This document shows positions 1-64,000 of a DNA stretch of 64,000 nt, one piece after another. The notes below the pieces were generated by a model. It was not told the origin of the DNA. It worked only from the letters and a program-made list of their open reading frames with translations, and searched no databases. Location: positions 1 to 64,000 of the forward strand of contig VHBC01000011.1 of NCBI GenBank assembly GCA_016872115.1, given 5' to 3'. The position numbers and the translations under genes are program-made. This stretch comes from Sphingomonadales bacterium. GTDB lineage: Bacteria; Bacteroidota; Bacteroidia; Flavobacteriales_D; Crocinitomicaceae. The number at the start of each line of letters is the position of its first letter. Within the stretch, counting starts at the first letter, position 1.

Positions 1-1274
1 TCAACTTCACCGATGCTACTAATCGTATAGCCGACCTCTAAAAGCTTTAGCGGATTGAGGAATTCCAATTTTTCATCGAGACCATTCAAATGGAGCTGCG
101 CCAAGGTAATTTGATTTTTTGCGCTGATTATGACGCGTTCCAATATTGCCGGAACTTCCAATTCTTTGATGACTCGTACCTGATTAATTGCAGCTACGAC
201 CCCACGATTTAGAGTTAATTCTAGGATCCCTTTTTGTACAGCGATACAATCGGTGGCATGCAATTGTACGCCGTGGAGTTGTTCTTGTAAATCAGTACGG
301 TAAGCGGTTATTATATTTTGAAAATAATGGGTTAGGTATTGATTGGTATTGGTAAATTTTTCGGTAGCCAATGCAAGTTGGGTTAGCGCTTGGGTCAAAA
401 CGCGGTCCAGGCCGGTCTGTAGATCTGAACGAAAGGCGCCAACCTTCACATAAAGAAATTTGGCTACTGCAGTGGGCGTAATTTGCCGGGTATGCGCTAC
501 CATATCGGCAACCACCTCATCGGTTTCGTGACCAATTCCAGTAATGAGTGGAAGGTGCAGTTGTGCAATGGTTTTACAAATTTGATAATCATTAAAAACA
601 TTTAAGTCCATTTTACTTCCGCCACCGCGAATCAGCACAATAGCATCGGCAGCATAGGAGTCGGCCTCTTGAAGTGCGGCACAAATTTCAGTAAGCGCTT
701 TGTCGCCTTGAACACTTGTCGCAATTTCTTTAATTGTAAAATTTCTGAAAATCGGATTACCGCACATTTCGCTCAAAAAATCGCGGTAGCCAGAAGTATC
801 AGGAGAACCAACTAAAACTAGCTTTTTGACAATCAGTGGCAACTTGAGTTGTTTCTGTAAATCAAATAGCCCCTCTTTCTGTAGTTGTTCTATGGTCTGC
901 TTTTTTTTGCGCTCGATTTCACCATAAGTAAATGCAGGGTCGAGGTCATGAACAGTTAACGACAGTCCATAAATTTCATGAAATGCAACAGATACTCGGA
1001 ATAAAATGCGGTTGCCATTTTGCACTAACTGGTGGAATTCAGCTCCAAAATTAGTTTGTAATGCAAGTACTTGCGTTCGCCAAATGACTGCACGCATTTG
1101 AGCTGAATGAATGTCATTTTGGGTATCAGCAAGTTCTAAATAATAGTGCCCTGCTTTGATATTTACTTTAACCAATTCACAACTGACCCAGTAGGTGTTT
1201 TCACCGTATGAATTGTTGATGACACTTCTAATGCTTTCAACTAATTGGGTTAAGCTGTAGGTTTTTTTTGTCAT
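1..1274 (-). CDS. xseA: Exodeoxyribonuclease VII large subunit (partial, 3' end outside window)
   Basis: Catalytic large subunit of exonuclease VII, which degrades single-stranded DNA from both ends in repair and recombination. I translated about 424 codons from ATG at 1274; the frame is still open at base 1, so the C-terminus is cut by the window edge. An N-terminal OB-fold (about residues 1-115) is followed by the catalytic domain with the family signatures RGGGS..DLN.FN, GIGHETD and TPTAVA. The last visible stretch (NPLKLLEVGYTI) matches the part near the C-terminus of the family, so little is missing. The small subunit xseB often follows but would lie outside the window. The small gene upstream ends 14 nt before the start, so the two may share a transcript. 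Confidence 0.93.
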   Translation of the reverse strand, partial: MTKKTYSLTQLVESIRSVINNSYGENTYWVSCELVKVNIKAGHYYLELADTQNDIHSAQMRAVIWRTQVLALQTNFGAEFHQLVQNGNRILFRVSVAFHEIYGLSLTVHDLDPAFTYGEIERKKKQTIEQLQKEGLFDLQKQLKLPLIVKKLVLVGSPDTSGYRDFLSEMCGNPIFRNFTIKEIATSVQGDKALTEICAALQEADSYAADAIVLIRGGGSKMDLNVFNDYQICKTIAQLHLPLITGIGHETDEVVADMVAHTRQITPTAVAKFLYVKVGAFRSDLQTGLDRVLTQALTQLALATEKFTNTNQYLTHYFQNIITAYRTDLQEQLHGVQLHATDCIAVQKGILELTLNRGVVAAINQVRVIKELEVPAILERVIISAKNQITLAQLHLNGLDEKLEFLNPLKLLEVGYTISSIGEV

Positions 1275-1288
1275 TCAATTTGACACCA

Positions 1289-1732
1289 TTATTGAGCAAG
1301 TAAGGACTCTTGATGTATTTTCTTTTGGTTGTGCACACTTTTAGCAATTATATACGTGAGCGCACCTGGTGAAGCACAAACGATAGCGTACAATACGACA
1401 AAATCAGTGTCTATTAAAAATGCTGCGCCGGCTCCGCCTACCATAAGGCCGATACCAACACCCATTGCTATTTTCAAGAGCTTTAAATTTTTTGACTTTC
1501 TATTGTAATGGTGGTATTGTCCATAGGGCAAATAGAAACTAGAACTAAGATCTGCAATTGCTACCTTATAATCAATCTTATCTGTTTTGGATCTGAAAAA
1601 AAGGGTATCATCCGAGACAAAGTGCAATTTAGTATACCGATAAGCCGAACCTGACTTCAAATGAAGCGTTTTAAACTGAGCGTTCACATTTAAAAAACAA
1701 AAACAAAAGCAAAGAAAGAGCAATGATTTCAT
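1289..1732 (-). CDS. Small envelope protein of unknown function
   Basis: A 147-residue protein that I do not recognise. It starts with a signal peptide (about residues 1-19, ending NVNAQ). A mainly beta-type soluble stretch of about 65 residues follows, and then two hydrophobic, glycine-rich helices at about 85-107 and 112-131 that probably lie in the membrane. The tail is short, basic and polar. A soluble domain followed by a glycine-rich helix pair is common in Bacteroidota exported proteins of unknown role. A near-consensus promoter box ends 4 nt before the ATG. It lies just upstream of xseA and diverges from a decayed T9SS gene. Confidence 0.7.
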   Translation of the reverse strand: MKSLLFLCFCFCFLNVNAQFKTLHLKSGSAYRYTKLHFVSDDTLFFRSKTDKIDYKVAIADLSSSFYLPYGQYHHYNRKSKNLKLLKIAMGVGIGLMVGGAGAAFLIDTDFVVLYAIVCASPGALTYIIAKSVHNQKKIHQESLLAQ

Positions 1733-1736
1733 TGTG

Positions 1737-1744
1737 TAAACTTA
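1737..1744 (-). promoter_or_regulatory. Putative -7 box, near consensus
   Basis: Minus-strand TAAGTTTA differs from the Bacteroidota -7 consensus TAnnTTTG only in the last base. It ends exactly 4 nt before the ATG at 1732, the same spacing as four perfect boxes elsewhere in this window, which suggests a leaderless transcript. No clear TTG -33 element is seen. Confidence 0.4.
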
Positions 1745-1785
1745 ATAGAATATTCCTTAATTTCCGACATACTAAACCATTTGCA

Positions 1786-2350
1786 ATGAAATTTATTGTA
1801 GCCCTTTTTTTAAGTTTGAGCCTTTCTGTATTTGCTCAAATTCCGAGCTACGTTCTGGTGGCTGGCCTTCTACAACGCTGGTGCCACGATACTCTACAAA
1901 GATAATATTGCAGTAGCCACAAGAACCTTCAACCATACTGGCGTAACAAGCGCAACGTTACCACTCTATATCGGACGCGGCGTGAGTGGAAATTATTTCA
2001 ATGGTAAAATTGACGATGTCGGGATTTGGAACCGTTGTTTAACGGCTTGTGAAATCAATGACCTTTTCACCGCGAGCAATACACTAACCACACTTAGTGC
2101 TGGGCCAGATTTATATGCCTGCAATGGTGGTGCTGTTACGCTTAACGGAACGGGCGCACAAACTTATTTTTATTGATTTTATCTAGAACAAATTGGTCAT
2201 TGTATGGTCATGTACTTTGCATTCGGAAGAAAAATCTTCGAGGCAATCATCTCCAAAAAAGAAATGCAATTTAATTTACAAGAACTGACAAACGGAATGT
2301 ATCTCTTGAAAATTGGTTCTCAGACAAAACGTTTGGAGGTTTTGAGGTAA
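1786..2350 (+). pseudogene. Decayed LamG-domain protein with T9SS sorting domain
   Basis: Remnant of a secreted LamG (laminin G/concanavalin-like) protein. ATG 1786 opens an intact signal peptide ending FAQIPSYV, the start usual for LamG/T9SS proteins in this lineage. The reading frame is then lost near 1850: the second half of a LamG domain (YNAGATILYKDNIAVA ... GKIDDVGIWNR) continues in another frame, so the first half of the domain is deleted. That frame runs through a Cys-containing repeat (SAGPDLYACNGGAVTL) to a TGA at 2174. Beyond the stop, in the same frame, sits a recognisable T9SS C-terminal domain (FGRKIFE ... LQELTNGMYLLKIG) ending at TAA 2348-2350. One frameshift or deletion, one stop and probable further loss make it non-functional as a whole. 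Confidence 0.8.
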
Positions 2351-3139
2351 TCAACGCTTTGCATCCATTTTATTTCTCAAATTGGTATAGCCAACAATAT
2401 GTAGCCGAACGGTGCCAACAGGCAGTTTTGCCTTTACCAAAACCGGTAGTTTGTTGTCATCGGCTGTCACCCAAAATACCACGTCTTCCTCATCTTTGAA
2501 ATAACGGCCGGTTTGCACTAACGGCACAAATTTATGGCACTTAAACTTTCCTTTATCGGTTGTTATAACTTGGTCACCAAGGTATTTAATTTTCAACTGA
2601 AAAATTTCATTGTCCATGAATACAGGGAAACTAAAGGTCTTGCCTTTAGATGCGCCTTTAAATTGAAGTGTGCGTGCAAAATAAAATGCGGAAATCATGT
2701 CTTGAGTTCCCATCGGGATTTGAAAAGTTTTTCCCTTGTTGGTTACAACGGTTTCATTTTGATGATGAAATGTGTAATCCTGACTGATTTTATAACCGCC
2801 TTCATCGACGCGTCTTTTAAAAAACCAAGGCATAATGCTGCGCTGATCTAAATAGGTTTCATAGGTATCGTCTACCTTAAAAACGTGGTCAAAGGAATTG
2901 ATGGAATAACCTTTCCCAATAGCATGATACAAAGGCCTTCCGTGACCTTTTCGGTCCGTCCATTTGAGGTAAAGCGTAACCTCTCCGGCATCAATGATGC
3001 CGTAACTCAAGCGGTAGCGTAATTTTTCTCCGATGCCAAAAGCATCGTTTTCAACTACCGGAAATGATTCTTTGGAAGAACTGCTTAATAGCACAAGGAG
3101 CATACCAAGGGCTAAAAATCGGGGGTAAAAACGCTTCAT
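2351..3139 (-). CDS. DUF3108 domain-containing protein
   Basis: A 262-residue protein with an N-terminal export signal (about residues 1-22). The rest matches the DUF3108 family: an early GEKLRYRLSYG.IDAGEV motif, a central D.YETYLD segment where the family reads its ligand-like fold, and a late FWVT.DDNKLPV.V.. motif. DUF3108 proteins are predicted periplasmic or outer-membrane-facing beta-rich proteins of unknown function. The gene is the last of the minus-strand run and lies 41 nt after tyrS. Its stop codon directly abuts the decayed LamG gene with no intergenic base. Confidence 0.8.
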   Translation of the reverse strand: MKRFYPRFLALGMLLVLLSSSSKESFPVVENDAFGIGEKLRYRLSYGIIDAGEVTLYLKWTDRKGHGRPLYHAIGKGYSINSFDHVFKVDDTYETYLDQRSIMPWFFKRRVDEGGYKISQDYTFHHQNETVVTNKGKTFQIPMGTQDMISAFYFARTLQFKGASKGKTFSFPVFMDNEIFQLKIKYLGDQVITTDKGKFKCHKFVPLVQTGRYFKDEEDVVFWVTADDNKLPVLVKAKLPVGTVRLHIVGYTNLRNKMDAKR

Positions 3140-3180
3140 AGTGATTGGTTTGGGAGCTCCAGGACAAAGTTTGTGCCAAA

Positions 3181-4464
3181 TTAGGCCTCAACTAATAAAA
3201 TGTAATTGTTTTTCTTGCCCTTGCCAAGAAGTGCGTAGCGGCCATTGATGAGGTGTGCTGGGGTTAGAACGAAGTCCTCGCCGACTTTTTCTTTGTTGAC
3301 TGAAATGGCGTTTGCTTTGAGTTCGCGGCGGGCCTCACCGTTAGAACTTAAGAAGCCAGTTTTAGCAGCCAATGCCTCCACAATGGAAAGACCATTGGCA
3401 AAATCTTCTTTAGAAATTGTGGCTTGTGGTACGCCTTCAAATACGGCAAAAAAATCTTTTTCAGAAAGCGAGCGAAGGTCGTCAGCTGTAGATTTTCCAA
3501 ATAAAATATTGCTTGCAGCAATAGCTGTTTGGAGCGCTTCAGGGCCGTGTACACGCGTGGTGATATCCTCGGCAATTGCTTTTTGTAAGACGCGCAAATG
3601 AGGTGCCTCGGCGTGCTGAGATTCTAAATTTTCGATTTCATCCTTGCTGCGAAGGGTAAAAATCCGAATATAGTTAGCGGCGTCAGCATCTGAAGCATTC
3701 AGCCAAAACTGATAAAATGCGTAAGGGCTTGTTTTTTCTGGATCGAGCCAAACAGAACCACTCTCGGTTTTACCGAATTTAGTACCGTCGGCTTTTTTGA
3801 TGAGTGGTGTCGTAACTGCATAGGCTTCGCCACCAGATTTGCGTCGAATGAGCTCCGTACCCGTAACAATATTACCCCATTGGTCTGAACCGCCCAGCTG
3901 AAGAATGCAGTTGTGGTGCTGATTGAGGTAATAGAAATCGTAGCCTTGAACTAATTGGTATGAGAACTCTGTAAAAGACATGCCGGTTTCCAAGCGCTTC
4001 TTGACAGAATCTTTGGCCATCATGTAATTCACAGAAATGTGCTTACCTACATCTCGGATGAAATCCAAAAACGACATGTTTTTGAACCAATCATAATTGT
4101 TGACCATTTCTGCGGCGTTGTCTCCGCAATTGAAATCGAGGAATGCCTCTAGTTGCTTGCGCACACAAGCCACATTGTGATTTAAGGTCTCAGCGTCGAG
4201 CAAATTGCGCTCTTGGCTCTTGCCTGATGGGTCACCAACCATTCCGGTAGCACCACCAACTAGCGCATACGGTTTGTGGCCGGCTCGCTGAAAATGAACA
4301 AGCGTCATAATTTGAACCAAATGTCCTACATGTAGCGAGTCTGCCGTTGGGTCGAAGCCAATATAACCAGCGGAAACTTTTTTAAGAAGTGCTTCTTCGG
4401 TTCCGGGCATGATGTCGTGTATCATGCCGCGCCATTGGAGTTCTGCTATAAAGTTGCTGGGCAT
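3181..4464 (-). CDS. tyrS: Tyrosine--tRNA ligase
   Basis: Class I aminoacyl-tRNA synthetase that charges tRNA-Tyr in the cytoplasm. At 427 residues it has normal bacterial length. The HIGH-type motif is H45VGH48, the KMSKS-type loop is K229FGKT233, and the tyrosine-binding GGSDQWGN lies at 191-198. A C-terminal S4 RNA-binding domain covers about 365-427 ([13 protein letters not shown]). The ATG lies 1 nt after the gldA stop, so the two genes are probably translated from one message. Confidence 0.97.
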
Positions 4465-4465
4465 T

Positions 4466-5365
4466 TTATTTGGTTAATTCTTTAAATACTTCTTCTAATG
4501 ATTTTTGATCCACGCGCAACGTAAGGATCAGCCAATTTTCTTTTTGTGCGTATTGTGCAACGGCTTTTCTGAGATCTTCTAGTGTAACGGACTCGATAAG
4601 CCAGCCATTTTCAAGGGCCTCTACTTTACTTACTCCTGGGATTTTAGCAAGTTGGGCCTTTGAGACTTTCGCATCAAATTCTATATAGACGGTTTGGTGC
4701 TCGGGCTCTTGTTGGAGCGATTTGGCGTTGTCGTCGGCAACGATTTGGCCTTTGGATATAATGATAACGCGGTCACAGATAGCCTCGACTTCTTGCATAA
4801 TGTGCGTAGATAAGATCACAGTCTTTTCTTTGCCGATACTTCTAATGAGTTCTCGGATTTCTACTAACTGATTGGGATCTAGACCAGTGGTGGGCTCGTC
4901 TAAAATCAAAACCTCTGGGTCGTGGATGATGGCCTGAGCCAAACCGACACGCTGGCGATAACCTTTTGAAAGTGCGCCGATTTTTTTGTGCTGTTCTACG
5001 TCTAGACCTACTGCGGTAATCATTTCGGCAACACGCGCCTTTAAATTTTTGATTTTGTAAATGCGCCCGACAAACTCGAGGTATTCACGGACATACATAT
5101 CGGTATATAGCGGATTGTTTTCAGGTAAATAGCCAATAAGACGGCGGGTTTCTAGTTTATCGATATCTACTTTAATCCCACAGATTTCGACTTCTCCTTC
5201 ACTTGCCGGCATGAAACCGGTCATAATTTTCATGGTGGTCGATTTTCCCGCACCATTTGGCCCTAAAAAAGCAACGATTTCACCTTTTTTGACCGAAAAA
5301 CTGACATCGCGGACCGCTGCTTGCTCGCCGTAGTATTTATATAGATTTTTAACTTCTATGGACAT
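4466..5365 (-). CDS. gldA: ABC transporter ATPase, gliding-motility type GldA
   Basis: ATP-binding subunit of the GldA-GldF-GldG ABC transporter, which is needed for gliding in Flavobacterium. The 299-residue length fits GldA. The Walker A motif is G35PNGAGKST43, the signature region reads [15 protein letters not shown], Walker B is [12 protein letters not shown], and the H-loop is [11 protein letters not shown]. The roughly 80-residue C-terminal extension is typical of the GldA subfamily of ABC-2 ATPases. The permease genes gldF and gldG are not in the window. Gliding cannot be concluded from this gene alone, since many non-gliding Bacteroidota carry homologues. Confidence 0.8.
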
Positions 5366-5400
5366 GGTATGCGAAGTTACTCAATTTTTCAGAGAAACGT

Positions 5401-6831
5401 TTATTGGGCAACCCTTCGGGAGTAGAAGGCAAAGAAAAACGCAAAAATAGTAAGGCCCATTTGTGTTTCTAAACCATCTTCAATTAAAAGTGAAAGTAAT
5501 ATACTTAAGCCAATGATAAAACCTTGCAATTGCTTGTACTGCAGTTGCTGCTTGATAAAAAGCAGCATGATCCAACTAAAGAGAAGTAAACCCAAAATGC
5601 CTAAGTTGAGCCACGTAGTGAGGTAATAATTGTGTGGGCGCAAGCGGCGATCAGGTCTTAATTGCGATGCGCGTTGTTCATAGCGATCTAACATCTCTTG
5701 TTCGAGATCGCCAATGCCTACACCCAAAAACCAGTAATCGGCTATTAACGATGTTGCATTCTTCCAATACTCTAGACGTTCTAATAAAGAATGATCATTG
5801 GGGTTGTTGCTGTGATGCAATTGGTACCGTAAACCAAAAAGTCGAGCTGGTAAGCCGCCCTGTGCCTCCCTGACATCAGCAAAACCTAGCTCTACAAAAT
5901 GGATCTCTTGTTTTGATAGTTGCGCTACGCCGCTCGCTGCTGCACAACCATTTTTACTCATGACAAAGCGCTGTAGCGTTGTTGAAAGATCCTGGCCGCG
6001 TAAATCCTGACCTTCAAAAGGAAGTTCTGAACGAAGCTCCCAAGCTTTCTTCATGGTGCTTTCATTGGGCGGGCATGTTTCCCGAGGCGCTATAGGTTGG
6101 GCTAAATAATAAATCAAAGCGCAAACCAGCAAAACGGTCAACGACCCAATGCCAATTAGCCAGCCAATTTTTCTTTTTTGTGTAAGGACATGAAATATAT
6201 GACTCGATAAAACCACCACAACCGTAAGAACACCTGACAGCGCTTGGCTATCAAAAGTGTAGTAGAAAAACCAAAGAGCAAGCAAGCCGTACCATGGGTT
6301 TTTGCGCATTCGAAACAAAGCCAATGACAATCCAAAACCTATGAGGATTCCATAACGGATATGGGAGCCAAATAAAGACATTTCTCGGATATCAATGAGC
6401 TGCAGTTCTTTGGCAAAAAAATGAAAAGAAACGTTGTTCACAAATGAACTCAAGAGAAGTGCACCGAGAAAGAAACTCCACAAACCTTCTATTTTGTTGT
6501 GCACAGGTAAAGGTCTAGCAGCAATAATAACTGGTATCAACAATAAACTGGTTAGCCTTCGGAGTTGGTCAAAGCCCTCGGACCAATTATCGGTCCAAAA
6601 TAAACTGAGCCAAAAGCCCCCGTAAAACAATAGAAGCAAATGGACTAAACGGTTTTCAGCCAAACGCCTGTAATACGATTTGAAATCAGCTTCGAGTATA
6701 AGATTGAGGCTGCCAAAAAGCAAACCCATGGACATCAAAAATTTGCTGCAAACCATGCCCACCACAAAAAGCAATAGGGTAAAGTAATGAAGCCTTACAT
6801 GGGCTTTGGGTCCGAACCAGCGTTGCAACAT
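5401..6831 (-). CDS. O-antigen ligase/polymerase-like membrane protein (Wzy_C)
   Basis: Polytopic membrane protein of 476 residues with about ten to twelve predicted helices. A large periplasmic loop (about residues 235-385) ends in the conserved RPHNYYLTTWLNLGILG motif of the Wzy_C/WaaL superfamily, where Arg and His act in glycan transfer. Members join O-antigen or other lipid-linked glycans to acceptors, or polymerise them; the substrate here cannot be read from sequence. The gene lies 13 nt after the S41 protease and 35 nt before gldA, in a run of envelope-related genes. Confidence 0.78.
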   Translation of the reverse strand: MLQRWFGPKAHVRLHYFTLLLFVVGMVCSKFLMSMGLLFGSLNLILEADFKSYYRRLAENRLVHLLLLFYGGFWLSLFWTDNWSEGFDQLRRLTSLLLIPVIIAARPLPVHNKIEGLWSFFLGALLLSSFVNNVSFHFFAKELQLIDIREMSLFGSHIRYGILIGFGLSLALFRMRKNPWYGLLALWFFYYTFDSQALSGVLTVVVVLSSHIFHVLTQKRKIGWLIGIGSLTVLLVCALIYYLAQPIAPRETCPPNESTMKKAWELRSELPFEGQDLRGQDLSTTLQRFVMSKNGCAAASGVAQLSKQEIHFVELGFADVREAQGGLPARLFGLRYQLHHSNNPNDHSLLERLEYWKNATSLIADYWFLGVGIGDLEQEMLDRYEQRASQLRPDRRLRPHNYYLTTWLNLGILGLLLFSWIMLLFIKQQLQYKQLQGFIIGLSILLSLLIEDGLETQMGLTIFAFFFAFYSRRVAQ

Positions 6832-6844
6832 AGTTGAGTAACGC

Positions 6845-8485
6845 TTATTTTTTCAAAATAGTATTGTACTGACTTACATTTTGCAAGACTTCAACGCCTT
6901 TTTGAACTACCGGATCGGCATTTAGTTGTTGTTTGGAGCGCCCTTCTTGGTAGTAATAACGAGAAATAATCTCGTCTTCAAGGAGTTCCGAAATTTCCTG
7001 CTTGAATTTATCGAGGTCTCGTTCTTTGGATGGCGTTACTTTTTCGAGCATTTGGTCGTATTGAGCAGATATATCTTGAAAATAGCCTTCTTTTTCGGCT
7101 GTTTCTTTCATTTTTCGCAAAGCCTCTTCTGAGGCCGTGGTGTAGTCAAAGTTGGTTTGGGCCATCACATATGACTTAAATTTTGCGTATTCGGCTGGGC
7201 TCAAATGAAAACTACCTGCAGCGGCAATACTTGGATTTGCCGCTGCATATTGGGTGGCATAATTGAAAATATGATTTTTTACCAATAACATGGCAGAAAG
7301 GCGGCTAAGATCTTCGTAGGCAACTTCAATATCGGGTTCTATACCGCGGCCATCAATAACAGGGCGGCCGTTTTTGGTTTGGAAGGTCTTGAGTAATGAA
7401 TCGGCTACCTCTTTTGGTTTTTCGCCATTTTCTTTGTCGTAATATTCTAAACGCTGTACGCAACGACCCGAAGGCGTGTAGTATTTGGCAATGGTGATTT
7501 TAATCTTTGAGCCGTATTTTAAGTCATAAGTGCGTTGAACCAATCCTTTACCAAAACTGGTTTCGCCTAAAATAACTGCTCTGTCTAAATCTTGTAAACT
7601 GCCGGCTAAAATCTCAGAGGCCGACGCAGAGCCACCGTCTATGAGCACCACCAACGGCATATTGGGCGCAAATGGTTCGTCTAGGGTTTTGTACGTGCGG
7701 TTCTCTTCAGGAACACGGCCTTTAGTTATGACAACTACTTCGTTTTTGGGCACAAAAAAGTTAACGATTTTAACTGCTTCTATCAACAATCCACCACCAT
7801 TGCCACGTAAATCGAGTACCAATTCTTGCATGCCCTGGGCCTGCAACTTTTCAATGGCACTTTTTACATCGGCAGCCGCGGTTTGTGTAAATGAATTGAG
7901 CTTGACATAACCTACTTTGTTCTGAAGCATTCCAAAATAAGGCACGTCTGGCAATTTAATCTCATCACGGGTGATCTTGAAGCTTTTCTTGCCCTCCCCC
8001 TCTCTTTCAATAACCAGATCAAAAGCAGTTCCTTTTGGGCCTTTAAGCGCGTCGGAGACTTCTTCTGTGGATTTTTTTGCCATGCTTTTGCCGTCAATGC
8101 TAATGATCTTGTCTCCCGCTTTGAGGCCCGCAACCTGTGCTGGTTTACCTTCGTAGGGCTCGGCAATAAAGCTGTAATCGCCCATTTTACGAATCAAAGC
8201 ACCAATGCCGCCATATTGTCCGGTTGTCATGAGGCGGTAATCTTCGATATTTGATTCATGGTAATATACCGTGTATGGATCGAGCTCTTTGAGCATGGCA
8301 TCTATACCAGTCTTTGCGAGTTGACCGTTTTTGGTTTCGTCCACAAAGTACAATTCAAGATGCTCGTAAATTTGATCCATGATTTCAAGACTTTTGAGCG
8401 TTTCAAAAGAATTGTTTTGGGCAAATCCAAAATGGAGACTAAATAAAAAAGTTAGAAAAATACTAAGCTGTTTGAAGTGTTTCAT
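6845..8485 (-). CDS. S41 family C-terminal processing peptidase
   Basis: Exported serine protease of the CtpA/Prc family, 546 residues. A signal peptide (residues 1-22, ending FGFAQ) is followed by a helical N-terminal region and a PDZ domain at about 80-170 (IAEPYEGKPAQVAGLKAGDKI). The S41 catalytic core has the GGSASASE serine motif at 284-291 and the lysine of SFGKGLV at about 313. A helical C-terminal extension of about 150 residues follows. The ATG overlaps the rnpA stop by 4 nt (ATGA), which implies translational coupling. Homologues cut periplasmic or cell-wall enzymes and exported proteins; the substrate here is unknown. Confidence 0.92.
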   Translation of the reverse strand: MKHFKQLSIFLTFLFSLHFGFAQNNSFETLKSLEIMDQIYEHLELYFVDETKNGQLAKTGIDAMLKELDPYTVYYHESNIEDYRLMTTGQYGGIGALIRKMGDYSFIAEPYEGKPAQVAGLKAGDKIISIDGKSMAKKSTEEVSDALKGPKGTAFDLVIEREGEGKKSFKITRDEIKLPDVPYFGMLQNKVGYVKLNSFTQTAAADVKSAIEKLQAQGMQELVLDLRGNGGGLLIEAVKIVNFFVPKNEVVVITKGRVPEENRTYKTLDEPFAPNMPLVVLIDGGSASASEILAGSLQDLDRAVILGETSFGKGLVQRTYDLKYGSKIKITIAKYYTPSGRCVQRLEYYDKENGEKPKEVADSLLKTFQTKNGRPVIDGRGIEPDIEVAYEDLSRLSAMLLVKNHIFNYATQYAAANPSIAAAGSFHLSPAEYAKFKSYVMAQTNFDYTTASEEALRKMKETAEKEGYFQDISAQYDQMLEKVTPSKERDLDKFKQEISELLEDEIISRYYYQEGRSKQQLNADPVVQKGVEVLQNVSQYNTILKK

Positions 8486-8895
8486 GGGTTAATTTCTTTT
8501 ATCAAGAGGTCTAGTGCCTTACGCAACTTTTGTTCCAAAATTTGATACGTCGGACGTTCATCGGCAAGAAAAGTTAACGAAAATAGTAGTTTTTTATTTT
8601 GCTGTGTCAAGGCATTGAGCAGCGTTAATTTGTTTTTACGCAATACCTCACGCATGATGCGCTTGATGTAATTGCGGTCATGGGCATGCTTGAAGCGGCG
8701 TTTGGGAGCGGAAAACAGTACTTGAAATAAAACTTCATCGGGAGCATTGGTTTTTTCTTCCAAGAGGTAGCAAATACGCAACGGAAATACTTTGATTAAT
8801 TTCCCATTGGCATAGAGCTCCTCGATTTTTTTCAGGCTACACAGTTTATATGCCTTAGGTAAAGTTTGGTCGGTATGTAATAGCGCTTTACTCAA
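8482..8895 (-). CDS. rnpA: Ribonuclease P protein component
   Basis: Protein subunit of RNase P, which supports the RNA subunit in 5' maturation of tRNAs. The conserved region begins QTLPKAYKLCSLKKIEELYANGK, and the RNR signature appears as RFKHAHDRNYIKRIMRE. I choose TTG at 8895 as the start, giving 137 residues. The only in-frame ATG upstream (8985) would overlap the preceding gene by 98 nt and add an unconserved tail, and no ATG lies between. With TTG the overlap is 8 nt. The usual partner rpmH is absent; rnpA sits inside an envelope-gene run instead. Confidence 0.85.
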   Translation of the reverse strand: MSKALLHTDQTLPKAYKLCSLKKIEELYANGKLIKVFPLRICYLLEEKTNAPDEVLFQVLFSAPKRRFKHAHDRNYIKRIMREVLRKNKLTLLNALTQQNKKLLFSLTFLADERPTYQILEQKLRKALDLLIKEINP

Positions 8896-9532
8896 GGTGT
8901 TGGTCGGAAACTTCTTCGTAATCGGTAAATTGATCGGGGTCTTGCGGTGTGCTATTTTGTTGAGGCGGTTTTGGCCTGAAAGCATTTAGCAGTCGAACAA
9001 AAACGCCAATGACAAAGAAAAAACCCAATACTTGAAAAATAAATCCAAGCAAAAAAGCTTTTTCTAAGCTCAGGATATTCTTTTCGAACCATTGTAATAA
9101 AGCGATTTCTGTCAAGTGCGGATTAAAATACAACAAGACAAAAACCAGTGCAGCAAAGAGCAATAAAGACAGCTCTAATTTCACTGAATAGGGCCGCTGC
9201 TGCATGGGCATCTGAAATCTGGCAAAGAGCTGAAGTTGTTCTTGTTGTTTTTGAAAACGACCTAGTAAATAGAGCATGAGTATCAGGCCACCAGGAACTA
9301 ATTTCTGCCAATCTAAAACGTAGGTTGGTTGGATAGGCGCAAAATCAAGGCAATAAGTAAAAGTTATGCCGACAAGCAGCGCATATTTCATCGCTTTGAT
9401 TAGATAGAATTCTGCCAAAAAGGGAGGGCGCATTCCGGTCAACATTTTATGGAGTAACTCTAAGAAAAACCAAATAAAATTAAAAATGGCGAAACGAACA
9501 CCTAACTTAAACAGCAGCGAAAGAAGAATCAT
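8888..9532 (-). CDS. Membrane protein of unknown function
   Basis: A 214-residue protein with about five hydrophobic helices (about residues 5-27, 45-62, 77-92, 120-137 and 155-180). Its polar, acidic, Pro/Gln-rich cytoplasmic tail ends EEVSDQHLE. I do not recognise the family. Its ATG overlaps the stop of the GH25 gene by 4 nt (ATGA) and its stop overlaps the rnpA start by 8 nt, so it lies in the middle of a tightly coupled operon. A link to cell-wall metabolism is only an inference from the neighbouring lysozyme. Confidence 0.7.
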   Translation of the reverse strand: MILLSLLFKLGVRFAIFNFIWFFLELLHKMLTGMRPPFLAEFYLIKAMKYALLVGITFTYCLDFAPIQPTYVLDWQKLVPGGLILMLYLLGRFQKQQEQLQLFARFQMPMQQRPYSVKLELSLLLFAALVFVLLYFNPHLTEIALLQWFEKNILSLEKAFLLGFIFQVLGFFFVIGVFVRLLNAFRPKPPQQNSTPQDPDQFTDYEEVSDQHLE

Positions 9533-10416
9533 AAGCCGAAGTTACGAAGTTTCGTTATTTCCCCTTTAAAGAAATTACCATCTACATACGATTCAATGCC
9601 ATGAACCACCATTTTCTCAGAAAATTGATACATGAACCATGAAATATGCGACACTTTGTGATGGGGTCCATAAGAAGCAATCCACAAAGGGTAACCATCG
9701 ATGCTTCCTTTTAAATAGCGCTCGTAAAAGAAACGCCCCGTATATACGATGGGCTTACAATGGTAGTGTTGCTCTACAATACGCAACCAGTTTTGAACAC
9801 CCTTTCGCAAATTTGCTGGACCAAAAATTGACATATGTTCCACATCCAAAACGGGCGGTAAGTCGCCTTTATTAAGTCGCACATTTGCAATGAAATGGGC
9901 TGCTTGCTCGGCAGAATTTTCTGAAGGACGGTAATAATGATAAGCGCCGCGTTTGAAGCCGCAGCGATCAATTTCCTGCCAATTTCTGCTAAATTGTGAG
10001 TCATGGCCGTTGCGGCCCATTGTGGCTCTGGCAACCACAAAGCGCAATGGGTGTTTGGTGAGCAAGACTTCGTCCCAATTAATGTTTCCTTGGTATTGTG
10101 AAACATCGATGCCAAAACAAAAATTGCGGTCATCGGCAAGGGAGGTCTCTGCTAGTGTTTCTGCGGTATTATTGCGCAAGACAGGTCTAAAAAGGTCGAG
10201 ACGGTCGTAATAGCGAATAAATACAAAAACATAGGCCACAAAAGTAAGAACCAACAGCCAAGGCAAATAAGGTCTTTTGCGACGCCATTTTTTTTTGGAC
10301 CAAAAGAGCAAAAGCGCTAAAAGTCCAAAAAGTCCCAAGACATATTGCGGATGATTGAGTAGCCACAAAGAAATTGAACGCAAATAGTGCATAAACAAAG
10401 ATACTAATCCAAACAC
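9529..10416 (-). CDS. GH25 family lysozyme, membrane-anchored
   Basis: Muramidase-type glycoside hydrolase of 295 residues. Two N-terminal hydrophobic segments (about 25-41 and 53-68), separated by a basic cytoplasmic linker (KKKWRRKR), anchor it in the inner membrane. The GH25 barrel at about 98-285 faces the periplasm. Family hallmarks are the GIDVSQYQG strand with the first Asp, ARATMG, KRGAYHYYRP, and PVLDVEHM, which carries the catalytic DxE pair. The likely target is the cell's own peptidoglycan, since the domain is tethered rather than secreted. The start overlaps the LRR gene by 13 nt. Confidence 0.88.
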   Translation of the reverse strand: MFGLVSLFMHYLRSISLWLLNHPQYVLGLFGLLALLLFWSKKKWRRKRPYLPWLLVLTFVAYVFVFIRYYDRLDLFRPVLRNNTAETLAETSLADDRNFCFGIDVSQYQGNINWDEVLLTKHPLRFVVARATMGRNGHDSQFSRNWQEIDRCGFKRGAYHYYRPSENSAEQAAHFIANVRLNKGDLPPVLDVEHMSIFGPANLRKGVQNWLRIVEQHYHCKPIVYTGRFFYERYLKGSIDGYPLWIASYGPHHKVSHISWFMYQFSEKMVVHGIESYVDGNFFKGEITKLRNFGL

Positions 10417-10970
10417 TTACATGGCGGATCAATTAGAACTTTGGTGTTTGGTAGCCGAGAGCTCAATTGTTTGGCAAAAATAGTTCCGTACATAACACCT
10501 TCAATATTGAGTTCTTTCAATTGAGGCAACAAAAAAATGCCTTCACCGAACTGCTCAATGCCGTTGGCATATAAATCGAGTATTTCTAATTTTTGCAATG
10601 CGGCGATTTGTTCAGGAATCAATGTAATCGCATTTCGGTCTAAATGCAAAACCTTCAGTTGGGTCATTTGACAAAGTACTAAAGGAAAAACCTCGAATTT
10701 GTTGCGACCTAAATCGAGCACTTCCAAATTTTGAAATTGCTTGAAATTTACAGGCAACTCTTTGAATTTATTTTTAGAAAGATTGATGGACTTCAATTCT
10801 GTGAATCGGAAGATTTCGGTTGGCAAGCTATCCCACTTGAGGCCAGCACAATCTAAGTATTTTACTTGGCCAGCATCCATCTTTAGCGCATCTTCCCATT
10901 TAATTAATTGGGCGTTTGTCAAGTTTATGACGCCAAACAACAAGAAATAAAGAAAAAGGAATCGGAACAT
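10404..10970 (-). CDS. Exported leucine-rich repeat protein
   Basis: A 188-residue protein with a signal peptide (about 1-20, ending LTNAQ). About five leucine-rich repeats span residues 40-165 with the pattern LxxLxLxxNxIxxIP (NKFKELP, NKFEVFP, NAITLIP, NGIEQFG). A Cys-containing end (PPCKCLD) follows. LRR solenoids mediate protein binding; no partner can be named. It overlaps the GH25 lysozyme by 13 nt and is the first gene of the minus-strand operon that runs through rnpA. Confidence 0.82.
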   Translation of the reverse strand: MFRFLFLYFLLFGVINLTNAQLIKWEDALKMDAGQVKYLDCAGLKWDSLPTEIFRFTELKSINLSKNKFKELPVNFKQFQNLEVLDLGRNKFEVFPLVLCQMTQLKVLHLDRNAITLIPEQIAALQKLEILDLYANGIEQFGEGIFLLPQLKELNIEGVMYGTIFAKQLSSRLPNTKVLIDPPCKCLD

Positions 10971-10974
10971 CAGA

Positions 10975-10982
10975 CTAAGGTA
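10975..10982 (-). promoter_or_regulatory. Putative -7 box of the LRR-GH25-rnpA run
   Basis: Minus-strand TACCTTAG has one mismatch to TAnnTTTG. It ends exactly 4 nt (TCTG) before the ATG at 10970, matching the leaderless spacing seen at perfect boxes in this window. Confidence 0.4.
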
Positions 10983-11055
10983 GAAAAAAAATAATACGTT
11001 CGGTTGTCAGTATTTATTGTACATTTAACCATATCTTAACCCAGAAAAATACACT

Positions 11056-12381
11056 ATGAAATTCCTACTTACCCTACCTTTTTTATTTTGCGCTCATTTT
11101 GGATTTTCACAAGCTGGCCCAATAGATTTTGAACCCAACGGTTTTGGCGCTAATTGGGCTTGGACTACCTTTGAAAATGGCAACAACCCACCTTTAGAAA
11201 TTGTCAGTAACCCCAATCAAAGTGGTATCAATATTTCTGCAACGGTCTGCAAATTTACAGCTTTAGTCAACGGGGCTCCTTGGGCAGGTTTTGAATCCGT
11301 ACACGGGCAAGGGATTGGTGTATTTAACTTAACCTCAGCCAATTGTCAAATAAAAATGATGGTATATAAATCGGTAATCAGCCCAGTAGGACTCAAATTT
11401 GCCACGCCTTCAGGTGCTTCTACTGGAGAAATTTTAATCAGTAATAGCGTTGTTGATCAATGGGAAGAACTGACCTTTGATTTTACTAATGTATTGAGTG
11501 CGCCTTCATCAATTGGAATTGATCAAATTATTGTTTTTCCCGATTTCGGACAACGCTCCGACAACAACATATGTTACATCGATAACATCAAATTCTCGAA
11601 TCAAGATGGCAGTCAAAATACTGCACCTATGGTACCTGCACCTACGCCAACTTATCCGGCGGCTAGTGTGATTTCTCTATTTAGCAATCCTTATGTAAAC
11701 GTTACCGTAGATACTTGGCAAGCCCCATGGTCAAGCGCGCAACTTACAGACTTACAAATTCAAGGAAATGATACCAAGCGCTATTCAGCTATGAATTTTA
11801 CAGGCATTGAAACCTTAGGTGCCAATCAGCTTGACCTCAGTGGCATGACGCATATGCGCCTCGATTACTGGACGGCAAATATGAATCCGTTTAAAGTCAA
11901 ATTGGTCGATTTTGGCAATAATGGACAATATGCAGGTGGCGACGACAGCGAAAGCGAACTGAGTTTTCAGCCCATTGCTCAGACTTGGAATACCTTAGAA
12001 ATTCCGCTTTCGCAATTCAGTAACCTAAATAGCCTCAGTCACTTCTCGCAACTCATTTTATCAGGAGAACCTGTCGGAACCGGGGTTGTGTTTATCGATA
12101 ATGTCTTGTTTTACGATCAAAGCACAAATAACCTTCACGACCAACAACCGAGCCTATTTTCTATTTGGCCTAATCCATGCAGTCAAGCTATTGAAATTCA
12201 AAGCAATGAAAATATCCTACAATTGGCAATTTACGACGCTCTTGGGCAATTGCAAATGCGTTTGGAACCAAACGCCAATAGCGTTTCTATTTCATTGGCC
12301 CATTTATCAAATGGGCTTTATTTGGTGACAATCCAGAAACAGAGCGGGGCCACTCAACAACGGCAAGTACTCAAAAACTAA
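11056..12381 (+). CDS. T9SS-exported protein with two jelly-roll (CBM-like) modules
   Basis: Secreted 441-residue protein. After a signal peptide (1-19, ending FGFSQ) come two beta-sandwich modules, at about 20-180 and 200-350. Each ends in a similar strand motif (ICYIDNIKFS and VVFIDNVLFYD), which suggests duplication of a carbohydrate-binding-type jelly roll. A type-A T9SS C-terminal domain at about 365-441 (FSIWPNPC ... LSNGLYLVTI) sends it through the outer membrane for surface attachment or release. Similar modules accompany laminarin- or glucan-binding proteins, so glycan binding is plausible but unproven. It overlaps ribF tail to tail by 4 nt. Confidence 0.8.
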   Translation: MKFLLTLPFLFCAHFGFSQAGPIDFEPNGFGANWAWTTFENGNNPPLEIVSNPNQSGINISATVCKFTALVNGAPWAGFESVHGQGIGVFNLTSANCQIKMMVYKSVISPVGLKFATPSGASTGEILISNSVVDQWEELTFDFTNVLSAPSSIGIDQIIVFPDFGQRSDNNICYIDNIKFSNQDGSQNTAPMVPAPTPTYPAASVISLFSNPYVNVTVDTWQAPWSSAQLTDLQIQGNDTKRYSAMNFTGIETLGANQLDLSGMTHMRLDYWTANMNPFKVKLVDFGNNGQYAGGDDSESELSFQPIAQTWNTLEIPLSQFSNLNSLSHFSQLILSGEPVGTGVVFIDNVLFYDQSTNNLHDQQPSLFSIWPNPCSQAIEIQSNENILQLAIYDALGQLQMRLEPNANSVSISLAHLSNGLYLVTIQKQSGATQQRQVLKN

Positions 12382-13313
12382 AGTAATCGAAAATAAGAAC
12401 GGACTAATTGCTCATCTTGTTGGAGTTGGGCTTTGAGTGCGTTGAGATTTTCAAATTTATGTTCGGGACGGATGTGCACATGTAGGGATAAAGCCAAGTA
12501 GGCTTCGTAGATGTCTTCATGGAAATCAAAAAAATGTACTTCAATTTTTTTGACGGTTTTGGTCTCCTGAATGGTTGGGCGCCAACCGATATTCATCATG
12601 CCATATAACTTACGTCCTTTATATTCTGTAGATACACCATAGACGCCATCGGCGGGCAGGATTTTTTCTGTTTCGGTGAGCGCTACATTTGCAGTAGGAT
12701 AACCAATATTTCGGCCATTTTGCAGCCCCCTCGATACAAAACCCGAGACCTGATAAGGTTGACCGAGGTAAGTGTTGGCTTGTTGGATTTGACCCGCAGC
12801 AATTGCTTTTCTGATTTTTGAAGAGCTGATGTACACAGCATCGATTTGCTCAACAGGAATTTCTGTAACCGTAAAGCTTCCTTTTGCTTCGTAAGTTCGC
12901 AAGAATGCTAAATTACCTTGTCGGTCATGGCCAAATTGGTGGTCGTAGCCAATGATTACCCTTTGGGCATTCAAGCCCTTAATGAGGATATTCTCGACGA
13001 ACGCGGCGGCCGATTGCTGGGCAAATTGTTCGTTGAATTCTAATACTACAACATGATCTAAACCAAGTGCTTCTAGGCGTGCCATTTTCTCCTCTTGGGT
13101 TTGGATGAGTCCTAAGGGTTCTGATGGAAAAAGTACTTTGCGAGGGTGAGGATGAAAGGTGAGTAAAACCGATGCATGGCCTAGCTCTTTCGCTACTTGG
13201 CAAACAGAGGACAATATTTTTTGATGGCCTAAATGTAAGCCATCGAAAGTACCGATTGTGACCACCGTTGGTTGGTCAATAGGAAAAGAGTGGAGTTCTT
13301 TGTGCAGCTGCAT
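12378..13313 (-). CDS. ribF: Bifunctional riboflavin kinase/FAD synthetase
   Basis: Makes FMN and then FAD from riboflavin and ATP. The N-terminal nucleotidyltransferase domain has the HxGH motif in G21TFDGLHLGH30 and a late ISSSKIRKAI motif. The C-terminal flavokinase domain has the GRNIGYPTANV motif at about 200 and the GVYGV strand. Its 311 residues equal the normal length. The ATG shares one base with the queA stop (TAATG), so the two genes form a coupled pair. Confidence 0.96.
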   Translation of the reverse strand: MQLHKELHSFPIDQPTVVTIGTFDGLHLGHQKILSSVCQVAKELGHASVLLTFHPHPRKVLFPSEPLGLIQTQEEKMARLEALGLDHVVVLEFNEQFAQQSAAAFVENILIKGLNAQRVIIGYDHQFGHDRQGNLAFLRTYEAKGSFTVTEIPVEQIDAVYISSSKIRKAIAAGQIQQANTYLGQPYQVSGFVSRGLQNGRNIGYPTANVALTETEKILPADGVYGVSTEYKGRKLYGMMNIGWRPTIQETKTVKKIEVHFFDFHEDIYEAYLALSLHVHIRPEHKFENLNALKAQLQQDEQLVRSYFRLL

Positions 13314-14371
13314 TAGAGAATGAGCATGGCGTCACCGTAAGAATAGAATCTATATTTTTCTTTGACCGCTTCTTCGTAAGCCTTGTGCATGAGTTCATGT
13401 CCCATAAAGGCTGAAATCATCATGAGTAACGTAGAGAGCGGTGTGTGGAAATTAGTGATTAGACAGTCAGCAATACTGAATTCGTATGGAGGAAAAATAA
13501 ACTTATTGGTCCAGCCATCGTAAGGTTTTAGATAGCCTTCTGTGGATACCGAAGATTCAATGGAACGCATTGAAGTGGTGCCAATAGCACAAACTTTGCG
13601 CTTTTGGCGCTTAGCGTCATTGACTATGTTTACTGCCGCTTCTGGAATAATGACTTGTTCTGAATCCATTTTGTGTTTGGTAAGGTCTTCAACCTCCACC
13701 GAACGGAAAGTACCAAGGCCAACGTGCAGCGTAAGTTCTGCAAAAATAATTCCTTCTAACTCTAAACGCTTGAGCAGTTGTTTTGAAAAGTGTAAGCCAG
13801 CTGTTGGCGCTGCAACGGCGCCTTCTACGCTCGCAAAAACGGTTTGGTAACGCTCTTCGTCTTCGGGTTCTACTTCTCTTTTGATGTATTTTGGAAGCGG
13901 TGTCTCGCCTAACTCGGTGATTTTTGCTTTGAATTCTTCATAAGGTCCGTCAAAAAGAAAACGCAAAGTACGACCTCTTGATGTGGTGTTGTCAATGACC
14001 TCTGCAACAAGAGAATCATCTTCTCCAAAATAGAGCTTGTTGCCAATGCGAATCTTGCGAGCAGGATCGACGAGCACATCCCAAAGTAAACTTTCTCTGT
14101 TGAGTTCACGAAGTAAAAAAACCTCGATTTTTGCACCAGTTTTTTCTTTGTTTCCGTACATGCGTGCTGGAAAAACACGCGTGTTATTACGGATCATGAC
14201 ATCGCCCTCTTCAAAATAATCGATGACGTCGCAAAACATTTTGTGTTCTATGAGGCCCGTTGAACGGTGCACAACCATAAGACGGCATTCGTCTCGGTTT
14301 TCTTTAGGATAATTTGCAATTAATTCTTCGGGAAGGTGGAAGTCAAAATCTGACAATTTCATTTTACTCAT
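13313..14371 (-). CDS. queA: S-adenosylmethionine:tRNA ribosyltransferase-isomerase
   Basis: Converts preQ1-tRNA to epoxyqueuosine-tRNA using the ribosyl part of SAM. The conserved N-terminus is [16 protein letters not shown]. The body holds [25 protein letters not shown] and a C-terminal SYGDAMLI motif. Two starts are possible, ATG 14371 (MSKMKLSDF) and ATG 14362 (MKLSDF); I give the longer. A further in-frame ATG at 14410 would begin upstream of the predicted transcription start and adds an unconserved tail, so I reject it. It is co-transcribed with ribF. Confidence 0.94.
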
Positions 14372-14407
14372 AGGACAATCTTTTAGCCCTCGTTTAGAAA
14401 GGGAGCG

Positions 14408-14439
14408 CAAAGATACAACATCAAGACCCCCTATGTCAA
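14408..14439 (-). promoter_or_regulatory. Promoter of queA-ribF
   Basis: On the minus strand a -33 TTG (14439-14437) is followed after 21 nt by the -7 box TATCTTTG (14415-14408), which fits the Bacteroidota consensus. The TTG lies inside the first of three 12-bp direct repeats. Transcription would start near 14403, about 30 nt before the queA start codon. Confidence 0.6.
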
Positions 14440-14469
14440 GTATTTGAGCAAGTATTTGTTCAAGTATTT
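14437..14469. repeat. Three direct repeats, 12-bp period
   Basis: The nonamer CAAGTATTT occurs three times, at 14437, 14449 and 14461, with 3-nt spacers GAG and GTT. The array fills the gap between the MBOAT stop codon and the queA promoter. Its queA-proximal copy overlaps the -33 element. Phased repeats of this kind are often binding sites for a dimeric or multimeric regulator, but simple slippage is also possible. Confidence 0.75.
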
Positions 14470-16131
14470 CTAAAATTGAAAGTAAACAAACGCTTTGAAT
14501 GTATCAGAAACAGCCTGATACATGATAAAAACACAAAAAGCAAAGGTGAGAGCCTGCAGTGGAAAGGGCCATTTAGAGAAAAATAATACCGTTTTATCTT
14601 TCCAGTTTTGTGGCAGCCAATGTGCGAGATAACCAAGTAGGATCAAATAAAATACCGCTTGGAAGTTATTCCAAACTTTCCACCAAACTTGTATAGACCA
14701 ATCAAAATGCTGCGCAATATGATTGAGGTATTCTAGCGGCTGGTCAGGCTCCGATAGTCGAAACCAAATTCGGGTAAACGTAATAAACGAAAGTGTGAAA
14801 AAAATGCGCCATGAACGGATAGGCCAGGAGGTGTTGTTTTGGTAAGGACTTATGCGTTTCCAATAATTATAAAGCACCAAAGCCGCACCGTTCATGGCCC
14901 CCCAGATTACAAAATTTTGGCTGGCTCCGTGCCATAAACCACCAACAATCATAGTAATTAATAAATTGAGGTCTCGAACGGCAAATGTTTTGAACGCTGG
15001 CCACAGTTGCCATAAAATCAGATAAATAACAAGTAAACCACCATAGACATACCATAATTCTACCCAACCTGTAATAAAAAATAAAAAACCAAGAATAACA
15101 GCCGTCATGACCGCTGTGCCAATGGATCCTTTTTGATTACCACCAAGTGGTATGTAGAGATAGTCGCGAAGCCATGCCCCTAAAGATTTGTGCCAACGTC
15201 GCCAAAAGTCAGCAACTGAAACTGACTTATACGGTGAATTAAAGTTTTCAAGCAATGTAAAGCCCATTAACCTCGATACGCCAATGGCCATATCGGTGTA
15301 GCCTGAAAAGTCAGCATAAATCTGTAGAGAATAGCCAAACATGGCCAACATACCTACAAAACCAGGATAGGCCTCAGGTGCGTCTAGTACTTTATCGATG
15401 AAATGAACTGCAATGTAATCGGCAAAAACCAATTTTTTAAGCAGGCCTTTACCGATCATCCAAAGCGCACCGGAAAAGGCAAGTTTGTTCAGTTCAAAAG
15501 GTTGATGAATTTGAGGGATGAAATCCCTGGCCCGTATAATTGGACCGAGAATAAGGTGAGGGAAATAGGTCACGTAAAATGCGTAATCGAAAAAATTAGT
15601 TGAGGCCTTGATTTCCTTTCTAGAGATATCTACAAGATAGGAGATGTTGTGAAAAGTGAAGAAGGACACACCAATGGGAACCAAAATTTTATCGACAAAA
15701 CTTCCTTTCCCAAACCACTCATTACCAATGACAGCAAATTGGTTCACAACGTTAAAATCTGTTCCAAATTGTGCATTGAAAGCCTCCGTGAAAAAGTAAG
15801 CGTACTTGAAATAGAAAAGCCCCAGTAAATTTAAAGTCAGACCTAAAATGAGCCAAGCTTTGTTTGCTCTAGAGCCCTCTCTCTCTTGAACACCTAAGCC
15901 AAGTAAATAATTGATCAGGAGCATGGTGGCCAAAAGCAAAACAAAATTGCCTGAGGTCTTATAATAAAAAAATAAACTGACACCTGTCAGAAAAATACTA
16001 CGCAAAAGAAAGCGTTTGTGGATAAGTACAAATAAAGCCATTACAGCGAGAAAAAACAGCCAGAAATCAAGACGGTTAAAAACCAAACTCTCTTGTTGCT
16101 GCCATGAAAAAAGTTCGTTGATGCGGTTCAT
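14470..16131 (-). CDS. MBOAT family O-acyltransferase (AlgI/DltB-like)
   Basis: Integral membrane acyltransferase of 553 residues with about twelve helices. The AlgI-type core has [25 protein letters not shown] and the conserved catalytic histidine His401 in GGLWHGAS. AlgI relatives move acetyl groups across the inner membrane for O-acetylation of exopolysaccharide or peptidoglycan by a periplasmic partner. The two genes just upstream encode SGNH-fold partners and overlap it by 4 nt each, which completes a probable acetylation operon. The glycan target is unknown. Confidence 0.9.
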
Positions 16132-17399
16132 TTGATTTGCATTATTGAATTTGGCAAGTTCTTTTTAAAGGCTTCAATGAGCAAAGTGCCTTTCAAGTGA
16201 TAACCCGTTGCCGTAAAATGGACATAATCAGATTGCATAAGGCCCGCATTTTTCCAGGTTTTAGAAGAGCCGAGCTCGCCCATGATGCCATAAAAATCCC
16301 AAACTCCTGTTTGGTATTGAGCTGCCAATTGAAAAATGACTTCACGCTGTCTTTCGGTATTCCGATTGGGGTATTTGCGTTGGTAGTAATCGTCATTGGG
16401 AATAGTCAGTAAAATGGCACAATTTGGATTACTTTGTAAGACCTGAATAATCATCTTTTCAAGATTTGACTTGTATTGTTGTGGGTCGAAGGCATCATAA
16501 GAACAGTGCGCATCGTTGGTGCCTACCGAAAAAATAAATAAATCAGGCGGGCTCAATTGAAGATCTCTACTGAAATTCCTGTTCGCCAAATAAGTTGGTA
16601 AGCTTGCCCCGTTGATGCCAATGGCAGTATAACTTATTCCGGGTAAATCGTTAAGAAACTCAAAGCCATAAAGTTCCATCGTAAATGGATCTAAACTATT
16701 TTTTACAAAAAGTAAATCCAAGGAATCCAAATGATCTGAAAATGCAACCTCGGTATAACCTAAGTTTGGATAGTGATTTAAGGCTGTTACCAACAACTCT
16801 TGATCGCCGAAATTGAAGTCGTAGGGAAATGCGCCAGTATTATGATAAATTCTCAAGCGATCAAATGGCGGCTTGGCTGCAGTGCGTAAATGCTTGAAAT
16901 TGATGACTATCAAAGAATCTGAACATGTTATTGCTGCCCCACTTAGACCATAGTCCAGATCTTCTGGACCTTGATTGACACTACGGTAGCCTTTCCATGT
17001 GTTTGGAGAGCTAAAATTGTAATTTGAAGGATTATTGGTGTGTGCTAAATTAAAAGGAAAAACCAAGCCCCGCTCACCGCTTAACCCGGGCCAATTGGTT
17101 TGTAAGAAAGTTCTGAAATCGTGCGTGTAGATGTCCGCTTGCAAATGGGAACCGCCAATGTGATAAAAATTGAGCTTGCCTTTTTTCGAGGCAATCATTT
17201 CTGAAAGCGCTGAATCTAAATATGACCAATTTAGACTTTGTGCGCTAAAAAATTGGAATTGATTACATTGAACTGCAATGAACGGATATTTTTCAGCAAT
17301 TTCGAGTTCTGTAGGGCTCAAAGAATCACTGGTGCAGAATGGCTTTGTTTGTCCAAAAATCAACAAAGGGAAAATCAAAACAAGCAAAGTGCTTTTCAT
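16128..17399 (-). CDS. SGNH/GDSL hydrolase family protein, second copy
   Basis: Exported 423-residue protein with a signal peptide (1-16). Its SGNH-fold blocks are GGSHLQAD (block I, with GSH replacing the usual GDS), VGTNDAHCS (block III, GxND) and DYVHFTATGY (block V, DxxH). Next to an MBOAT transporter, such proteins usually act as periplasmic O-acetyltransferases or esterases. The start overlaps the upstream paralogue by 4 nt and the stop overlaps the MBOAT gene by 4 nt. Confidence 0.83.
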   Translation of the reverse strand: MKSTLLVLIFPLLIFGQTKPFCTSDSLSPTELEIAEKYPFIAVQCNQFQFFSAQSLNWSYLDSALSEMIASKKGKLNFYHIGGSHLQADIYTHDFRTFLQTNWPGLSGERGLVFPFNLAHTNNPSNYNFSSPNTWKGYRSVNQGPEDLDYGLSGAAITCSDSLIVINFKHLRTAAKPPFDRLRIYHNTGAFPYDFNFGDQELLVTALNHYPNLGYTEVAFSDHLDSLDLLFVKNSLDPFTMELYGFEFLNDLPGISYTAIGINGASLPTYLANRNFSRDLQLSPPDLFIFSVGTNDAHCSYDAFDPQQYKSNLEKMIIQVLQSNPNCAILLTIPNDDYYQRKYPNRNTERQREVIFQLAAQYQTGVWDFYGIMGELGSSKTWKNAGLMQSDYVHFTATGYHLKGTLLIEAFKKNLPNSIMQIK

Positions 17400-18850
17400 T
17401 CTTGACCTCCTTTTTTACTCAGCCAATTTGAATAAGCAGCTCCAAAGGCTTCAAAAAAGTACTGTGATGCGATACTCGCACCCCGGGGTGTAAAATGGAC
17501 GTAATCTTTACCTGCTAAACCTTGTGAGACCCATGCCGGCATTGAATTGAAGCCGCCCATTGTCGCATATAAATTCCAGAAAGCCACACCGTTGTCCAAA
17601 CACATTTTTTGCATCCGATCAACAGTATACGGTAAGAGAGGGTAAGTCTCAAAAACGCCATCGTTTAACCTTGACATATCGCTTGGGCCAATCAGGATAA
17701 TAGCCGCGTCCGGAACTAACTTCTGTATGTAGTTGATACGGTTTTTAAGAGAGGATACATAATAACGCACACTACTGCTATCTCGGAATGTGTGTACGGA
17801 ATTGCCGCCGAATTGTAAAATGAACAATTTGGTATTGGCTTCGCGATGCATTTGAGCAAACAGGGTGGCATCTGAAGAGCTGAGATCGTGCCCAGAAGAA
17901 CCGCGCATGGCTACGTTATTCACTTGTACGCCAACATCTCCCTCTAGGCTAAAACCTGAAAATACCGGACTTTTTGTCGAGGAAAACACATAACGCAATT
18001 TTCCTGGATTCTGCTCAAAGCTGAGCGGCAAAACATGGGGAGCGCCATCTGCAATTAATGAATCTTCATGAATCAGTTTATCATTTTGATATACTTTGAC
18101 ACTGCATGGTTTGTAGCAACTATTATAAAAGCACTTGACTTGACTGTAAGAGCGTGCCCTAGCAAAGGCAGCTGCAGAAGGTGCGATCTCAATCCAGGCC
18201 TCTACCGGTGTTTTTAATTCTGTTGCGCCGTCGGTAAATGTTGCTGAGGAGAGCATAGCTCCATAGCGACGCGAACTCATTTTTGGTGGCCAAAAAGAGG
18301 TATAGCGCTTGAAATTTGGCGAAACGCTTTGCTTGAAACTTTGGGTCGCGTAGACATTATATGCTGGAATAAGCCCAGGCCCAATTCCACCAAATTGCTG
18401 CTGAATGCGCTGTCTTATATAACCAGTCATACGGTCGCCTTCAATTTGAGAATCCCCATAATGAAAAATGCTAATTTTTTGACCTGAAGCGGCATTCTGA
18501 AGCACTTCAAAAAAATGCGCCATTCGCGCTTCTGCACTTTGACTCAAGATGAGTGGATTGGCGGTTACGGCAGCCAATGCCCCGCCTTCTGGCAAACCTG
18601 CTTGCCCTGAACTTCTGCCTGAATGTTTAGGGCCAGCGTTGATATCCGAGGTATCAACGGCCGAAACAATTTTCTCAATATTTTTCTTGACTTGTTTTTT
18701 ACCTACCCATACCTTTTCAATTGGTAGAAAGCGCCAATGGATTCCGAGCCATTGCACCCCGTTTTTAGGTAAAAAAACACTCGGAATGCACAAAAGTGAC
18801 AAAACCAATATTAAAAAAAGAAGAACTTTGTATGGGCGTATTTGTTGCAC
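17396..18850 (-). CDS. SGNH/GDSL hydrolase family protein, first copy
   Basis: A 484-residue protein with an N-terminal membrane anchor (about 8-26), placing the enzyme in the periplasm. Catalytic blocks are HYGDSQIEGDRM (block I, GDSQ), QFGGNSVHTF (block III, Asn kept) and DYVHFTPRGAS (block V, DxxH). A beta-rich insert at about 190-330 separates blocks I and III, as in PatB/AlgX-like acetyltransferases. It heads the three-gene operon SGNH-SGNH-MBOAT and is a distant paralogue of the next gene. Confidence 0.85.
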   Translation of the reverse strand: MQQIRPYKVLLFLILVLSLLCIPSVFLPKNGVQWLGIHWRFLPIEKVWVGKKQVKKNIEKIVSAVDTSDINAGPKHSGRSSGQAGLPEGGALAAVTANPLILSQSAEARMAHFFEVLQNAASGQKISIFHYGDSQIEGDRMTGYIRQRIQQQFGGIGPGLIPAYNVYATQSFKQSVSPNFKRYTSFWPPKMSSRRYGAMLSSATFTDGATELKTPVEAWIEIAPSAAAFARARSYSQVKCFYNSCYKPCSVKVYQNDKLIHEDSLIADGAPHVLPLSFEQNPGKLRYVFSSTKSPVFSGFSLEGDVGVQVNNVAMRGSSGHDLSSSDATLFAQMHREANTKLFILQFGGNSVHTFRDSSSVRYYVSSLKNRINYIQKLVPDAAIILIGPSDMSRLNDGVFETYPLLPYTVDRMQKMCLDNGVAFWNLYATMGGFNSMPAWVSQGLAGKDYVHFTPRGASIASQYFFEAFGAAYSNWLSKKGGQE

Positions 18851-18866
18851 GAATCAATATCTTGGG

Positions 18867-18874
18867 CAAATATA
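18867..18874 (-). promoter_or_regulatory. -7 box of the SGNH-SGNH-MBOAT operon
   Basis: A perfect TATATTTG on the minus strand lies 16 nt upstream of the ATG at 18850. No TTG is found at the usual 19-21 nt spacing upstream. Confidence 0.5.
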
Positions 18875-18901
18875 GTTCATCTTTAGGCAAATATTAAGCA
18901 T

Positions 18902-20872
18902 ATGACCAACCAACTCAGCAACGAAAGTTCACCCTACTTGTTACAACATGCCAATAACCCTGTTCATTGGGTAGCATGGTCTGAAGACATTTTTGAGCGA
19001 GCAAAAGCTGAGGATAAACTGCTTTTGATCAGTGTGGGTTATTCTGCTTGTCATTGGTGCCATGTAATGGAGCACGAGTGTTTTAAAGACGAAGAAGTAG
19101 CTGCAATAATGAACGCGCACTTCATCAATGTAAAGGTAGACCGAGAAGAAAGGCCTGATGTTGATCAAATTTACATGACCGCTGTTCAGCTCATGACCCA
19201 AAGAGGCGGTTGGCCGCTCAACTGTTTTACCTTGCCCGACGGCAGGCCCATTTATGGCGGCACGTATTTCCCGAAAGAACAATGGATGCATATTTTGAAA
19301 TCACTTGTGCATACCTACTCCCATGACCGACCCAAAGCCATTGATTATGCACGACAACTACACGAAGGTATTCAACAAGCAGAACTAATTGACGTGCCGC
19401 AAGAAATTTCGGCTTTGAGTGCGGAAAGGCTTTACGAAATGGTGGTGCGCTGGGCAAGAACATTTGATGCTTTTGAAGGAGGCACCAACAAAGCGCCGAA
19501 ATTTCCATTACCGAATAATTGGCTTTTTTTACTCCGCTATGCACAGCTTTTTGACGAGCTCAAAATTGAGAAACAAGTTCAATTGACCCTCGATAAAATG
19601 GCATTTGGCGGTATTTATGATCAAATTGGTGGTGGTTTCACGCGATACAGCGTAGATGTGCTTTGGAAAGTTCCGCATTTTGAAAAAATGCTCTACGACA
19701 ACGCACAACTCATCGGGCTTTATGCCCATGCTTATCAGCATTTCAAGACAGCACATTATAAAGACCTCATCTTTCAAACATTTGAATTTTTGGAGCGCGA
19801 ACTCCTATCAGAATCGGGTGCTTATTACTGCGCGCTTGATGCAGATAGCGAAGGCGAGGAAGGAAAATTTTACTGTTGGAGCTCAACAGAAATAGACCTG
19901 CTTTTTGGCAAAGATGCACCACTTGTCAAAAGATATTATAACGTCAATCAGCTCGGTTTTTGGGAAGAAGATAAATACATTCCACTTCGCAAAGAAACAG
20001 ATGTTGCATTTGCTCAAAAAGAAGGACTAGAATTGGCCAATTGGCTGGCATTTAAAACAAAGATGAATGCTGTATTGCTTAGTGCGCGCGCTCAAAGGAT
20101 ACGTCCGGGTTTGGATTATAAAATTTTAGTCAGCTGGAATGCAATGGCTGCCAAAGGACTCCTTGAAGCATTTCGCGTCTTTGGAGAGGACGTATTTTTA
20201 CTGCGCGCCTTGAAAATTCTAAATTGTATAGAATCAACACAATGGGATGGCAAACAATTGTTTAGGGTCAATACAAACAAACAGCGATATGTTGTCGCAT
20301 TTTTAGAAGATTACGCACATACCATAGAAGCGCTAACCCTTGCATATCAAGCAACAGGAAAGTTAAACTACCTGTATTTTGCAAAAACCCTAACCGAAAA
20401 AGTGGCATCTGAATTTCAACACCCCAAAAGCAAAATGTGCTTTTTTACTCCGACAGACGCTCAGCTGATTAGCCGCAACATGGAGTTGCATGATAACGTC
20501 ATACCATCGAGTAATTCGGTCATGGCCAATGCATTTCTTACTATGGGTATTTATTTTGACAACCAAAATTGGACAGAAAGTGCTAGACAAATGTTACGAA
20601 ATGTTTACGACGGAATGGAAACCTATGGTTCAGGCTACTCCAATTGGGGCTTATTGCTGTGCCGAGAATTACATGCACAAAAACACTGGCATGTTTTGAA
20701 TGATAGCCAGCCAATGGAAGTCTTTAAGTCAACGGTTCAAAGCAATTGTTTACTTTCCTACCACCAAGAATTACCAATATCGAAGGAATATGAAACAAAC
20801 GCCATCTCTGTATGTGAGTATGGCGTTTGTCATATACCAGTTCAAAGTATAGAAGAAGCCTTGCTTTTCTAA
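18902..20872 (+). CDS. YyaL/SPATA20-like protein: thioredoxin-like (DUF255) plus glucosidase-like fold
   Basis: A 656-residue cytosolic protein of the DUF255 family. The N-terminal thioredoxin-like domain (1-170) starts NQLSNESSPYLLQHA and holds the CxxC pair C50HWC53. The remainder is an (alpha/alpha)-barrel similar to six-hairpin glycosidases (AFEGGTNKAPKFP, GGGFTRYSVD, WKVPHFEKMLYDNAQL). The biochemical role is not settled; a redox or chaperone function and a sugar-epimerase-like function have both been suggested for relatives. The stop codon directly abuts the convergent transketolase gene, and a strong inverted repeat lies in its last codons. Confidence 0.9.
   Translation: MTNQLSNESSPYLLQHANNPVHWVAWSEDIFERAKAEDKLLLISVGYSACHWCHVMEHECFKDEEVAAIMNAHFINVKVDREERPDVDQIYMTAVQLMTQRGGWPLNCFTLPDGRPIYGGTYFPKEQWMHILKSLVHTYSHDRPKAIDYARQLHEGIQQAELIDVPQEISALSAERLYEMVVRWARTFDAFEGGTNKAPKFPLPNNWLFLLRYAQLFDELKIEKQVQLTLDKMAFGGIYDQIGGGFTRYSVDVLWKVPHFEKMLYDNAQLIGLYAHAYQHFKTAHYKDLIFQTFEFLERELLSESGAYYCALDADSEGEEGKFYCWSSTEIDLLFGKDAPLVKRYYNVNQLGFWEEDKYIPLRKETDVAFAQKEGLELANWLAFKTKMNAVLLSARAQRIRPGLDYKILVSWNAMAAKGLLEAFRVFGEDVFLLRALKILNCIESTQWDGKQLFRVNTNKQRYVVAFLEDYAHTIEALTLAYQATGKLNYLYFAKTLTEKVASEFQHPKSKMCFFTPTDAQLISRNMELHDNVIPSSNSVMANAFLTMGIYFDNQNWTESARQMLRNVYDGMETYGSGYSNWGLLLCRELHAQKHWHVLNDSQPMEVFKSTVQSNCLLSYHQELPISKEYETNAISVCEYGVCHIPVQSIEEALLF
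20788..20835. repeat. Inverted repeat in the 3' end of the YyaL gene
   Basis: ACAAACGCCAT (20795-20805) and its exact complement ATGGCGTTTGT (20820-20830) form an 11-bp stem with a 14-nt loop. After a 2-nt bulge a further ATATG/CATAT pair extends it to 16 bp. It lies 37 nt before the stop codon of a gene that has no spacer to its convergent neighbour. No T-tract follows on either strand, so it is not a classic intrinsic terminator. Confidence 0.7.
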
Positions 20873-21835
20873 TTAAATGATGTATGGTTTTCTCGCGATA
20901 GCTCTTTTTACAGCTGCTACGACGTCTGGTGTATCAATGTGGTATTTGGTCATGAGTTCCATGGGTGTTCCGGATTCACCGAATGTGTCGTTGACTGCTA
21001 CATATTCTTGAGGCACAGGGTTGTTTCTGCTCAAGACCTGAGAAACGGCCTCGCCCAAACCACCATTCATCATATGCTCCTCGGCAGTAACTACACAGCC
21101 AGTTTTGGCAATCGATTTAAGGATTGCAGCTTCATCTAGCGGCTTAATTGTATGCATATTGATGAGTTCTGCCGATATACCGATTTCGCGCAGTTCTTTA
21201 AGCGCCTCTATTGATTTCCATACCATGTGACCGCAAGCAATGATGGTGACGTCTACTCCTTCTGCCAAAACATCAGCTTTGCCAATCACAAATTCGGCAT
21301 CAGGTTTTACAAAGATTGGCATTACAGGGCGGCCAAAGCGCAAGTAGACGGGGCCTTCGTGCGCTGCGATGGCAATAGTAGCTTGCTTGGTTTGATTGAA
21401 GTCAGCTGGCACAATTACCGTCATGTTGGGCAACATGCGCATCATGCCGATATCTTCCAACACTTGGTGTGTGGCGCCATCTTCTCCGAGCGTAAGGCCT
21501 GCATGCGAAGCACAAATTTTGACGTTTTTCTTGGAATAAGCCACAGACTGACGAATTTGGTCGTAAACACGTCCGGTTGAAAAATTGGCAAAAGTACCTG
21601 TAAATGGGATTTTCCCACCGATAGTCATACCGGCAGCCAAACCAATCATATTGGCTTCGGCAATACCCGTTTGGAAAAAACGATCAGGGTGCGCTTTTTG
21701 AAAGGCATCCATTTTGAGCGAGCCTGTTAAATCCGCACAGAGGGCAACTACATTTGGATTTTGCTCGCCCAATACGGCTAAGCCTTCTCCATATCCTGAA
21801 CGCGTGTCTTTGTTTCCGAGTACTTCAAATTCCAT
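20873..21835 (-). CDS. Transketolase, C-terminal subunit
   Basis: A 320-residue half-transketolase with the pyrimidine-binding domain ([23 protein letters not shown], residues 14-36) and the C-terminal transketolase domain from about 195. The catalytic glutamate and thiamine-ring pocket are in [14 protein letters not shown] and EDGATHQ. With the separate N-terminal subunit at 23187-24026 it should form a complete transketolase of the pentose-phosphate pathway. Split transketolases are known in many bacteria, but the two halves are usually adjacent; here a VWA gene lies between them. Confidence 0.92.
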
Positions 21836-21837
21836 TT

Positions 21838-23187
21838 TTATAAACTTAAATTCGTGACTTTTAAAGAGGTAATATTGAACTTTTTTTCTTTTGTATAGGT
21901 ACTTGACCGTTGGTCTTTTTCACGGTAGATGACCTTGTAGACACCGGGCTGTAATTTAATGGTGCCTTTGTTTTGGTTATATGGCAAATCGAGAACCCAC
22001 TCCCATTGACCGGGGTTGCGCTCGTAAAAAAGCTGAGCAACAATTCCTTTTGGTACTTGATATATAAATTGCCCTGCCGCAGGAATATCAATACTTGTGA
22101 GCTTGGATTGTTCGATTTTGACTTCCTTGTAAATACGCGGTATGGTCAAGATCTCTAATTGATAGGTTCCAACCAAATACTTTTGGATTTCGCCGAGTTG
22201 TTGAACGTGTAAAGTAGACGTTCCAGGAATTTGAATAATTCTGGATTCAATGCGACTGCCTTCTGGGCTTTTCACTGAGGTGATTGTGAGTTGTCCTTGC
22301 CCAGCAGGTACTTGAATGGTGTTATGGGTGTGCGGTACAATTGCGATATTGTTTTTGGCAATTGACGGCAAGGTTGCCACTCGTAAATCGTATTTGATGG
22401 AAGGATCTAGAACTAAAGTATCTGGTAAATTTTTCCGATTCAGAGTATGCATATAAGTATACTTTAAATTAGAGGTACCCGCTTCATATAAAAACATACT
22501 GACGTTGGTTTCTAATGGTTTACCATCTACAGTATTCAGATTGATTTGAACAGTTGTGTTGAGTAGCGCTTTAGACAAAATATTAGATAATACATTTTCA
22601 AATGCAGCTTTGCTTTCGGCGTCGGTGTAACTGCCGATACACTCAAATTTGTCGAGGTAACTGAGGTCCATGCCAAGACCAATCACAAAAGGTGTGACTT
22701 TGACGCCCTTATCTCTGAGTTTTCTGGCTACCAAGCAAGGATCGTTGTCACAAGATTCGAGGCCATCAGTGATGAGGATAATAAAATTGCGGGCTAGTGT
22801 ATCAGGAAAATCTGCAGCCGCAGCCTCTAAGGAGCGTGCTATTGGCGTTGCCCCCTTTGCTTGTAATCCTTTGATTTTGGTTTTGATGGCATCAATATTG
22901 GCCGGACCAAAAGCCACTTCTAATTTGGTGTCTTGGCAATCTTGATAAGTGTTGGTGACATTTGACTGATGGCCGTAAACGCGCAAGGCGAGTTCGAGGT
23001 CTGGGACGCCGCGCAAGCTTTCGATGCTTTTGATCAAGACTTCTTTGGCGGCGGACATTCGGGTTTGGTTATTCCAGTCCAGATTCATGGAATTTGAGGC
23101 ATCCAATATAAAGAGTATGCGCGTAGTGGTTTGGGTCCAGCCTAAACTAAAACAAGTCAGTAATATGAAGCACCCTATTGCTTTCAC
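21838..23187 (-). CDS. Secreted VWA-domain protein
   Basis: I choose GTG at 23187, giving 449 residues that begin with a good signal peptide (residues 1-18, ending LGWTQ). It shares one base with the TAG stop of the preceding gene (TAGTG). A longer frame begins at 23265 but overlaps that gene by 79 nt. The von Willebrand A domain (about 20-205) keeps the metal-binding MIDAS residues: D29ASNS33, the Thr of GATPIARS and the Asp of TDGLES. Three beta-sandwich-like segments follow. VWA domains bind proteins through a metal ion; no partner is known. It sits exactly between the two transketolase halves, probably in the same operon. Confidence 0.82.
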
Positions 23188-24026
23188 TAGTAGTCGCCTA
23201 AGGTTTCTTCGAGTTGATCGAGGGCCACTTGCAATTGCTCGGCGTTTGGCGCTACACCATGCCATTTGTGCGAACCCATCATGTAATCTACACCTTGGCC
23301 CATTTCTGTTTTCATAATAATGACCACCGGCTTACCTTTTCCTGTCATGGATTTGGCTTGTTGCATGGTGCTGCGAATGCTATCAAAATCGTGGCCGTTC
23401 ATATGTAAGACATCCCAACCAAATGCGTGCCATTTTTGAGCGAGGTCGCCTAGTGATAATACTTCATCGACGTCACCATCAATTTGACGGCCGTTGGCGT
23501 CAATGGTTGCGATGATGTTGTCTACTTTATTGGCTGCCGCATACATGGCGGCTTCCCAAATTTGTCCTTCTTGCAATTCACCATCGCCATGAAGGGTGTA
23601 AACTAAAGTTGGGTCTTGATTGAGTTTTTTAATTTGTGCGGCACCAACCCCCACAGACAAACCTTGTCCGAGAGATCCGGAAGCCATGCGCACACCAGGT
23701 AAATTTTTATCAGTAGAGGGGTGCCCTTGTAAACGTGTGCCTAATTTTCTGAAAGTGCCAAGTTCTGCGGCAGGAAAATAACCTGCTCTTGCCAATACAC
23801 TGTACCACACTGGAGAAATGTGGCCGTTAGAAAGAAAGAAAAGGTCTTCGTTTTTGCCATCCATGTCAAATGCAGGGTTATGCTGCATCTGCTCAAAATA
23901 GAGGTACGTTAGAAAATCAGTGCAGCCAAGAGAACCCCCAGGATGACCTGAGTTCACGGCCGAAACCATTCTAACGATATCTCTTCTGACTTGGGAGGCA
24001 ATTGCTGCCAATGCGTTGTTTTCCAT
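23187..24026 (-). CDS. Transketolase, N-terminal subunit
   Basis: A 279-residue thiamine-diphosphate-binding half of transketolase. It holds SGHPGGSLGCTDFLTYLYF with its cofactor-contacting His, the HGDGELQEGQIWEA motif that binds Mg-ThDP (GDG...x(20-30)..N), and DANGRQIDG. It pairs with the C-terminal subunit encoded 1.4 kb downstream. The catalytic chemistry is two-carbon ketol transfer between sugar phosphates in the cytoplasm. Confidence 0.93.
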   Translation of the reverse strand: MENNALAAIASQVRRDIVRMVSAVNSGHPGGSLGCTDFLTYLYFEQMQHNPAFDMDGKNEDLFFLSNGHISPVWYSVLARAGYFPAAELGTFRKLGTRLQGHPSTDKNLPGVRMASGSLGQGLSVGVGAAQIKKLNQDPTLVYTLHGDGELQEGQIWEAAMYAAANKVDNIIATIDANGRQIDGDVDEVLSLGDLAQKWHAFGWDVLHMNGHDFDSIRSTMQQAKSMTGKGKPVVIIMKTEMGQGVDYMMGSHKWHGVAPNAEQLQVALDQLEETLGDY

Positions 24027-24052
24027 GATAAATTGTTGTGCTTTTGGTCCTA

Positions 24053-24060
24053 CAAAGCTA
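24053..24060 (-). promoter_or_regulatory. -7 box of the split transketolase operon
   Basis: A perfect TAGCTTTG on the minus strand lies 26 nt before the ATG at 24026. The -33 element is not clear. Confidence 0.45.
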
Positions 24061-24151
24061 CGTTTTATTAACTTAGACTTCGTTTTAAAACTTTGAACAT
24101 TTGATGCAACTTTTCAACGGGTTTTTGCGTCTTCAATCGAATTCTATATTT

Positions 24152-24526
24152 ATGAAACTACTTTACACCTTTCTTTTTGCCTTCTTGAGCCTCCAATCTT
24201 GGTCGCAAAACCTCGAATCCCAGCTTAGCAAAACTTATTCCAAAGAGGAAATTGCTGAATTCAAAGCTTCTAACTCCTTGCCGCTTTACGAGTACGCACT
24301 TACGCATGCTTGCTATTTAATAGACGCACCCCAAGGAAAAGATATAAGTCAATTTCCGGTTTTTGATTTGCTTTTGCCCCAATATCCAGAACCAATCGTG
24401 TTTACCAATTACAGCATTCGTATTTTAGATAAAACGCAATACTACTTAGTTGCCAACACCAATAAAATATTGGTGGTCAAGTCGAAAAATATCCTTTCAT
24501 TAGAAATGCAAAATCAGAAAAAATGA
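24152..24526 (+). CDS. Small exported protein of unknown function
   Basis: I choose ATG 24152, giving 124 residues that start with a signal peptide (MKLLYTFLFAFLSLQSWSQ). An in-frame ATG at 24101 would only add an unlikely polar leader. The mature part is about 105 residues with alternating alpha and beta character and is unrecognised. Its stop overlaps the start of the large T9SS protein by 4 nt (ATGA), so the two are translationally coupled and may work together outside the cytoplasm. Confidence 0.72.
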   Translation: MKLLYTFLFAFLSLQSWSQNLESQLSKTYSKEEIAEFKASNSLPLYEYALTHACYLIDAPQGKDISQFPVFDLLLPQYPEPIVFTNYSIRILDKTQYYLVANTNKILVVKSKNILSLEMQNQKK

Positions 24527-26991
24527 AACTAATTCTACGCTCAACTCTTTTCCTATTTGGGTTCATTTCTTCTGTTCAAGCGCAAGTAACCCTTACCCTT
24601 ACAGGCCCAGACTACAACCAAGGCAACCCACTCAACTGTGCCGGTATTGTTCCAACGGGTGGTACAAACTTTATTGACGGTGTGGGTAATTACACTCCCA
24701 ACATGGACGAAACACTTGTTTTGTGCCCAGACCCCAATCAAGGTTCTAAAGTTTCTATTGCGTTTGCAACCAATATAGGTTTCGAGTGGAATGTTCACCC
24801 AACAGATACGCTCTATATCTACGACGGTCCGACTACAGCGGCACCACTCATTGGTGCCTATAACAGTGGCACCAACCCAGTTGGGCTTTTTGCACAAGCC
24901 TCATGGAACAACCCAACAGGTTGTCTTACGCTTCGGTTCCGTTCAAATGGCGCCAACGAAGGGACAGGCTGGGTTGCTAATGTTGCTTGTGGCAATCCGC
25001 CGCAACCAATTGTTCCTCATGTAGAAGCACTAAAAAACGGTAGCGGAACTAACATTATGAATCCGTTGGATACTGGTTATGTAGACCTCTGCCCTGGGGA
25101 CAGCGTGCTGCTCAAGGCGCTGCCTTCTTTTCCGTATTCACTCGAAAATGCCAATACCGGATATTCCCAAAACTCTAACAACTGTACTTTTACTTGGACC
25201 ATCGGCGGCGTGGGTCAATTCACCGGTAGTCAAATTTGGTTTACTCCCACCAGCAGCACTGGCTACTATGTAGACCTCGCCATTACAGATCAATTTCCCC
25301 AAACCATACATACCAACTTCAAAGTTCGCGTTTCAGTGCCGCCAATTTTTGCCGGCACAGGCCCTTTAGAAGACACCGTTTGTTTGGGTCAAAATTCTTA
25401 CCTCATTGGTGGTGTTACCCCCCAAGATACCGTTGGCATTGATATTCCTGGAGGGACTTTTCAAATTGGAGGCACTTTTGCTGGCCTCACTTTCCTTCCC
25501 GACGGAGCTGGCCAAATGTATCAAACCAACATTCCAATGTCCGGGTTTGACTCTACCGCCGTCATCACCACAGGAGCGGATATCGATCAAATTTGTTTGG
25601 ATATCGAACACTCCTATATCGGCGACCTTGAAATCGCACTCACGTGTCCGAATGGAACTACCGTTTCTCTTATGAATGCCTATAATCAAACGCCATTTGG
25701 TTGGACCGAACTCGTGCCTGGTGGTTGTGGCAATGGCATTGGCACCTTTTTAGGTAACGACACCAACATAGATGGTGGCAATCCTGGCTCACCGGTCTGG
25801 ACCTACTGCTTTTCAACAACAAGCAATACTTTCAATACCATTTGCGCAGAAAACGCAGCTGGAAATATAATAATTAACGACTACGGCTTCCCATCTATGA
25901 ATCCCAATGGAGTTTATCTTCCGGATGGTGACTTTAATCAGTTTGCAGGCTGCCCTATCAATGGCAACTGGACTATTTCAGTCCAAGACAATCAGGGAAT
26001 TGACGACGGCTACATCTTTTCTTGGGGAATTTATTTTAACGCCTCTTTATATCCTGAAAGCGAAGGCTACCAAAACTATGTGGTTACCGAAGCTTGGGCA
26101 AGTGACCCTACTATTATCTCGGGTCAAAACGATACGCTTATCGTCATTCAACCGAGTACCCCCGGTATTACCAACTACACTTACGGCATCACCGATAACT
26201 TTGGCTGTCAGTACGACACCACCGTTTCGTTCATCGTATTGCCACGCCCAGCGATTTTCTCTGATACTGCCATTTGTCACTATAACTATTTTGTTGGCAA
26301 CACCAGTGCTTATGCCGGCGGCCAATGGTATGCACTCGATACAGCTGTTCATTTTATACCGAGTAATTTGGTCGACAACCCTCAAATTATGACCTATAAT
26401 ATGGGAGGGGTTTATCCAGTATTTTACGTGGACAACGCTTGTCAGGATACTGTTTCGTCGAGCATTGAATTCATGCCGTACGTCTACGCAACCATTTTTG
26501 ACTCTGCAATATGTCAGGGTGCAAGTTTATGGCTCAATCCATATGTTATCAATACCCCGCCACTACAAAATGGCTACAGCCCACCGATTTACGGGCAATG
26601 GTGGGACGGCAGTACAGAAGTGCCGAGACTGGCAACAGAAGCCGGCAATTACATTTATACGGCCCAAAATGCATGCAACACCATTTCCGATACAGCTCAA
26701 ATTACCTATAAACCTTGTGATATTACAGCGCCAAACGTTGTGGTACTCTCATCTACGAATGGCAACGAAGCATTTTATGTCAATTATGAAGGCATTGCAT
26801 CTTTCAATTGTGCTATTTTGAATCGATGGGGGAATGTGATTTTTGAATACACGAATCCCGCCGATAAATGGTACGGCAAAACCCAAGCAGGTGACACCGT
26901 TGAAGAAGGCACTTACTTTTATCGCATTGATGCAGTACTAGATGGAGGCATTGAACTTCAAAAACACGGATTTGTCGTGTTGAAGTACTAA
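24523..26991 (+). CDS. T9SS type-B cargo with CUB and P domains
   Basis: An 822-residue exported protein. A signal peptide (1-20) is followed by a CUB-like domain at about 22-150 (TDTLYIYDGP, GCLTLRFRSN) and by Ig-like linkers. A proprotein-convertase P-domain follows at about 335-510 (ICLDIEHSYIGDLEIALTCPNGT, PINGNWTISVQDNQGIDDG), then further cysteine-bearing repeats. The end is a type-B T9SS sorting domain (FNCAILNRWGNVIFEY ... GTYFYRID), also called the gliding motility-associated C-terminal domain. No catalytic domain is evident, so an adhesin or surface-binding role is the simplest guess. Confidence 0.85.
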   Translation: MKLILRSTLFLFGFISSVQAQVTLTLTGPDYNQGNPLNCAGIVPTGGTNFIDGVGNYTPNMDETLVLCPDPNQGSKVSIAFATNIGFEWNVHPTDTLYIYDGPTTAAPLIGAYNSGTNPVGLFAQASWNNPTGCLTLRFRSNGANEGTGWVANVACGNPPQPIVPHVEALKNGSGTNIMNPLDTGYVDLCPGDSVLLKALPSFPYSLENANTGYSQNSNNCTFTWTIGGVGQFTGSQIWFTPTSSTGYYVDLAITDQFPQTIHTNFKVRVSVPPIFAGTGPLEDTVCLGQNSYLIGGVTPQDTVGIDIPGGTFQIGGTFAGLTFLPDGAGQMYQTNIPMSGFDSTAVITTGADIDQICLDIEHSYIGDLEIALTCPNGTTVSLMNAYNQTPFGWTELVPGGCGNGIGTFLGNDTNIDGGNPGSPVWTYCFSTTSNTFNTICAENAAGNIIINDYGFPSMNPNGVYLPDGDFNQFAGCPINGNWTISVQDNQGIDDGYIFSWGIYFNASLYPESEGYQNYVVTEAWASDPTIISGQNDTLIVIQPSTPGITNYTYGITDNFGCQYDTTVSFIVLPRPAIFSDTAICHYNYFVGNTSAYAGGQWYALDTAVHFIPSNLVDNPQIMTYNMGGVYPVFYVDNACQDTVSSSIEFMPYVYATIFDSAICQGASLWLNPYVINTPPLQNGYSPPIYGQWWDGSTEVPRLATEAGNYIYTAQNACNTISDTAQITYKPCDITAPNVVVLSSTNGNEAFYVNYEGIASFNCAILNRWGNVIFEYTNPADKWYGKTQAGDTVEEGTYFYRIDAVLDGGIELQKHGFVVLKY

Positions 26992-26998
26992 CATTGCT

Positions 26999-27006
26999 TA
27001 TTTTTG
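26999..27006 (+). promoter_or_regulatory. -7 box of hutU
   Basis: TATTTTTG fits TAnnTTTG and lies 16 nt before the hutU ATG, just after the stop of the preceding gene. A TTTG at 26971 is 24 nt upstream, slightly farther than usual for a -33 element. Confidence 0.45.
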
Positions 27007-27022
27007 TGGCAAAATCATAAAC

Positions 27023-29023
27023 ATGATCAGTTTTGCCGACGAAATCAAACAAGGTATTCCTTCTGTTCTACCAAATCCAAAACCCTGGGAACCAGCAGTA
27101 AATCATGCGCCCAAGCGCAAAGAAATCCTCAGCAACTCTGAGAAAAAACTGGCAATTGCCAATGCTTTACGCTATTTTCCTAAGGAAGTTCACGCCATTT
27201 TAGCGCCTGAATTTGCACAGGAATTAAAAACATACGGTCGCATATATATGTACCGCTTGATGCCGGAGCATCCCATCTTTGCGCGGCCTATATCCGAGTA
27301 TCCTGGCCATTCAGAACAAGCAAAGGCAATTATGCTCATGATCCAAAATAACTTGGATCACCGGGTTGCACAGCATCCACTTGAACTCATCACTTACGGA
27401 GGTAATGGCGCTGTTTTTCAAAACTGGATTCAATACCGTTTGGTCATGAAGTATCTCTCAGAAATGAATGATGAGCAAACCTTGGTAATGTATTCAGGGC
27501 ACCCACTTGGGCTTTTTCCTTCACACACTAATGCCCCGCGTGTTGTCGTCACCAACGGCATGATGATCCCCAATTACTCTAAACCCGACGACTGGGAAAA
27601 ATTCAATGCCCTTGGGGTCACTCAATATGGACAAATGACCGCTGGTTCATACATGTATATTGGTCCGCAAGGAATTGTACATGGAACGACCATTACCGTT
27701 TTAAACGCAGTTCGCCGCTTAGCAAAAACCAGAGACGACATCAAAGGGAAAGTTTTCTTGACTGCCGGACTCGGCGGTATGTCTGGTGCACAACCAAAAG
27801 CTGGCAATATAGCGGGTGTCATTTCTATTACAGCAGAAGTGAACCCGAAAGCGGTCACTACGCGCCATTCTCAAGGGTGGGTGGATGAAATCATTTCAGA
27901 CCTAGATCAACTCGTTCAAAGAGTACAAAAAGCGCAAGTCAACAGAGAAGTGGTTTCGATAGCTTATCTTGGTAATGTGGTCGATGTTTGGGAAAAATTT
28001 GATAAAGAGGGTGTCCATATCGATTTAGGATCTGATCAAACTTCGCTACACAACCCTTGGGCCGGAGGTTATTACCCAGCAGGGCTCAGTTTCGACGAGG
28101 CCAATGAGATGATGGCCAAAGACCCTGAGCAGTTCAAATCACACGTACAAGAAAGCCTCAGAAGACATGCCGCAGCTGTCAATAAACACACTACGAGAGG
28201 GACCTATTTCTTTGACTACGGCAATGCATTTTTGTTAGAATCTGCGCGTGCAGGCGGCGATGTTATGGCTGAAAACCACATTGACTTCAAATACCCCTCC
28301 TACATCCAAGATATTCTTGGACCCATGTGTTTTGACTTTGGTTTTGGCCCTTTTCGTTGGGTCTGCGCAAGTGGCGATCCCAAAGATTTAGAAAAAACAG
28401 ATTCTATTGCTTGTGCTGTCCTTGAAGAAATGATGGCGAACTGCCCAGAAGAAATTCAACAACAAATGGCAGACAACATCCAATGGATTAAAGGGGCACA
28501 AGAAAACGAGCTTGTGGTGGGTTCTCAGGCGCGCATTCTGTATGCCGATGCCGAAGGACGCATGCGCATTGCTGCCGCTTTCAATGATGCAATTGCCAAT
28601 GGTGAAATTGGACCTGTTATTTTAGGTAGAGACCATCACGACGTCTCAGGAACCGATTCGCCGTACCGCGAAACCTCCAATATTTACGATGGTTCCCGTT
28701 TTACAGCAGATATGGCCATTCAGAATGTCATTGGAGATAGTTTTAGAGGGGCTACCTGGGTCAGTATTCATAATGGCGGCGGTGTTGGCTGGGGAGAGGT
28801 CATCAATGGCGGTTTTGGCATGTTGCTAGACGGTTCAGCGCAAGCACAGCGCAACCTCAAGAGCATGCTGCACTGGGATGTCAATAATGGTATTGCCCGC
28901 CGCAATTGGGCAAGAAACGAAAACGCCATTTTCGCCATCAAACGCGCCATGGAAGCAGAACCGCTGCTCAAAGTGACGCTGCCTAATATAGTCGATGATC
29001 AACTGCTCGATCAGTTATTTTGA
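27023..29023 (+). CDS. hutU: Urocanate hydratase
   Basis: Second enzyme of histidine degradation; it uses tightly bound NAD+ as an electrophile to hydrate urocanate to imidazolonepropionate. Family motifs visible are ITYGGNGAVFQNW, MYSGHPLGLFPSH, TAGSYMYIGPQGIVHGT, AGLGGMSGAQPKA, DQTSLHNPWAGGYYPAG and SIHNGGGVGWGEV. At 666 residues it is about 100 longer than the Proteobacterial enzyme, as is common for homologues in this phylum. The other hut genes are not in the window, so it is an orphan here. Confidence 0.93.
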   Translation: MISFADEIKQGIPSVLPNPKPWEPAVNHAPKRKEILSNSEKKLAIANALRYFPKEVHAILAPEFAQELKTYGRIYMYRLMPEHPIFARPISEYPGHSEQAKAIMLMIQNNLDHRVAQHPLELITYGGNGAVFQNWIQYRLVMKYLSEMNDEQTLVMYSGHPLGLFPSHTNAPRVVVTNGMMIPNYSKPDDWEKFNALGVTQYGQMTAGSYMYIGPQGIVHGTTITVLNAVRRLAKTRDDIKGKVFLTAGLGGMSGAQPKAGNIAGVISITAEVNPKAVTTRHSQGWVDEIISDLDQLVQRVQKAQVNREVVSIAYLGNVVDVWEKFDKEGVHIDLGSDQTSLHNPWAGGYYPAGLSFDEANEMMAKDPEQFKSHVQESLRRHAAAVNKHTTRGTYFFDYGNAFLLESARAGGDVMAENHIDFKYPSYIQDILGPMCFDFGFGPFRWVCASGDPKDLEKTDSIACAVLEEMMANCPEEIQQQMADNIQWIKGAQENELVVGSQARILYADAEGRMRIAAAFNDAIANGEIGPVILGRDHHDVSGTDSPYRETSNIYDGSRFTADMAIQNVIGDSFRGATWVSIHNGGGVGWGEVINGGFGMLLDGSAQAQRNLKSMLHWDVNNGIARRNWARNENAIFAIKRAMEAEPLLKVTLPNIVDDQLLDQLF

Positions 29024-29030
29024 TAGTAAG

Positions 29031-29975
29031 CTATTGTAAAGGAAAAGCCGCTCTCAAGAATTTACCTTTGCTGGTTGGCATTTCAAAATGCATGATTTCA
29101 GAAATGGTCTTAGAGATGTCGAGCATGTCTGCTTTTTGTGTGACGACAATCCCTTTTGGTGTGTCTGGACCCAAGACCAACAATGAAATATGGCGGCAGC
29201 CCTCGCACCAACAACCATGGTTGACAAAGCCAGAGCGCACGCCTTCTGAGTGGCGGCCGTGGTCATTGGTAATCAGTAATGTTGTTTGATCGCGCAATAC
29301 CGGATTTGACTGGATCATTTCCCATAGCTTAGCTGCATAAAGATCTGACTGCGTAATAGACTCAAGGTATTTATCCCAATTATTGGCATGTCCATAGACA
29401 TCAACCGCCAATAAGTTGATCAGCATGAGTTGCGGGGGTTGAGTAGACTGCACCAATTCGGTCACTTTTGCAAATGTTTTGTCGTCTCGGCCATAACCCA
29501 AGCCATTTCCATTAGGTCCACAATAGGTTTCAGCCAAATATTGATTGTTCCACTTTTTATGCGACGTATTGACAAGAACATCTAGTTTACCCTTACTCGC
29601 TACGACATACGCAGCCGAAGAATCTTTGCCGCTAGCCTTCAAGAAATATTGAAAAATATTGGGTTGTTTCGGAAGAGCTGTTCCTGCGTTTGACATGCGT
29701 TGGTAGTTACCAGTTACGATTGCGGTATGGCCAGGCACAGTAAAAGTGGGGCCATTATTTTTGAATTGCGCGTAAAACGCACCTTCATTTTTAAGTGAAT
29801 CACATAAAATAGGGCTGTATTTACAATTTGGTTCGCCATAGGTTTCAGTATAACGTGGACCGTCAATCACTAAGATATAGACGTACTTGGTTTTGAACTG
29901 CTGGTTCAGCTGTTGGCTAAATGCCTGATTTACAACTAAACATAGCGTTACAAGAGAAATGAATATGATTTTCAC
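29031..29975 (-). CDS. Exported alkaline-phosphatase-superfamily hydrolase
   Basis: A 314-residue protein read from GTG 29975 (MKIIFISLV), with a signal peptide ending AFSQ. The metal-dependent phosphatase/phosphodiesterase fold is shown by an N-terminal VIDGPRYTE metal site, the GPTFTVPGHTAIVTGNY motif with the Thr nucleophile, and the late TNDHGRHSEG metal ligands. A Cys pair lies in CWCEGC. The substrate is unknown: nucleotide pyrophosphatase, phosphodiesterase and sulfatase-like activities all occur in this superfamily. It is convergent with hutU, with only 7 nt between the stops. Confidence 0.85.
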   Translation of the reverse strand: MKIIFISLVTLCLVVNQAFSQQLNQQFKTKYVYILVIDGPRYTETYGEPNCKYSPILCDSLKNEGAFYAQFKNNGPTFTVPGHTAIVTGNYQRMSNAGTALPKQPNIFQYFLKASGKDSSAAYVVASKGKLDVLVNTSHKKWNNQYLAETYCGPNGNGLGYGRDDKTFAKVTELVQSTQPPQLMLINLLAVDVYGHANNWDKYLESITQSDLYAAKLWEMIQSNPVLRDQTTLLITNDHGRHSEGVRSGFVNHGCWCEGCRHISLLVLGPDTPKGIVVTQKADMLDISKTISEIMHFEMPTSKGKFLRAAFPLQ

Positions 29976-29979
29976 AAGC

Positions 29980-29987
29980 TAAAATTA
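29980..29987 (-). promoter_or_regulatory. Putative -7 box, leaderless spacing
   Basis: Minus-strand TAATTTTA differs from TAnnTTTG only at the last base and ends exactly 4 nt before the GTG start at 29975. Confidence 0.4.
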
Positions 29988-30029
29988 AGCATAAACCCAA
30001 ACAAGCCTGTAATTTCTTTGTTTGAAAAC

Positions 30030-30061
30030 TTGGATGCAATACCATTAATGTGGTAAATTTG
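30030..30061 (+). promoter_or_regulatory. Promoter of the suf operon
   Basis: A TTG at 30030-30032 and a perfect -7 box TAAATTTG at 30054-30061 are 21 nt apart, which fits the Bacteroidota housekeeping promoter. The start of transcription would be near 30066, leaving a leader of about 40 nt before sufA. I see no IscR-like palindrome. Confidence 0.55.
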
Positions 30062-30107
30062 CAGCAAATAAAGTGTTTTATTTATAATTAATCTAAATAA
30101 AAACGAC

Positions 30108-30431
30108 ATGTTAACTGTAACAGACGCAGCCAAAAAACAGGCGCTTCGCCTCATGGAAGACGAACAAAAAGACGGGTTTTTTATTCGTGTAGGTGTTCAA
30201 GGGGGCGGATGCTCAGGACTCATGTACCAACTCACCTTCGACAATGAAGAAAAAGAAGGAGATATGGGCTTCGAAAACAATGGTGTTAAGGTTGTAGTAG
30301 ATAAAAAAAGCTACCTCTACCTTGTGGGTACCACACTCGACTTTTCCGGCGGGCTCAACGGCAAAGGTTTTGTTTTCCAAAACCCAAATGCAGACCGCAC
30401 TTGCGGCTGCGGTGAATCCTTTTCTGTATAA
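30108..30431 (+). CDS. sufA: A-type iron-sulfur cluster assembly protein
   Basis: HesB/IscA-type carrier of 107 residues that passes Fe-S clusters from the SufBCD scaffold to target proteins. The three conserved cysteines are in [11 protein letters not shown] and in the C-terminal TCGCGESF. It is the first gene of the suf operon and ends 2 nt before sufB. Confidence 0.93.
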
Positions 30432-30433
30432 TT

Positions 30434-31882
30434 ATGTCGAACTATACCGAAAACGAACTTGCACAGGACCTCGAAAACCAAGAATACAAATTTGGTTTTG
30501 TCACGGATATCGAGTCCGATACCGTGCCTGTTGGCCTCAACGAGGACATCATTCGACTCATTTCGACCAAAAAAAATGAACCGAGGTGGTTACTTGACTA
30601 CCGTCTAAAATCTTTTGCAATTTGGCAACAAATGACAGAGCCTGAATGGGCCCATGTTCAATATCAAAAACCAGATTTCCAAGCAATCTCCTATTACTCT
30701 GCTCCTAAACAAACCAAAAAATACGAGTCTTGGGATGACGTCGAACCGGAGCTTAAGGAAACCATGAAAAAACTCGGAATTTCCATGGAAGAACAACAAC
30801 GTCTCACAGGCGTAGCTGTTGATTTTGTCATGGATTCCGTATCTGTAGCAACCTCTTTCAAAGAAAAGCTCAGCGAGCTCGGCATCATATTTTGTTCTTT
30901 TTCTGATGCAGTTCAAGAACACCCAGAACTCGTTCAGAAATATATGGGCACCGTTGTTCCAAATACGGACAACTTCTATGCTGCATTAAACAGTGCGGTC
31001 TTCACTGACGGGTCTTTTTGCTATATACCAAAGGGTGTTCGTTGCCCTATGGAACTTTCGACTTATTTTCGAATCAATGCAGGAGGTACTGGTCAATTTG
31101 AACGCACACTAGTTGTTGCAGATGAAGGTGCGTATGTTTCGTACCTCGAGGGCTGTACTGCGCCTCAGCGCGATGAAAATCAATTGCACGCAGCCGTTGT
31201 AGAACTTATCGCCCTACAAGATGCGGAAATCAAATATTCTACCGTACAGAACTGGTATCCCGGAGATAAAGATGGAAAAGGAGGCGTGTTTAACTTTGTA
31301 ACCAAACGCGGGTTGTGTGAAACCAATTCCAAAATTTCTTGGACACAAGTCGAAACAGGTTCTGCAGTAACTTGGAAATATCCATCGTGCATCCTCAAAG
31401 GAGACCATTCAATCGGAGAATTTTATTCGGTTGCCGTCACCAATAATTTGCAACAAGCCGATACCGGCACGAAAATGGTTCATTTAGGTAAGCACACGAA
31501 GTCAACCATTATTTCCAAAGGTATTTCTGCAGGGAGATCACAAAATTCTTACCGCGGTTTGGTTCAAATAAACAAAAGCGCACACCATGCGCGTAACTTT
31601 TCTCAATGTGACTCTCTTCTGATGACCGACGAATGCGGCGCGCATACCTTCCCTTACATCGAATGCAAAAACCCAACGGCCAAAATTGAGCACGAAGCAA
31701 CAACCTCCAAAATTGGCGAAGACCAACTGTTTTACTGCATGCAACGCGGTATAAGTGAAGAAAAAGCAATCAGCCTCATCGTCAATGGCTACTGTAAAGA
31801 AGTTCTCAACCAACTCCCAATGGAGTTTGCCGTCGAGGCACAAAAACTACTCGCCATCAGTCTAGAAGGTAGCGTAGGTTAA
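30434..31882 (+). CDS. sufB: Fe-S cluster assembly scaffold SufB
   Basis: A 482-residue core subunit of the SufBC2D complex, on which Fe-S clusters are built from cysteine sulfur. Characteristic stretches are [41 protein letters not shown] (given here as position 175-215), [19 protein letters not shown] and the C-terminal [17 protein letters not shown]. The length matches the family. It is co-transcribed with sufA, sufC and sufD. Confidence 0.97.
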
Positions 31883-31907
31883 TCATATTTAGAAGACACT
31901 CAACCCA

Positions 31908-32654
31908 ATGATAAAAATCGAAAACTTACACGCTAGCATTAATGGGAAGGAAATCCTTAAAGGACTCAACCTCACTGTAAATGCAGGCGAAGTACATGCC
32001 ATAATGGGGCCCAACGGAGCAGGTAAAAGTACACTTGCCTCTGTTTTAGCTGGCCGCGAAGACTATGAAATCACTGCAGGAAACGTTTCCTTTCTCGACA
32101 AAGATTTGCTAGAACTTTCTACCGAAGACCGCGCCCGCGAAGGTCTTTTCTTGGCCTTTCAGTACCCAGTTGAGATCCCAGGCGTGAGCAATGTCAACTT
32201 CTTGCGCACCGCCCTTAACGAAAAGCGTGCTTATCATGGCCAAGATCCTATTTCTGCAAAAGATTTTATGGCGCTTGTTCGCGAAAAATCTGCGCTTGTG
32301 GAAATCGATCCAAAGCTTGCATCGCGCTCAGTGAACGAAGGATTTTCTGGTGGGGAGAAAAAACGCAATGAAATTTTTCAGATGGCCATGCTCAATCCCA
32401 AATTGGCTGTCCTAGACGAAACAGATTCCGGTTTAGATATCGATGCACTGCGCATTGTATCGCAAGGCGTCAATGCACTTAAATCGCCTGAAAACGCAAG
32501 TATCGTCATTACCCATTACCAGCGCCTACTCGACTACATTATTCCAGATATGGTGCATGTTCTTTACGACGGACGCATTGTCAAATCAGGGCCAAAAGAA
32601 TTGGCTTTAGAGCTCGAAGAACGCGGTTACGACTGGATTAAAGAAAGTTTATAA
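31908..32654 (+). CDS. sufC: Fe-S cluster assembly ATPase SufC
   Basis: ABC-type ATPase of 248 residues that drives conformational change of the SufB-SufD pair. Walker A is G34PNGAGKST42. The signature region is FSGGEKKRNEIFQMAML and Walker B is LAVLDETDSGLDIDAL, where the SufC-specific ETDSGLD replaces the usual EPTSGLD. It lies 25 nt after sufB and 1 nt before sufD. Confidence 0.97.
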   Translation: MIKIENLHASINGKEILKGLNLTVNAGEVHAIMGPNGAGKSTLASVLAGREDYEITAGNVSFLDKDLLELSTEDRAREGLFLAFQYPVEIPGVSNVNFLRTALNEKRAYHGQDPISAKDFMALVREKSALVEIDPKLASRSVNEGFSGGEKKRNEIFQMAMLNPKLAVLDETDSGLDIDALRIVSQGVNALKSPENASIVITHYQRLLDYIIPDMVHVLYDGRIVKSGPKELALELEERGYDWIKESL

Positions 32655-32655
32655 T

Positions 32656-33891
32656 ATGGAAACCGGCACGCTCAATAAGCTTTCTCTTTTTGTTGAAGAT
32701 CTAAATGAAACTGCACTTGCGCCAAATGCGCTCAAAGACGCGGCTCACGAATTTTTAGCTGGACAAGACTTTCCCACAACCCGCTCCGAACGATTCAAAT
32801 ACACCCGACTTGCCAAATTAGCAAATGCAGCATTTTCTGCGGCGCAAAGCGTAAACGAAGTGCAAATAGCGCAGTCAAAAATTTTAATAGACGCTTATAC
32901 AATTGTCATTAACCATGACAACATCCAAATACCCAAGAATCTTCCATCGGGTATCGAGGTTTCATTAATAGCAGAAACCCAAATTCCTTTCAATGAGGCT
33001 GCTTTTTATGATATTTTCGGCGCGCTGAATATTCTTCATGCCTCCCTTGGTATTTCGATTCATATTCGTCAAAATATCACCTTAGACAAACCGCTGCAAA
33101 TTTTGCAAATAAATAGTGGGGGCAAAACTTTTTACCGTCATCATTTCAGTTTTGAAAAGAATTCAGAAGTAGCTGTTTATTTTATTTCTAAAAATACAGA
33201 AGGGCACAGCAGTTTTGCCCATACGCACTTTCAATACAATATCGCAAAAGATGCACGCGTCAAAATTTTCAAAATTCAAGACACCAATGTTGGACATTTT
33301 GATTTCAATGAAGACCGCGCCAAACAAGCAGAACGCTCCCATTTTGAAATCAATACCATTACACTCTGCGGAAGTTTTGTGCGCAACGACGCACAGGTAA
33401 TTATTCAGGGTGAACATGCACAAACTTATTTGAATGGTGCTTACTGGCTCAAAGAAGAGCAACATGTCGCCAATTATACGACCATTGACCACCGCGTGGC
33501 CAATTGTGAATCCTTTGAAACTTACAAAGGGGTTGCCACCGATAAAGCTACCGCTGTTTTCAATGGCAAGGTTTTCGTCAGAAAAGACGCCCAAAAAACG
33601 AATGCGTATCAAAGCAATGCCAATGTGCTGCTCTCTGAAAATGCAAGTATCAATTCCAAACCAGAACTTGAAATCTACGCCGACGACGTCAAGTGTTCTC
33701 ATGGCTCAACAACAGGCCAACTAGACGAAAACGCACTATTTTACCTACGCGCCAGGGGCCTGAGTGAGGCCGCCGCCAAGAATCTATTGCTACAGGCTTT
33801 CATGGAAGACGTGCTGGCTTATGTCAAAAATGAAGAAGTACTCGCCTATGTTCACAAGCGCATAGCAGCACGTTTCAATTGGAATTATTAA
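32656..33891 (+). CDS. sufD: Fe-S cluster assembly protein SufD
   Basis: SufB paralogue of 411 residues that completes the SufBC2D scaffold. The N-terminal part (LAGQDFPTTRSERFKYTRL) and the C-terminal beta-helix region with DDVKCSHGSTTGQLDENALFYLRARGL (residues 344-370) are conserved. The cysteine desulfurase SufS and SufE do not follow; an intrinsic terminator closes the operon, so they must be elsewhere. Confidence 0.95.
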   Translation: METGTLNKLSLFVEDLNETALAPNALKDAAHEFLAGQDFPTTRSERFKYTRLAKLANAAFSAAQSVNEVQIAQSKILIDAYTIVINHDNIQIPKNLPSGIEVSLIAETQIPFNEAAFYDIFGALNILHASLGISIHIRQNITLDKPLQILQINSGGKTFYRHHFSFEKNSEVAVYFISKNTEGHSSFAHTHFQYNIAKDARVKIFKIQDTNVGHFDFNEDRAKQAERSHFEINTITLCGSFVRNDAQVIIQGEHAQTYLNGAYWLKEEQHVANYTTIDHRVANCESFETYKGVATDKATAVFNGKVFVRKDAQKTNAYQSNANVLLSENASINSKPELEIYADDVKCSHGSTTGQLDENALFYLRARGLSEAAAKNLLLQAFMEDVLAYVKNEEVLAYVHKRIAARFNWNY

Positions 33892-33951
33892 GCGCGAAAG
33901 AAAGCGAAGAAAACCCAATTCTTTCACATTTTACCAAAACCCTTTAAACAA

Positions 33952-33979
33952 AAAAAGAGCGCCTTTCAGCGCTCTTTTT
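33952..33979. terminator. Bidirectional intrinsic terminator between sufD and atpG
   Basis: GAGCGC (33957-33962) and GCGCTC (33969-33974) form a GC-rich stem around a 6-nt loop. Flanking A5 and T5 tracts extend it to 11 bp and give a U-run on both strands. It lies between the convergent suf and atp operons, about 60 nt after sufD and 20 nt after the atpG stop. It is the only textbook intrinsic terminator I find in the window. Confidence 0.88.
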
Positions 33980-34000
33980 CATTCTATTAAATCGGTTTTT

Positions 34001-34870
34001 TTAGCCGTTAAGTGCTTCTGCTCCACCAACAATCTCGAGGATTTCATTGGTAATTGCAGCTTGACGGGCTTTATTGTAACTTAATTTGAGGTTCTTTTGA
34101 AGTTCTTTTGCGTTGTCGGTAGCTTTGTGCATGGCTGTCATGCGGGCACCGTGCTCTGCTGCAAAAGAATCTCTGATTGCTTTGTAAAGCTGCAACTTCA
34201 TTGACTTTGGAAGCAAATCTTCGACAATCTCCATTTTAGAAGGTTCAAAGATGTAGTCTCCAGCCTCTGAATCACTGACAGTAGGTACAATTGGTAAAAA
34301 TTGTTCTGTTTCAATGTTCTGGGTTGCTGCATTCACAAATCGGTTGTATACCAATACGACTTTATCAAAAGACTTATTGATAAACTGTGCCATAATTTCT
34401 TCTGCTACCTGAGCTACCAATTCAAAACGCAAATCGGCATAGATGTCTTCCATTTGCTCTATTGTCTCGTTGGCGTAGAAATAAGGTGTTCTCTTATAAA
34501 CATCTTTGATTTTCTTTCCAAGACATAAAACAGAAACTTCTTTTCCGGCGTAATCTTCGGCAATTAATGAACCTACTCTTTTTATGATGTTGTTATTGAA
34601 ACCACCGCAGAGTCCGCGGTTAGAGGTAATGCCAACAATCAGAATTTTGTTTGCCTCGCGCTGTACTGCATAGGCATTTTCTGATAGATCAAGACTTGTA
34701 CTTAAATTTTCGAGGATTTCGCGCAATTTGCCCGCATATGGGCGCATTTGCGTGACGGCATCTTGGGCGCGTTTCAATTTGGCAGCAGAAACCATTTTCA
34801 TGGCAGAAGTAATCTGCATTGTGGATCCGACTGAACTGATGCGGTTACGTATTTCTTTTAGATTCGCCAT
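34001..34870 (-). CDS. atpG: ATP synthase F1 gamma subunit
   Basis: Central rotor shaft of F1, 289 residues. The N-terminal helix carries KEIRNRISSVGSTMQITSAMKMVSAAKL, given here as residues 5-32. The C-terminal helix ends ARQAAITNEILEIVGGAEAL, residues 268-287. The last gene of the operon atpB-E-F-H-A-G; it lies 22 nt after atpA and ends at the bidirectional terminator. Confidence 0.97.
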   Translation of the reverse strand: MANLKEIRNRISSVGSTMQITSAMKMVSAAKLKRAQDAVTQMRPYAGKLREILENLSTSLDLSENAYAVQREANKILIVGITSNRGLCGGFNNNIIKRVGSLIAEDYAGKEVSVLCLGKKIKDVYKRTPYFYANETIEQMEDIYADLRFELVAQVAEEIMAQFINKSFDKVVLVYNRFVNAATQNIETEQFLPIVPTVSDSEAGDYIFEPSKMEIVEDLLPKSMKLQLYKAIRDSFAAEHGARMTAMHKATDNAKELQKNLKLSYNKARQAAITNEILEIVGGAEALNG

Positions 34871-34892
34871 TGTAATCCTAAATTATTGGCAA

Positions 34893-36473
34893 TTATGAAG
34901 CAAATTTAGCTGCTACTTCTTTGGCTGTTTTGGTCAATACAGCTTCAATTTCGTCTGTGTATTTACCTGCTTTAAGCGCCACAAGTGCATCGCCATGATT
35001 TGCTTTTAGTACTGTTAAGTAATCTTTTTCGAATTCCTTGATTTTGTTTACTGGTACTGGTTGCATAAGGCCTTTTACACCGGCGTAGATAATCGCAATT
35101 TGCTTTTCTACAGGGAATGGATCTCCTTCGCGTTGCTTTAAGATTTCCACGTTGCGTGCACCTTTATCGAGAACGGCTTTGGTAGCTGCATCTAGATCAG
35201 AACCAAACTTAGCAAAAGCCTCGAGTTCACGATATTGCGCTTGGTCAAGCTTTAATGTACCCGCTACTTTTTTCATGGATTTGATCTGTGCAGAGCCACC
35301 AACACGAGATACAGAGATACCTACGTTAATTGCAGGACGAATACCTGAGTTAAACAAGTCAGACTCCAAAAAGATTTGTCCGTCTGTAATCGAGATTACG
35401 TTGGTTGGAATATACGCAGAAACGTCACCCGCTTGTGTTTCGATAATAGGAAGTGCTGTAAGCGACCCACCACCTCGAACTTTGTCTTTCAAAGAGGCAG
35501 GAAGGTCATTCATTTGGGAAGCAATGCTGTCATCGGCGATAACTTTAGACGCGCGCTCGAGTAAGCGAGAGTGCAGATAAAATACGTCACCAGGGTAAGC
35601 CTCGCGTCCTGGCGGACGACGCAAAAGAAGCGATACCTCGCGGTATGCAACAGCTTGTTTTGAAAGGTCATCATAAACGATGAGCGCCGGATTACCGCAG
35701 TCGCGGAAATACTCACCGATTGCCGCACCTGTCATTGGTGCATAGAATTGCATTGGTGCAGGGTCCGATGCATTAGCGGCAACTACCGTAGTGTAGGCCA
35801 TTGCGCCGGCATCTTCTAATTTTTTTACAATACCAGCAACTGTAGATCCTTTTTGGCCAATTGCAACATAGATACAATATACAGGCTCACCGCGGTCGTA
35901 GAACTCGCGTTGGTTGATGATGGTATCGATGGCAACTGTTGTTTTTCCAGTTTGGCGGTCACCGATGATGAGCTCACGCTGGCCACGACCAATTGGAATC
36001 ATGGCATCTACTGCTTTTATACCGGTTTGAAGTGGCTCGCTTACCGGCTGACGGAAAATTACTCCTGGTGCTTTGCGCTCAATTGGCATTTCGTATAGGT
36101 CGCCTTGGATTGGACCCTTACCATCGATTGGCTGACCGAGAGTGTCAACAACACGGCCGACCATGCCATCGCCAACTTTTACAGAAGCAATTTTACCAAG
36201 ACGGCGAACGGTGTCACCTTCTTTTACACTAGAGGAACGACCAAGCAATACCGCTCCTACGTTGTCTTCTTCGAGGTTGAGTGCAATACCTTGCATGCCA
36301 CCATCAAATTCAATGAGTTCGCCGTATTGTACGCCGTTCATTCCGTAGATGCGTGCAATACCATCTCCTACCTGAAGTACCGTTCCTACTTCTTGCAATT
36401 CAGCTTCTGAGCGGAAACCTGAGAGCTGCTCTCTCAATATTGCCGAAACTTCTGCTGGTTTAATATCTGCCAT
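34893..36473 (-). CDS. atpA: ATP synthase F1 alpha subunit
   Basis: Regulatory nucleotide-binding subunit of F1, 526 residues. The P-loop is G171DRQTGKT178. Other hallmarks are [13 protein letters not shown], the [26 protein letters not shown] stretch (about 283-308) and the arginine-finger region [11 protein letters not shown]. Beta (atpD) and epsilon (atpC) are missing from this operon and must be encoded elsewhere, as usual in this phylum. Confidence 0.98.
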
Positions 36474-36502
36474 GTGTACTTATTTTTATTGTCTGTTGAC
36501 GA

Positions 36503-37033
36503 TTATACGATTTGTTGTTTGAGACGCTTGAGTTGACTTGCAACAGAGGCGTCGATTTGGTGGTCACCCATTCTTACAATGAAGCCGCCAATTAGTGTTG
36601 GATCTATTTCTTCTGTGACATCCGCTGTTCCAGAAATTGCTGCCGAAACCTTGGTGAGAATAGCTGTCTTAGTGCCTTCTTCGAGTTTTTGCGCACTAAT
36701 GATTGTGATAGGAACTATTCCGCGTTGTGCTTTGAGTTGTGCAATAAATTGCTTAGCGATGTCAAGCATAACTGATTCACGACCATTGTTGGTAACAAGC
36801 GTCAGAAAATCGATGGTCGATTGACTGAAATCTTTAAAAATTTGCTTGATCACGGCAACTTTTTTGTCGATGTTGATCAAGGGTGAATTCAAGAAAACTT
36901 GAAAGTCATGGGCTTCATCAGCGACTTGAAGCAATTGGAGCATGTCTGCTTCTATTTGCTCAATTTTATTGTGCTCAGTAGCCAACTCTAAAAGAGCTTT
37001 GGCATATCGAACAGCTGATTTATTTGACTTCAT
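36503..37033 (-). CDS. atpH: ATP synthase F1 delta subunit
   Basis: Peripheral-stalk connector between F1 and the b subunits (OSCP family), 176 residues. The N-terminal AVRYAKALLELA motif and the C-terminal DPTLIGGFIVRMGDHQIDASV motif are those of the family. It lies 3 nt after atpF and 29 nt before atpA. Confidence 0.95.
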   Translation of the reverse strand: MKSNKSAVRYAKALLELATEHNKIEQIEADMLQLLQVADEAHDFQVFLNSPLINIDKKVAVIKQIFKDFSQSTIDFLTLVTNNGRESVMLDIAKQFIAQLKAQRGIVPITIISAQKLEEGTKTAILTKVSAAISGTADVTEEIDPTLIGGFIVRMGDHQIDASVASQLKRLKQQIV

Positions 37034-37036
37034 GGA

Positions 37037-37531
37037 TTAGTTCATTTTGATTTCACCAGCAAGCTGGTTGGCCAATGCTTTTTGCTTGTCGTCTGAACTC
37101 AGTTCTTGACGAACTACTTTTTCAGCGATTTGTAAAGACAAACTAGCCACATGATTTTTAAGCTCTGCCATGGCTGCCGCTTTCTCGCTGTTGATGTTCT
37201 GACGGGCAGACTCAACGAGTTTTGCAGCTTCGACTTTAGCTTTGCCTTTGGCTTCCTCTATCATGCCGTTTGCAGCTTCTTTAGCTTCTTTCAAAATTTG
37301 ATCGCGCTCAGTACGAGCAGCCTTCAAAATTTGGTCGTTTTCGGCCTTGAGTACTTGCATTTCAGCTTTGGTTTTCTCGGCTAATTTAAGCGCTTCAGTA
37401 ATCTTTTGCTCACGGGTATTGACTGCGTTGAGAATAGGCTTCCAAGCGTATTTTGTAAGCACAAACAACAGCAAACAAAATACCAACCCTGTCCAAAATA
37501 ATAAACCTAAATCTGGTGTTACTAAATTCAT
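37037..37531 (-). CDS. atpF: ATP synthase Fo b subunit
   Basis: Peripheral-stalk subunit of 164 residues. A single N-terminal membrane helix (about 8-27, LFWTGLVFCLLLFVLTKYAW) is followed by a long charged coiled coil rich in Ala, Lys and Glu. A homodimer is expected, since only one b-type gene is present. Confidence 0.95.
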   Translation of the reverse strand: MNLVTPDLGLLFWTGLVFCLLLFVLTKYAWKPILNAVNTREQKITEALKLAEKTKAEMQVLKAENDQILKAARTERDQILKEAKEAANGMIEEAKGKAKVEAAKLVESARQNINSEKAAAMAELKNHVASLSLQIAEKVVRQELSSDDKQKALANQLAGEIKMN

Positions 37532-37598
37532 TTCAGATGCTTTTTTGACGATTAAAAAAAGTTTCTACCCAAACCAACCGTCTGGGTAGAAAACTTGC

Positions 37599-37832
<234 letters not shown>

Positions 37833-37839
37833 TTACTAA

Positions 37840-38970
37840 TTAATGATGTGCCTCTTCGACAGCTGCACCTATGAATAACGCAGAAAGCAATGCGAAAAGA
37901 TACGCTTGCAAAACTGCGACCAACATTTCCAAACAGGAAATGAAAAGTGCCATAGGGACCGATAAGGCGCCCCAAGCAATGTGTTTATTGATGAAAATAA
38001 TGGAAATCAAAGCCAAAATGATAATATGTCCAGCGGTGATATTGGCGAACAAACGAATCATTAGCGCAAAAGGCTTTGTGAAAATACCTACAATTTCAAT
38101 AGGAATCATGATAGGCATCAATGCGATAGGAACACCTGGCGTAGCAAAAATATGTTTCCAATAATTCTTATTTGAAGAAAATAATGTCAGAAACAAAGTA
38201 CATAATGCTAGAAAAAAAGTAATGGTAATATTTCCTGTTAAGTTAGCTCCGCCTGGGAATATTGGCACAAGACCCAAAAGATTATTTATCCAGATAAAGA
38301 AAAAGATTGTTATTAGGTATGGAACATATTTGTGATGTTTACCATGGCCAATGTTCTCTTGCGCAATGTCATCTCTAATGACAACAATGAGCGGTTCGAG
38401 AAATTTTGCTATTCCGCTTGGAGCTACGGCTCCATTTTTTCGGTAAAACCTTGCCATTCTTAACATCAAGATGATGATAAGCAGAGCGCCAATAAATAAA
38501 GAAGCTACATTTTTCGTAATGGAAAAATCTAGTGTAGGCGAATTTTCCGGATGTTCACCATGAAATTTCAAAATGTACACCGACTGACCTTTTGAATTGT
38601 TGGTTTTCTCTAACTTGTATATTTCTTCGTGGTATAGAGCGTATCCTTTTGCCGGACCAACACCTTCCATGTAATGAACTGTGGTGCCATCCTTTGAAAT
38701 TACCTCGCACTTTTTACCATGATAAAAGTATTTTGAGCTAAAAGTTTTTAAACCGTTGTCAAGGAGAATCACAGGAAGATATAAGCTGATACCTCCATGT
38801 TCTGGGCCAGCGATGTGCCACTCATGTGCATCGTTAATGTGATGCATAATCATTTCGCTAACATTGAAACTTTCTTCTTTTGCAGCGTTCGCAAGAGGTT
38901 GATAAACAAGGAATGACAGAGCGAAAATGATGATTTTGAAAAGAGAGGAAACCTTACCAACCTGCTGCAT
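37840..38970 (-). CDS. atpB: ATP synthase Fo a subunit, with N-terminal extension
   Basis: Stator channel subunit of 376 residues. The essential arginine is Arg306 in RLFANITAGH. Before the usual membrane core, which begins near residue 155, lies a signal-like segment (8-30) and a periplasmic extension of about 120 residues with many His and charged residues (MHHINDAHEWHIAGPEHGG). Such extensions are common in this phylum and account for the length beyond the 270 residues of the E. coli protein. It is the first gene of the atp operon. Confidence 0.95.
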   Translation of the reverse strand: MQQVGKVSSLFKIIIFALSFLVYQPLANAAKEESFNVSEMIMHHINDAHEWHIAGPEHGGISLYLPVILLDNGLKTFSSKYFYHGKKCEVISKDGTTVHYMEGVGPAKGYALYHEEIYKLEKTNNSKGQSVYILKFHGEHPENSPTLDFSITKNVASLFIGALLIIILMLRMARFYRKNGAVAPSGIAKFLEPLIVVIRDDIAQENIGHGKHHKYVPYLITIFFFIWINNLLGLVPIFPGGANLTGNITITFFLALCTLFLTLFSSNKNYWKHIFATPGVPIALMPIMIPIEIVGIFTKPFALMIRLFANITAGHIIILALISIIFINKHIAWGALSVPMALFISCLEMLVAVLQAYLFALLSALFIGAAVEEAHH

Positions 38971-39006
38971 TAGAATTTAAGTTTGCGTGTTTGCGAAAAA
39001 TTTTTG

Positions 39007-39037
39007 CAAATATACTCAAACTTTCTAAAAGAAACAA
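39007..39037 (-). promoter_or_regulatory. Promoter of the atp operon
   Basis: On the minus strand a -33 TTG (39037-39035) and the perfect -7 box TATATTTG (39014-39007) are 20 nt apart, exactly the Bacteroidota spacing. Transcription would start near 39002, about 32 nt before the atpB ATG. Confidence 0.62.
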
Positions 39038-39054
39038 TTTAATTTTTGAATAAT

Positions 39055-39606
39055 TCAGGCTTGAGTTTTGCGCAATTTCTTGTATAGTTTGATGCCCAAC
39101 ATGAGCAGCACGCCCACCGCAAAAAATCCTATGGTGCCCTTGATCCAGTTGAGCTGACCTTTGAGCACCGCTATGAAGACAATACTAACTAAAAATAATG
39201 TGGCTACTTCATTCCAAATCCGCAACTGATTTGAAGACCAATTCAGCATTCCTGCCTCGCATTGACGCAGCATTTGCTGCGAATAGAAATGGTATAAAAT
39301 CAAAAGAAAAACGAAGCCTAGTTTGAGATGCATCCATGGTGCGTATAATAAGTAACTGGAGTTTAGTGTCAACATCCAAATGCCAAAAACGACAGTGAGA
39401 ATCATGGCTGGGGTAGTGATGATCCACCACAACCGTTGCATCATGATAACAAATTGAGACTGTAAAATATTTTGTTCGTTTTGGGATTTATCGGTAGCCT
39501 CCCGAAAGTAAATAAAAAGTCGGACCATATAAAAAAGGCCTGCAAACCAACTCACCATAAAAATAAGGTGCAGTGCTTTGATGTAATCGTAGGTGGTATT
39601 GACCAT
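39055..39606 (-). CDS. hemJ: Protoporphyrinogen oxidase HemJ-like (CopD family) membrane protein
   Basis: A 183-residue membrane protein with about five helices, of the HemJ/UPF0093 type. It holds the family motif KALHLIFMVSWFAGLFYMVRLF with a conserved His, a second motif WWIITTPAMILTVVFGIWML and PWMHLKLGFVFLLILYHF. HemJ oxidises protoporphyrinogen IX to protoporphyrin IX in haem synthesis. The genes hemA, hemC and hemD lie 2 kb away, which supports the call. A perfect promoter box ends 4 nt before its ATG. Confidence 0.82.
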   Translation of the reverse strand: MVNTTYDYIKALHLIFMVSWFAGLFYMVRLFIYFREATDKSQNEQNILQSQFVIMMQRLWWIITTPAMILTVVFGIWMLTLNSSYLLYAPWMHLKLGFVFLLILYHFYSQQMLRQCEAGMLNWSSNQLRIWNEVATLFLVSIVFIAVLKGQLNWIKGTIGFFAVGVLLMLGIKLYKKLRKTQA

Positions 39607-39610
39607 TTCA

Positions 39611-39618
39611 CAAAATTA
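39611..39618 (-). promoter_or_regulatory. -7 box of hemJ, leaderless spacing
   Basis: Perfect minus-strand TAATTTTG ends 4 nt (TGAA) before the hemJ ATG at 39606, so the first transcribed base should be at or next to the start codon. Confidence 0.55.
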
Positions 39619-39640
39619 ATCGAAAGCGCTTGAATCGTAC

Positions 39641-39648
39641 TATATTTG
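39641..39648 (+). promoter_or_regulatory. -7 box for the T9SS protein-mce pair
   Basis: Perfect TATATTTG, 16 nt upstream of ATG 39665. It is divergent from the hemJ box, 22 nt apart. Confidence 0.5.
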
Positions 39649-39664
39649 TATAAAAAGCTTCGCT

Positions 39665-40477
39665 ATGCACCGCAGGATACTTTTTTTGATGTTTTTTGCG
39701 ATTAAATTTTGTCTTTTTGCGCAAGTAGAATTATTGTCTTTGGAGGGTACCTACCAAGAAAAAAATTTACTGGTCAATAATCCGCCAATGGCAGATGGTT
39801 TTGGCTTTTGTATTAGCAAGGTATTGGTTAACGGAGAAATTTTACCCGCTATGATCCAAACTTCTCATTTTGAAATTGATTTTACCCTTTTTCATCTCAA
39901 AAAAGGCGCAGAAGTATTTGTTGTACTCGAACATGCGCCAGGATGTGAGCCAAGGTTTTTAAATCCCATTATTTTGTTGCCTAACAGCACTTTTGATTGC
40001 ACCTCTATCACTGCCCAAAAAGATGGTTTGGTGAAGTGGACTACCACCAACGAACAAGCTGTACTGGATTTTAGTGTTGAACAATTCAAGTGGGGTCGTT
40101 GGGTCGAAGTCGGACAGGTAAAAGGAAAGGGTAGCAAAGGGCCCAACAATTATCAATTTCAGCTTACGCCGCATTCGGGCAAAAATACGGTTAGGGTCAG
40201 CCAAACAGATAGTTCTGGCAAGCCGAGAGTATCAAAAAGTGCTGGCTTCAATTCGCAAGTTACTACAGTAACATTTAGCCCAACCAAAGTTCATACGAAC
40301 ATCACTTTCAAAGCAAAAGGGCAAGCCATTAAAACCAAGTATGAAATTTACGATGCCTATGGTAATTTGTTAAAGATCGGCTACAGCAGCAGTGTTGATT
40401 GCCGAAATATTGTAAATGGCGTTTATTTTATCAATTACGATAACAAAACCGAAAAATTCATCAAAACCGACGAATAA
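39665..40477 (+). CDS. Small T9SS-type exported protein of unknown function
   Basis: A 270-residue protein with a signal peptide (about 1-20, ending LFAQ). Two beta-rich segments follow: one with cysteines at about 43-115, and one fibronectin- or Ig-like segment at 115-190 (WTTTNEQAVLDFSVEQF). The last 65 residues resemble a T9SS sorting domain (YEIYDAYGNLLKIGYS ... IVNGVYFINYDN). It directly abuts mce without a spacer, so the two are co-transcribed, although no functional link is evident. Confidence 0.72.
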   Translation: MHRRILFLMFFAIKFCLFAQVELLSLEGTYQEKNLLVNNPPMADGFGFCISKVLVNGEILPAMIQTSHFEIDFTLFHLKKGAEVFVVLEHAPGCEPRFLNPIILLPNSTFDCTSITAQKDGLVKWTTTNEQAVLDFSVEQFKWGRWVEVGQVKGKGSKGPNNYQFQLTPHSGKNTVRVSQTDSSGKPRVSKSAGFNSQVTTVTFSPTKVHTNITFKAKGQAIKTKYEIYDAYGNLLKIGYSSSVDCRNIVNGVYFINYDNKTEKFIKTDE

Positions 40478-40882
40478 ATGAAGCGTATAGAACACCTCGG
40501 TATTGCCGTTAATGACCTCTCGACCGCTATTCCACTATATGAGGCGCTACTCAATACCAAATGCTACAAACAAGAAGAGGTTTCCTCTGAAGGCGTAAAA
40601 ACCGCATTTTTTAAAGTCGGTGAATCAAAAATTGAGCTGCTAGAGGCTAGCAAGCTAGAATCGCCAATTGCTAAGTTCTTACAAAAAAATGGTCCCGGAT
40701 TTCATCATGTTGCATTTGACGTGGCCGATATCGATGCCGAATTGAAACGCTTGCAATTAGCTGGTTTTGAATTGATCCATCAAAGTCCTAAGGATGGTGC
40801 TGACAACAAAAGAATTGCTTTTCTACATCCAAAATCGAGTGGCGGAATGCTCGTCGAACTTTGTCAGGAAAAAAGCGCATAA
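40478..40882 (+). CDS. mce: Methylmalonyl-CoA epimerase
   Basis: Vicinal-oxygen-chelate enzyme of 134 residues that interconverts (R)- and (S)-methylmalonyl-CoA in propionate metabolism. Metal ligands are expected in IEHLGIAVNDL, in GFHHVAFDVADI and in the C-terminal GGMLVELCQ. Methylmalonyl-CoA mutase is not in the window. The 3' end overlaps the convergent HAD gene by 19 nt. Confidence 0.93.
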   Translation: MKRIEHLGIAVNDLSTAIPLYEALLNTKCYKQEEVSSEGVKTAFFKVGESKIELLEASKLESPIAKFLQKNGPGFHHVAFDVADIDAELKRLQLAGFELIHQSPKDGADNKRIAFLHPKSSGGMLVELCQEKSA

Positions 40883-41478
40883 AAAGACGCGGCATCTTCG
40901 TAAAAAAATGTTTGTAACCCTGCGGCTTTGGCGCCATTTATATGCTGAGGGCTATCGTCTATAAAAAGCACATCTTTAGGTTCGAACCCTATTTGCTCAC
41001 AAACCCAACTAAACGTTTCTGGTGTCGGTTTCCGTTTACCAATTTGGTGCGAAAGGAAAATGGTTTGAAAATACACTTCCATTTCTTGTTTGCTTGACCG
41101 ATTCCAAGCTTTTTGAACAGGTGTCCAATGCAACTCATTTGTGTTGCTAAGCATGAACAACGGCAGCGTCTGAGATAATCGATTTAACAGCGCTATTTTT
41201 TCAACTGAAAACGCACCAATCATGGCATTCCATGCGGCAACAACCTCATTAGGAGTAGTGCCCGGAGCCGTATACGGCAGCAACAAATTGATAAAATGTT
41301 GTGCTGATATTTGGCCGCACTCCAAACGATCAAAAAGTTCATTTTGAGCAAATTGGGTGTAGCGTTCCTTAAAGTCAGTTACACCGAGCTTTTCGAATGC
41401 CACCTCAGTGGCATGGTAATTTATATCAATCAATACACCACCAAGATCAAAGAGCAAGGCCTTGTAGTTTGTTCTCAT
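40864..41478 (-). CDS. HAD-superfamily phosphatase
   Basis: A 204-residue haloacid-dehalogenase-fold hydrolase of the YihX-like type. Motif I is LLFDLGGVLIDIN, where DLG replaces DxD as is usual in this subgroup. Motif II is MLSNTNELHW, the lysine motif is KRKPTPETF, and motif IV is FIDDSPQHINGA. A small-molecule phosphate ester such as alpha-glucose 1-phosphate is a likely substrate, but specificity cannot be read. Confidence 0.85.
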   Translation of the reverse strand: MRTNYKALLFDLGGVLIDINYHATEVAFEKLGVTDFKERYTQFAQNELFDRLECGQISAQHFINLLLPYTAPGTTPNEVVAAWNAMIGAFSVEKIALLNRLSQTLPLFMLSNTNELHWTPVQKAWNRSSKQEMEVYFQTIFLSHQIGKRKPTPETFSWVCEQIGFEPKDVLFIDDSPQHINGAKAAGLQTFFYEDAASFYALFS

Positions 41479-41482
41479 GCGT

Positions 41483-41490
41483 TAAAAATA
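41483..41490 (-). promoter_or_regulatory. Putative -7 box of the HAD gene, leaderless spacing
   Basis: Minus-strand TATTTTTA has one mismatch (last base) to TAnnTTTG and ends 4 nt (ACGC) before the ATG at 41478. Confidence 0.38.
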
Positions 41491-41568
41491 CCTCAAATCA
41501 AGCTATTTGAACCCATTCTAAATTAGCCATAATGACAATTCAATGACAAATGTGACCCTTGCCGGAAG

Positions 41569-41576
41569 TAAATTTG
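41569..41576 (+). promoter_or_regulatory. -7 box of the hemACD operon
   Basis: Perfect TAAATTTG, 17 nt before the TTG start of hemA. The -33 element is not clear. Confidence 0.5.
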
Positions 41577-41593
41577 CACCATAAACGCTCCCC

Positions 41594-41605
41594 TTGTTGC
41601 AACAA
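41594..41605. repeat. Perfect 12-bp palindrome at the hemA start codon
   Basis: TTGTTGCAACAA reads the same on both strands and covers the TTG start codon of hemA. It lies 17 nt after the -7 box, at a position where a bound repressor or an RNA hairpin could block initiation. It may also be chance. Confidence 0.5.
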
Positions 41606-42826
41606 CTCCATATTATTGCATTCACGCACAGGCAACTAGATGTCAACAAAATTGGTTTGTTGCACATTGAAAAGGAAGCTCAAGTCCTACAACTCGAGCA
41701 TCTCAAAGCAGCACTCGGGCTCAAAGAACTCATGTTTCTCACGACCTGTAATCGTGTAGAACTCACTTTTGTCAACGAACAAGACCTCGATACGCCCTTA
41801 TTAATGAGACTACTCCAAACACTTTATCCAAAGTTAGTGCCTATCCAACTCGAGGAGTTTGCTCGCAAAGCTGAGGTCTATAGCGGAACTACGGCTGTTC
41901 AGCACGCGCTATCAGTTGCTTCTTCTATCGATTCCATGATCATTGGTGAAAGAGAAATCATTACCCAAGTGCGTTTGGCCTACGAATATTGCCACGCCCT
42001 TGGTTTAACTGGAGATCTGCTGCGTTTGCTAATGAAAAAAGTCATTGAAACAGCTAAACAAGTATATACTGAAACAAGTATTGCCACCAAACCTGTATCA
42101 GTAGTTTCTTTGGCTTATCAATACCTCAAGCAACTGCACATCCCTTTAGATGCCAGAATTTTAATTATCGGGGCGGGCGTTACGAATACCACAATGGCCC
42201 GTTTTCTCAAAAAACACGGCTTTAAAAATTTTGAGGTAGTTAACCGTTCCATTGAAAATGCAGAAACATTAGCCGCTGAGATTCGCGGAAATGCCCATGC
42301 TTTGAATGACTTAAAAAGCTATTCAAACGGTTTCGATGTACTCATCACTTGTACTGCAGCCGAAGGTACAATTATTGACGCCGCGCTTTATGCAGATTTA
42401 CTCAATGGCGAAACCCAAGAGAAAATTGTGATTGACCTCGCCATTCCACAAGACCTCGATGCGCAAATCCTCAACCAATACGCCGTAAAATACCTCTCTA
42501 TCGAATACCTTCAACGCATTTCCAACGAAAACGTAAAAGAGCGCTCCAAAGAACTCCAACAAGTCGAAGAAATTATAGCCAATGCACGTTTTGAATTTCA
42601 ACATTTACTCCGCGAGCGCAAAGTGGAGCTCGCTATGAGAGAAGTTCCGGCCCGAGTTAAAGAATTGCGTGCTACTGCCTATGCAGAAATATTCAAAGAG
42701 GAACTCGAAACACTCGATCCTCAGGCCAAAGAAGTGTTGGATAAGGTCGTGAGCTACTTAGAGAAAAAATACATCAGTGGCCCCATGAAATTAGCCAAAG
42801 AAATTATTCTCAATCATGCCGATTAA
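41594..42826 (+). CDS. hemA: Glutamyl-tRNA reductase
   Basis: First enzyme of the C5 haem pathway, reducing glutamyl-tRNA to glutamate semialdehyde with NADPH. The catalytic cysteine is Cys52 in LTTCNRVEL. The SSIDSMIIGEREIITQV region and a Rossmann motif (IIGAGVTNTTMARFL) follow, with a helical dimerisation domain at the end. The start is TTG at 41594 (TTG 41597 also possible); no in-frame ATG precedes the conserved LHIIAFTHR. The first 12 bases are a perfect palindrome. It overlaps hemC by 11 nt. Confidence 0.94.
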   Translation: MLQQLHIIAFTHRQLDVNKIGLLHIEKEAQVLQLEHLKAALGLKELMFLTTCNRVELTFVNEQDLDTPLLMRLLQTLYPKLVPIQLEEFARKAEVYSGTTAVQHALSVASSIDSMIIGEREIITQVRLAYEYCHALGLTGDLLRLLMKKVIETAKQVYTETSIATKPVSVVSLAYQYLKQLHIPLDARILIIGAGVTNTTMARFLKKHGFKNFEVVNRSIENAETLAAEIRGNAHALNDLKSYSNGFDVLITCTAAEGTIIDAALYADLLNGETQEKIVIDLAIPQDLDAQILNQYAVKYLSIEYLQRISNENVKERSKELQQVEEIIANARFEFQHLLRERKVELAMREVPARVKELRATAYAEIFKEELETLDPQAKEVLDKVVSYLEKKYISGPMKLAKEIILNHAD

Positions 42827-43691
42827 ACCCCTCATCCGCATCGGAACCCGCGGTAGTGACCTCGCGCTTTGGCAAGCACATTTTGTAAAGGCTCAGTTAG
42901 AAGCACTCGACTGTGAAGTCGCAATTCAAATTATAGTTACCCAAGGAGACCGCATCCAAGACCTCAGCTTTGACAAATTAGAGGGCAAAGGGTTTTTCAC
43001 CAAAGAAATCGAAGCCGCCTTACTCAATAATGAAATTGACTTGGCCGTGCACTCCCACAAAGACTTAGAAACTACTCAGCCTAATGGACTTTGCATTGGA
43101 GCAGTTTCGTACCGTGAAGATCCTTCAGAGCTCTTGCTGATGCGCAAAGTTGCACAAGACCCCAATCAGTTATGGGGACTTCAACTTGGCGCTACTATCG
43201 GCACCTCTTCGGCACGCCGTAAATCCATTATCAAAGCATTGCGACCAGATTTACAAATTGAAGAACTCAGAGGGAATGTACCAACACGCATCGACAAACT
43301 CCGAAACGGTCAATATGATGCTATCTTATTGGCTAATGCCGGTGTGAGCCGCCTCAAACTCGATACTGCTGATTTACATACGTTAGTGTTAGACCCAACA
43401 GCTTTTATTCCGGCACCCGCACAAGGTGTTCTCGGTTTGCAAATTAGACATAACGACAGCGCTACACAAGCTATTGTTAGTCAATTGAATCACCCTGAAG
43501 TGGCTGCACAAATAGCACTAGAACGCGGTGTTTTACAACAGCTCCAAGGTGGTTGCCAATTGCCACTTGGCGTTTACTTTGGCCCTGATAAAATCTATGC
43601 CGCGCACGCAGCCAATGCCGCAACGCCAGCGCAATTTTATCAATTCGAGCACGGCGCCAGTATTTCTGAAATCACTGCTGCTTTACAATAA
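42816..43691 (+). CDS. hemC: Hydroxymethylbilane synthase (porphobilinogen deaminase)
   Basis: Joins four porphobilinogens on a covalently bound dipyrromethane cofactor. Conserved motifs are IGTRGSDLALWQA, HSHKDLET, GTSSARRKS and LRGNVPTRIDKL. The cofactor cysteine is Cys247 in GGCQLPLG. At 291 residues it is slightly shorter than usual at the C-terminus. The start overlaps hemA by 11 nt, and hemD begins 1 nt after the stop. Confidence 0.95.
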   Translation: MPIKPLIRIGTRGSDLALWQAHFVKAQLEALDCEVAIQIIVTQGDRIQDLSFDKLEGKGFFTKEIEAALLNNEIDLAVHSHKDLETTQPNGLCIGAVSYREDPSELLLMRKVAQDPNQLWGLQLGATIGTSSARRKSIIKALRPDLQIEELRGNVPTRIDKLRNGQYDAILLANAGVSRLKLDTADLHTLVLDPTAFIPAPAQGVLGLQIRHNDSATQAIVSQLNHPEVAAQIALERGVLQQLQGGCQLPLGVYFGPDKIYAAHAANAATPAQFYQFEHGASISEITAALQ

Positions 43692-43692
43692 C

Positions 43693-44346
43693 ATGGTCCA
43701 AATCTTTATTTCTAAAGATGCCCACGACCTCAACGAAGGCCTACAACACCTCCATAAAAATGGTGTGCTCGAAGCGAAGTCACTAATTGAATTTAGTGCC
43801 TTGCCCTTTGAATGTCCACCTGCATACGACATCCTTTTTTTGGCAAGTATTCGGGCAGCAGAATACTTCTTTGCAAAATGCGATTCAACCGCACAAATTG
43901 CCTGCGCTGGTGTTGAGACCGCTCAAAAAGTTGCCGAAAAATTCAAAAAAGAAATCGCTTTTATTGCACAACAATCTGACCAACCTGAACTTGAAGCACG
44001 ACGTTTTAATGAATGGAGAAAAAACCGCATTGCTTGTTTTCCGAGTAGCCAAATTTCCATTGGCACCTACGCCTCAATGATACCAAATCAGGAGAAAATA
44101 GTTTTTCCAATATATCAAACTCATTTTTTGCCGCAGCCGGTGGAAAATAAAGACATCTATATTTTTTCATCACCGAGCAATGTCATTGCATTTGCAAAAT
44201 ACAACACGATTGCAGAAGACGCCAAAGTGGTAGCTTGGGGCAGTTCTACCGAACGCGAACTCCTCAAAAACGGCATCAATGTCACTTATGTACTGCGCGC
44301 TCCGCAACAAACGGACTTACTTAACTGGCTCCATAAATTACTTTAA
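43693..44346 (+). CDS. hemD: Uroporphyrinogen-III synthase
   Basis: A 217-residue protein read from ATG 43693; the in-frame ATG at 43528 lies deep inside hemC and is rejected. Sequence conservation in HemD is low, but the two-domain pattern fits: an N-terminal KSLIEFSALPF strand, a mid VETAQKVAEKF helix, and the C-terminal IYIFSSPSNVIAFAKY segment that corresponds to the conserved FTSxxAV motif. Its place directly after hemC makes the assignment likely. It cyclises hydroxymethylbilane to uroporphyrinogen III. Confidence 0.82.
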   Translation: MVQIFISKDAHDLNEGLQHLHKNGVLEAKSLIEFSALPFECPPAYDILFLASIRAAEYFFAKCDSTAQIACAGVETAQKVAEKFKKEIAFIAQQSDQPELEARRFNEWRKNRIACFPSSQISIGTYASMIPNQEKIVFPIYQTHFLPQPVENKDIYIFSSPSNVIAFAKYNTIAEDAKVVAWGSSTERELLKNGINVTYVLRAPQQTDLLNWLHKLL

Positions 44347-44360
44347 TCGTATATTCGGAT

Positions 44361-45356
44361 ATGCAATTTGAACAAGCTGAAAGCATAAGTCCCGATCTAA
44401 TTCATTTGTTTGAAAATACCGTTCTCGGGACGAATGGAGCCAAATACAAGCACCTCGATGTAGCGCAAAGCGTCGGGCATACCGATCATCCGCTGAGCTT
44501 TTCATTGCGCAGAAATCAACAATTATTGGCCAACATCACTTTTTGTAAACGCCCGTTCGGGCTATACCTAAGGTATTTTACTTTTGATCAACGCTTTCAA
44601 TCGAAAGGAAAGGCCCGAATGAATCCGAAATCGCAAATCAAAAAAGACATCGCAGGTATTTTTGAAGATATTACATCGCGTTTTCCGGGAGCGCAAAATT
44701 TTTGCTACGCGTATATCGATGCAAAAAATGTCCGTAGCAAATGGATGAGTGAAACCTTTGGCTTTCAAACCAAAGCCAAGTTAGCTACCCAAAGTTTTAG
44801 CAGGATTTGGCCTAAACGAGACCTAACTTTAAAAGAAGAACGCATGAATCAAGTGCTTTTTGAAACCATTGAAAAGCATTACGGCCATTACACCGCTTAT
44901 TTTACACACTTTTTTGAAAACGGAACAGCTTATTCCATCTTTGATCCAGAGGGAAACCGGTTAGCGTTTGCTCAATTTCATATGGTGCGGTGGGAAATCA
45001 AAAGGTTACCTGGAAAATTTGGTGCTTTACAAGTTCGTTTATTACCCTATATCCCCTTACTCAATAAATTAATCCAGCCCAAAGCACACACTTTTCTGGT
45101 ACCTGATGTCGTCTGCAATCCATCGGGGAACATCAAAGATGTAGAACGGCTGTTCGAAGCAATACTTGCACAAAAAAAGTTGCATTCCATGCTTTGGTGG
45201 AACGACACCAGAGATGGACTCTATCAAAAAGCGAAGCAAAAATTCAATTGGGGCTTGTTGCATCGACTCATTGGCGTAGCCGAAGTTGACGTCGTGTTCA
45301 GAGGCCAGTTTGAGCCCATAGAGCCCATTTTTGTGGTGGCATTCGATATGGTGTAA
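44361..45356 (+). CDS. GNAT-like protein of unknown function
   Basis: A 331-residue protein without signal peptide or membrane segment. Two alpha/beta halves, about 1-165 and 170-331, resemble the double GNAT fold, with YAYIDAKNVRSKWMSETFGFQTKA in the first half recalling the acetyl-CoA-binding end of acetyltransferases. No catalytic residue can be assigned. It begins 14 nt after hemD, so co-transcription is likely, though a TATATTCG element just before the ATG could be a separate weak promoter. Confidence 0.6.
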   Translation: MQFEQAESISPDLIHLFENTVLGTNGAKYKHLDVAQSVGHTDHPLSFSLRRNQQLLANITFCKRPFGLYLRYFTFDQRFQSKGKARMNPKSQIKKDIAGIFEDITSRFPGAQNFCYAYIDAKNVRSKWMSETFGFQTKAKLATQSFSRIWPKRDLTLKEERMNQVLFETIEKHYGHYTAYFTHFFENGTAYSIFDPEGNRLAFAQFHMVRWEIKRLPGKFGALQVRLLPYIPLLNKLIQPKAHTFLVPDVVCNPSGNIKDVERLFEAILAQKKLHSMLWWNDTRDGLYQKAKQKFNWGLLHRLIGVAEVDVVFRGQFEPIEPIFVVAFDMV

Positions 45357-45362
45357 AGAAAA

Positions 45363-45728
45363 TCAGTAAGATAGAAAACGTGTTAGCAGCAGTTCTTTTA
45401 ATCTTTTATCAATAACAACTTTCTCTGCCAAATAGTAATCGTACTCTTCAGTTGTGAACATCCCAACCACCATTCCGATGAGTCTTTGAAAGAGCGAGGT
45501 ATTTTTAGAAAAAACCGCGCTTAAAAGTTTTCGTTGTTGCTCGGGATTTGGACTTTCTTTGATCTGTTTAAATAAAGGATTCACTTGCCATTCTGCCAAA
45601 AGCAATTCATGTTGAAATTTCAAAATAGGGCGTAATACCTCATTTTGGAATTTTTCTATCGGCGAAATTTCCATCACCTCTCTATGTACTTCTGGTCTGA
45701 GTTCAACCAGATTTACGTTTGGTCTCAT
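45363..45728 (-). CDS. Small protein of unknown function, third gene of the mazG operon
   Basis: A 121-residue, mostly helical, soluble protein (IEKFQNEVLRPILKFQHELLLAEW, about 23-46; EEYDYYLAEKVVIDKRLKELLL near the end). I do not recognise it. Its ATG overlaps the stop of the degenerate helicase gene by 4 nt (ATGA). It is convergent with the GNAT-like gene, with 6 nt between the stops. Confidence 0.68.
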   Translation of the reverse strand: MRPNVNLVELRPEVHREVMEISPIEKFQNEVLRPILKFQHELLLAEWQVNPLFKQIKESPNPEQQRKLLSAVFSKNTSLFQRLIGMVVGMFTTEEYDYYLAEKVVIDKRLKELLLTRFLSY

Positions 45729-46270
45729 GCTTTTTCAGACAAATCAAGAAGCCGAATGTTCGGATAAAACTCATTCAAGTAAGATTGAGCGCGCTCTTCG
45801 TCTGGATGGGTAGCAAAAAATAAGGATTTACATTTGGGTAAGCTTTCAGTCAAACGCACGATGTATCCTTTGTGACCAGCACGCATTTGTTCTTCAAGAC
45901 CCAATACTATAAACAATTTAAGTTTTTTGATATAGTAGCCATTTTGAAAATAGAGTTCGGCCATTCGCCGTGTGGTGCCTACAATGATCTCGGTGCCATC
46001 AAAAAGATCGTTGCGCTGTTGTAGTTTATTTCCTTTTTCGACAACGAGGTCTACGGTGAGGTCTTTGATTTTTGCCAATTTTACAAATTGTGCGTGAATG
46101 GCTCTGGCTTGCTCGTCGTTGGTGCATAGAACAATTGCGCGCGGCGAACCTTCCTCTGGCTGGGGTACGGCGGCATCAATCACAGGCCAAAGCGCCTCTT
46201 GATATTGTTCGGGGAATGCATTAACCAATAAGTAAGGAACAGGTTGCAATGCTTTTTGAATACTTTCCAT
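45725..46270 (-). CDS. Degenerate DEAD-box helicase-like protein (single RecA-type domain)
   Basis: A 181-residue protein that resembles the N-terminal RecA domain of DEAD-box RNA helicases but lacks the catalytic motifs. IVLCTNDEQARAIHAQF aligns with motif Ia (PTRELA), IIVGTTRRMAEL with motif Ib (TPGR), LFIVLGLEEQM takes the place of DEAD, and SLFFATHPDEE replaces SAT. No Walker A lysine motif is present, and the second RecA domain is absent. It therefore cannot be an ATP-driven helicase; RNA binding or regulation is possible. It lies 2 nt after mazG and overlaps the next gene by 4 nt. Confidence 0.72.
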   Translation of the reverse strand: MESIQKALQPVPYLLVNAFPEQYQEALWPVIDAAVPQPEEGSPRAIVLCTNDEQARAIHAQFVKLAKIKDLTVDLVVEKGNKLQQRNDLFDGTEIIVGTTRRMAELYFQNGYYIKKLKLFIVLGLEEQMRAGHKGYIVRLTESLPKCKSLFFATHPDEERAQSYLNEFYPNIRLLDLSEKA

Positions 46271-46272
46271 GG

Positions 46273-46602
46273 TTAAGATTGCAGTTTAGGGTTGTCGAGA
46301 TGACGGTTAGCATCGCGTTTGGTTTTCTTTTCGAGGTTTTTTTCCAAGGCCGCATCTAAGTCGATGCCTGTTTGGTTGGCCAAGCAACATAATACAAAAA
46401 GAATGTCTGCCATTTCATCGCCAAGATCCTTATTCTGATCGCTTTCTTTTTCTGACTGCTCGCCGTAACGCCTTGCCATGATTCTGGCTAATTCGCCAAC
46501 TTCTTCCATCAAAACCGCCATATTGGTCAATTCATTGAAATAACGAACACCTAAGGTTTGGATCCAATGATCTACTTTAGCTTGCGCTTCTTTAATTTCC
46601 AT
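46273..46602 (-). CDS. MazG-like nucleotide pyrophosphohydrolase
   Basis: A 109-residue all-alpha NTP pyrophosphatase. The Mg-binding EExxE motif is in MEEVGELARIMAR, and the second EMAD motif is in DLGDEMADILFVLCCLANQTGID. Members hydrolyse (d)NTPs, often non-canonical ones, to the monophosphate. It is the first gene of a three-gene operon. A perfect promoter box ends 4 nt before the ATG. Confidence 0.88.
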   Translation of the reverse strand: MEIKEAQAKVDHWIQTLGVRYFNELTNMAVLMEEVGELARIMARRYGEQSEKESDQNKDLGDEMADILFVLCCLANQTGIDLDAALEKNLEKKTKRDANRHLDNPKLQS

Positions 46603-46606
46603 AATA

Positions 46607-46614
46607 CAAAGGTA
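46607..46614 (-). promoter_or_regulatory. -7 box of the mazG operon, leaderless spacing
   Basis: Perfect minus-strand TACCTTTG ends 4 nt (TATT) before the ATG at 46602. Confidence 0.55.
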
Positions 46615-46637
46615 TCAAAACCTCTCGTTGATATGCT

Positions 46638-46645
46638 TACCTTTG
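46638..46645 (+). promoter_or_regulatory. -7 box of the aldehyde dehydrogenase gene
   Basis: Perfect TACCTTTG, 6 nt before the ATG at 46652. Together with the mazG box it makes a divergent pair only 23 nt apart. Confidence 0.52.
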
Positions 46646-46651
46646 TGTAGT

Positions 46652-48094
46652 ATGAAAAAATTGAGCAACTTCATCAATGGTGCTTATATGGCGCCGCAGA
46701 ATGGCAATTACATCGATAACTTCGAGCCAGCCACAGGAAAAGTCTATTCATTGATCCCCGACTCCGATGCGCAAGATGTAGAATTAGCTGTTCAGGCAGC
46801 AGAGGCCGCGTTTCCACTGTGGTCCTCTATGGGAATAGAAGCCCGGGCGGCTATATTGCGCAAGCTTTCCGAAGGCATTGAGGCCAATATGGCTGCATTT
46901 GTGACGGCCGAGTCCAAAGACAACGGCAAACCCATTAGCCTAGCGCAACACGTAGACATCCCACGAGCAGTTTCTAACTTTCATTTTTTTGCCACCGCAA
47001 TCGAACATTTTGCTTCGGAATCTCATCAAATGGAAGGTGTTGGACTCAATTACACAACCCGCAAACCGATTGGCGTAGTTGGCTGTATTTCTCCTTGGAA
47101 TTTACCACTTTACCTTTTCTCTTGGAAAATAGCACCTGCTTTGGCTGCAGGAAATTGCGTGGTAGCCAAACCCTCAGAAGTAACGCCGTACACTGCCTAT
47201 ATGTTGGGTAAAATTGCCAAAGAAGCAGGCATGCCGGACGGCGTTTTGAACATCCTTCATGGAACCGGCCCAAATGTTGGCGATGCTATTGTCAAGCATC
47301 CAAAAATAAAAGCAATTTCTTTTACAGGTGGTACCAAAACGGGAGAATACATTGCTAGAACTGCGGGGCCAATGTTTAAAAAGTTGTCTTTGGAGCTCGG
47401 TGGCAAAAATCCGAATATCATTTTTGCCGACTGTGACTTTAAAGAAGCCTTGAGCACCACCATTCGTTCTTCGTTTGCCAATCAAGGGCAAATTTGCCTA
47501 TGCGGCTCCCGCATATTTATTGAACGTTCCATCTACGAAACTTTTAAAGAAGCATTCGTAGCGGCTGTTTCTAAAAGTAAAGTTTCCTTTCCCGAAGATC
47601 CAGAGGCCAAACTCGGTGCGGTAGTTTCTAAACCACACATGGAAAAAATACTCAGTTATATCGAGCTCGCCAAAGAAGAAGGTGGCAGCATTTTGTGTGG
47701 CGGTAAACGTAAAATTTTACCAGGTGTACATGCAGAAGGATACTATATCGAACCAACCATCATTGAAGGTTTAGCCTATAATTGCCGCACCAATCAAGAA
47801 GAAATATTTGGGCCAGTAGTGACCATCACACCTTTTGATACTGAAGAGGAAGCACTCACCATGGCCAATTCAACACAATATGGTTTAGCGGCAACTGTCT
47901 GGACCTCAGATCTGAAACGCGCGCATCGCGTAGCAGATTTAATTCAGGCCGGTATCGTTTGGGTAAATGCTTGGTTGGTTAGGGATTTGCGCACGCCTTT
48001 TGGAGGTGTCAAGGCCTCTGGCGTAGGCCGCGAAGGCGGTTGGGAAGCTTTGCGTTTTTTCACCGAAGCCAAAAATGTATTCATCAAATATTGA
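46652..48094 (+). CDS. Aldehyde dehydrogenase, semialdehyde type
   Basis: NAD(P)-dependent aldehyde dehydrogenase of 480 residues from ATG 46652 (MKKLSNFINGAYM); an in-frame ATG at 46628 lies upstream of the promoter box and is rejected. The glutamate base is in LELGGKNP and the catalytic Cys in NQGQICLCGS. The cofactor motif SFTGGTKTGEYI is present, with EEIFGPVVTI near the end. The N-terminal layout resembles 2-hydroxymuconate semialdehyde dehydrogenases (DmpC/XylG/PraB). The neighbours give no degradative pathway, so the substrate is uncertain. Confidence 0.9.
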   Translation: MKKLSNFINGAYMAPQNGNYIDNFEPATGKVYSLIPDSDAQDVELAVQAAEAAFPLWSSMGIEARAAILRKLSEGIEANMAAFVTAESKDNGKPISLAQHVDIPRAVSNFHFFATAIEHFASESHQMEGVGLNYTTRKPIGVVGCISPWNLPLYLFSWKIAPALAAGNCVVAKPSEVTPYTAYMLGKIAKEAGMPDGVLNILHGTGPNVGDAIVKHPKIKAISFTGGTKTGEYIARTAGPMFKKLSLELGGKNPNIIFADCDFKEALSTTIRSSFANQGQICLCGSRIFIERSIYETFKEAFVAAVSKSKVSFPEDPEAKLGAVVSKPHMEKILSYIELAKEEGGSILCGGKRKILPGVHAEGYYIEPTIIEGLAYNCRTNQEEIFGPVVTITPFDTEEEALTMANSTQYGLAATVWTSDLKRAHRVADLIQAGIVWVNAWLVRDLRTPFGGVKASGVGREGGWEALRFFTEAKNVFIKY

Positions 48095-48102
48095 GCGCCA
48101 AA

Positions 48103-49341
48103 ATGAAATTCAATATTCTTTTATTTCTGCTTATTGCCTTTTGCACCCACGCCCAAATCAAACCGGCACTTTTCCAATTCAAAACAGATACAGTTCTGCA
48201 ATGGCATTACCATTTTGGAGATGAATTCAGCTCACAAGAAGTTGATCAAAGTAAATGGTATCCGCGCTACCCTTGGGGTGGTCTGCTACTAGACCAAAGC
48301 CAATGGGCCGTACCTGAAATGCTTACTCAAAAAAATGGTTGGCTGCATTTAGGCGCTAAAGAATTTAACCAAAAAACACAAGTTCCTAATTGGATGATCA
48401 ACCAAGAGCAAGCCAAAGAACTGGGCTTAAATATCAAGAACGACTCGGTTTACCTAGATTACCTGACTTCGTGCATCTGGAGTATCGATACCTTTCGTTA
48501 CGGTTATTTTGAGTGTCGTGCAGTTATTCCTCAGGGCAAAGGACTTTGGCCGGCATTCTGGCTCTTTGGACAAAATGGGAAAGACGAAATTGACATTATG
48601 GAATGTAAAGGTGAACGCAGTAACGACGTGCATGTAGATATTCACCTTCCCGAACGCAAAGATTACGTTAAAAACAATATCGGAATCAAAAAAGATTGGG
48701 GCGGCTGGATCCGCATGAAAAATCCGGTTGTAAATGACACCGTGATTTACTCAGGCGTTTGGCTACCTAATTCACTAACTTATTTTGTGAATGGTTTACC
48801 AGTCTCACATTTTGACGGAGATTTTTCTACCCCCATGAACGTCATTGTCAATTTAGCGGTTGCAAGAGAAAACTATCCCTTCAATCCCGGACCCAATAGC
48901 AAAACAAAATTCCCAGCTGACTACCAAGTAGACTACGTCAGGGTTTGGAAACTAGAACAATCTGCGGCCAAAAAAATGAGCGAGTTTCCGCAAATTAACC
49001 TAAAGGACAATGGCTGGATTTCAATGGAAAAAGAAGTGCTCAAAAAGAAAATACCGCTTATCTACCCCAAAAAAGCGTTGCATAAAGAACAAGGATTTGT
49101 AAGCCTCATTCCTGTTTCCAATGACAACTATTTGGTACAGCTCAATGGGAATGGAGAGGTTCATGTAAGCGCTTGGATAAAAGGAATTGAACAAACTCAA
49201 TTTATATCCGAAGTCGCAAAATTACAAGGAGAAAACATACTCGGAAAAGATATTTCCATTCAATTAAAAGATGCGCCTAAAAACATCGAATTAAAGATTA
49301 CCTACGGGGGGCAAACCATTTCGTATTTTCCATTTAATTAG
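48103..49341 (+). CDS. Secreted GH16 family glycoside hydrolase
   Basis: A 412-residue exported protein with a signal peptide (1-18, ending THAQ). The GH16 jelly roll at about 30-285 has the catalytic motif E162IDIME167, with the nucleophile and acid/base glutamates, and YGYFECRAVIPQGKGLWPAFWLF (134-156). Such enzymes cut beta-1,3(4)-glucans, agar or carrageenan; the substrate cannot be fixed here. The C-terminal 120 residues are beta-rich and not a T9SS tail. I use ATG 48103; the frame extends upstream into the aldehyde dehydrogenase gene, which it follows by 8 nt. Confidence 0.88.
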   Translation: MKFNILLFLLIAFCTHAQIKPALFQFKTDTVLQWHYHFGDEFSSQEVDQSKWYPRYPWGGLLLDQSQWAVPEMLTQKNGWLHLGAKEFNQKTQVPNWMINQEQAKELGLNIKNDSVYLDYLTSCIWSIDTFRYGYFECRAVIPQGKGLWPAFWLFGQNGKDEIDIMECKGERSNDVHVDIHLPERKDYVKNNIGIKKDWGGWIRMKNPVVNDTVIYSGVWLPNSLTYFVNGLPVSHFDGDFSTPMNVIVNLAVARENYPFNPGPNSKTKFPADYQVDYVRVWKLEQSAAKKMSEFPQINLKDNGWISMEKEVLKKKIPLIYPKKALHKEQGFVSLIPVSNDNYLVQLNGNGEVHVSAWIKGIEQTQFISEVAKLQGENILGKDISIQLKDAPKNIELKITYGGQTISYFPFN

Positions 49342-50281
49342 CCTTTCTTTTTCCTGGAAATCGATAACCCGCCACGAACTTCCATGCAAAATAAATTTGC
49401 CGATATTGGAAATCGTCAAAACGCAAACTTTTGTTGTCAAAATCGGTTACAATAAAAAAGAATTTTTCGTCCGATGAATATCCTCCCATAATTCTTAAAT
49501 CATACCTTGGTGCAATGCCAATGTTTGCTTTTGAAAATTCAGGTGTCGCATAACCCTTTATCTGCAAAACTGGGCCCAGTCCAGCCCAACCACCAATTTG
49601 CCAGTTATTTTTTCTGTTGACATACGCCAGACCAGGCGCGGCGCCAAAATCGAAGGCCTTGAGTTCGGTTAGCGTAGTTATCGGTTGTTGGTCCTGAAAA
49701 TCTTCCGGGATGAGTCCGCCATTTCGATTTGCGGAGCCAAAATAATTCAGCGTTCCTTTGAGATACCAAGTTAAAATCTCCTGATTATAGTGCGCTCGTT
49801 TACCGAGTAAACCGTTCATTTGGAAGTCTGAATTGCGGAAATACCAAGCATTGAGCATGCCATTGATAGAATAAGCCTCGGGGAAAATGAGATTTGGATT
49901 CTTGAGCGCGTAGCCAAATGTTGATTTGAACTCGAAATCGTACCAGATCCTCTTAAAAGTAAGGTCATAGGCAAAATTATATTGTGTAGTCTTGCCGTAC
50001 TTACTTGGAGAACGTAAATTACCTATCACAGGAAAACCCAAGCGCAAATGGAACCATTTATAGGCAAAACCAAACGCCAAGAACGGACTAAAATTATTTT
50101 TATAAGCAAGCGTGTTTTGCCCTGCTGAAAATGGGTAGGTTATTTGAAATGGATTGACGTTATAACCCAAATCGGCATAAATGATTGGCTTTTCCTTGAA
50201 ACTCTCAAGAACAGGTTGTTGTGCCTTTATAATTGTAAGGCAAGCAACGAAACTAATACTAATGAGTAAGTCCTTGCTCAA
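49334..50281 (-). CDS. DUF4421-type outer-membrane beta-barrel-like protein
   Basis: A 315-residue protein with an N-terminal signal (1-20, ending IIKAQ). Repeated amphipathic strands with aromatic ends, including FLAFGFAYKWFHLRLGF at about 87-103 and a last strand ending in a Phe before a basic tail, suggest an outer-membrane barrel. Overall it resembles DUF4421. The start overlaps the oligopeptidase B stop by 23 nt. The stop overlaps the convergent GH16 gene by 8 nt. Confidence 0.7.
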   Translation of the reverse strand: MSKDLLISISFVACLTIIKAQQPVLESFKEKPIIYADLGYNVNPFQITYPFSAGQNTLAYKNNFSPFLAFGFAYKWFHLRLGFPVIGNLRSPSKYGKTTQYNFAYDLTFKRIWYDFEFKSTFGYALKNPNLIFPEAYSINGMLNAWYFRNSDFQMNGLLGKRAHYNQEILTWYLKGTLNYFGSANRNGGLIPEDFQDQQPITTLTELKAFDFGAAPGLAYVNRKNNWQIGGWAGLGPVLQIKGYATPEFSKANIGIAPRYDLRIMGGYSSDEKFFFIVTDFDNKSLRFDDFQYRQIYFAWKFVAGYRFPGKRKAN

Positions 50282-52349
50282 GCCCTAAAATAAATGCATA
50301 AACTTTGGCACGTTCCAATCTTTCGACGCTGCGTCCTGAACCGCCACCGTGACCGGCATCCATGTTGCAATCAAAAATAAGCGCGTTATCGTTTGTTCTG
50401 AGCGTACGTAGTTTCGCTACATACTTTGCAGGCTCCCAATATTGTACCTGAGAGTCATGGTATCCGGAAGTGATATAAATGGCTGGGTAATCCATGGGGT
50501 GCAAATTATCATATGGAGAGTACTTCAACAAATAATAATAGTAATAAGGGTCATTTGGATTTCCCCATTCTTCATATTCACCGGTTGTGAGCGGAATGGT
50601 TTCATCGAGCATGGTGGTGACTACGTCAACAAAAGGCACCTCTGATACGATACCTTTGAATAAATACGGGGCCATGTTGGCGACTGCGCCCATCAATAAA
50701 CCGCCTGCACTGCCACCGTTCGCATAGATATGCGCTGGATCGCAATACCCCATATGGCCAAGGTATTCAGCCGCATTGATGAAATCGGTAAAGGTGTTGA
50801 TCTTCTTGTCAAATTTGCCGTCTTGATACCAAGATTCGCCCATGTATTTACACCCTCTGATATGCGCTGTTGCAAATACAAAACCGCGGTCCACTAAGGA
50901 TAATCTTGTCGGACTAAAAATATCTGGGATGGTGTAACCGTAAGAACCGTATCCATAGAGCAATAAGGGAGCTTTGCTCAAATCCGTGCCTTTTTTGTAC
51001 ATGATGCTCACCGGGATTTGGGTGCCGTCGTTGGCGGTGGCCCAAACACGCTTTGAAATATAAGCAGCAGGATCAAACTTTGGGTCGCGTAATTTCTTTT
51101 CAAAAAAGATATTTTGCTGTCCACTTTTTAGGTTGTAGGCATAAACCCTTGAAGGTGTTGTCATGGAATTATACGTATAATACAACTCCGTTGCTGCATA
51201 GTTATCGTTGAGGGCCAAGCCTAAAAAATAGGTTTCACCTTCAACCGAAATATAACTTTCTTTACCATCAGCTACTCCTTTTAATTTAAGTTTGAGTAGG
51301 CCGTTATTGCGTTCTTCAAGCAATAAATAATCTTTGAAAACGCTGAGTCCTTCGATGAGTACCTTTGGGTCGTGTGCCACGATTTCTTGACATGCAGAAA
51401 GTTCAGAAGGCTTGTTTTTTGAAAACAATACACGGTTATTAATGGCGTTGTCATTGCTTAAAATATAAAATCCATTTTCGTGGTGTTCAACCTCATAAAT
51501 ATGACCTGCTTTGCGCGGCAAAAAAACTTGGGCTTGTGCCTTTGGATTATCGGCATCTAAGAGCTGTACTTCAGAGGTTGTAGAACTGTAACTGTAAATT
51601 TGAATGTATTTGCTCGTAAGGGTTTTGCCGATACCTACGCTGAATTTATCGTCTTTTTCTTCAAAGATAAGCTCGTCAGCGCTTTGAGGGGTGCCCAGTG
51701 TATGGCGAAAAATTTGATACTCACGGAGTGTTTCTGGGTCTTTTTTGGAATAATAAATGGTTTTGTTATCGTTAGCCCATACCAAACCACCACTGGTTTC
51801 GGTGAGTACGTCCTTGAGGTATTTCCCATTCGTTCTAAACCGGACTTCGTATTTGCGACGGCCTTTGAAATCCTCGCAAACCGCTAAAACCTGATTATTT
51901 GGTGAAGGTGACCAACTTGCAAGCTCATAAAATGTTTTTCCTTTTGCGCGTTCGTTTTCATCAAAAAACAAAACAGCCTTGCCGTCCATCTCGTAGCGGT
52001 AGATTTGCTGATAATCCAAACCTTCTACACTGCGAATTTGATAGCGATAAGCGTTCAAAATGAAAGGAGCGCTGGTTTCATTTGGGTCAATCCGCTGTTC
52101 AAATTCATTAAGAAGTTCCGTAACTAAGGGGTCTAATGCCTTAAAGTATGCTTTGGCATATGCGTTTTCGGCATTGAGGTAATCTAGAACGGGCTGGGAA
52201 TCGCGCTCGCGCATCCAATAATAGGGGTCATTGCGCTGATGGCCGTGTTTTTCTAAAATTTGATCTTTGCGCGGGGCAATTGGTTCTTGTGCAGTGTGTT
52301 GTTGTTGCATAAACAAGTGAAAACAAGTGATTAGGAGCAGCTTTTTCAT
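50259..52349 (-). CDS. ptrB: Oligopeptidase B, S9 family serine peptidase
   Basis: Prolyl-oligopeptidase-family enzyme of 696 residues that cuts small peptides after Lys or Arg. A beta-propeller (about 80-415) gates the alpha/beta-hydrolase domain. The triad is Ser547 (GGSAGG), Asp632 (YHDSQV) and His667 (DAGHGG); the three residues have the same spacing as in the E. coli enzyme. The N-terminus (1-20) is hydrophobic, so periplasmic export is likely. Confidence 0.93.
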   Translation of the reverse strand: MKKLLLITCFHLFMQQQHTAQEPIAPRKDQILEKHGHQRNDPYYWMRERDSQPVLDYLNAENAYAKAYFKALDPLVTELLNEFEQRIDPNETSAPFILNAYRYQIRSVEGLDYQQIYRYEMDGKAVLFFDENERAKGKTFYELASWSPSPNNQVLAVCEDFKGRRKYEVRFRTNGKYLKDVLTETSGGLVWANDNKTIYYSKKDPETLREYQIFRHTLGTPQSADELIFEEKDDKFSVGIGKTLTSKYIQIYSYSSTTSEVQLLDADNPKAQAQVFLPRKAGHIYEVEHHENGFYILSNDNAINNRVLFSKNKPSELSACQEIVAHDPKVLIEGLSVFKDYLLLEERNNGLLKLKLKGVADGKESYISVEGETYFLGLALNDNYAATELYYTYNSMTTPSRVYAYNLKSGQQNIFFEKKLRDPKFDPAAYISKRVWATANDGTQIPVSIMYKKGTDLSKAPLLLYGYGSYGYTIPDIFSPTRLSLVDRGFVFATAHIRGCKYMGESWYQDGKFDKKINTFTDFINAAEYLGHMGYCDPAHIYANGGSAGGLLMGAVANMAPYLFKGIVSEVPFVDVVTTMLDETIPLTTGEYEEWGNPNDPYYYYYLLKYSPYDNLHPMDYPAIYITSGYHDSQVQYWEPAKYVAKLRTLRTNDNALIFDCNMDAGHGGGSGRSVERLERAKVYAFILGLEQGLTH

Positions 52350-52363
52350 GTCAGGATTTCTAG

Positions 52364-52371
52364 CAAAATTA
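52364..52371 (-). promoter_or_regulatory. -7 box of ptrB
   Basis: Perfect minus-strand TAATTTTG, 14 nt before the ATG at 52349. Confidence 0.48.
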
Positions 52372-52394
52372 ACGATATTCTCTCTTTAAAAGGT

Positions 52395-52402
52395 TACCTT
52401 TG
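52395..52402 (+). promoter_or_regulatory. -7 box of the methyltransferase gene, leaderless spacing
   Basis: Perfect TACCTTTG ends 4 nt (AAAA) before the GTG start at 52407. A GTG that follows a promoter box at the same distance as ATG starts elsewhere supports both the start and the leaderless model. Confidence 0.55.
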
Positions 52403-52406
52403 AAAA

Positions 52407-53186
52407 GTGAAGAAACTATATAAATTCCTACTTAACAAATTACCGCGACCGCTGCTCATTCGGCTCAGTTACGTCTTCCGCCTTTTTGCACCTGCCTTGT
52501 ACAAAGGCGACGCCGTTCATTGCCCAGTTTGCGGAAAATCATTTTCTAAATTTTTATCTTACGGTTCTGAAGTGGCTCACCGCGAGAACGTTCTCTGCCC
52601 TTATGACCTTACACTCGAACGCCATCGCCTAATGTGGCTTTATCTCAAAAACCATTCTGACTTCTTTTCAAAACCTGATCTCAGCGTTTTGCATATGGCT
52701 CCAGAGCAATGTTTTATCGATCGTTTCAAGGCTCAACCAAACTTAAACTACCTCACTGCAGACCTCGTTTCACCTATTGCAGACCTCCATTTTGACCTCC
52801 ACCAAATCCCGCTCGAAAACAACCGTTTTGACGTCGTGTTTTGTAACCATGTCATGGAACATGTTGCAGACCCAATTCAATGTATGTCTGAACTCTTCAG
52901 GGTGCTCAAGCCCGGTGGCTGGGCCATTATGCAAGTTCCGCAAGATTTCTCTCGAGAAACCACATACGAAGATCCAACCATTATATCCGAAGCAGACCGC
53001 GAAAAACATTATTGGCAAAAAGACCACGTCCGACTTTTTGGGCGCGACTACCCAACCTATTTGGAACGCGTTGGTTTTGAGGTAACTTCCTTTGATTTAA
53101 ACGCCAATTATAGCCAAGAAGACATCCTTCGCTTTCGCCTCATGAAAGAAGAAGTTTTGTATATTTTTACCAAACCGATTGTATGA
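52407..53186 (+). CDS. Class I SAM-dependent methyltransferase with Cys-rich N-terminus
   Basis: A 259-residue protein read from GTG 52407. The N-terminal part has CPVCGKSF (39-46) and a later LCPYDL, which may bind Zn. The methyltransferase-11 core has FDVVFCNHVMEHVADPIQCM and RVLKPGGWAIMQVP. Motif I, which normally binds SAM as E/DxGxG, reads LHMAPE here, a variant found in a subfamily of these proteins. The substrate is unknown. The stop overlaps the next gene by 4 nt (ATGA). Confidence 0.82.
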   Translation: MKKLYKFLLNKLPRPLLIRLSYVFRLFAPALYKGDAVHCPVCGKSFSKFLSYGSEVAHRENVLCPYDLTLERHRLMWLYLKNHSDFFSKPDLSVLHMAPEQCFIDRFKAQPNLNYLTADLVSPIADLHFDLHQIPLENNRFDVVFCNHVMEHVADPIQCMSELFRVLKPGGWAIMQVPQDFSRETTYEDPTIISEADREKHYWQKDHVRLFGRDYPTYLERVGFEVTSFDLNANYSQEDILRFRLMKEEVLYIFTKPIV

Positions 53187-54157
53187 AAATATTTGCCTTG
53201 ATTTTAAGCGTTCTTTTTGTGCTCAGTTCAAGTGCGCAAAAAAATATTTTCTTGAACATCCAACCCGTTTTTGGCACGCAGCCTTTTGTTTTAAACCAAA
53301 CTTACATCGGTAACGACGGCGTAGTAGTCGAAATTGAACACTTCAACTATTACCTCTCTGATGTCATTCTTTTTCATGACAACGGACAGCAAACCAATTT
53401 GCCTACCGATATCTGGTTAGTGACGCCTACTCAGAACAGCTTATATTTAGGCTACCTAAATGTAAACCAAATCGATTCTATCAACTTTACTGTTGGTGTT
53501 CCAAAACGCTACAATACCCAAGATGGCGCCTTAGCTCAAGACATTTCTACTTACCCCGAAACGCATCCATTAAGCTTTCAAAGTCCTTCGATGTATTGGG
53601 GTTGGTCTTTTGGCTACATGCACATGATTGTGGGCGGCAACGCAGATAGCAATAACGACAACATTCCGAATGCCTACTTTGAATTGCATAACCTCGGCGA
53701 CAACAACCAACAAAATGTGCGTCTAAACACCCTTCAAACCAATACTGTAGCTCAAATAGACCTCAACTTAAATTGTCATGTAGACCGCTGGCTTAATCAA
53801 ATTGCCCTTTCAAATATCGGCGTAGTTCATGGTCAAGCTGGTCCAAACCTAACCATTCTCCAAAATGTCAATAGTCAAGAAGTGTTTACACTTGCAGCCA
53901 ATGCCGGTTTAAGTGAAAATAACAGCCAAATGATTTCTTGGAGTCAAACACCAAATGTGCTTGTCCTTCACAGTAAAAATGAACTTTACGTGAACGGTTA
54001 TCAACTTTTCTCAAGCACCGGGCAAAAAATTCAAGATAGCCACGGTCAAGAGCCCACAGCACAAATTTCACTCGAGCAGCTCAGCTCCGGAAGCTATCTT
54101 TTAACCCTTACTATTAGCAACGGCCTGCAGCAAACGCTGCGCTTTGTAAAACCCTAA
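53183..54157 (+). CDS. MbnP family protein with T9SS sorting domain
   Basis: A 324-residue exported protein. A signal peptide (1-19) precedes an MbnP-type domain (about 20-245) containing FNYYLSDVILF and the family motif M137YWGWSFGY145 with two tryptophans. In related pairs (MbnP, and MopE/CorA-type proteins) a tryptophan is oxidised to kynurenine by the di-haem partner to make a copper site. The last 70 residues are a T9SS sorting domain (YQLFSSTGQKI ... LSSGSYLLTL), so this MbnP should reach the cell surface. The gene for the partner enzyme starts 4 nt downstream. Confidence 0.85.
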   Translation: MKIFALILSVLFVLSSSAQKNIFLNIQPVFGTQPFVLNQTYIGNDGVVVEIEHFNYYLSDVILFHDNGQQTNLPTDIWLVTPTQNSLYLGYLNVNQIDSINFTVGVPKRYNTQDGALAQDISTYPETHPLSFQSPSMYWGWSFGYMHMIVGGNADSNNDNIPNAYFELHNLGDNNQQNVRLNTLQTNTVAQIDLNLNCHVDRWLNQIALSNIGVVHGQAGPNLTILQNVNSQEVFTLAANAGLSENNSQMISWSQTPNVLVLHSKNELYVNGYQLFSSTGQKIQDSHGQEPTAQISLEQLSSGSYLLTLTISNGLQQTLRFVKP

Positions 54158-54160
54158 ATC

Positions 54161-55147
54161 ATGTGGCGCTTCGGAAGTATTGCCTTTACATTGCTCATCG
54201 GGTTCTTTGTTTTGCGCTGCGCAAACATTCAAGACCTCAACCTCAGTATATCTGTTCCAGCGCCTAAAGACAATCCACAAACAAATGCAAAAATAGCGCT
54301 CGGTCGTCAACTCTTTTTTGACAAACGCTTGTCTTTAGACGGAACTGTTTCGTGTGCAACTTGTCATAACCCGAGAAAAGCTTTTACCGATAACTTGGCA
54401 AAAAGCCTTGGCATCAACAGTCAACTCAGCGAGCGCAACGCACCGAGCATACTCAATGCGGCATTTTTAAAAACAGCCATGTTCGATGCACACTTGCAAA
54501 CGCTTGAGCTGCAAGTTATTGTCCCAATTCAAGAGCCCGTAGAAATGGGGCACAATATGAAGAACCTCATCAAACAATTGCGCCAAATTCCGGAATATCA
54601 AGCGGCAGCACAAGCTATTTACGGACGCGATTTCGATGCGTGGGTCCTCACGCGCAGTATTTCGGCTTTTGAACGAAGCTTACTTTCCATGAATGCGCCA
54701 TTTGATCAGTTCATAGCTGGCAACCATAGCGCCATGACAGCCAACCAAAAGGCGGGCTGGAAACTTTTTTCTGAGGAATTATATTGTACAAAGTGTCATC
54801 CTGCACCCTATTTTACCACCTTCGAAGCAGCCAACAATGGGCTATACGCGGATTATAACGGTAAAACAGACCAGGGCCGCTTTCGTATTCATCACGACTC
54901 TAGCGACATCGGCAAATTCAAGATCCCAAGTTTGCGCAACCTGCCGCTTACCTTTCCCTACATGCACGATGGCAGTCTTCAAACAATGGATGCTGTCCTT
55001 GCTCATTACCAGAGAGGCGGCGCCAAACATCCACTTCAAAACAAAGAAATTACGGCTTTTGAGCTCAGTCAGAAAGAAAAAGAACAACTCCTGGCTTTTT
55101 TTTATGCTTTGGTCGATACTTCTTACCTCCGCAGAAACGGCTTTTAA
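54161..55147 (+). CDS. Di-haem cytochrome c peroxidase-family enzyme, MbnH-like
   Basis: A 328-residue lipoprotein (signal 1-19, lipobox cysteine C20 in FVLRC). It has two haem-c motifs, C65ATCH69 and C209TKCH213, and the di-haem peroxidase core (GRQLFFDKRLS, RNAPSILNA, LRNLPLTFPYMHDG). Near twins next to MbnP genes modify MbnP rather than reduce peroxide, by analogy with MauG/MbnH. The gene lies 4 nt after the MbnP gene and forms a clear two-gene unit with it, so the MbnH role is favoured over a stand-alone CcpA. Confidence 0.85.
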   Translation: MWRFGSIAFTLLIGFFVLRCANIQDLNLSISVPAPKDNPQTNAKIALGRQLFFDKRLSLDGTVSCATCHNPRKAFTDNLAKSLGINSQLSERNAPSILNAAFLKTAMFDAHLQTLELQVIVPIQEPVEMGHNMKNLIKQLRQIPEYQAAAQAIYGRDFDAWVLTRSISAFERSLLSMNAPFDQFIAGNHSAMTANQKAGWKLFSEELYCTKCHPAPYFTTFEAANNGLYADYNGKTDQGRFRIHHDSSDIGKFKIPSLRNLPLTFPYMHDGSLQTMDAVLAHYQRGGAKHPLQNKEITAFELSQKEKEQLLAFFYALVDTSYLRRNGF

Positions 55148-55158
55148 CCGAGATTGCT

Positions 55159-55166
55159 TACCTTTG
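55159..55166 (+). promoter_or_regulatory. -7 box of aspS
   Basis: Perfect TACCTTTG, 20 nt before the ATG at 55187 and 12 nt after the stop of the MbnH-like gene. A TTG -33 at the proper spacing is missing. Confidence 0.48.
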
Positions 55167-55186
55167 TTTCTTCAAAATCAAAGGCT

Positions 55187-56932
55187 ATGTATCGCTCACA
55201 CACTTGCGGAGAATTAAGATTAGAACACGTCGGAACAAAAGTAACGCTAGCAGGCTGGATGCAGCGCTCCAGAGACCTCGGCGGCATGACCTTCATCGAT
55301 CTTCGGGACCGCTATGGCCTGACCCAATTGGCGTTTAACATGGAAGTCAATGCCGAACTTTGCGAACAAGCCCGTAAGTTAGGCCGTGAGTTCGTGATTC
55401 AAATAGAGGGCGAAGTCATTGAACGCAGTAGTAAAAATAAAAATATCCCTACTGGCGAGATCGAAATCAACGTCAACAATTTGTCAGTTCTAAATGCCTC
55501 GAAGCTCCCGCCTTTTACCATTGAAGACGACACCGACGGCGGCGATGAAATTCGCATGCAATACCGCTACCTCGATCTGCGACGCAATCCTGTCTTGGAA
55601 AAACTGCGCTTGCGCAATCAGGTAGCACTTGAAACCAGAAAATACCTAGATTCTAAAGCTTTTCTCGATGTAGAAACACCTGTACTCATTAAATCTACAC
55701 CAGAAGGTGCCCGAGACTTTGTGGTGCCGAGCCGCATGAACGAAGGCCAATTCTACGCACTTCCTCAGTCTCCGCAAACATTTAAGCAATTACTTATGGT
55801 AAGTGGTTTTGACCGCTATTACCAAATCGTCAAATGTTTCCGCGACGAAGACCTGCGCTCAGACCGCCAACCAGAGTTTACGCAAATCGACTGTGAAATG
55901 GCGTTTGTAGAGCAAAACGATATCCTAGATATGTTTGAAGGCCTGATCAAACACCTTTTTGAAACGGTCAGAGGAGTTAAGTTCGAAGGTGCGTTTCCAC
56001 GCATGACCTACGCAGAAGCCATGGAGCGCTATGGGTCAGACAAACCCGATATCCGCTTTGGAATGGAATTCGTCGACCTCACTCAACTTGCCCAACAAAA
56101 TGATTTTGTTGTTTTCAATAGCGCCGAGTGTGTACTTGGTATCAACACCGCAGGATGCAGCGAATACACCCGCAAGCAACTCGACGAATTGACCGAATGG
56201 GTCAAGCGCCCGCAAATTGGTGCCAAGGGCTTGGTTTTCATCAAATACAACGCCGACGGAACACTCAAGTCGAGCGTGGATAAGTTTTATTCAGAAGAAG
56301 ACTTAAAAGCAATGGCTACACAAGCCAATGCAGCTCCCGGTGATTTGATTTTACTCCTATCCGGAGAACTACACAAAACGCGCAAGCAACTCAACGAATT
56401 GCGCTTGCATCTTGGCACTCAACTTGGTTTGCGCAAGCCCGACGAATTCAAGCCGCTTTGGGTACTTGATTTCCCGTTACTTGAGTGGGATGAAGAAAGT
56501 GGCCGTTACCACGCCATGCACCACCCTTTCACTTCGCCAAAACCAGAAGACCTACACCTCATCGATACCGATCCAGGAAAAGTGCGCGCCAATGCATACG
56601 ACCTCGCCATGAACGGCGTCGAGCTCGGCGGAGGTTCTATTCGCATCCACGACCGCGCTTTGCAGTCGCGCATGTTTGACTTACTCGGTTTTAGCAAAGA
56701 AGAGGCACAAGCCCAATTTGGCTTTTTGATGTCTGCTTTCGAATACGGGGCGCCTCCGCACGGTGGCTTGGCTTTTGGGCTCGATCGCTTGGTTGCAACC
56801 ATGGGTGGTTCTGAGTCTATCCGAGACTACATTGCATTCCCTAAAAACAATGCAGGCCGCGACACCATGATCGATGCGCCTTCTCCGCTAAACGATGCAC
56901 AATTAAAAGAATTAGGCCTCAAACTCAACTAA
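55187..56932 (+). CDS. aspS: Aspartate--tRNA ligase
   Basis: Class II synthetase of 581 residues from ATG 55187 ([11 protein letters not shown]); the in-frame ATG at 55154 lies upstream of the -7 box. The anticodon-binding OB-fold (1-105) is followed by motif 1 ([11 protein letters not shown]), motif 2 ([18 protein letters not shown]) and motif 3 ([16 protein letters not shown]). A bacterial GAD insert lies at about 285-410. Whether it is discriminating or also charges tRNA-Asn cannot be decided without the gatCAB context. Confidence 0.97.
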
Positions 56933-56957
56933 GTTTCGACTCAATTGTTGCTAACAT

Positions 56958-57728
56958 ATGGAACCACAAATCGCAAAACTTCAAGCCGCACTGACCTCCA
57001 AAAGAGCAGAATTGATCGCGCATCCTATGTATGGCCAAATCAATAGTATTGAAGACTTTCAATGCTTTATGGAGCAACATATTTTTGCTGTTTGGGACTT
57101 CATGAGCCTGCTCAAAGCATTGCAGCGCGCACTCACTTGTGTTGAAGTTCCGTGGGCACCCAAAGGCTCTCCAGTAACCCGCCGCTTTATCAATGAAATT
57201 GTACTCGGCGAAGAATCTGACCTAGACAGCAATGGTAAAGTGCTGAGCCACTTCGAAATGTATCTTGAAGCCATGCAACAAATTGGTGCGAACACCTTAC
57301 CCATTCACCAACTCACCGAATGGTTATATTATGGCAAAAGCCTCGACGAAGCGCTCTATCAATTGGACATCCGCGAAGAAACCCGTGCTTTTGTACGCTA
57401 TACCTTTGAAATCATTAATAGCCGTCAACTACATAAAATAGCCGCACTCTTTACTTTCGGACGCGAAGACCTGATTCCCGAGATGTTCATTCAAATTTTG
57501 CGCGAAATGCAAAATCAAGGTCAGACCAATATTGACAAATTACTGTACTATCTCGAAAGGCATATTGAGGTAGACGGCGGAGACCACGGGCCTATTTCAT
57601 TAAAAATGATGGAAGAAATTTGTGGTACTGATTTAGTCAAGTGGCAAGAAGCAACTGAGGTATCTTTGGTGGCATTAGAAAAACGCTACCAACTTTGGGA
57701 TGGCGTTAGGGCCAAACTCCAGGCCTAA
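56958..57728 (+). CDS. DUF3050 family protein (haem-oxygenase-like fold)
   Basis: A 256-residue soluble, all-helical protein of the DUF3050 family. Conserved features are an early HPMYGQINSIEDFQCFMEQHIFAVWDFMSL (22-51), NEIVLGEESDLD, FTFGREDLIPEMF and VDGGDHGPIS. His and Glu residues in these helices could form a di-metal site like those in haem-oxygenase-like oxidases; this is an inference. The function is unknown. It is convergent with cysS (13 nt between stops). Confidence 0.83.
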   Translation: MEPQIAKLQAALTSKRAELIAHPMYGQINSIEDFQCFMEQHIFAVWDFMSLLKALQRALTCVEVPWAPKGSPVTRRFINEIVLGEESDLDSNGKVLSHFEMYLEAMQQIGANTLPIHQLTEWLYYGKSLDEALYQLDIREETRAFVRYTFEIINSRQLHKIAALFTFGREDLIPEMFIQILREMQNQGQTNIDKLLYYLERHIEVDGGDHGPISLKMMEEICGTDLVKWQEATEVSLVALEKRYQLWDGVRAKLQA

Positions 57729-57741
57729 TTTAGACCACAAT

Positions 57742-59205
57742 CTAGGACCAAGTGGTGCCGTCTTTGACGTCTTTGACTACTATTCCCGCTTTTGCTAAAC
57801 CATCTCGGATTTGATCCGAGGTTGTCCAATCTTTATTTGTGCGCGCCTGTTGGCGTAAATCCAAGACCAAATCCATTACCGGAGCTAAGCGCGTTTCGCC
57901 AACTGTATTTTCTGGAGTCAGACCTAAAACGTCATAAATAAATGCCTCTAACGTGGCTTTTAAGCGCATTTTATCCTGGATAGAAATGCTTGCTTTGCCA
58001 TCGTTGATGAGATTGATTTGTTTCACGGCTTCAAACAAATTAGCTACTAAAATAGGCGCATTGAAATCATCATTCATGGCTTTATAAAAAGACGCTATGA
58101 GTGCATCTATATCAAATGATGAACTTGAAGTAGGTATTTGATTCAAGGTTTTAAGGCCTTCCATCAAACGAGCATAACCTTTTTCGGCTGCGTTGAGTGC
58201 TTCTTGGGTAAAATCTAAATTACTGCGGTAATGTGCTTGCATCATAAAGAAGCGCACGACATTAGCCGAATAGGCTTTTTCAAATAACCCAGTAGAGCCC
58301 TCTAAGATTTGCTTGGGTAAAAAATAATTGCCAAAAGATTTTGACATTTTTTGACCATTCACATTGAGCATGTTGGCATGCATCCAGTAGCGCGCTGGAT
58401 TACAACCAAACGAGCCACAACTTTGGGCAATTTCATCCTCGTGGTGCGGAAATTTTAGGTCCATGCCACCGCCGTGAATATCAAACTGCTTACCTAAGTA
58501 TTTGGTGCTCATGGCTGTACATTCAATGTGCCAACCCGGATTACCGTTGCCCCAAGGGGAGCGCCAAATTTGCATGTCGTCGGGATTGGCCCTTTTCCAA
58601 AGCGCAAAATCCGCAAAAAAACGTTTCTCATCTTGGGCATTTAACACCCGGGTCTCGTTTTCTAGTTCATCCACCTTACGGCCGCTTAAAATGCCGTAAT
58701 GGAAGTCTTGCATATAGCGGCGTGTATCAAAATAGACCGATCCATTGACTTCGTAGGCGTAGCCATTGTCCAAAATTTGTTCGATGATTTCGATTTGTTC
58801 TTGGATATGCTGGGTTGCGGTAGGTTCTATGCTCGGCGATAATAGGTTATATATACGCTGAAGTTCTTGAAATTTGAGCGCGTATTTATAAACTATTTCT
58901 AGTGATTGTAGTTGTTCGGCTTTGGCAGCTTCGCCAATGCTATCTACCTCTTGACCAGCAGAGTTGGTAATGTGGCCAGCATCTGTGACGTTACGGACAT
59001 ATTTTACCTCAAAGCCCAAATGCAAGAGGTAGCGGTAGATGAGGTCGAAATTGATGAAGGTTCGCATGTTGCCCATGTGTGGCTCGCTGTAGAGTGTTGG
59101 ACCACACACATACATGCCAACTTTACCTGCTTTTATAGGAATAAAGGGTTCTTTTTCACCTTTGAGACTGTTATAAATGTGAAGTTGGTCTTGTTGAGCT
59201 TTCAT
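57742..59205 (-). CDS. cysS: Cysteine--tRNA ligase
   Basis: Class I synthetase of 487 residues from ATG 59205 (MKAQQDQLHIYNSL); a longer frame to 59295 runs through the promoter and is rejected. Zn-binding Cys34 is in YVCGPT and the HIGH-type motif is H43MGN46. The GNGNPGWHIECTAMS and HGGGMDLKFPHHEDEIAQ motifs and a KMSKSFGN loop follow. The C-terminal tRNA-binding part is of usual length. Confidence 0.97.
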   Translation of the reverse strand: MKAQQDQLHIYNSLKGEKEPFIPIKAGKVGMYVCGPTLYSEPHMGNMRTFINFDLIYRYLLHLGFEVKYVRNVTDAGHITNSAGQEVDSIGEAAKAEQLQSLEIVYKYALKFQELQRIYNLLSPSIEPTATQHIQEQIEIIEQILDNGYAYEVNGSVYFDTRRYMQDFHYGILSGRKVDELENETRVLNAQDEKRFFADFALWKRANPDDMQIWRSPWGNGNPGWHIECTAMSTKYLGKQFDIHGGGMDLKFPHHEDEIAQSCGSFGCNPARYWMHANMLNVNGQKMSKSFGNYFLPKQILEGSTGLFEKAYSANVVRFFMMQAHYRSNLDFTQEALNAAEKGYARLMEGLKTLNQIPTSSSSFDIDALIASFYKAMNDDFNAPILVANLFEAVKQINLINDGKASISIQDKMRLKATLEAFIYDVLGLTPENTVGETRLAPVMDLVLDLRQQARTNKDWTTSDQIRDGLAKAGIVVKDVKDGTTWS

Positions 59206-59222
59206 TTTGCGACTAATTATTA

Positions 59223-59240
59223 CAAATTTAGCCAAATTTA
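59223..59240 (-). promoter_or_regulatory. Tandem -7 boxes upstream of cysS
   Basis: Two perfect TAAATTTG boxes on the minus strand (59240-59233 and 59230-59223), exactly 10 bp apart, lie 27 and 17 nt before the cysS ATG. No TTG is found at the -33 distance for either. Confidence 0.5.
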
Positions 59241-59255
59241 CGGCATCATTTTTGC

Positions 59256-59263
59256 TAAGTTTG
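59256..59263 (+). promoter_or_regulatory. -7 box of the DUF4783 gene, leaderless spacing
   Basis: Perfect TAAGTTTG ends 4 nt (CGGC) before ATG 59268. Confidence 0.55.
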
Positions 59264-59267
59264 CGGC

Positions 59268-59654
59268 ATGAATATGTTTTATGGTTTCTTGACAACTTTA
59301 CTCATCTCGTTTGGGCTCAGCGGAGATATTCCCTATGCAACCATCCAGCGAGGCATGGAAACCAACGACGCACACGCACTTGTTCAATTAGGTAAAGATA
59401 AAATTCTACTTCAAGTCCCTGGCTCAGATGGTGCATATCCGTTGGCGCAAGCCGAAATGATTTTACAAAGTTTTTTTCAAAAAAATCCCAGAGGCACGTT
59501 CGTCTTTAGGTACAAAAACACCAAATCCGCAGATGGTGCAGGTACCGTCATCGGTTCTTACGTCTGCAAAGGCAGTAGTTACCGTAGTACTTTTCAATTT
59601 AGAAGTGGTAAATACGAAACCAAACTCGAAAGCATAGGTATCGTCAAAGAATAA
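59268..59654 (+). CDS. DUF4783 domain-containing exported protein
   Basis: A 128-residue protein with a signal peptide (about 1-19). The mature part matches the small DUF4783 family, which has an NTF2/SnoaL-like alpha+beta cone fold; visible are MILQSFFQKNPRGTFVFRYK and GSYVCKGSSYRSTFQF. The function is unknown. The gene is divergent from cysS and convergent with the glycosyltransferase, with 4 nt between stops. Confidence 0.82.
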   Translation: MNMFYGFLTTLLISFGLSGDIPYATIQRGMETNDAHALVQLGKDKILLQVPGSDGAYPLAQAEMILQSFFQKNPRGTFVFRYKNTKSADGAGTVIGSYVCKGSSYRSTFQFRSGKYETKLESIGIVKE

Positions 59655-59658
59655 AGCT

Positions 59659-61560
59659 CTAAGCTTGTTGACTGCGGTTTTCTTTGAGCGTATTAAAGAA
59701 AATAATACCGTAACCTATAGTCAGCATCAAATGAAACGGCACCATGCCTAAATCTCCGTAAATCGCACGATTTACAGCGGTAAAACCAAAGACAACCATA
59801 AAAGTGCCTTCTAGAATATTGATTATAGACAAGCTCTTTTTGTCGTACTTATTTCCTTTGAATTCGTCTTTCTTAGCTACGTTAAATTTTGGCGTTCGAA
59901 CAAAAGAACTCTTGATGCCGAGGTATCCTTCAATTACTGCAACTGCATTGCTAAGGCCCAAAGCCATAGAAACCGTTAAAAATTGAACAAAACGCCCTAA
60001 GAAACGGAAGAAATCACCAAAGAAATTTCCTTTTTTGTCGCGGAAGGCATTCCAATAATAAAATGCCAAGAAGATGGTGCTTGAGAAGAAGTACATACCA
60101 AATTTGATATAGATGTTCAGGTCAGAGAACGAATCTTTGATATGTAAAACAGGCAAGCTCAGTAAAGACAAAATCAAGATAAATACGAAAACCGATGAAT
60201 TGAACAAATGCGCCAAACCATGAACGCGGTCTCCGATTTTGAGCCCTTTAGTAGTGGCCAAACGCTTCCACATTTTGATAAATACTTCTGCGCCACCTTT
60301 CATCCAGCGGTGTTGCTGACTTTTCAAAGCAGACATTGTAATGGGCAGCTCTGCAGGCGACTCCACTTCTTCGAGGTAAACGAAACGCCAGCCTTTCATT
60401 TGGGCGCGGTAACTAAGGTCGAGGTCTTCGGTGATGGTGTCGTGTTCCCAACCACCAGCATCATCGATTGTGGCGCGGCGCCAAACACCTGCTGTTCCGT
60501 TGAAGTTAATGTAATGGCCACTGGCATTGCGGCCGCCTTGCTCAATGGCAAAGTGTCCATTCAGACCAAAAGCCTGTAATTCGGTGAGCAAAGAGTAATC
60601 TTTGTTGAGGTGACCCCATCGCGTTTGTACTACACCTACTTTATCTGAATTGAAATAAGGAATTGTGCGCAACAAGAAATCTTGACTCGGGACAAAATCG
60701 GCATCGAAAATAGCAATGAACTCGCCCTCGACTTTGTCCATAGCGGCATCTAAAGCCCCAGCCTTATAACCTGTGCGGTCAACGCGGTGCACATGCTGAA
60801 TGTTAATGCCACGTGCAGCTACCTCAGCGCATTTGTTGGCAATGATGTCTTTGGTTTCGTCGGTGGAGTCGTCAAGAACCTGGATTTGGAATTTGTCGCG
60901 TGGGTAGTCCATTTGGGCCACCGTTTCTATGATGCGTTCTGCCACGTACATCTCGTTGAACATGGGCAACTGAACCGTTACTTTAGGTGCGTTTGCTAAA
61001 TCAAAGTCTGGGGCAACACGATTTTGTTGCTTCTTTTTATTCTTCAAATAAGCAAATGCCAAACTCAATTGAATGACACTATAGAAGAAGATGAGCACCA
61101 AGCACAAACCGTAAATAACAAGAATGACACGTGCTGCCATGTGAGACCAATAATGTTCTTTTCCTTGGATATCTCCCCAATTGAACATCCAAGAAACTTT
61201 TAATTGAGCCGTAAAAGGTTCTTCTTGGCTGAATGTGTAATGAATAAGGTGCTCCTTTTCGTTGGTCTGGAATACTTTTAAGGTTATCGCACGGTAATCT
61301 TTGTCAATTAAGCGCAATTTCGATTTACCAATAGGTACGTTAAGGAATGTAAACTTGCCATTCTCGTCGGTTTCTGCTGTATAAACCTTGCCCGTTACCA
61401 AAGAGGTAAGTTCTACTTCGACCTCTTCTACTTCAGCCTTAGTTTTGTAATCAACAAGAAATCCTTCGATTTTTTTAGATAAGGGACCAATGTAGGTTTT
61501 ATTGGCAAATACGGAACTTACAAAAAAACTGAGTAGTGCGCTTAAGAGTAGTTTGTTCAT
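59659..61560 (-). CDS. Membrane glycosyltransferase family 2 with N-terminal periplasmic domain
   Basis: A 633-residue processive-type glycosyltransferase. The cytoplasmic GT2 domain (195-430) keeps D230D231, D286AD288, T377EDL and the Q415QHRW419 motif of cellulose-synthase-like enzymes. It is framed by a helix at 143-170 and four C-terminal helices. In front lies a signal peptide (1-19) and a carboxypeptidase-regulatory/Cna-B-like beta sandwich (28-112, TDENGKFTFLNVPIGK) that should face the periplasm. This added domain is not part of the usual GT2 architecture. The product (a beta-glucan or similar) is unknown. Confidence 0.85.
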   Translation of the reverse strand: MNKLLLSALLSFFVSSVFANKTYIGPLSKKIEGFLVDYKTKAEVEEVEVELTSLVTGKVYTAETDENGKFTFLNVPIGKSKLRLIDKDYRAITLKVFQTNEKEHLIHYTFSQEEPFTAQLKVSWMFNWGDIQGKEHYWSHMAARVILVIYGLCLVLIFFYSVIQLSLAFAYLKNKKKQQNRVAPDFDLANAPKVTVQLPMFNEMYVAERIIETVAQMDYPRDKFQIQVLDDSTDETKDIIANKCAEVAARGINIQHVHRVDRTGYKAGALDAAMDKVEGEFIAIFDADFVPSQDFLLRTIPYFNSDKVGVVQTRWGHLNKDYSLLTELQAFGLNGHFAIEQGGRNASGHYINFNGTAGVWRRATIDDAGGWEHDTITEDLDLSYRAQMKGWRFVYLEEVESPAELPITMSALKSQQHRWMKGGAEVFIKMWKRLATTKGLKIGDRVHGLAHLFNSSVFVFILILSLLSLPVLHIKDSFSDLNIYIKFGMYFFSSTIFLAFYYWNAFRDKKGNFFGDFFRFLGRFVQFLTVSMALGLSNAVAVIEGYLGIKSSFVRTPKFNVAKKDEFKGNKYDKKSLSIINILEGTFMVVFGFTAVNRAIYGDLGMVPFHLMLTIGYGIIFFNTLKENRSQQA

Positions 61561-61591
61561 GGGTCAAGCAACAAGAAATTGAAATAAAAAG

Positions 61592-61599
61592 CAAATATA
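61592..61599 (-). promoter_or_regulatory. -7 box of the glycosyltransferase gene
   Basis: Perfect minus-strand TATATTTG, 31 nt before the ATG at 61560, in the 42-nt gap after the S46 gene. Confidence 0.45.
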
Positions 61600-61602
61600 G
61601 AT

Positions 61603-63717
61603 TTATTCTTTCATTAAGGTCATTTCATCGACTAAGTGTTTGGCGCCAGAATAGACATCCATTACCCAAAGCACGTAGCGAATATCAACTACGATATTGC
61701 GGCAACGATCAGGGTCAAAGAGGTAGTCACTCATGGTGCTCTCCCAACTGCGGTCAAAATTGAGGCCCATGAGGTAGCCATTTTTGTCCAAAACTGGCGA
61801 GCCAGAGTTGCCACCTGTGGTGTGGTTAGAGCCGGTAAAACAAACCCAGAGTTCGTCGCCTTGCGCATAAGGGCCGTAATTTTTAGCGGCGTGCAGTTCG
61901 AGCATGCGCGGCAGCAATTCAAAATCGGGGTTGCCCATATTGTATTTGGCTATAATGCCGTCTAAGGTGGTGTGTTCGGTGTAGCGCATGCCATCGGTTG
62001 GTGCCGAGCCTTCTAATTGGCCGTAGGTAATGCGCAAAGTAGAGTTGGCGTCGGGCCAGTGTTTGTGAAGTGGGAACATGACATATTTGCCATCTACGTA
62101 TACCTGCATCCATTTATTGACCTCAGCCTGAAAACTCTTGTAAGCAGGCACCACGTCATTTCTGAATGGCGTGAAAAATTGATTAAAATGCACAAAACCG
62201 GGGTCTTTTTCGATTTTTTTGACTGATTTTGCCGAAAAACCACTCAAAAATGCCTTAAAACGCGATTCATCGGTAAATATCGATTTGGTGTAAATGAGGT
62301 TGGTTAGTTCTTCAACTGAGGAACCTTTCAAACTTTGCACCGAATAAGTGAGATACAACTTGGTTAGTGCCAAAAATATCTGGCGATCTACTCCTGCATT
62401 GTAATTTTTAAAGAAGCCATCAGCCGTGGTTTGGAGTTTTTCCAATACTTTAGGAAGTTCATTGTTGGCGCCGTATTTTGCATGATTTAAGAGCAAATCT
62501 TCAATGCCTCTCACTAACTTAAAATACTCAGGGCCAACTGAAAAATATTCTACTCCGATAGCATACTTGTATTCTGTTAATGTTCCTTTGGCCATTAAGC
62601 CATTGAGCGTTTCCAGCGCCGAAGCGTATTTGGCCCATTCGGGCTTACTACTCGCCATGGCTTTATAGCGCGTCTCTTCGGCTAATTTGATTTCAATGGC
62701 ACCCAGATTTTCCAAGCCCTCGACTTGGCCGATCCATTTTTTCCAAGCATTGGCAATACTTGCTTGCTTAGCTGCATACTGAATTCGAGTGAGGTCAGAA
62801 GCCTTCATGCCGGCGTCAATAACAGCCAAAGACTGATTGCGCATTTCGATGCGCGACGGGCGTTCTTTCTCGATGATGAACTTTAGGTATTCTGAAACTA
62901 CGTGTTGTTCGGTGGTGCCCGGAAAACCATAGACCATCGTGAAGTCGCCTTCTTGACGGTTTTGAAAAGAAATCGGTAAATAATGTAATGGCTTGTATGG
63001 TTGATTATCTGCAGCATATGCCGCAGGTTTGTTGTCTTTACCTGCATAGATTCTGAAAACCGAAAAATCACCGGTATGGCGCGGCCAAACCCAGTTGTCG
63101 GTGTCGCCACCAAACTTGCCGATGGAATTTGGCGGCGTGCCTACAAAACGGATATCGGTAAAAGTTTCTTTCACCATCAAATAGTAATCATTACCATAGT
63201 TAAATGGCTTGATCTCAGCCTCGAAATGAGTTCCGGCAATAGCCGCTGCAACTAATTTTTTGATATTCGCTGCAATGATAGTTTGATCCGATTTTGAAGA
63301 TGCCCCAGCCAAAACTGCGGCGGTAACATCTTCTATGCGCACTATACGCATGGCCGTTAAACCTGGGTTGGGTAGCTCTTCTGCATAATTTTTCGCCCAA
63401 AAACCATTCTTGAGGTAGTCGTGCTCAAGTGAACTATGCGCCTGAATCTGGCCATAGCCACAATGGTGATTGGTCAATAGCAATCCTTTATCTGAAACAA
63501 GCTCTGCCGTACAACCGCCTCCAAACTGAAAAATGGCATCCTTGATACTTGTGCTGTTCACACTATAAATATCCGCTGCACTCAGCTTCATGCCCTTGGC
63601 TTTCATGTCGTTTTCAAAAGCAGCAATCAAAGACGGAATAAGCATGCCTTCCTCTGCCAAAACGGGCTTCAAGGAAAAAATAGCGATGCAAAAGAGGACG
63701 AAAAAACGCATTTTCAT
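61603..63717 (-). CDS. S46 family dipeptidyl peptidase, probable DPP11 type
   Basis: A 704-residue exported serine exopeptidase that removes N-terminal dipeptides in the periplasm. The signal peptide covers 1-21. The chymotrypsin-fold triad is His85 (TNHHCGYG), an Asp in the FGGDTDNWVWPRHTGDF stretch, and Ser638 (GGNSGSP). The residue 18 positions after Ser638 is Arg656 (LNFDRSW); in the Porphyromonas enzymes this position is Arg in DPP11 (Asp/Glu at P1) and Gly in DPP7. Acidic P1 specificity is therefore likely. The gene is followed by the glycosyltransferase. Confidence 0.92.
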   Translation of the reverse strand: MKMRFFVLFCIAIFSLKPVLAEEGMLIPSLIAAFENDMKAKGMKLSAADIYSVNSTSIKDAIFQFGGGCTAELVSDKGLLLTNHHCGYGQIQAHSSLEHDYLKNGFWAKNYAEELPNPGLTAMRIVRIEDVTAAVLAGASSKSDQTIIAANIKKLVAAAIAGTHFEAEIKPFNYGNDYYLMVKETFTDIRFVGTPPNSIGKFGGDTDNWVWPRHTGDFSVFRIYAGKDNKPAAYAADNQPYKPLHYLPISFQNRQEGDFTMVYGFPGTTEQHVVSEYLKFIIEKERPSRIEMRNQSLAVIDAGMKASDLTRIQYAAKQASIANAWKKWIGQVEGLENLGAIEIKLAEETRYKAMASSKPEWAKYASALETLNGLMAKGTLTEYKYAIGVEYFSVGPEYFKLVRGIEDLLLNHAKYGANNELPKVLEKLQTTADGFFKNYNAGVDRQIFLALTKLYLTYSVQSLKGSSVEELTNLIYTKSIFTDESRFKAFLSGFSAKSVKKIEKDPGFVHFNQFFTPFRNDVVPAYKSFQAEVNKWMQVYVDGKYVMFPLHKHWPDANSTLRITYGQLEGSAPTDGMRYTEHTTLDGIIAKYNMGNPDFELLPRMLELHAAKNYGPYAQGDELWVCFTGSNHTTGGNSGSPVLDKNGYLMGLNFDRSWESTMSDYLFDPDRCRNIVVDIRYVLWVMDVYSGAKHLVDEMTLMKE

Positions 63718-63736
63718 AACACTAAAATTTAGGTTG

Positions 63737-63765
63737 CGAAGGTAGGGAATTATTTACCGATACAA
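63737..63765 (-). promoter_or_regulatory. Weak promoter of the S46 peptidase gene
   Basis: A TTG (63765-63763) and TACCTTCG (63744-63737, one mismatch to TAnnTTTG) on the minus strand are 18 nt apart, 19 nt before the ATG at 63717. Confidence 0.35.
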
Positions 63766-64000
63766 AAAGTAAGCAGGTAGTTGAGCCCCGTTGTTTGAAA
63801 AGTGTAAAAAAACTAAAAGTTTTTATGGCGCAATGTAGATCTAAATATGAAAAGGCAGAGTACAAGAAAAAGGAAACCTTATGGATGCCAACTGACTTAT
63901 CGTTTTATTAAAAGTAACAGGAAATCATAAATCACCAACGGTTGTGAGATTCATGGTTGATTTCGAATTCAGTCATCTTAAAAAATAATCCACCCACGCA
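63766..64000. other. Right-end stretch without a convincing gene
   Basis: These 235 bases are AT-rich. The only open frame of note is a 28-codon frame on the plus strand (63825-63911) that resembles nothing known. No RNA gene, repeat or terminator is seen. The window edge may cut an upstream gene. Confidence 0.5.

Follow-up and report, generated by a model that had tools for sequence, protein, structure and literature searches.

A predicted T9SS-exported MbnP beside an MbnH-like di-haem protein with phenylalanine at the inter-haem tryptophan position: a candidate surface copper system in Bacteroidota

Could two adjacent genes of this Bacteroidota genome encode a surface copper protein and the di-haem enzyme that modifies it, and could such an enzyme act although the tryptophan known between the haems of MauG is missing? 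The pair lies at 53183-55147 of the window, by which we mean the whole stretch of 64,000 nucleotides that was analysed, and the first-pass annotation had described it as being of the MbnP/MbnH type. Both open reading frames were found there, on the + strand like all features given below, and the Pfam and fold matches agree with this description. The first gene (53183..54157; 324 aa, with an N-terminal signal sequence by eye) is followed after only 3 nt by the second (54161..55147; 328 aa), as read from the ORF coordinates. The first protein matches the Pfam profile of MbnP (PF20243) with 95.1 bits (cut-off 27) and the second CCP_MauG (PF03150) with 173.8 bits. Both stayed below their respective NCBIfam cut-offs, with 43.3 bits for the MbnP equivalog TIGR04052 (cut-off 140) and 253.1 bits for the MbnH model TIGR04039 (cut-off 362.85), and the 328-aa protein obtained 219.5 bits for TIGR03791, the MauG equivalog of TTQ biogenesis (cut-off 443.85). 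Judged by sequence, the two proteins are relatives of MbnP and MbnH, not close orthologues.

The AlphaFold2 model of the 324-aa protein (mean pLDDT 90.1) has two domains. In the fold search, residues 19-240 (53237..53902) matched the MbnP of Methylosinus trichosporium (7l6g_C; Z 17.4, rmsd 2.8, 201 aligned residues, 12% identity). Residues 249-324 (53927..54154), the T9SS type A C-terminal domain, matched the RemA-CTD bound to the translocon (8gl6_D; Z 11.9, rmsd 1.5, 75 aligned residues) first among the T9SS cargo domains. The earlier claim that the protein ends in a T9SS sorting domain is borne out by this fold and by TIGR04183, which scored 26.3 bits against an NCBIfam cut-off of 23; the Pfam profile PF18962 stayed at 20 bits, under its cut-off of 27. 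The T9SS component searched for in the genome, sortase PorU, is encoded there (NF033707, 1265.8 bits, cut-off 420). We estimate export of this tailed MbnP by T9SS to be very likely. A search of the PDB with the MbnP sequence alone also gave weak matches to capsid proteins over the W-G-W stretch (best E 0.0053), and these were taken as chance because the profile and fold searches give MbnP.

The candidate tryptophans pointed out in the motif M137YWGWSFGY are where they were placed, and the WxW core (W139-G140-W141; 53597..53605) has both residues invariant in 139/139 aligned MbnPs, a conservation that, going by the alignment, exceeds chance. We take the candidate kynurenine to be the first Trp of WxW, which is W139 in the window. 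In the M. trichosporium MbnP, the copper site is said, in work by Manesis from 2021, to consist of a His, a Met and a kynurenine from the first WxW Trp. A profile of all 139 MbnPs, searched against the PDB, matched T9SS sorting domains and not 7l6g, and therefore the copper ligands of the latter are not transferable to the window MbnP by alignment. A candidate ligand is His169 (53687..53689), present in 138/139 aligned MbnPs, and a candidate second one is His216 (53828..53830), a position with His in 117 and Met in 18 of the 139. Whereas the site of the OB3b strain of M. trichosporium reportedly has one His and one Met, the window MbnP has His at position 216. In MopE and CorA, copper lies near two His and a kynurenine (PMC3423442; PMC3912023, both in excerpt), and the CorA kynurenine is 2.9 Å from the copper, outside the first sphere (PMC3912023, in excerpt). 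By analogy, the window MbnP may carry a two-His copper site of the MopE/CorA kind, and modification of its Trp and binding of copper would be expected.

The two CxxCH motifs of the next gene are at residues 65-69 (54353..54367, first haem) and 209-213 (54785..54799, second haem), as the first-pass annotation had read them, and they stand in a CCP_MauG fold. The model (pLDDT 89.1) is closest to MbnH (6e1c_A; Z 34.4, rmsd 2.2, 303 aligned residues, 34% identity), followed by di-haem peroxidases (Z about 32), MauG (about 30) and BthA (27.6). In the alignment, the distal pocket residues Gln118, Pro122 and Glu128 (54512..54544) and His269 are in the expected places, as is Tyr283 (55007..55009), which takes the MauG-type axial ligand position on the second haem as in 6e1c. 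These features bear on whether the protein is an ordinary periplasmic peroxidase that does not have MbnP as its substrate. Peroxidase folds come close behind MbnH, the best PDB sequence match by E-value is the peroxidase 3o5c, and BthA reduces peroxide with an artificial donor (PMC6405878, in excerpt). However, the axial Tyr stands where 3o5c has the Met of classical bacterial cytochrome c peroxidases, the best fold match is MbnH itself, and the first enzyme gene lies no more than 20 nt from MbnP in 92/95 tailed MbnPs with such a neighbour. We therefore regard a peroxidase unrelated to MbnP as very unlikely.

Of the description as a di-haem lipoprotein, the haems stand and the lipoprotein part is weaker. 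An Arg before the lipobox Cys is atypical, and Cys20 of the window enzyme is preceded by Arg. Of the 65 relatives whose inter-haem residue is Phe or Tyr, 27 have Arg or Lys directly before the first Cys of the N-terminal 45 residues, and 4 lack a Cys in this stretch.

The window enzyme departs from MbnH at the inter-haem position, where 6e1c and 3o5c both have Trp and the window enzyme has Phe108 (54482..54484). The first-pass annotation had not mentioned this missing Trp. According to the excerpted text of PMC6405878, the residue is present in MauG and the characterised bCCPs, and MauG needs it for stabilising the bis-Fe(IV) state and for TTQ synthesis. The same source describes BthA, which has Ser at this position and still makes bis-Fe(IV), and which needs its Tyr and Glu. 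Since the window enzyme has lost the inter-haem Trp and kept the Tyr ligand and the Gln/Pro/Glu pocket, its combination of residues is BthA-like, and it should work like BthA and not like MauG. The likeness to BthA of Burkholderia (PMC6405878, in excerpt) extends to the Tyr/His haem, but the identity is 25%, BthA has Ser where the window enzyme has Phe and its relatives Arg and others, and a link to MbnP is not mentioned in the excerpt, whereas the window enzyme adjoins an MbnP. MauG of Paracoccus (PMC6405878, in excerpt) is alike in being a di-haem enzyme with a Tyr ligand that oxidises a Trp of its partner protein, but it has another substrate and product, and it keeps Trp93 where the window enzyme has Phe108. 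In a set of 144 distinct relatives, this position holds Trp in 52, Phe in 63 (one of them the gapped row L153), Arg in 17, Met in 6, Ala in 2, Tyr in 2, Ser in 1 and Val in 1. The distal Pro and Glu are kept in 144/144, Gln in 138 and Tyr in 135; the 9 enzymes that have also lost the Tyr ligand are all beside short MbnPs.

Whether the Trp-less enzymes go together with the T9SS tail was assessed by counting 99 tailed and 63 short MbnPs, with an MbnP called tailed if the stretch beginning at WxW exceeds 160 residues; under another length rule 89/139 MbnPs are tailed, and TIGR04183 matches 75/139 at E 0.01. Rows were merged only when a stretch of 110 residues was identical between them, and near relatives thus weigh heavily in these counts. 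L153 was left out of the linkage count and included in the 144-enzyme, 90-enzyme-tree, 139-MbnP and upstream-gene counts; an apparent fusion of MbnP and enzyme in L153 was rejected, as the join is a run of N. The adjacent di-haem gene was fully read in 88 of the 99 tailed cases, 7 had only a cut one and 4 had none. A search for other T9SS-MbnPs next to di-haem genes had been proposed in the first-pass annotation, and by the length rule 95/99 tailed MbnPs do adjoin one. In 87 of the 88 with a fully read neighbour, a Trp-less enzyme is among the adjacent genes: Phe in 60, Arg+Trp in 13, Arg in 7, Tyr in 2, Trp+Arg in 2, Phe and a cut gene in 1, Ser+Trp in 1 and Met in 1. These Trp-less enzymes have Tyr and the distal Pro and Glu in 87/87, and Gln in 84 with His in the other 3. 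The sole exception, L171, has an adjacent Trp enzyme only. Its assembly also contains L170, where a tailed MbnP adjoins an enzyme of the Arg type.

Trp-less enzymes occur beside short MbnPs as well, with at least one such enzyme in 13/63. The 63 short MbnPs are accompanied by Trp enzymes only in 42 cases, by both kinds in 3, by Trp-less enzymes alone or with a cut gene in 10, by only a cut gene in 3 and by none in 5. Outside the order, 9/9 tailed MbnPs adjoin an Arg-type enzyme; these 9 are included in the 99, were judged by length only and come from 20 stretches of the phylum-wide matches that were chosen for long reading frames.

The same conservation can be set against the idea of a functional drift, in which the tailed MbnP would now bind another metal or serve as an adhesin and would have kept the fold alone. 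Such drift would fit the 12% identity to 7l6g over the fold and the score under the equivalog cut-off, and family searches on five window proteins recognised no copper genes adjoining the pair. However, the WxW is invariant, His169 is almost so, and the di-haem partner is retained beside nearly all tailed MbnPs. We consider drift highly improbable.

MbnP and CCP_MauG have two matches each in the window's genome, and these form two pairs, the second of which, at another locus, combines a Trp-bearing enzyme with a lipoprotein-like MbnP (L002). This raises the rival that needs most attention, a division of labour in which the Trp-bearing paralogue of the second locus would make the kynurenine and the Trp-less enzyme would carry out another step, such as a second oxidation of the WxW or electron transfer. 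The presence of one enzyme of each kind in this genome agrees with it, and so do the tandem Trp-less and Trp genes that follow a single tailed MbnP in 16/99 cases (13 Arg+Trp, 2 Trp+Arg, 1 Ser+Trp). On the other hand, the only MbnP gene and the only CCP_MauG gene of the relative G025 (98% complete) form a tailed pair with Phe, and the Trp-less enzymes keep the rest of the active site, with no loss of Tyr, Pro or Glu beside tailed MbnPs. A division of labour is in our opinion unlikely. Of 36 genus relatives, 28 have as many MbnP as CCP_MauG matches, and the other 8 have one extra CCP_MauG.

A tree of 90 enzymes was built with the trait column masked. The 41 Trp enzymes, including MbnH 6e1c, group together (93/92) and apart from the Trp-less ones, among which one Trp row, L094, falls. 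The Trp label changes 3 times on this tree against a shuffled mean of 30.1, and the window enzyme belongs to a branch with support 100/100, whose 19 rows comprise 18 with Phe and 1 with Tyr. Because the Trp-less enzymes form largely one branch, the link between tailed MbnPs and Trp-less enzymes reflects mainly shared descent and not many independent events. Other families frequently have MbnP followed first by a Trp-less and then by a Trp enzyme (13/99 tailed cases). An old tandem cassette may thus have been split in the window's group, where the tailed MbnP would have kept the Trp-less enzyme and the lipoprotein-like MbnP would have gone with the Trp enzyme. A broader reading is that of a Bacteroidota cassette for copper capture at the surface, in which a T9SS-exported MbnP would be served by a dedicated MbnH-like branch that makes kynurenine without the inter-haem Trp held necessary, and which would ancestrally have stood in tandem with a Trp-bearing enzyme acting on the same substrate. 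We put this forward tentatively, with some doubt on our side.

For the window pair itself, our preferred explanation, which we think probable, is that the first protein is exported by T9SS and binds Cu(I) at a site of the kynurenine type, and that its neighbour is the BthA-like enzyme which modifies it. We regard the pair as a conserved variation on a copper system already known. Sec would export MbnP into the periplasm, where the neighbouring di-haem enzyme with peroxide would reach a high-valent state of its haems as in MauG or BthA and convert a Trp of the WxW, most likely W139, to kynurenine. Together with His169 and His216, the kynurenine would make up a Cu(I) site comparable to those of MopE and CorA with their two His. 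T9SS would then move the folded MbnP over the outer membrane, and PorU would remove the C-terminal domain and attach or release the protein, the purpose of the whole presumably being copper uptake. In support are the observed gene pair, folds, motifs, T9SS tail, sortase gene, missing Trp and conserved linkage, together with the Trp-less enzyme as the only one in G025 and with MopE and CorA as surface precedents. Counted against it are the NCBIfam scores under cut-off, the need of MauG for its Trp, the lack of recognised copper genes next to the pair in the family searches on five window proteins, and the Trp-bearing enzyme elsewhere in the genome, which could take on the task. M. alcaliphilum grew faster when the di-haem partner was knocked out, and the authors proposed a non-enzymatic Trp oxidation (PMC3912023, in excerpt), a report that counts against any enzymatic role of the di-haem partner.

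Compared with MbnP/MbnH of Methylosinus trichosporium OB3b (7l6g, 6e1c), the window pair shares both folds, the WxW, the Tyr ligand and the adjacency of the genes, but it adds the T9SS tail and replaces the inter-haem Trp by Phe. In contrast to OB3b, the window's genome has no match to TIGR04159, the model of the methanobactin gene MbnB, and the earlier statement that a methanobactin peptide gene is not seen holds as to MbnB only. MopE/SACCP of Methylococcus capsulatus and CorA/CorB of Methylomicrobium album, in the excerpts available, resemble what is predicted here in that a copper protein of the surface is co-transcribed with its di-haem partner and a methanobactin operon is not needed, but they use another export route than the T9SS of the window MbnP. 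SACCP is on the cell surface with MopE, and CorB is mainly periplasmic (PMC3912023, in excerpt). MbnP/MbnH pairs far beyond methanobactin operons were already described in 2013, when no copper link had been shown for close MbnP homologues (PMC3621798, in excerpt). Neither pairs without methanobactin nor surface copper/kynurenine proteins with di-haem partners are thus new (PMC3621798, PMC3912023, both in excerpt). A T9SS-exported MbnP or a Trp-less MbnH was found in none of the open-licence literature matches listed, and among these matches export by T9SS and a partner branch without the Trp appear to be new.

If the proposed copper role is correct, kynurenine copper sites extend to T9SS-displayed surface proteins of Bacteroidota and methanobactin is not needed, MbnB having been sought in one genome. 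Trp-less and Trp-bearing enzymes beside related substrates, sometimes in one operon, also provide a natural test of the need for the inter-haem Trp. As native pairs with and without this Trp exist, its need in the oxidation of a partner Trp can be tested beyond mutants.

MbnP is present in 58/60 genomes of the genus and order and in 78/296 genomes drawn across the phylum, the window's own genome included in both. Scanning the genome collection with the pattern PSM[YH]WGW[ASQ] gave 321 stretches, 312 of them relatives, and the best 80 of the 312, whose loci were read, are mostly Crocinitomicaceae, Cryomorphaceae and Flavobacteriales by record title. Directly upstream of the pair, a SAM methyltransferase gene (52407..53186; PF08241, 56 bits) overlaps the start of MbnP by 4 nt, and when neighbours were clustered by similarity, its cluster was found in 60 of 80 loci. 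The methyltransferase is directly upstream of 62/100 tailed as against 2/67 short MbnPs, none of the 62 being a locus with an Arg-type enzyme, and we treat the link as specific to the lineage of the window's group of relatives.

When the neighbours were counted across loci, a SAM methyltransferase gene was found immediately upstream of 62 of the 100 tailed MbnPs (those with a long C-terminal part), a linkage confined to the window's group of relatives. In the window this gene lies at 52407-53186 and its 3' end overlaps the start of the MbnP gene by 4 nt. Loci resembling those of this group were also met in records L097, L113, L115 and L128, which are titled Chryseobacterium gleum, Chitinophaga pinensis or Polynucleobacter meluiroseus, and the species names on these records are probably mistaken.

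His169, the candidate copper ligand, is missing from only one of the 139 aligned MbnPs (locus L165, 4492-5514), where Ala takes its place; this MbnP lacks an adjoining di-haem gene and has an Arg-type enzyme approximately 2.8 kb away.

Nine enzymes without the inter-haem Trp (L011, L015, L016, L020, L026, L029, L030, L032 and L079) have also lost the axial Tyr, the MauG-type haem ligand, which is replaced by Phe in seven and by Lys in two. Judging from these residues, the high-valent character of such enzymes may perhaps have been lost. All nine are encoded next to short MbnPs. Short MbnPs occur as tandem pairs in L078, L079 and L080, and in L078 and L079 two di-haem genes come after the pair.

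The window's genome carries a second pair (L002, contig C4, 343-2154), in which a lipoprotein-like MbnP with the motif MHWGWNPGY accompanies a 357-aa di-haem enzyme with the inter-haem Trp. In L189 (1675-5471, minus strand) both kinds of pair lie side by side, in the order lipoprotein-like MbnP, Trp enzyme, tailed MbnP and Arg-type enzyme.
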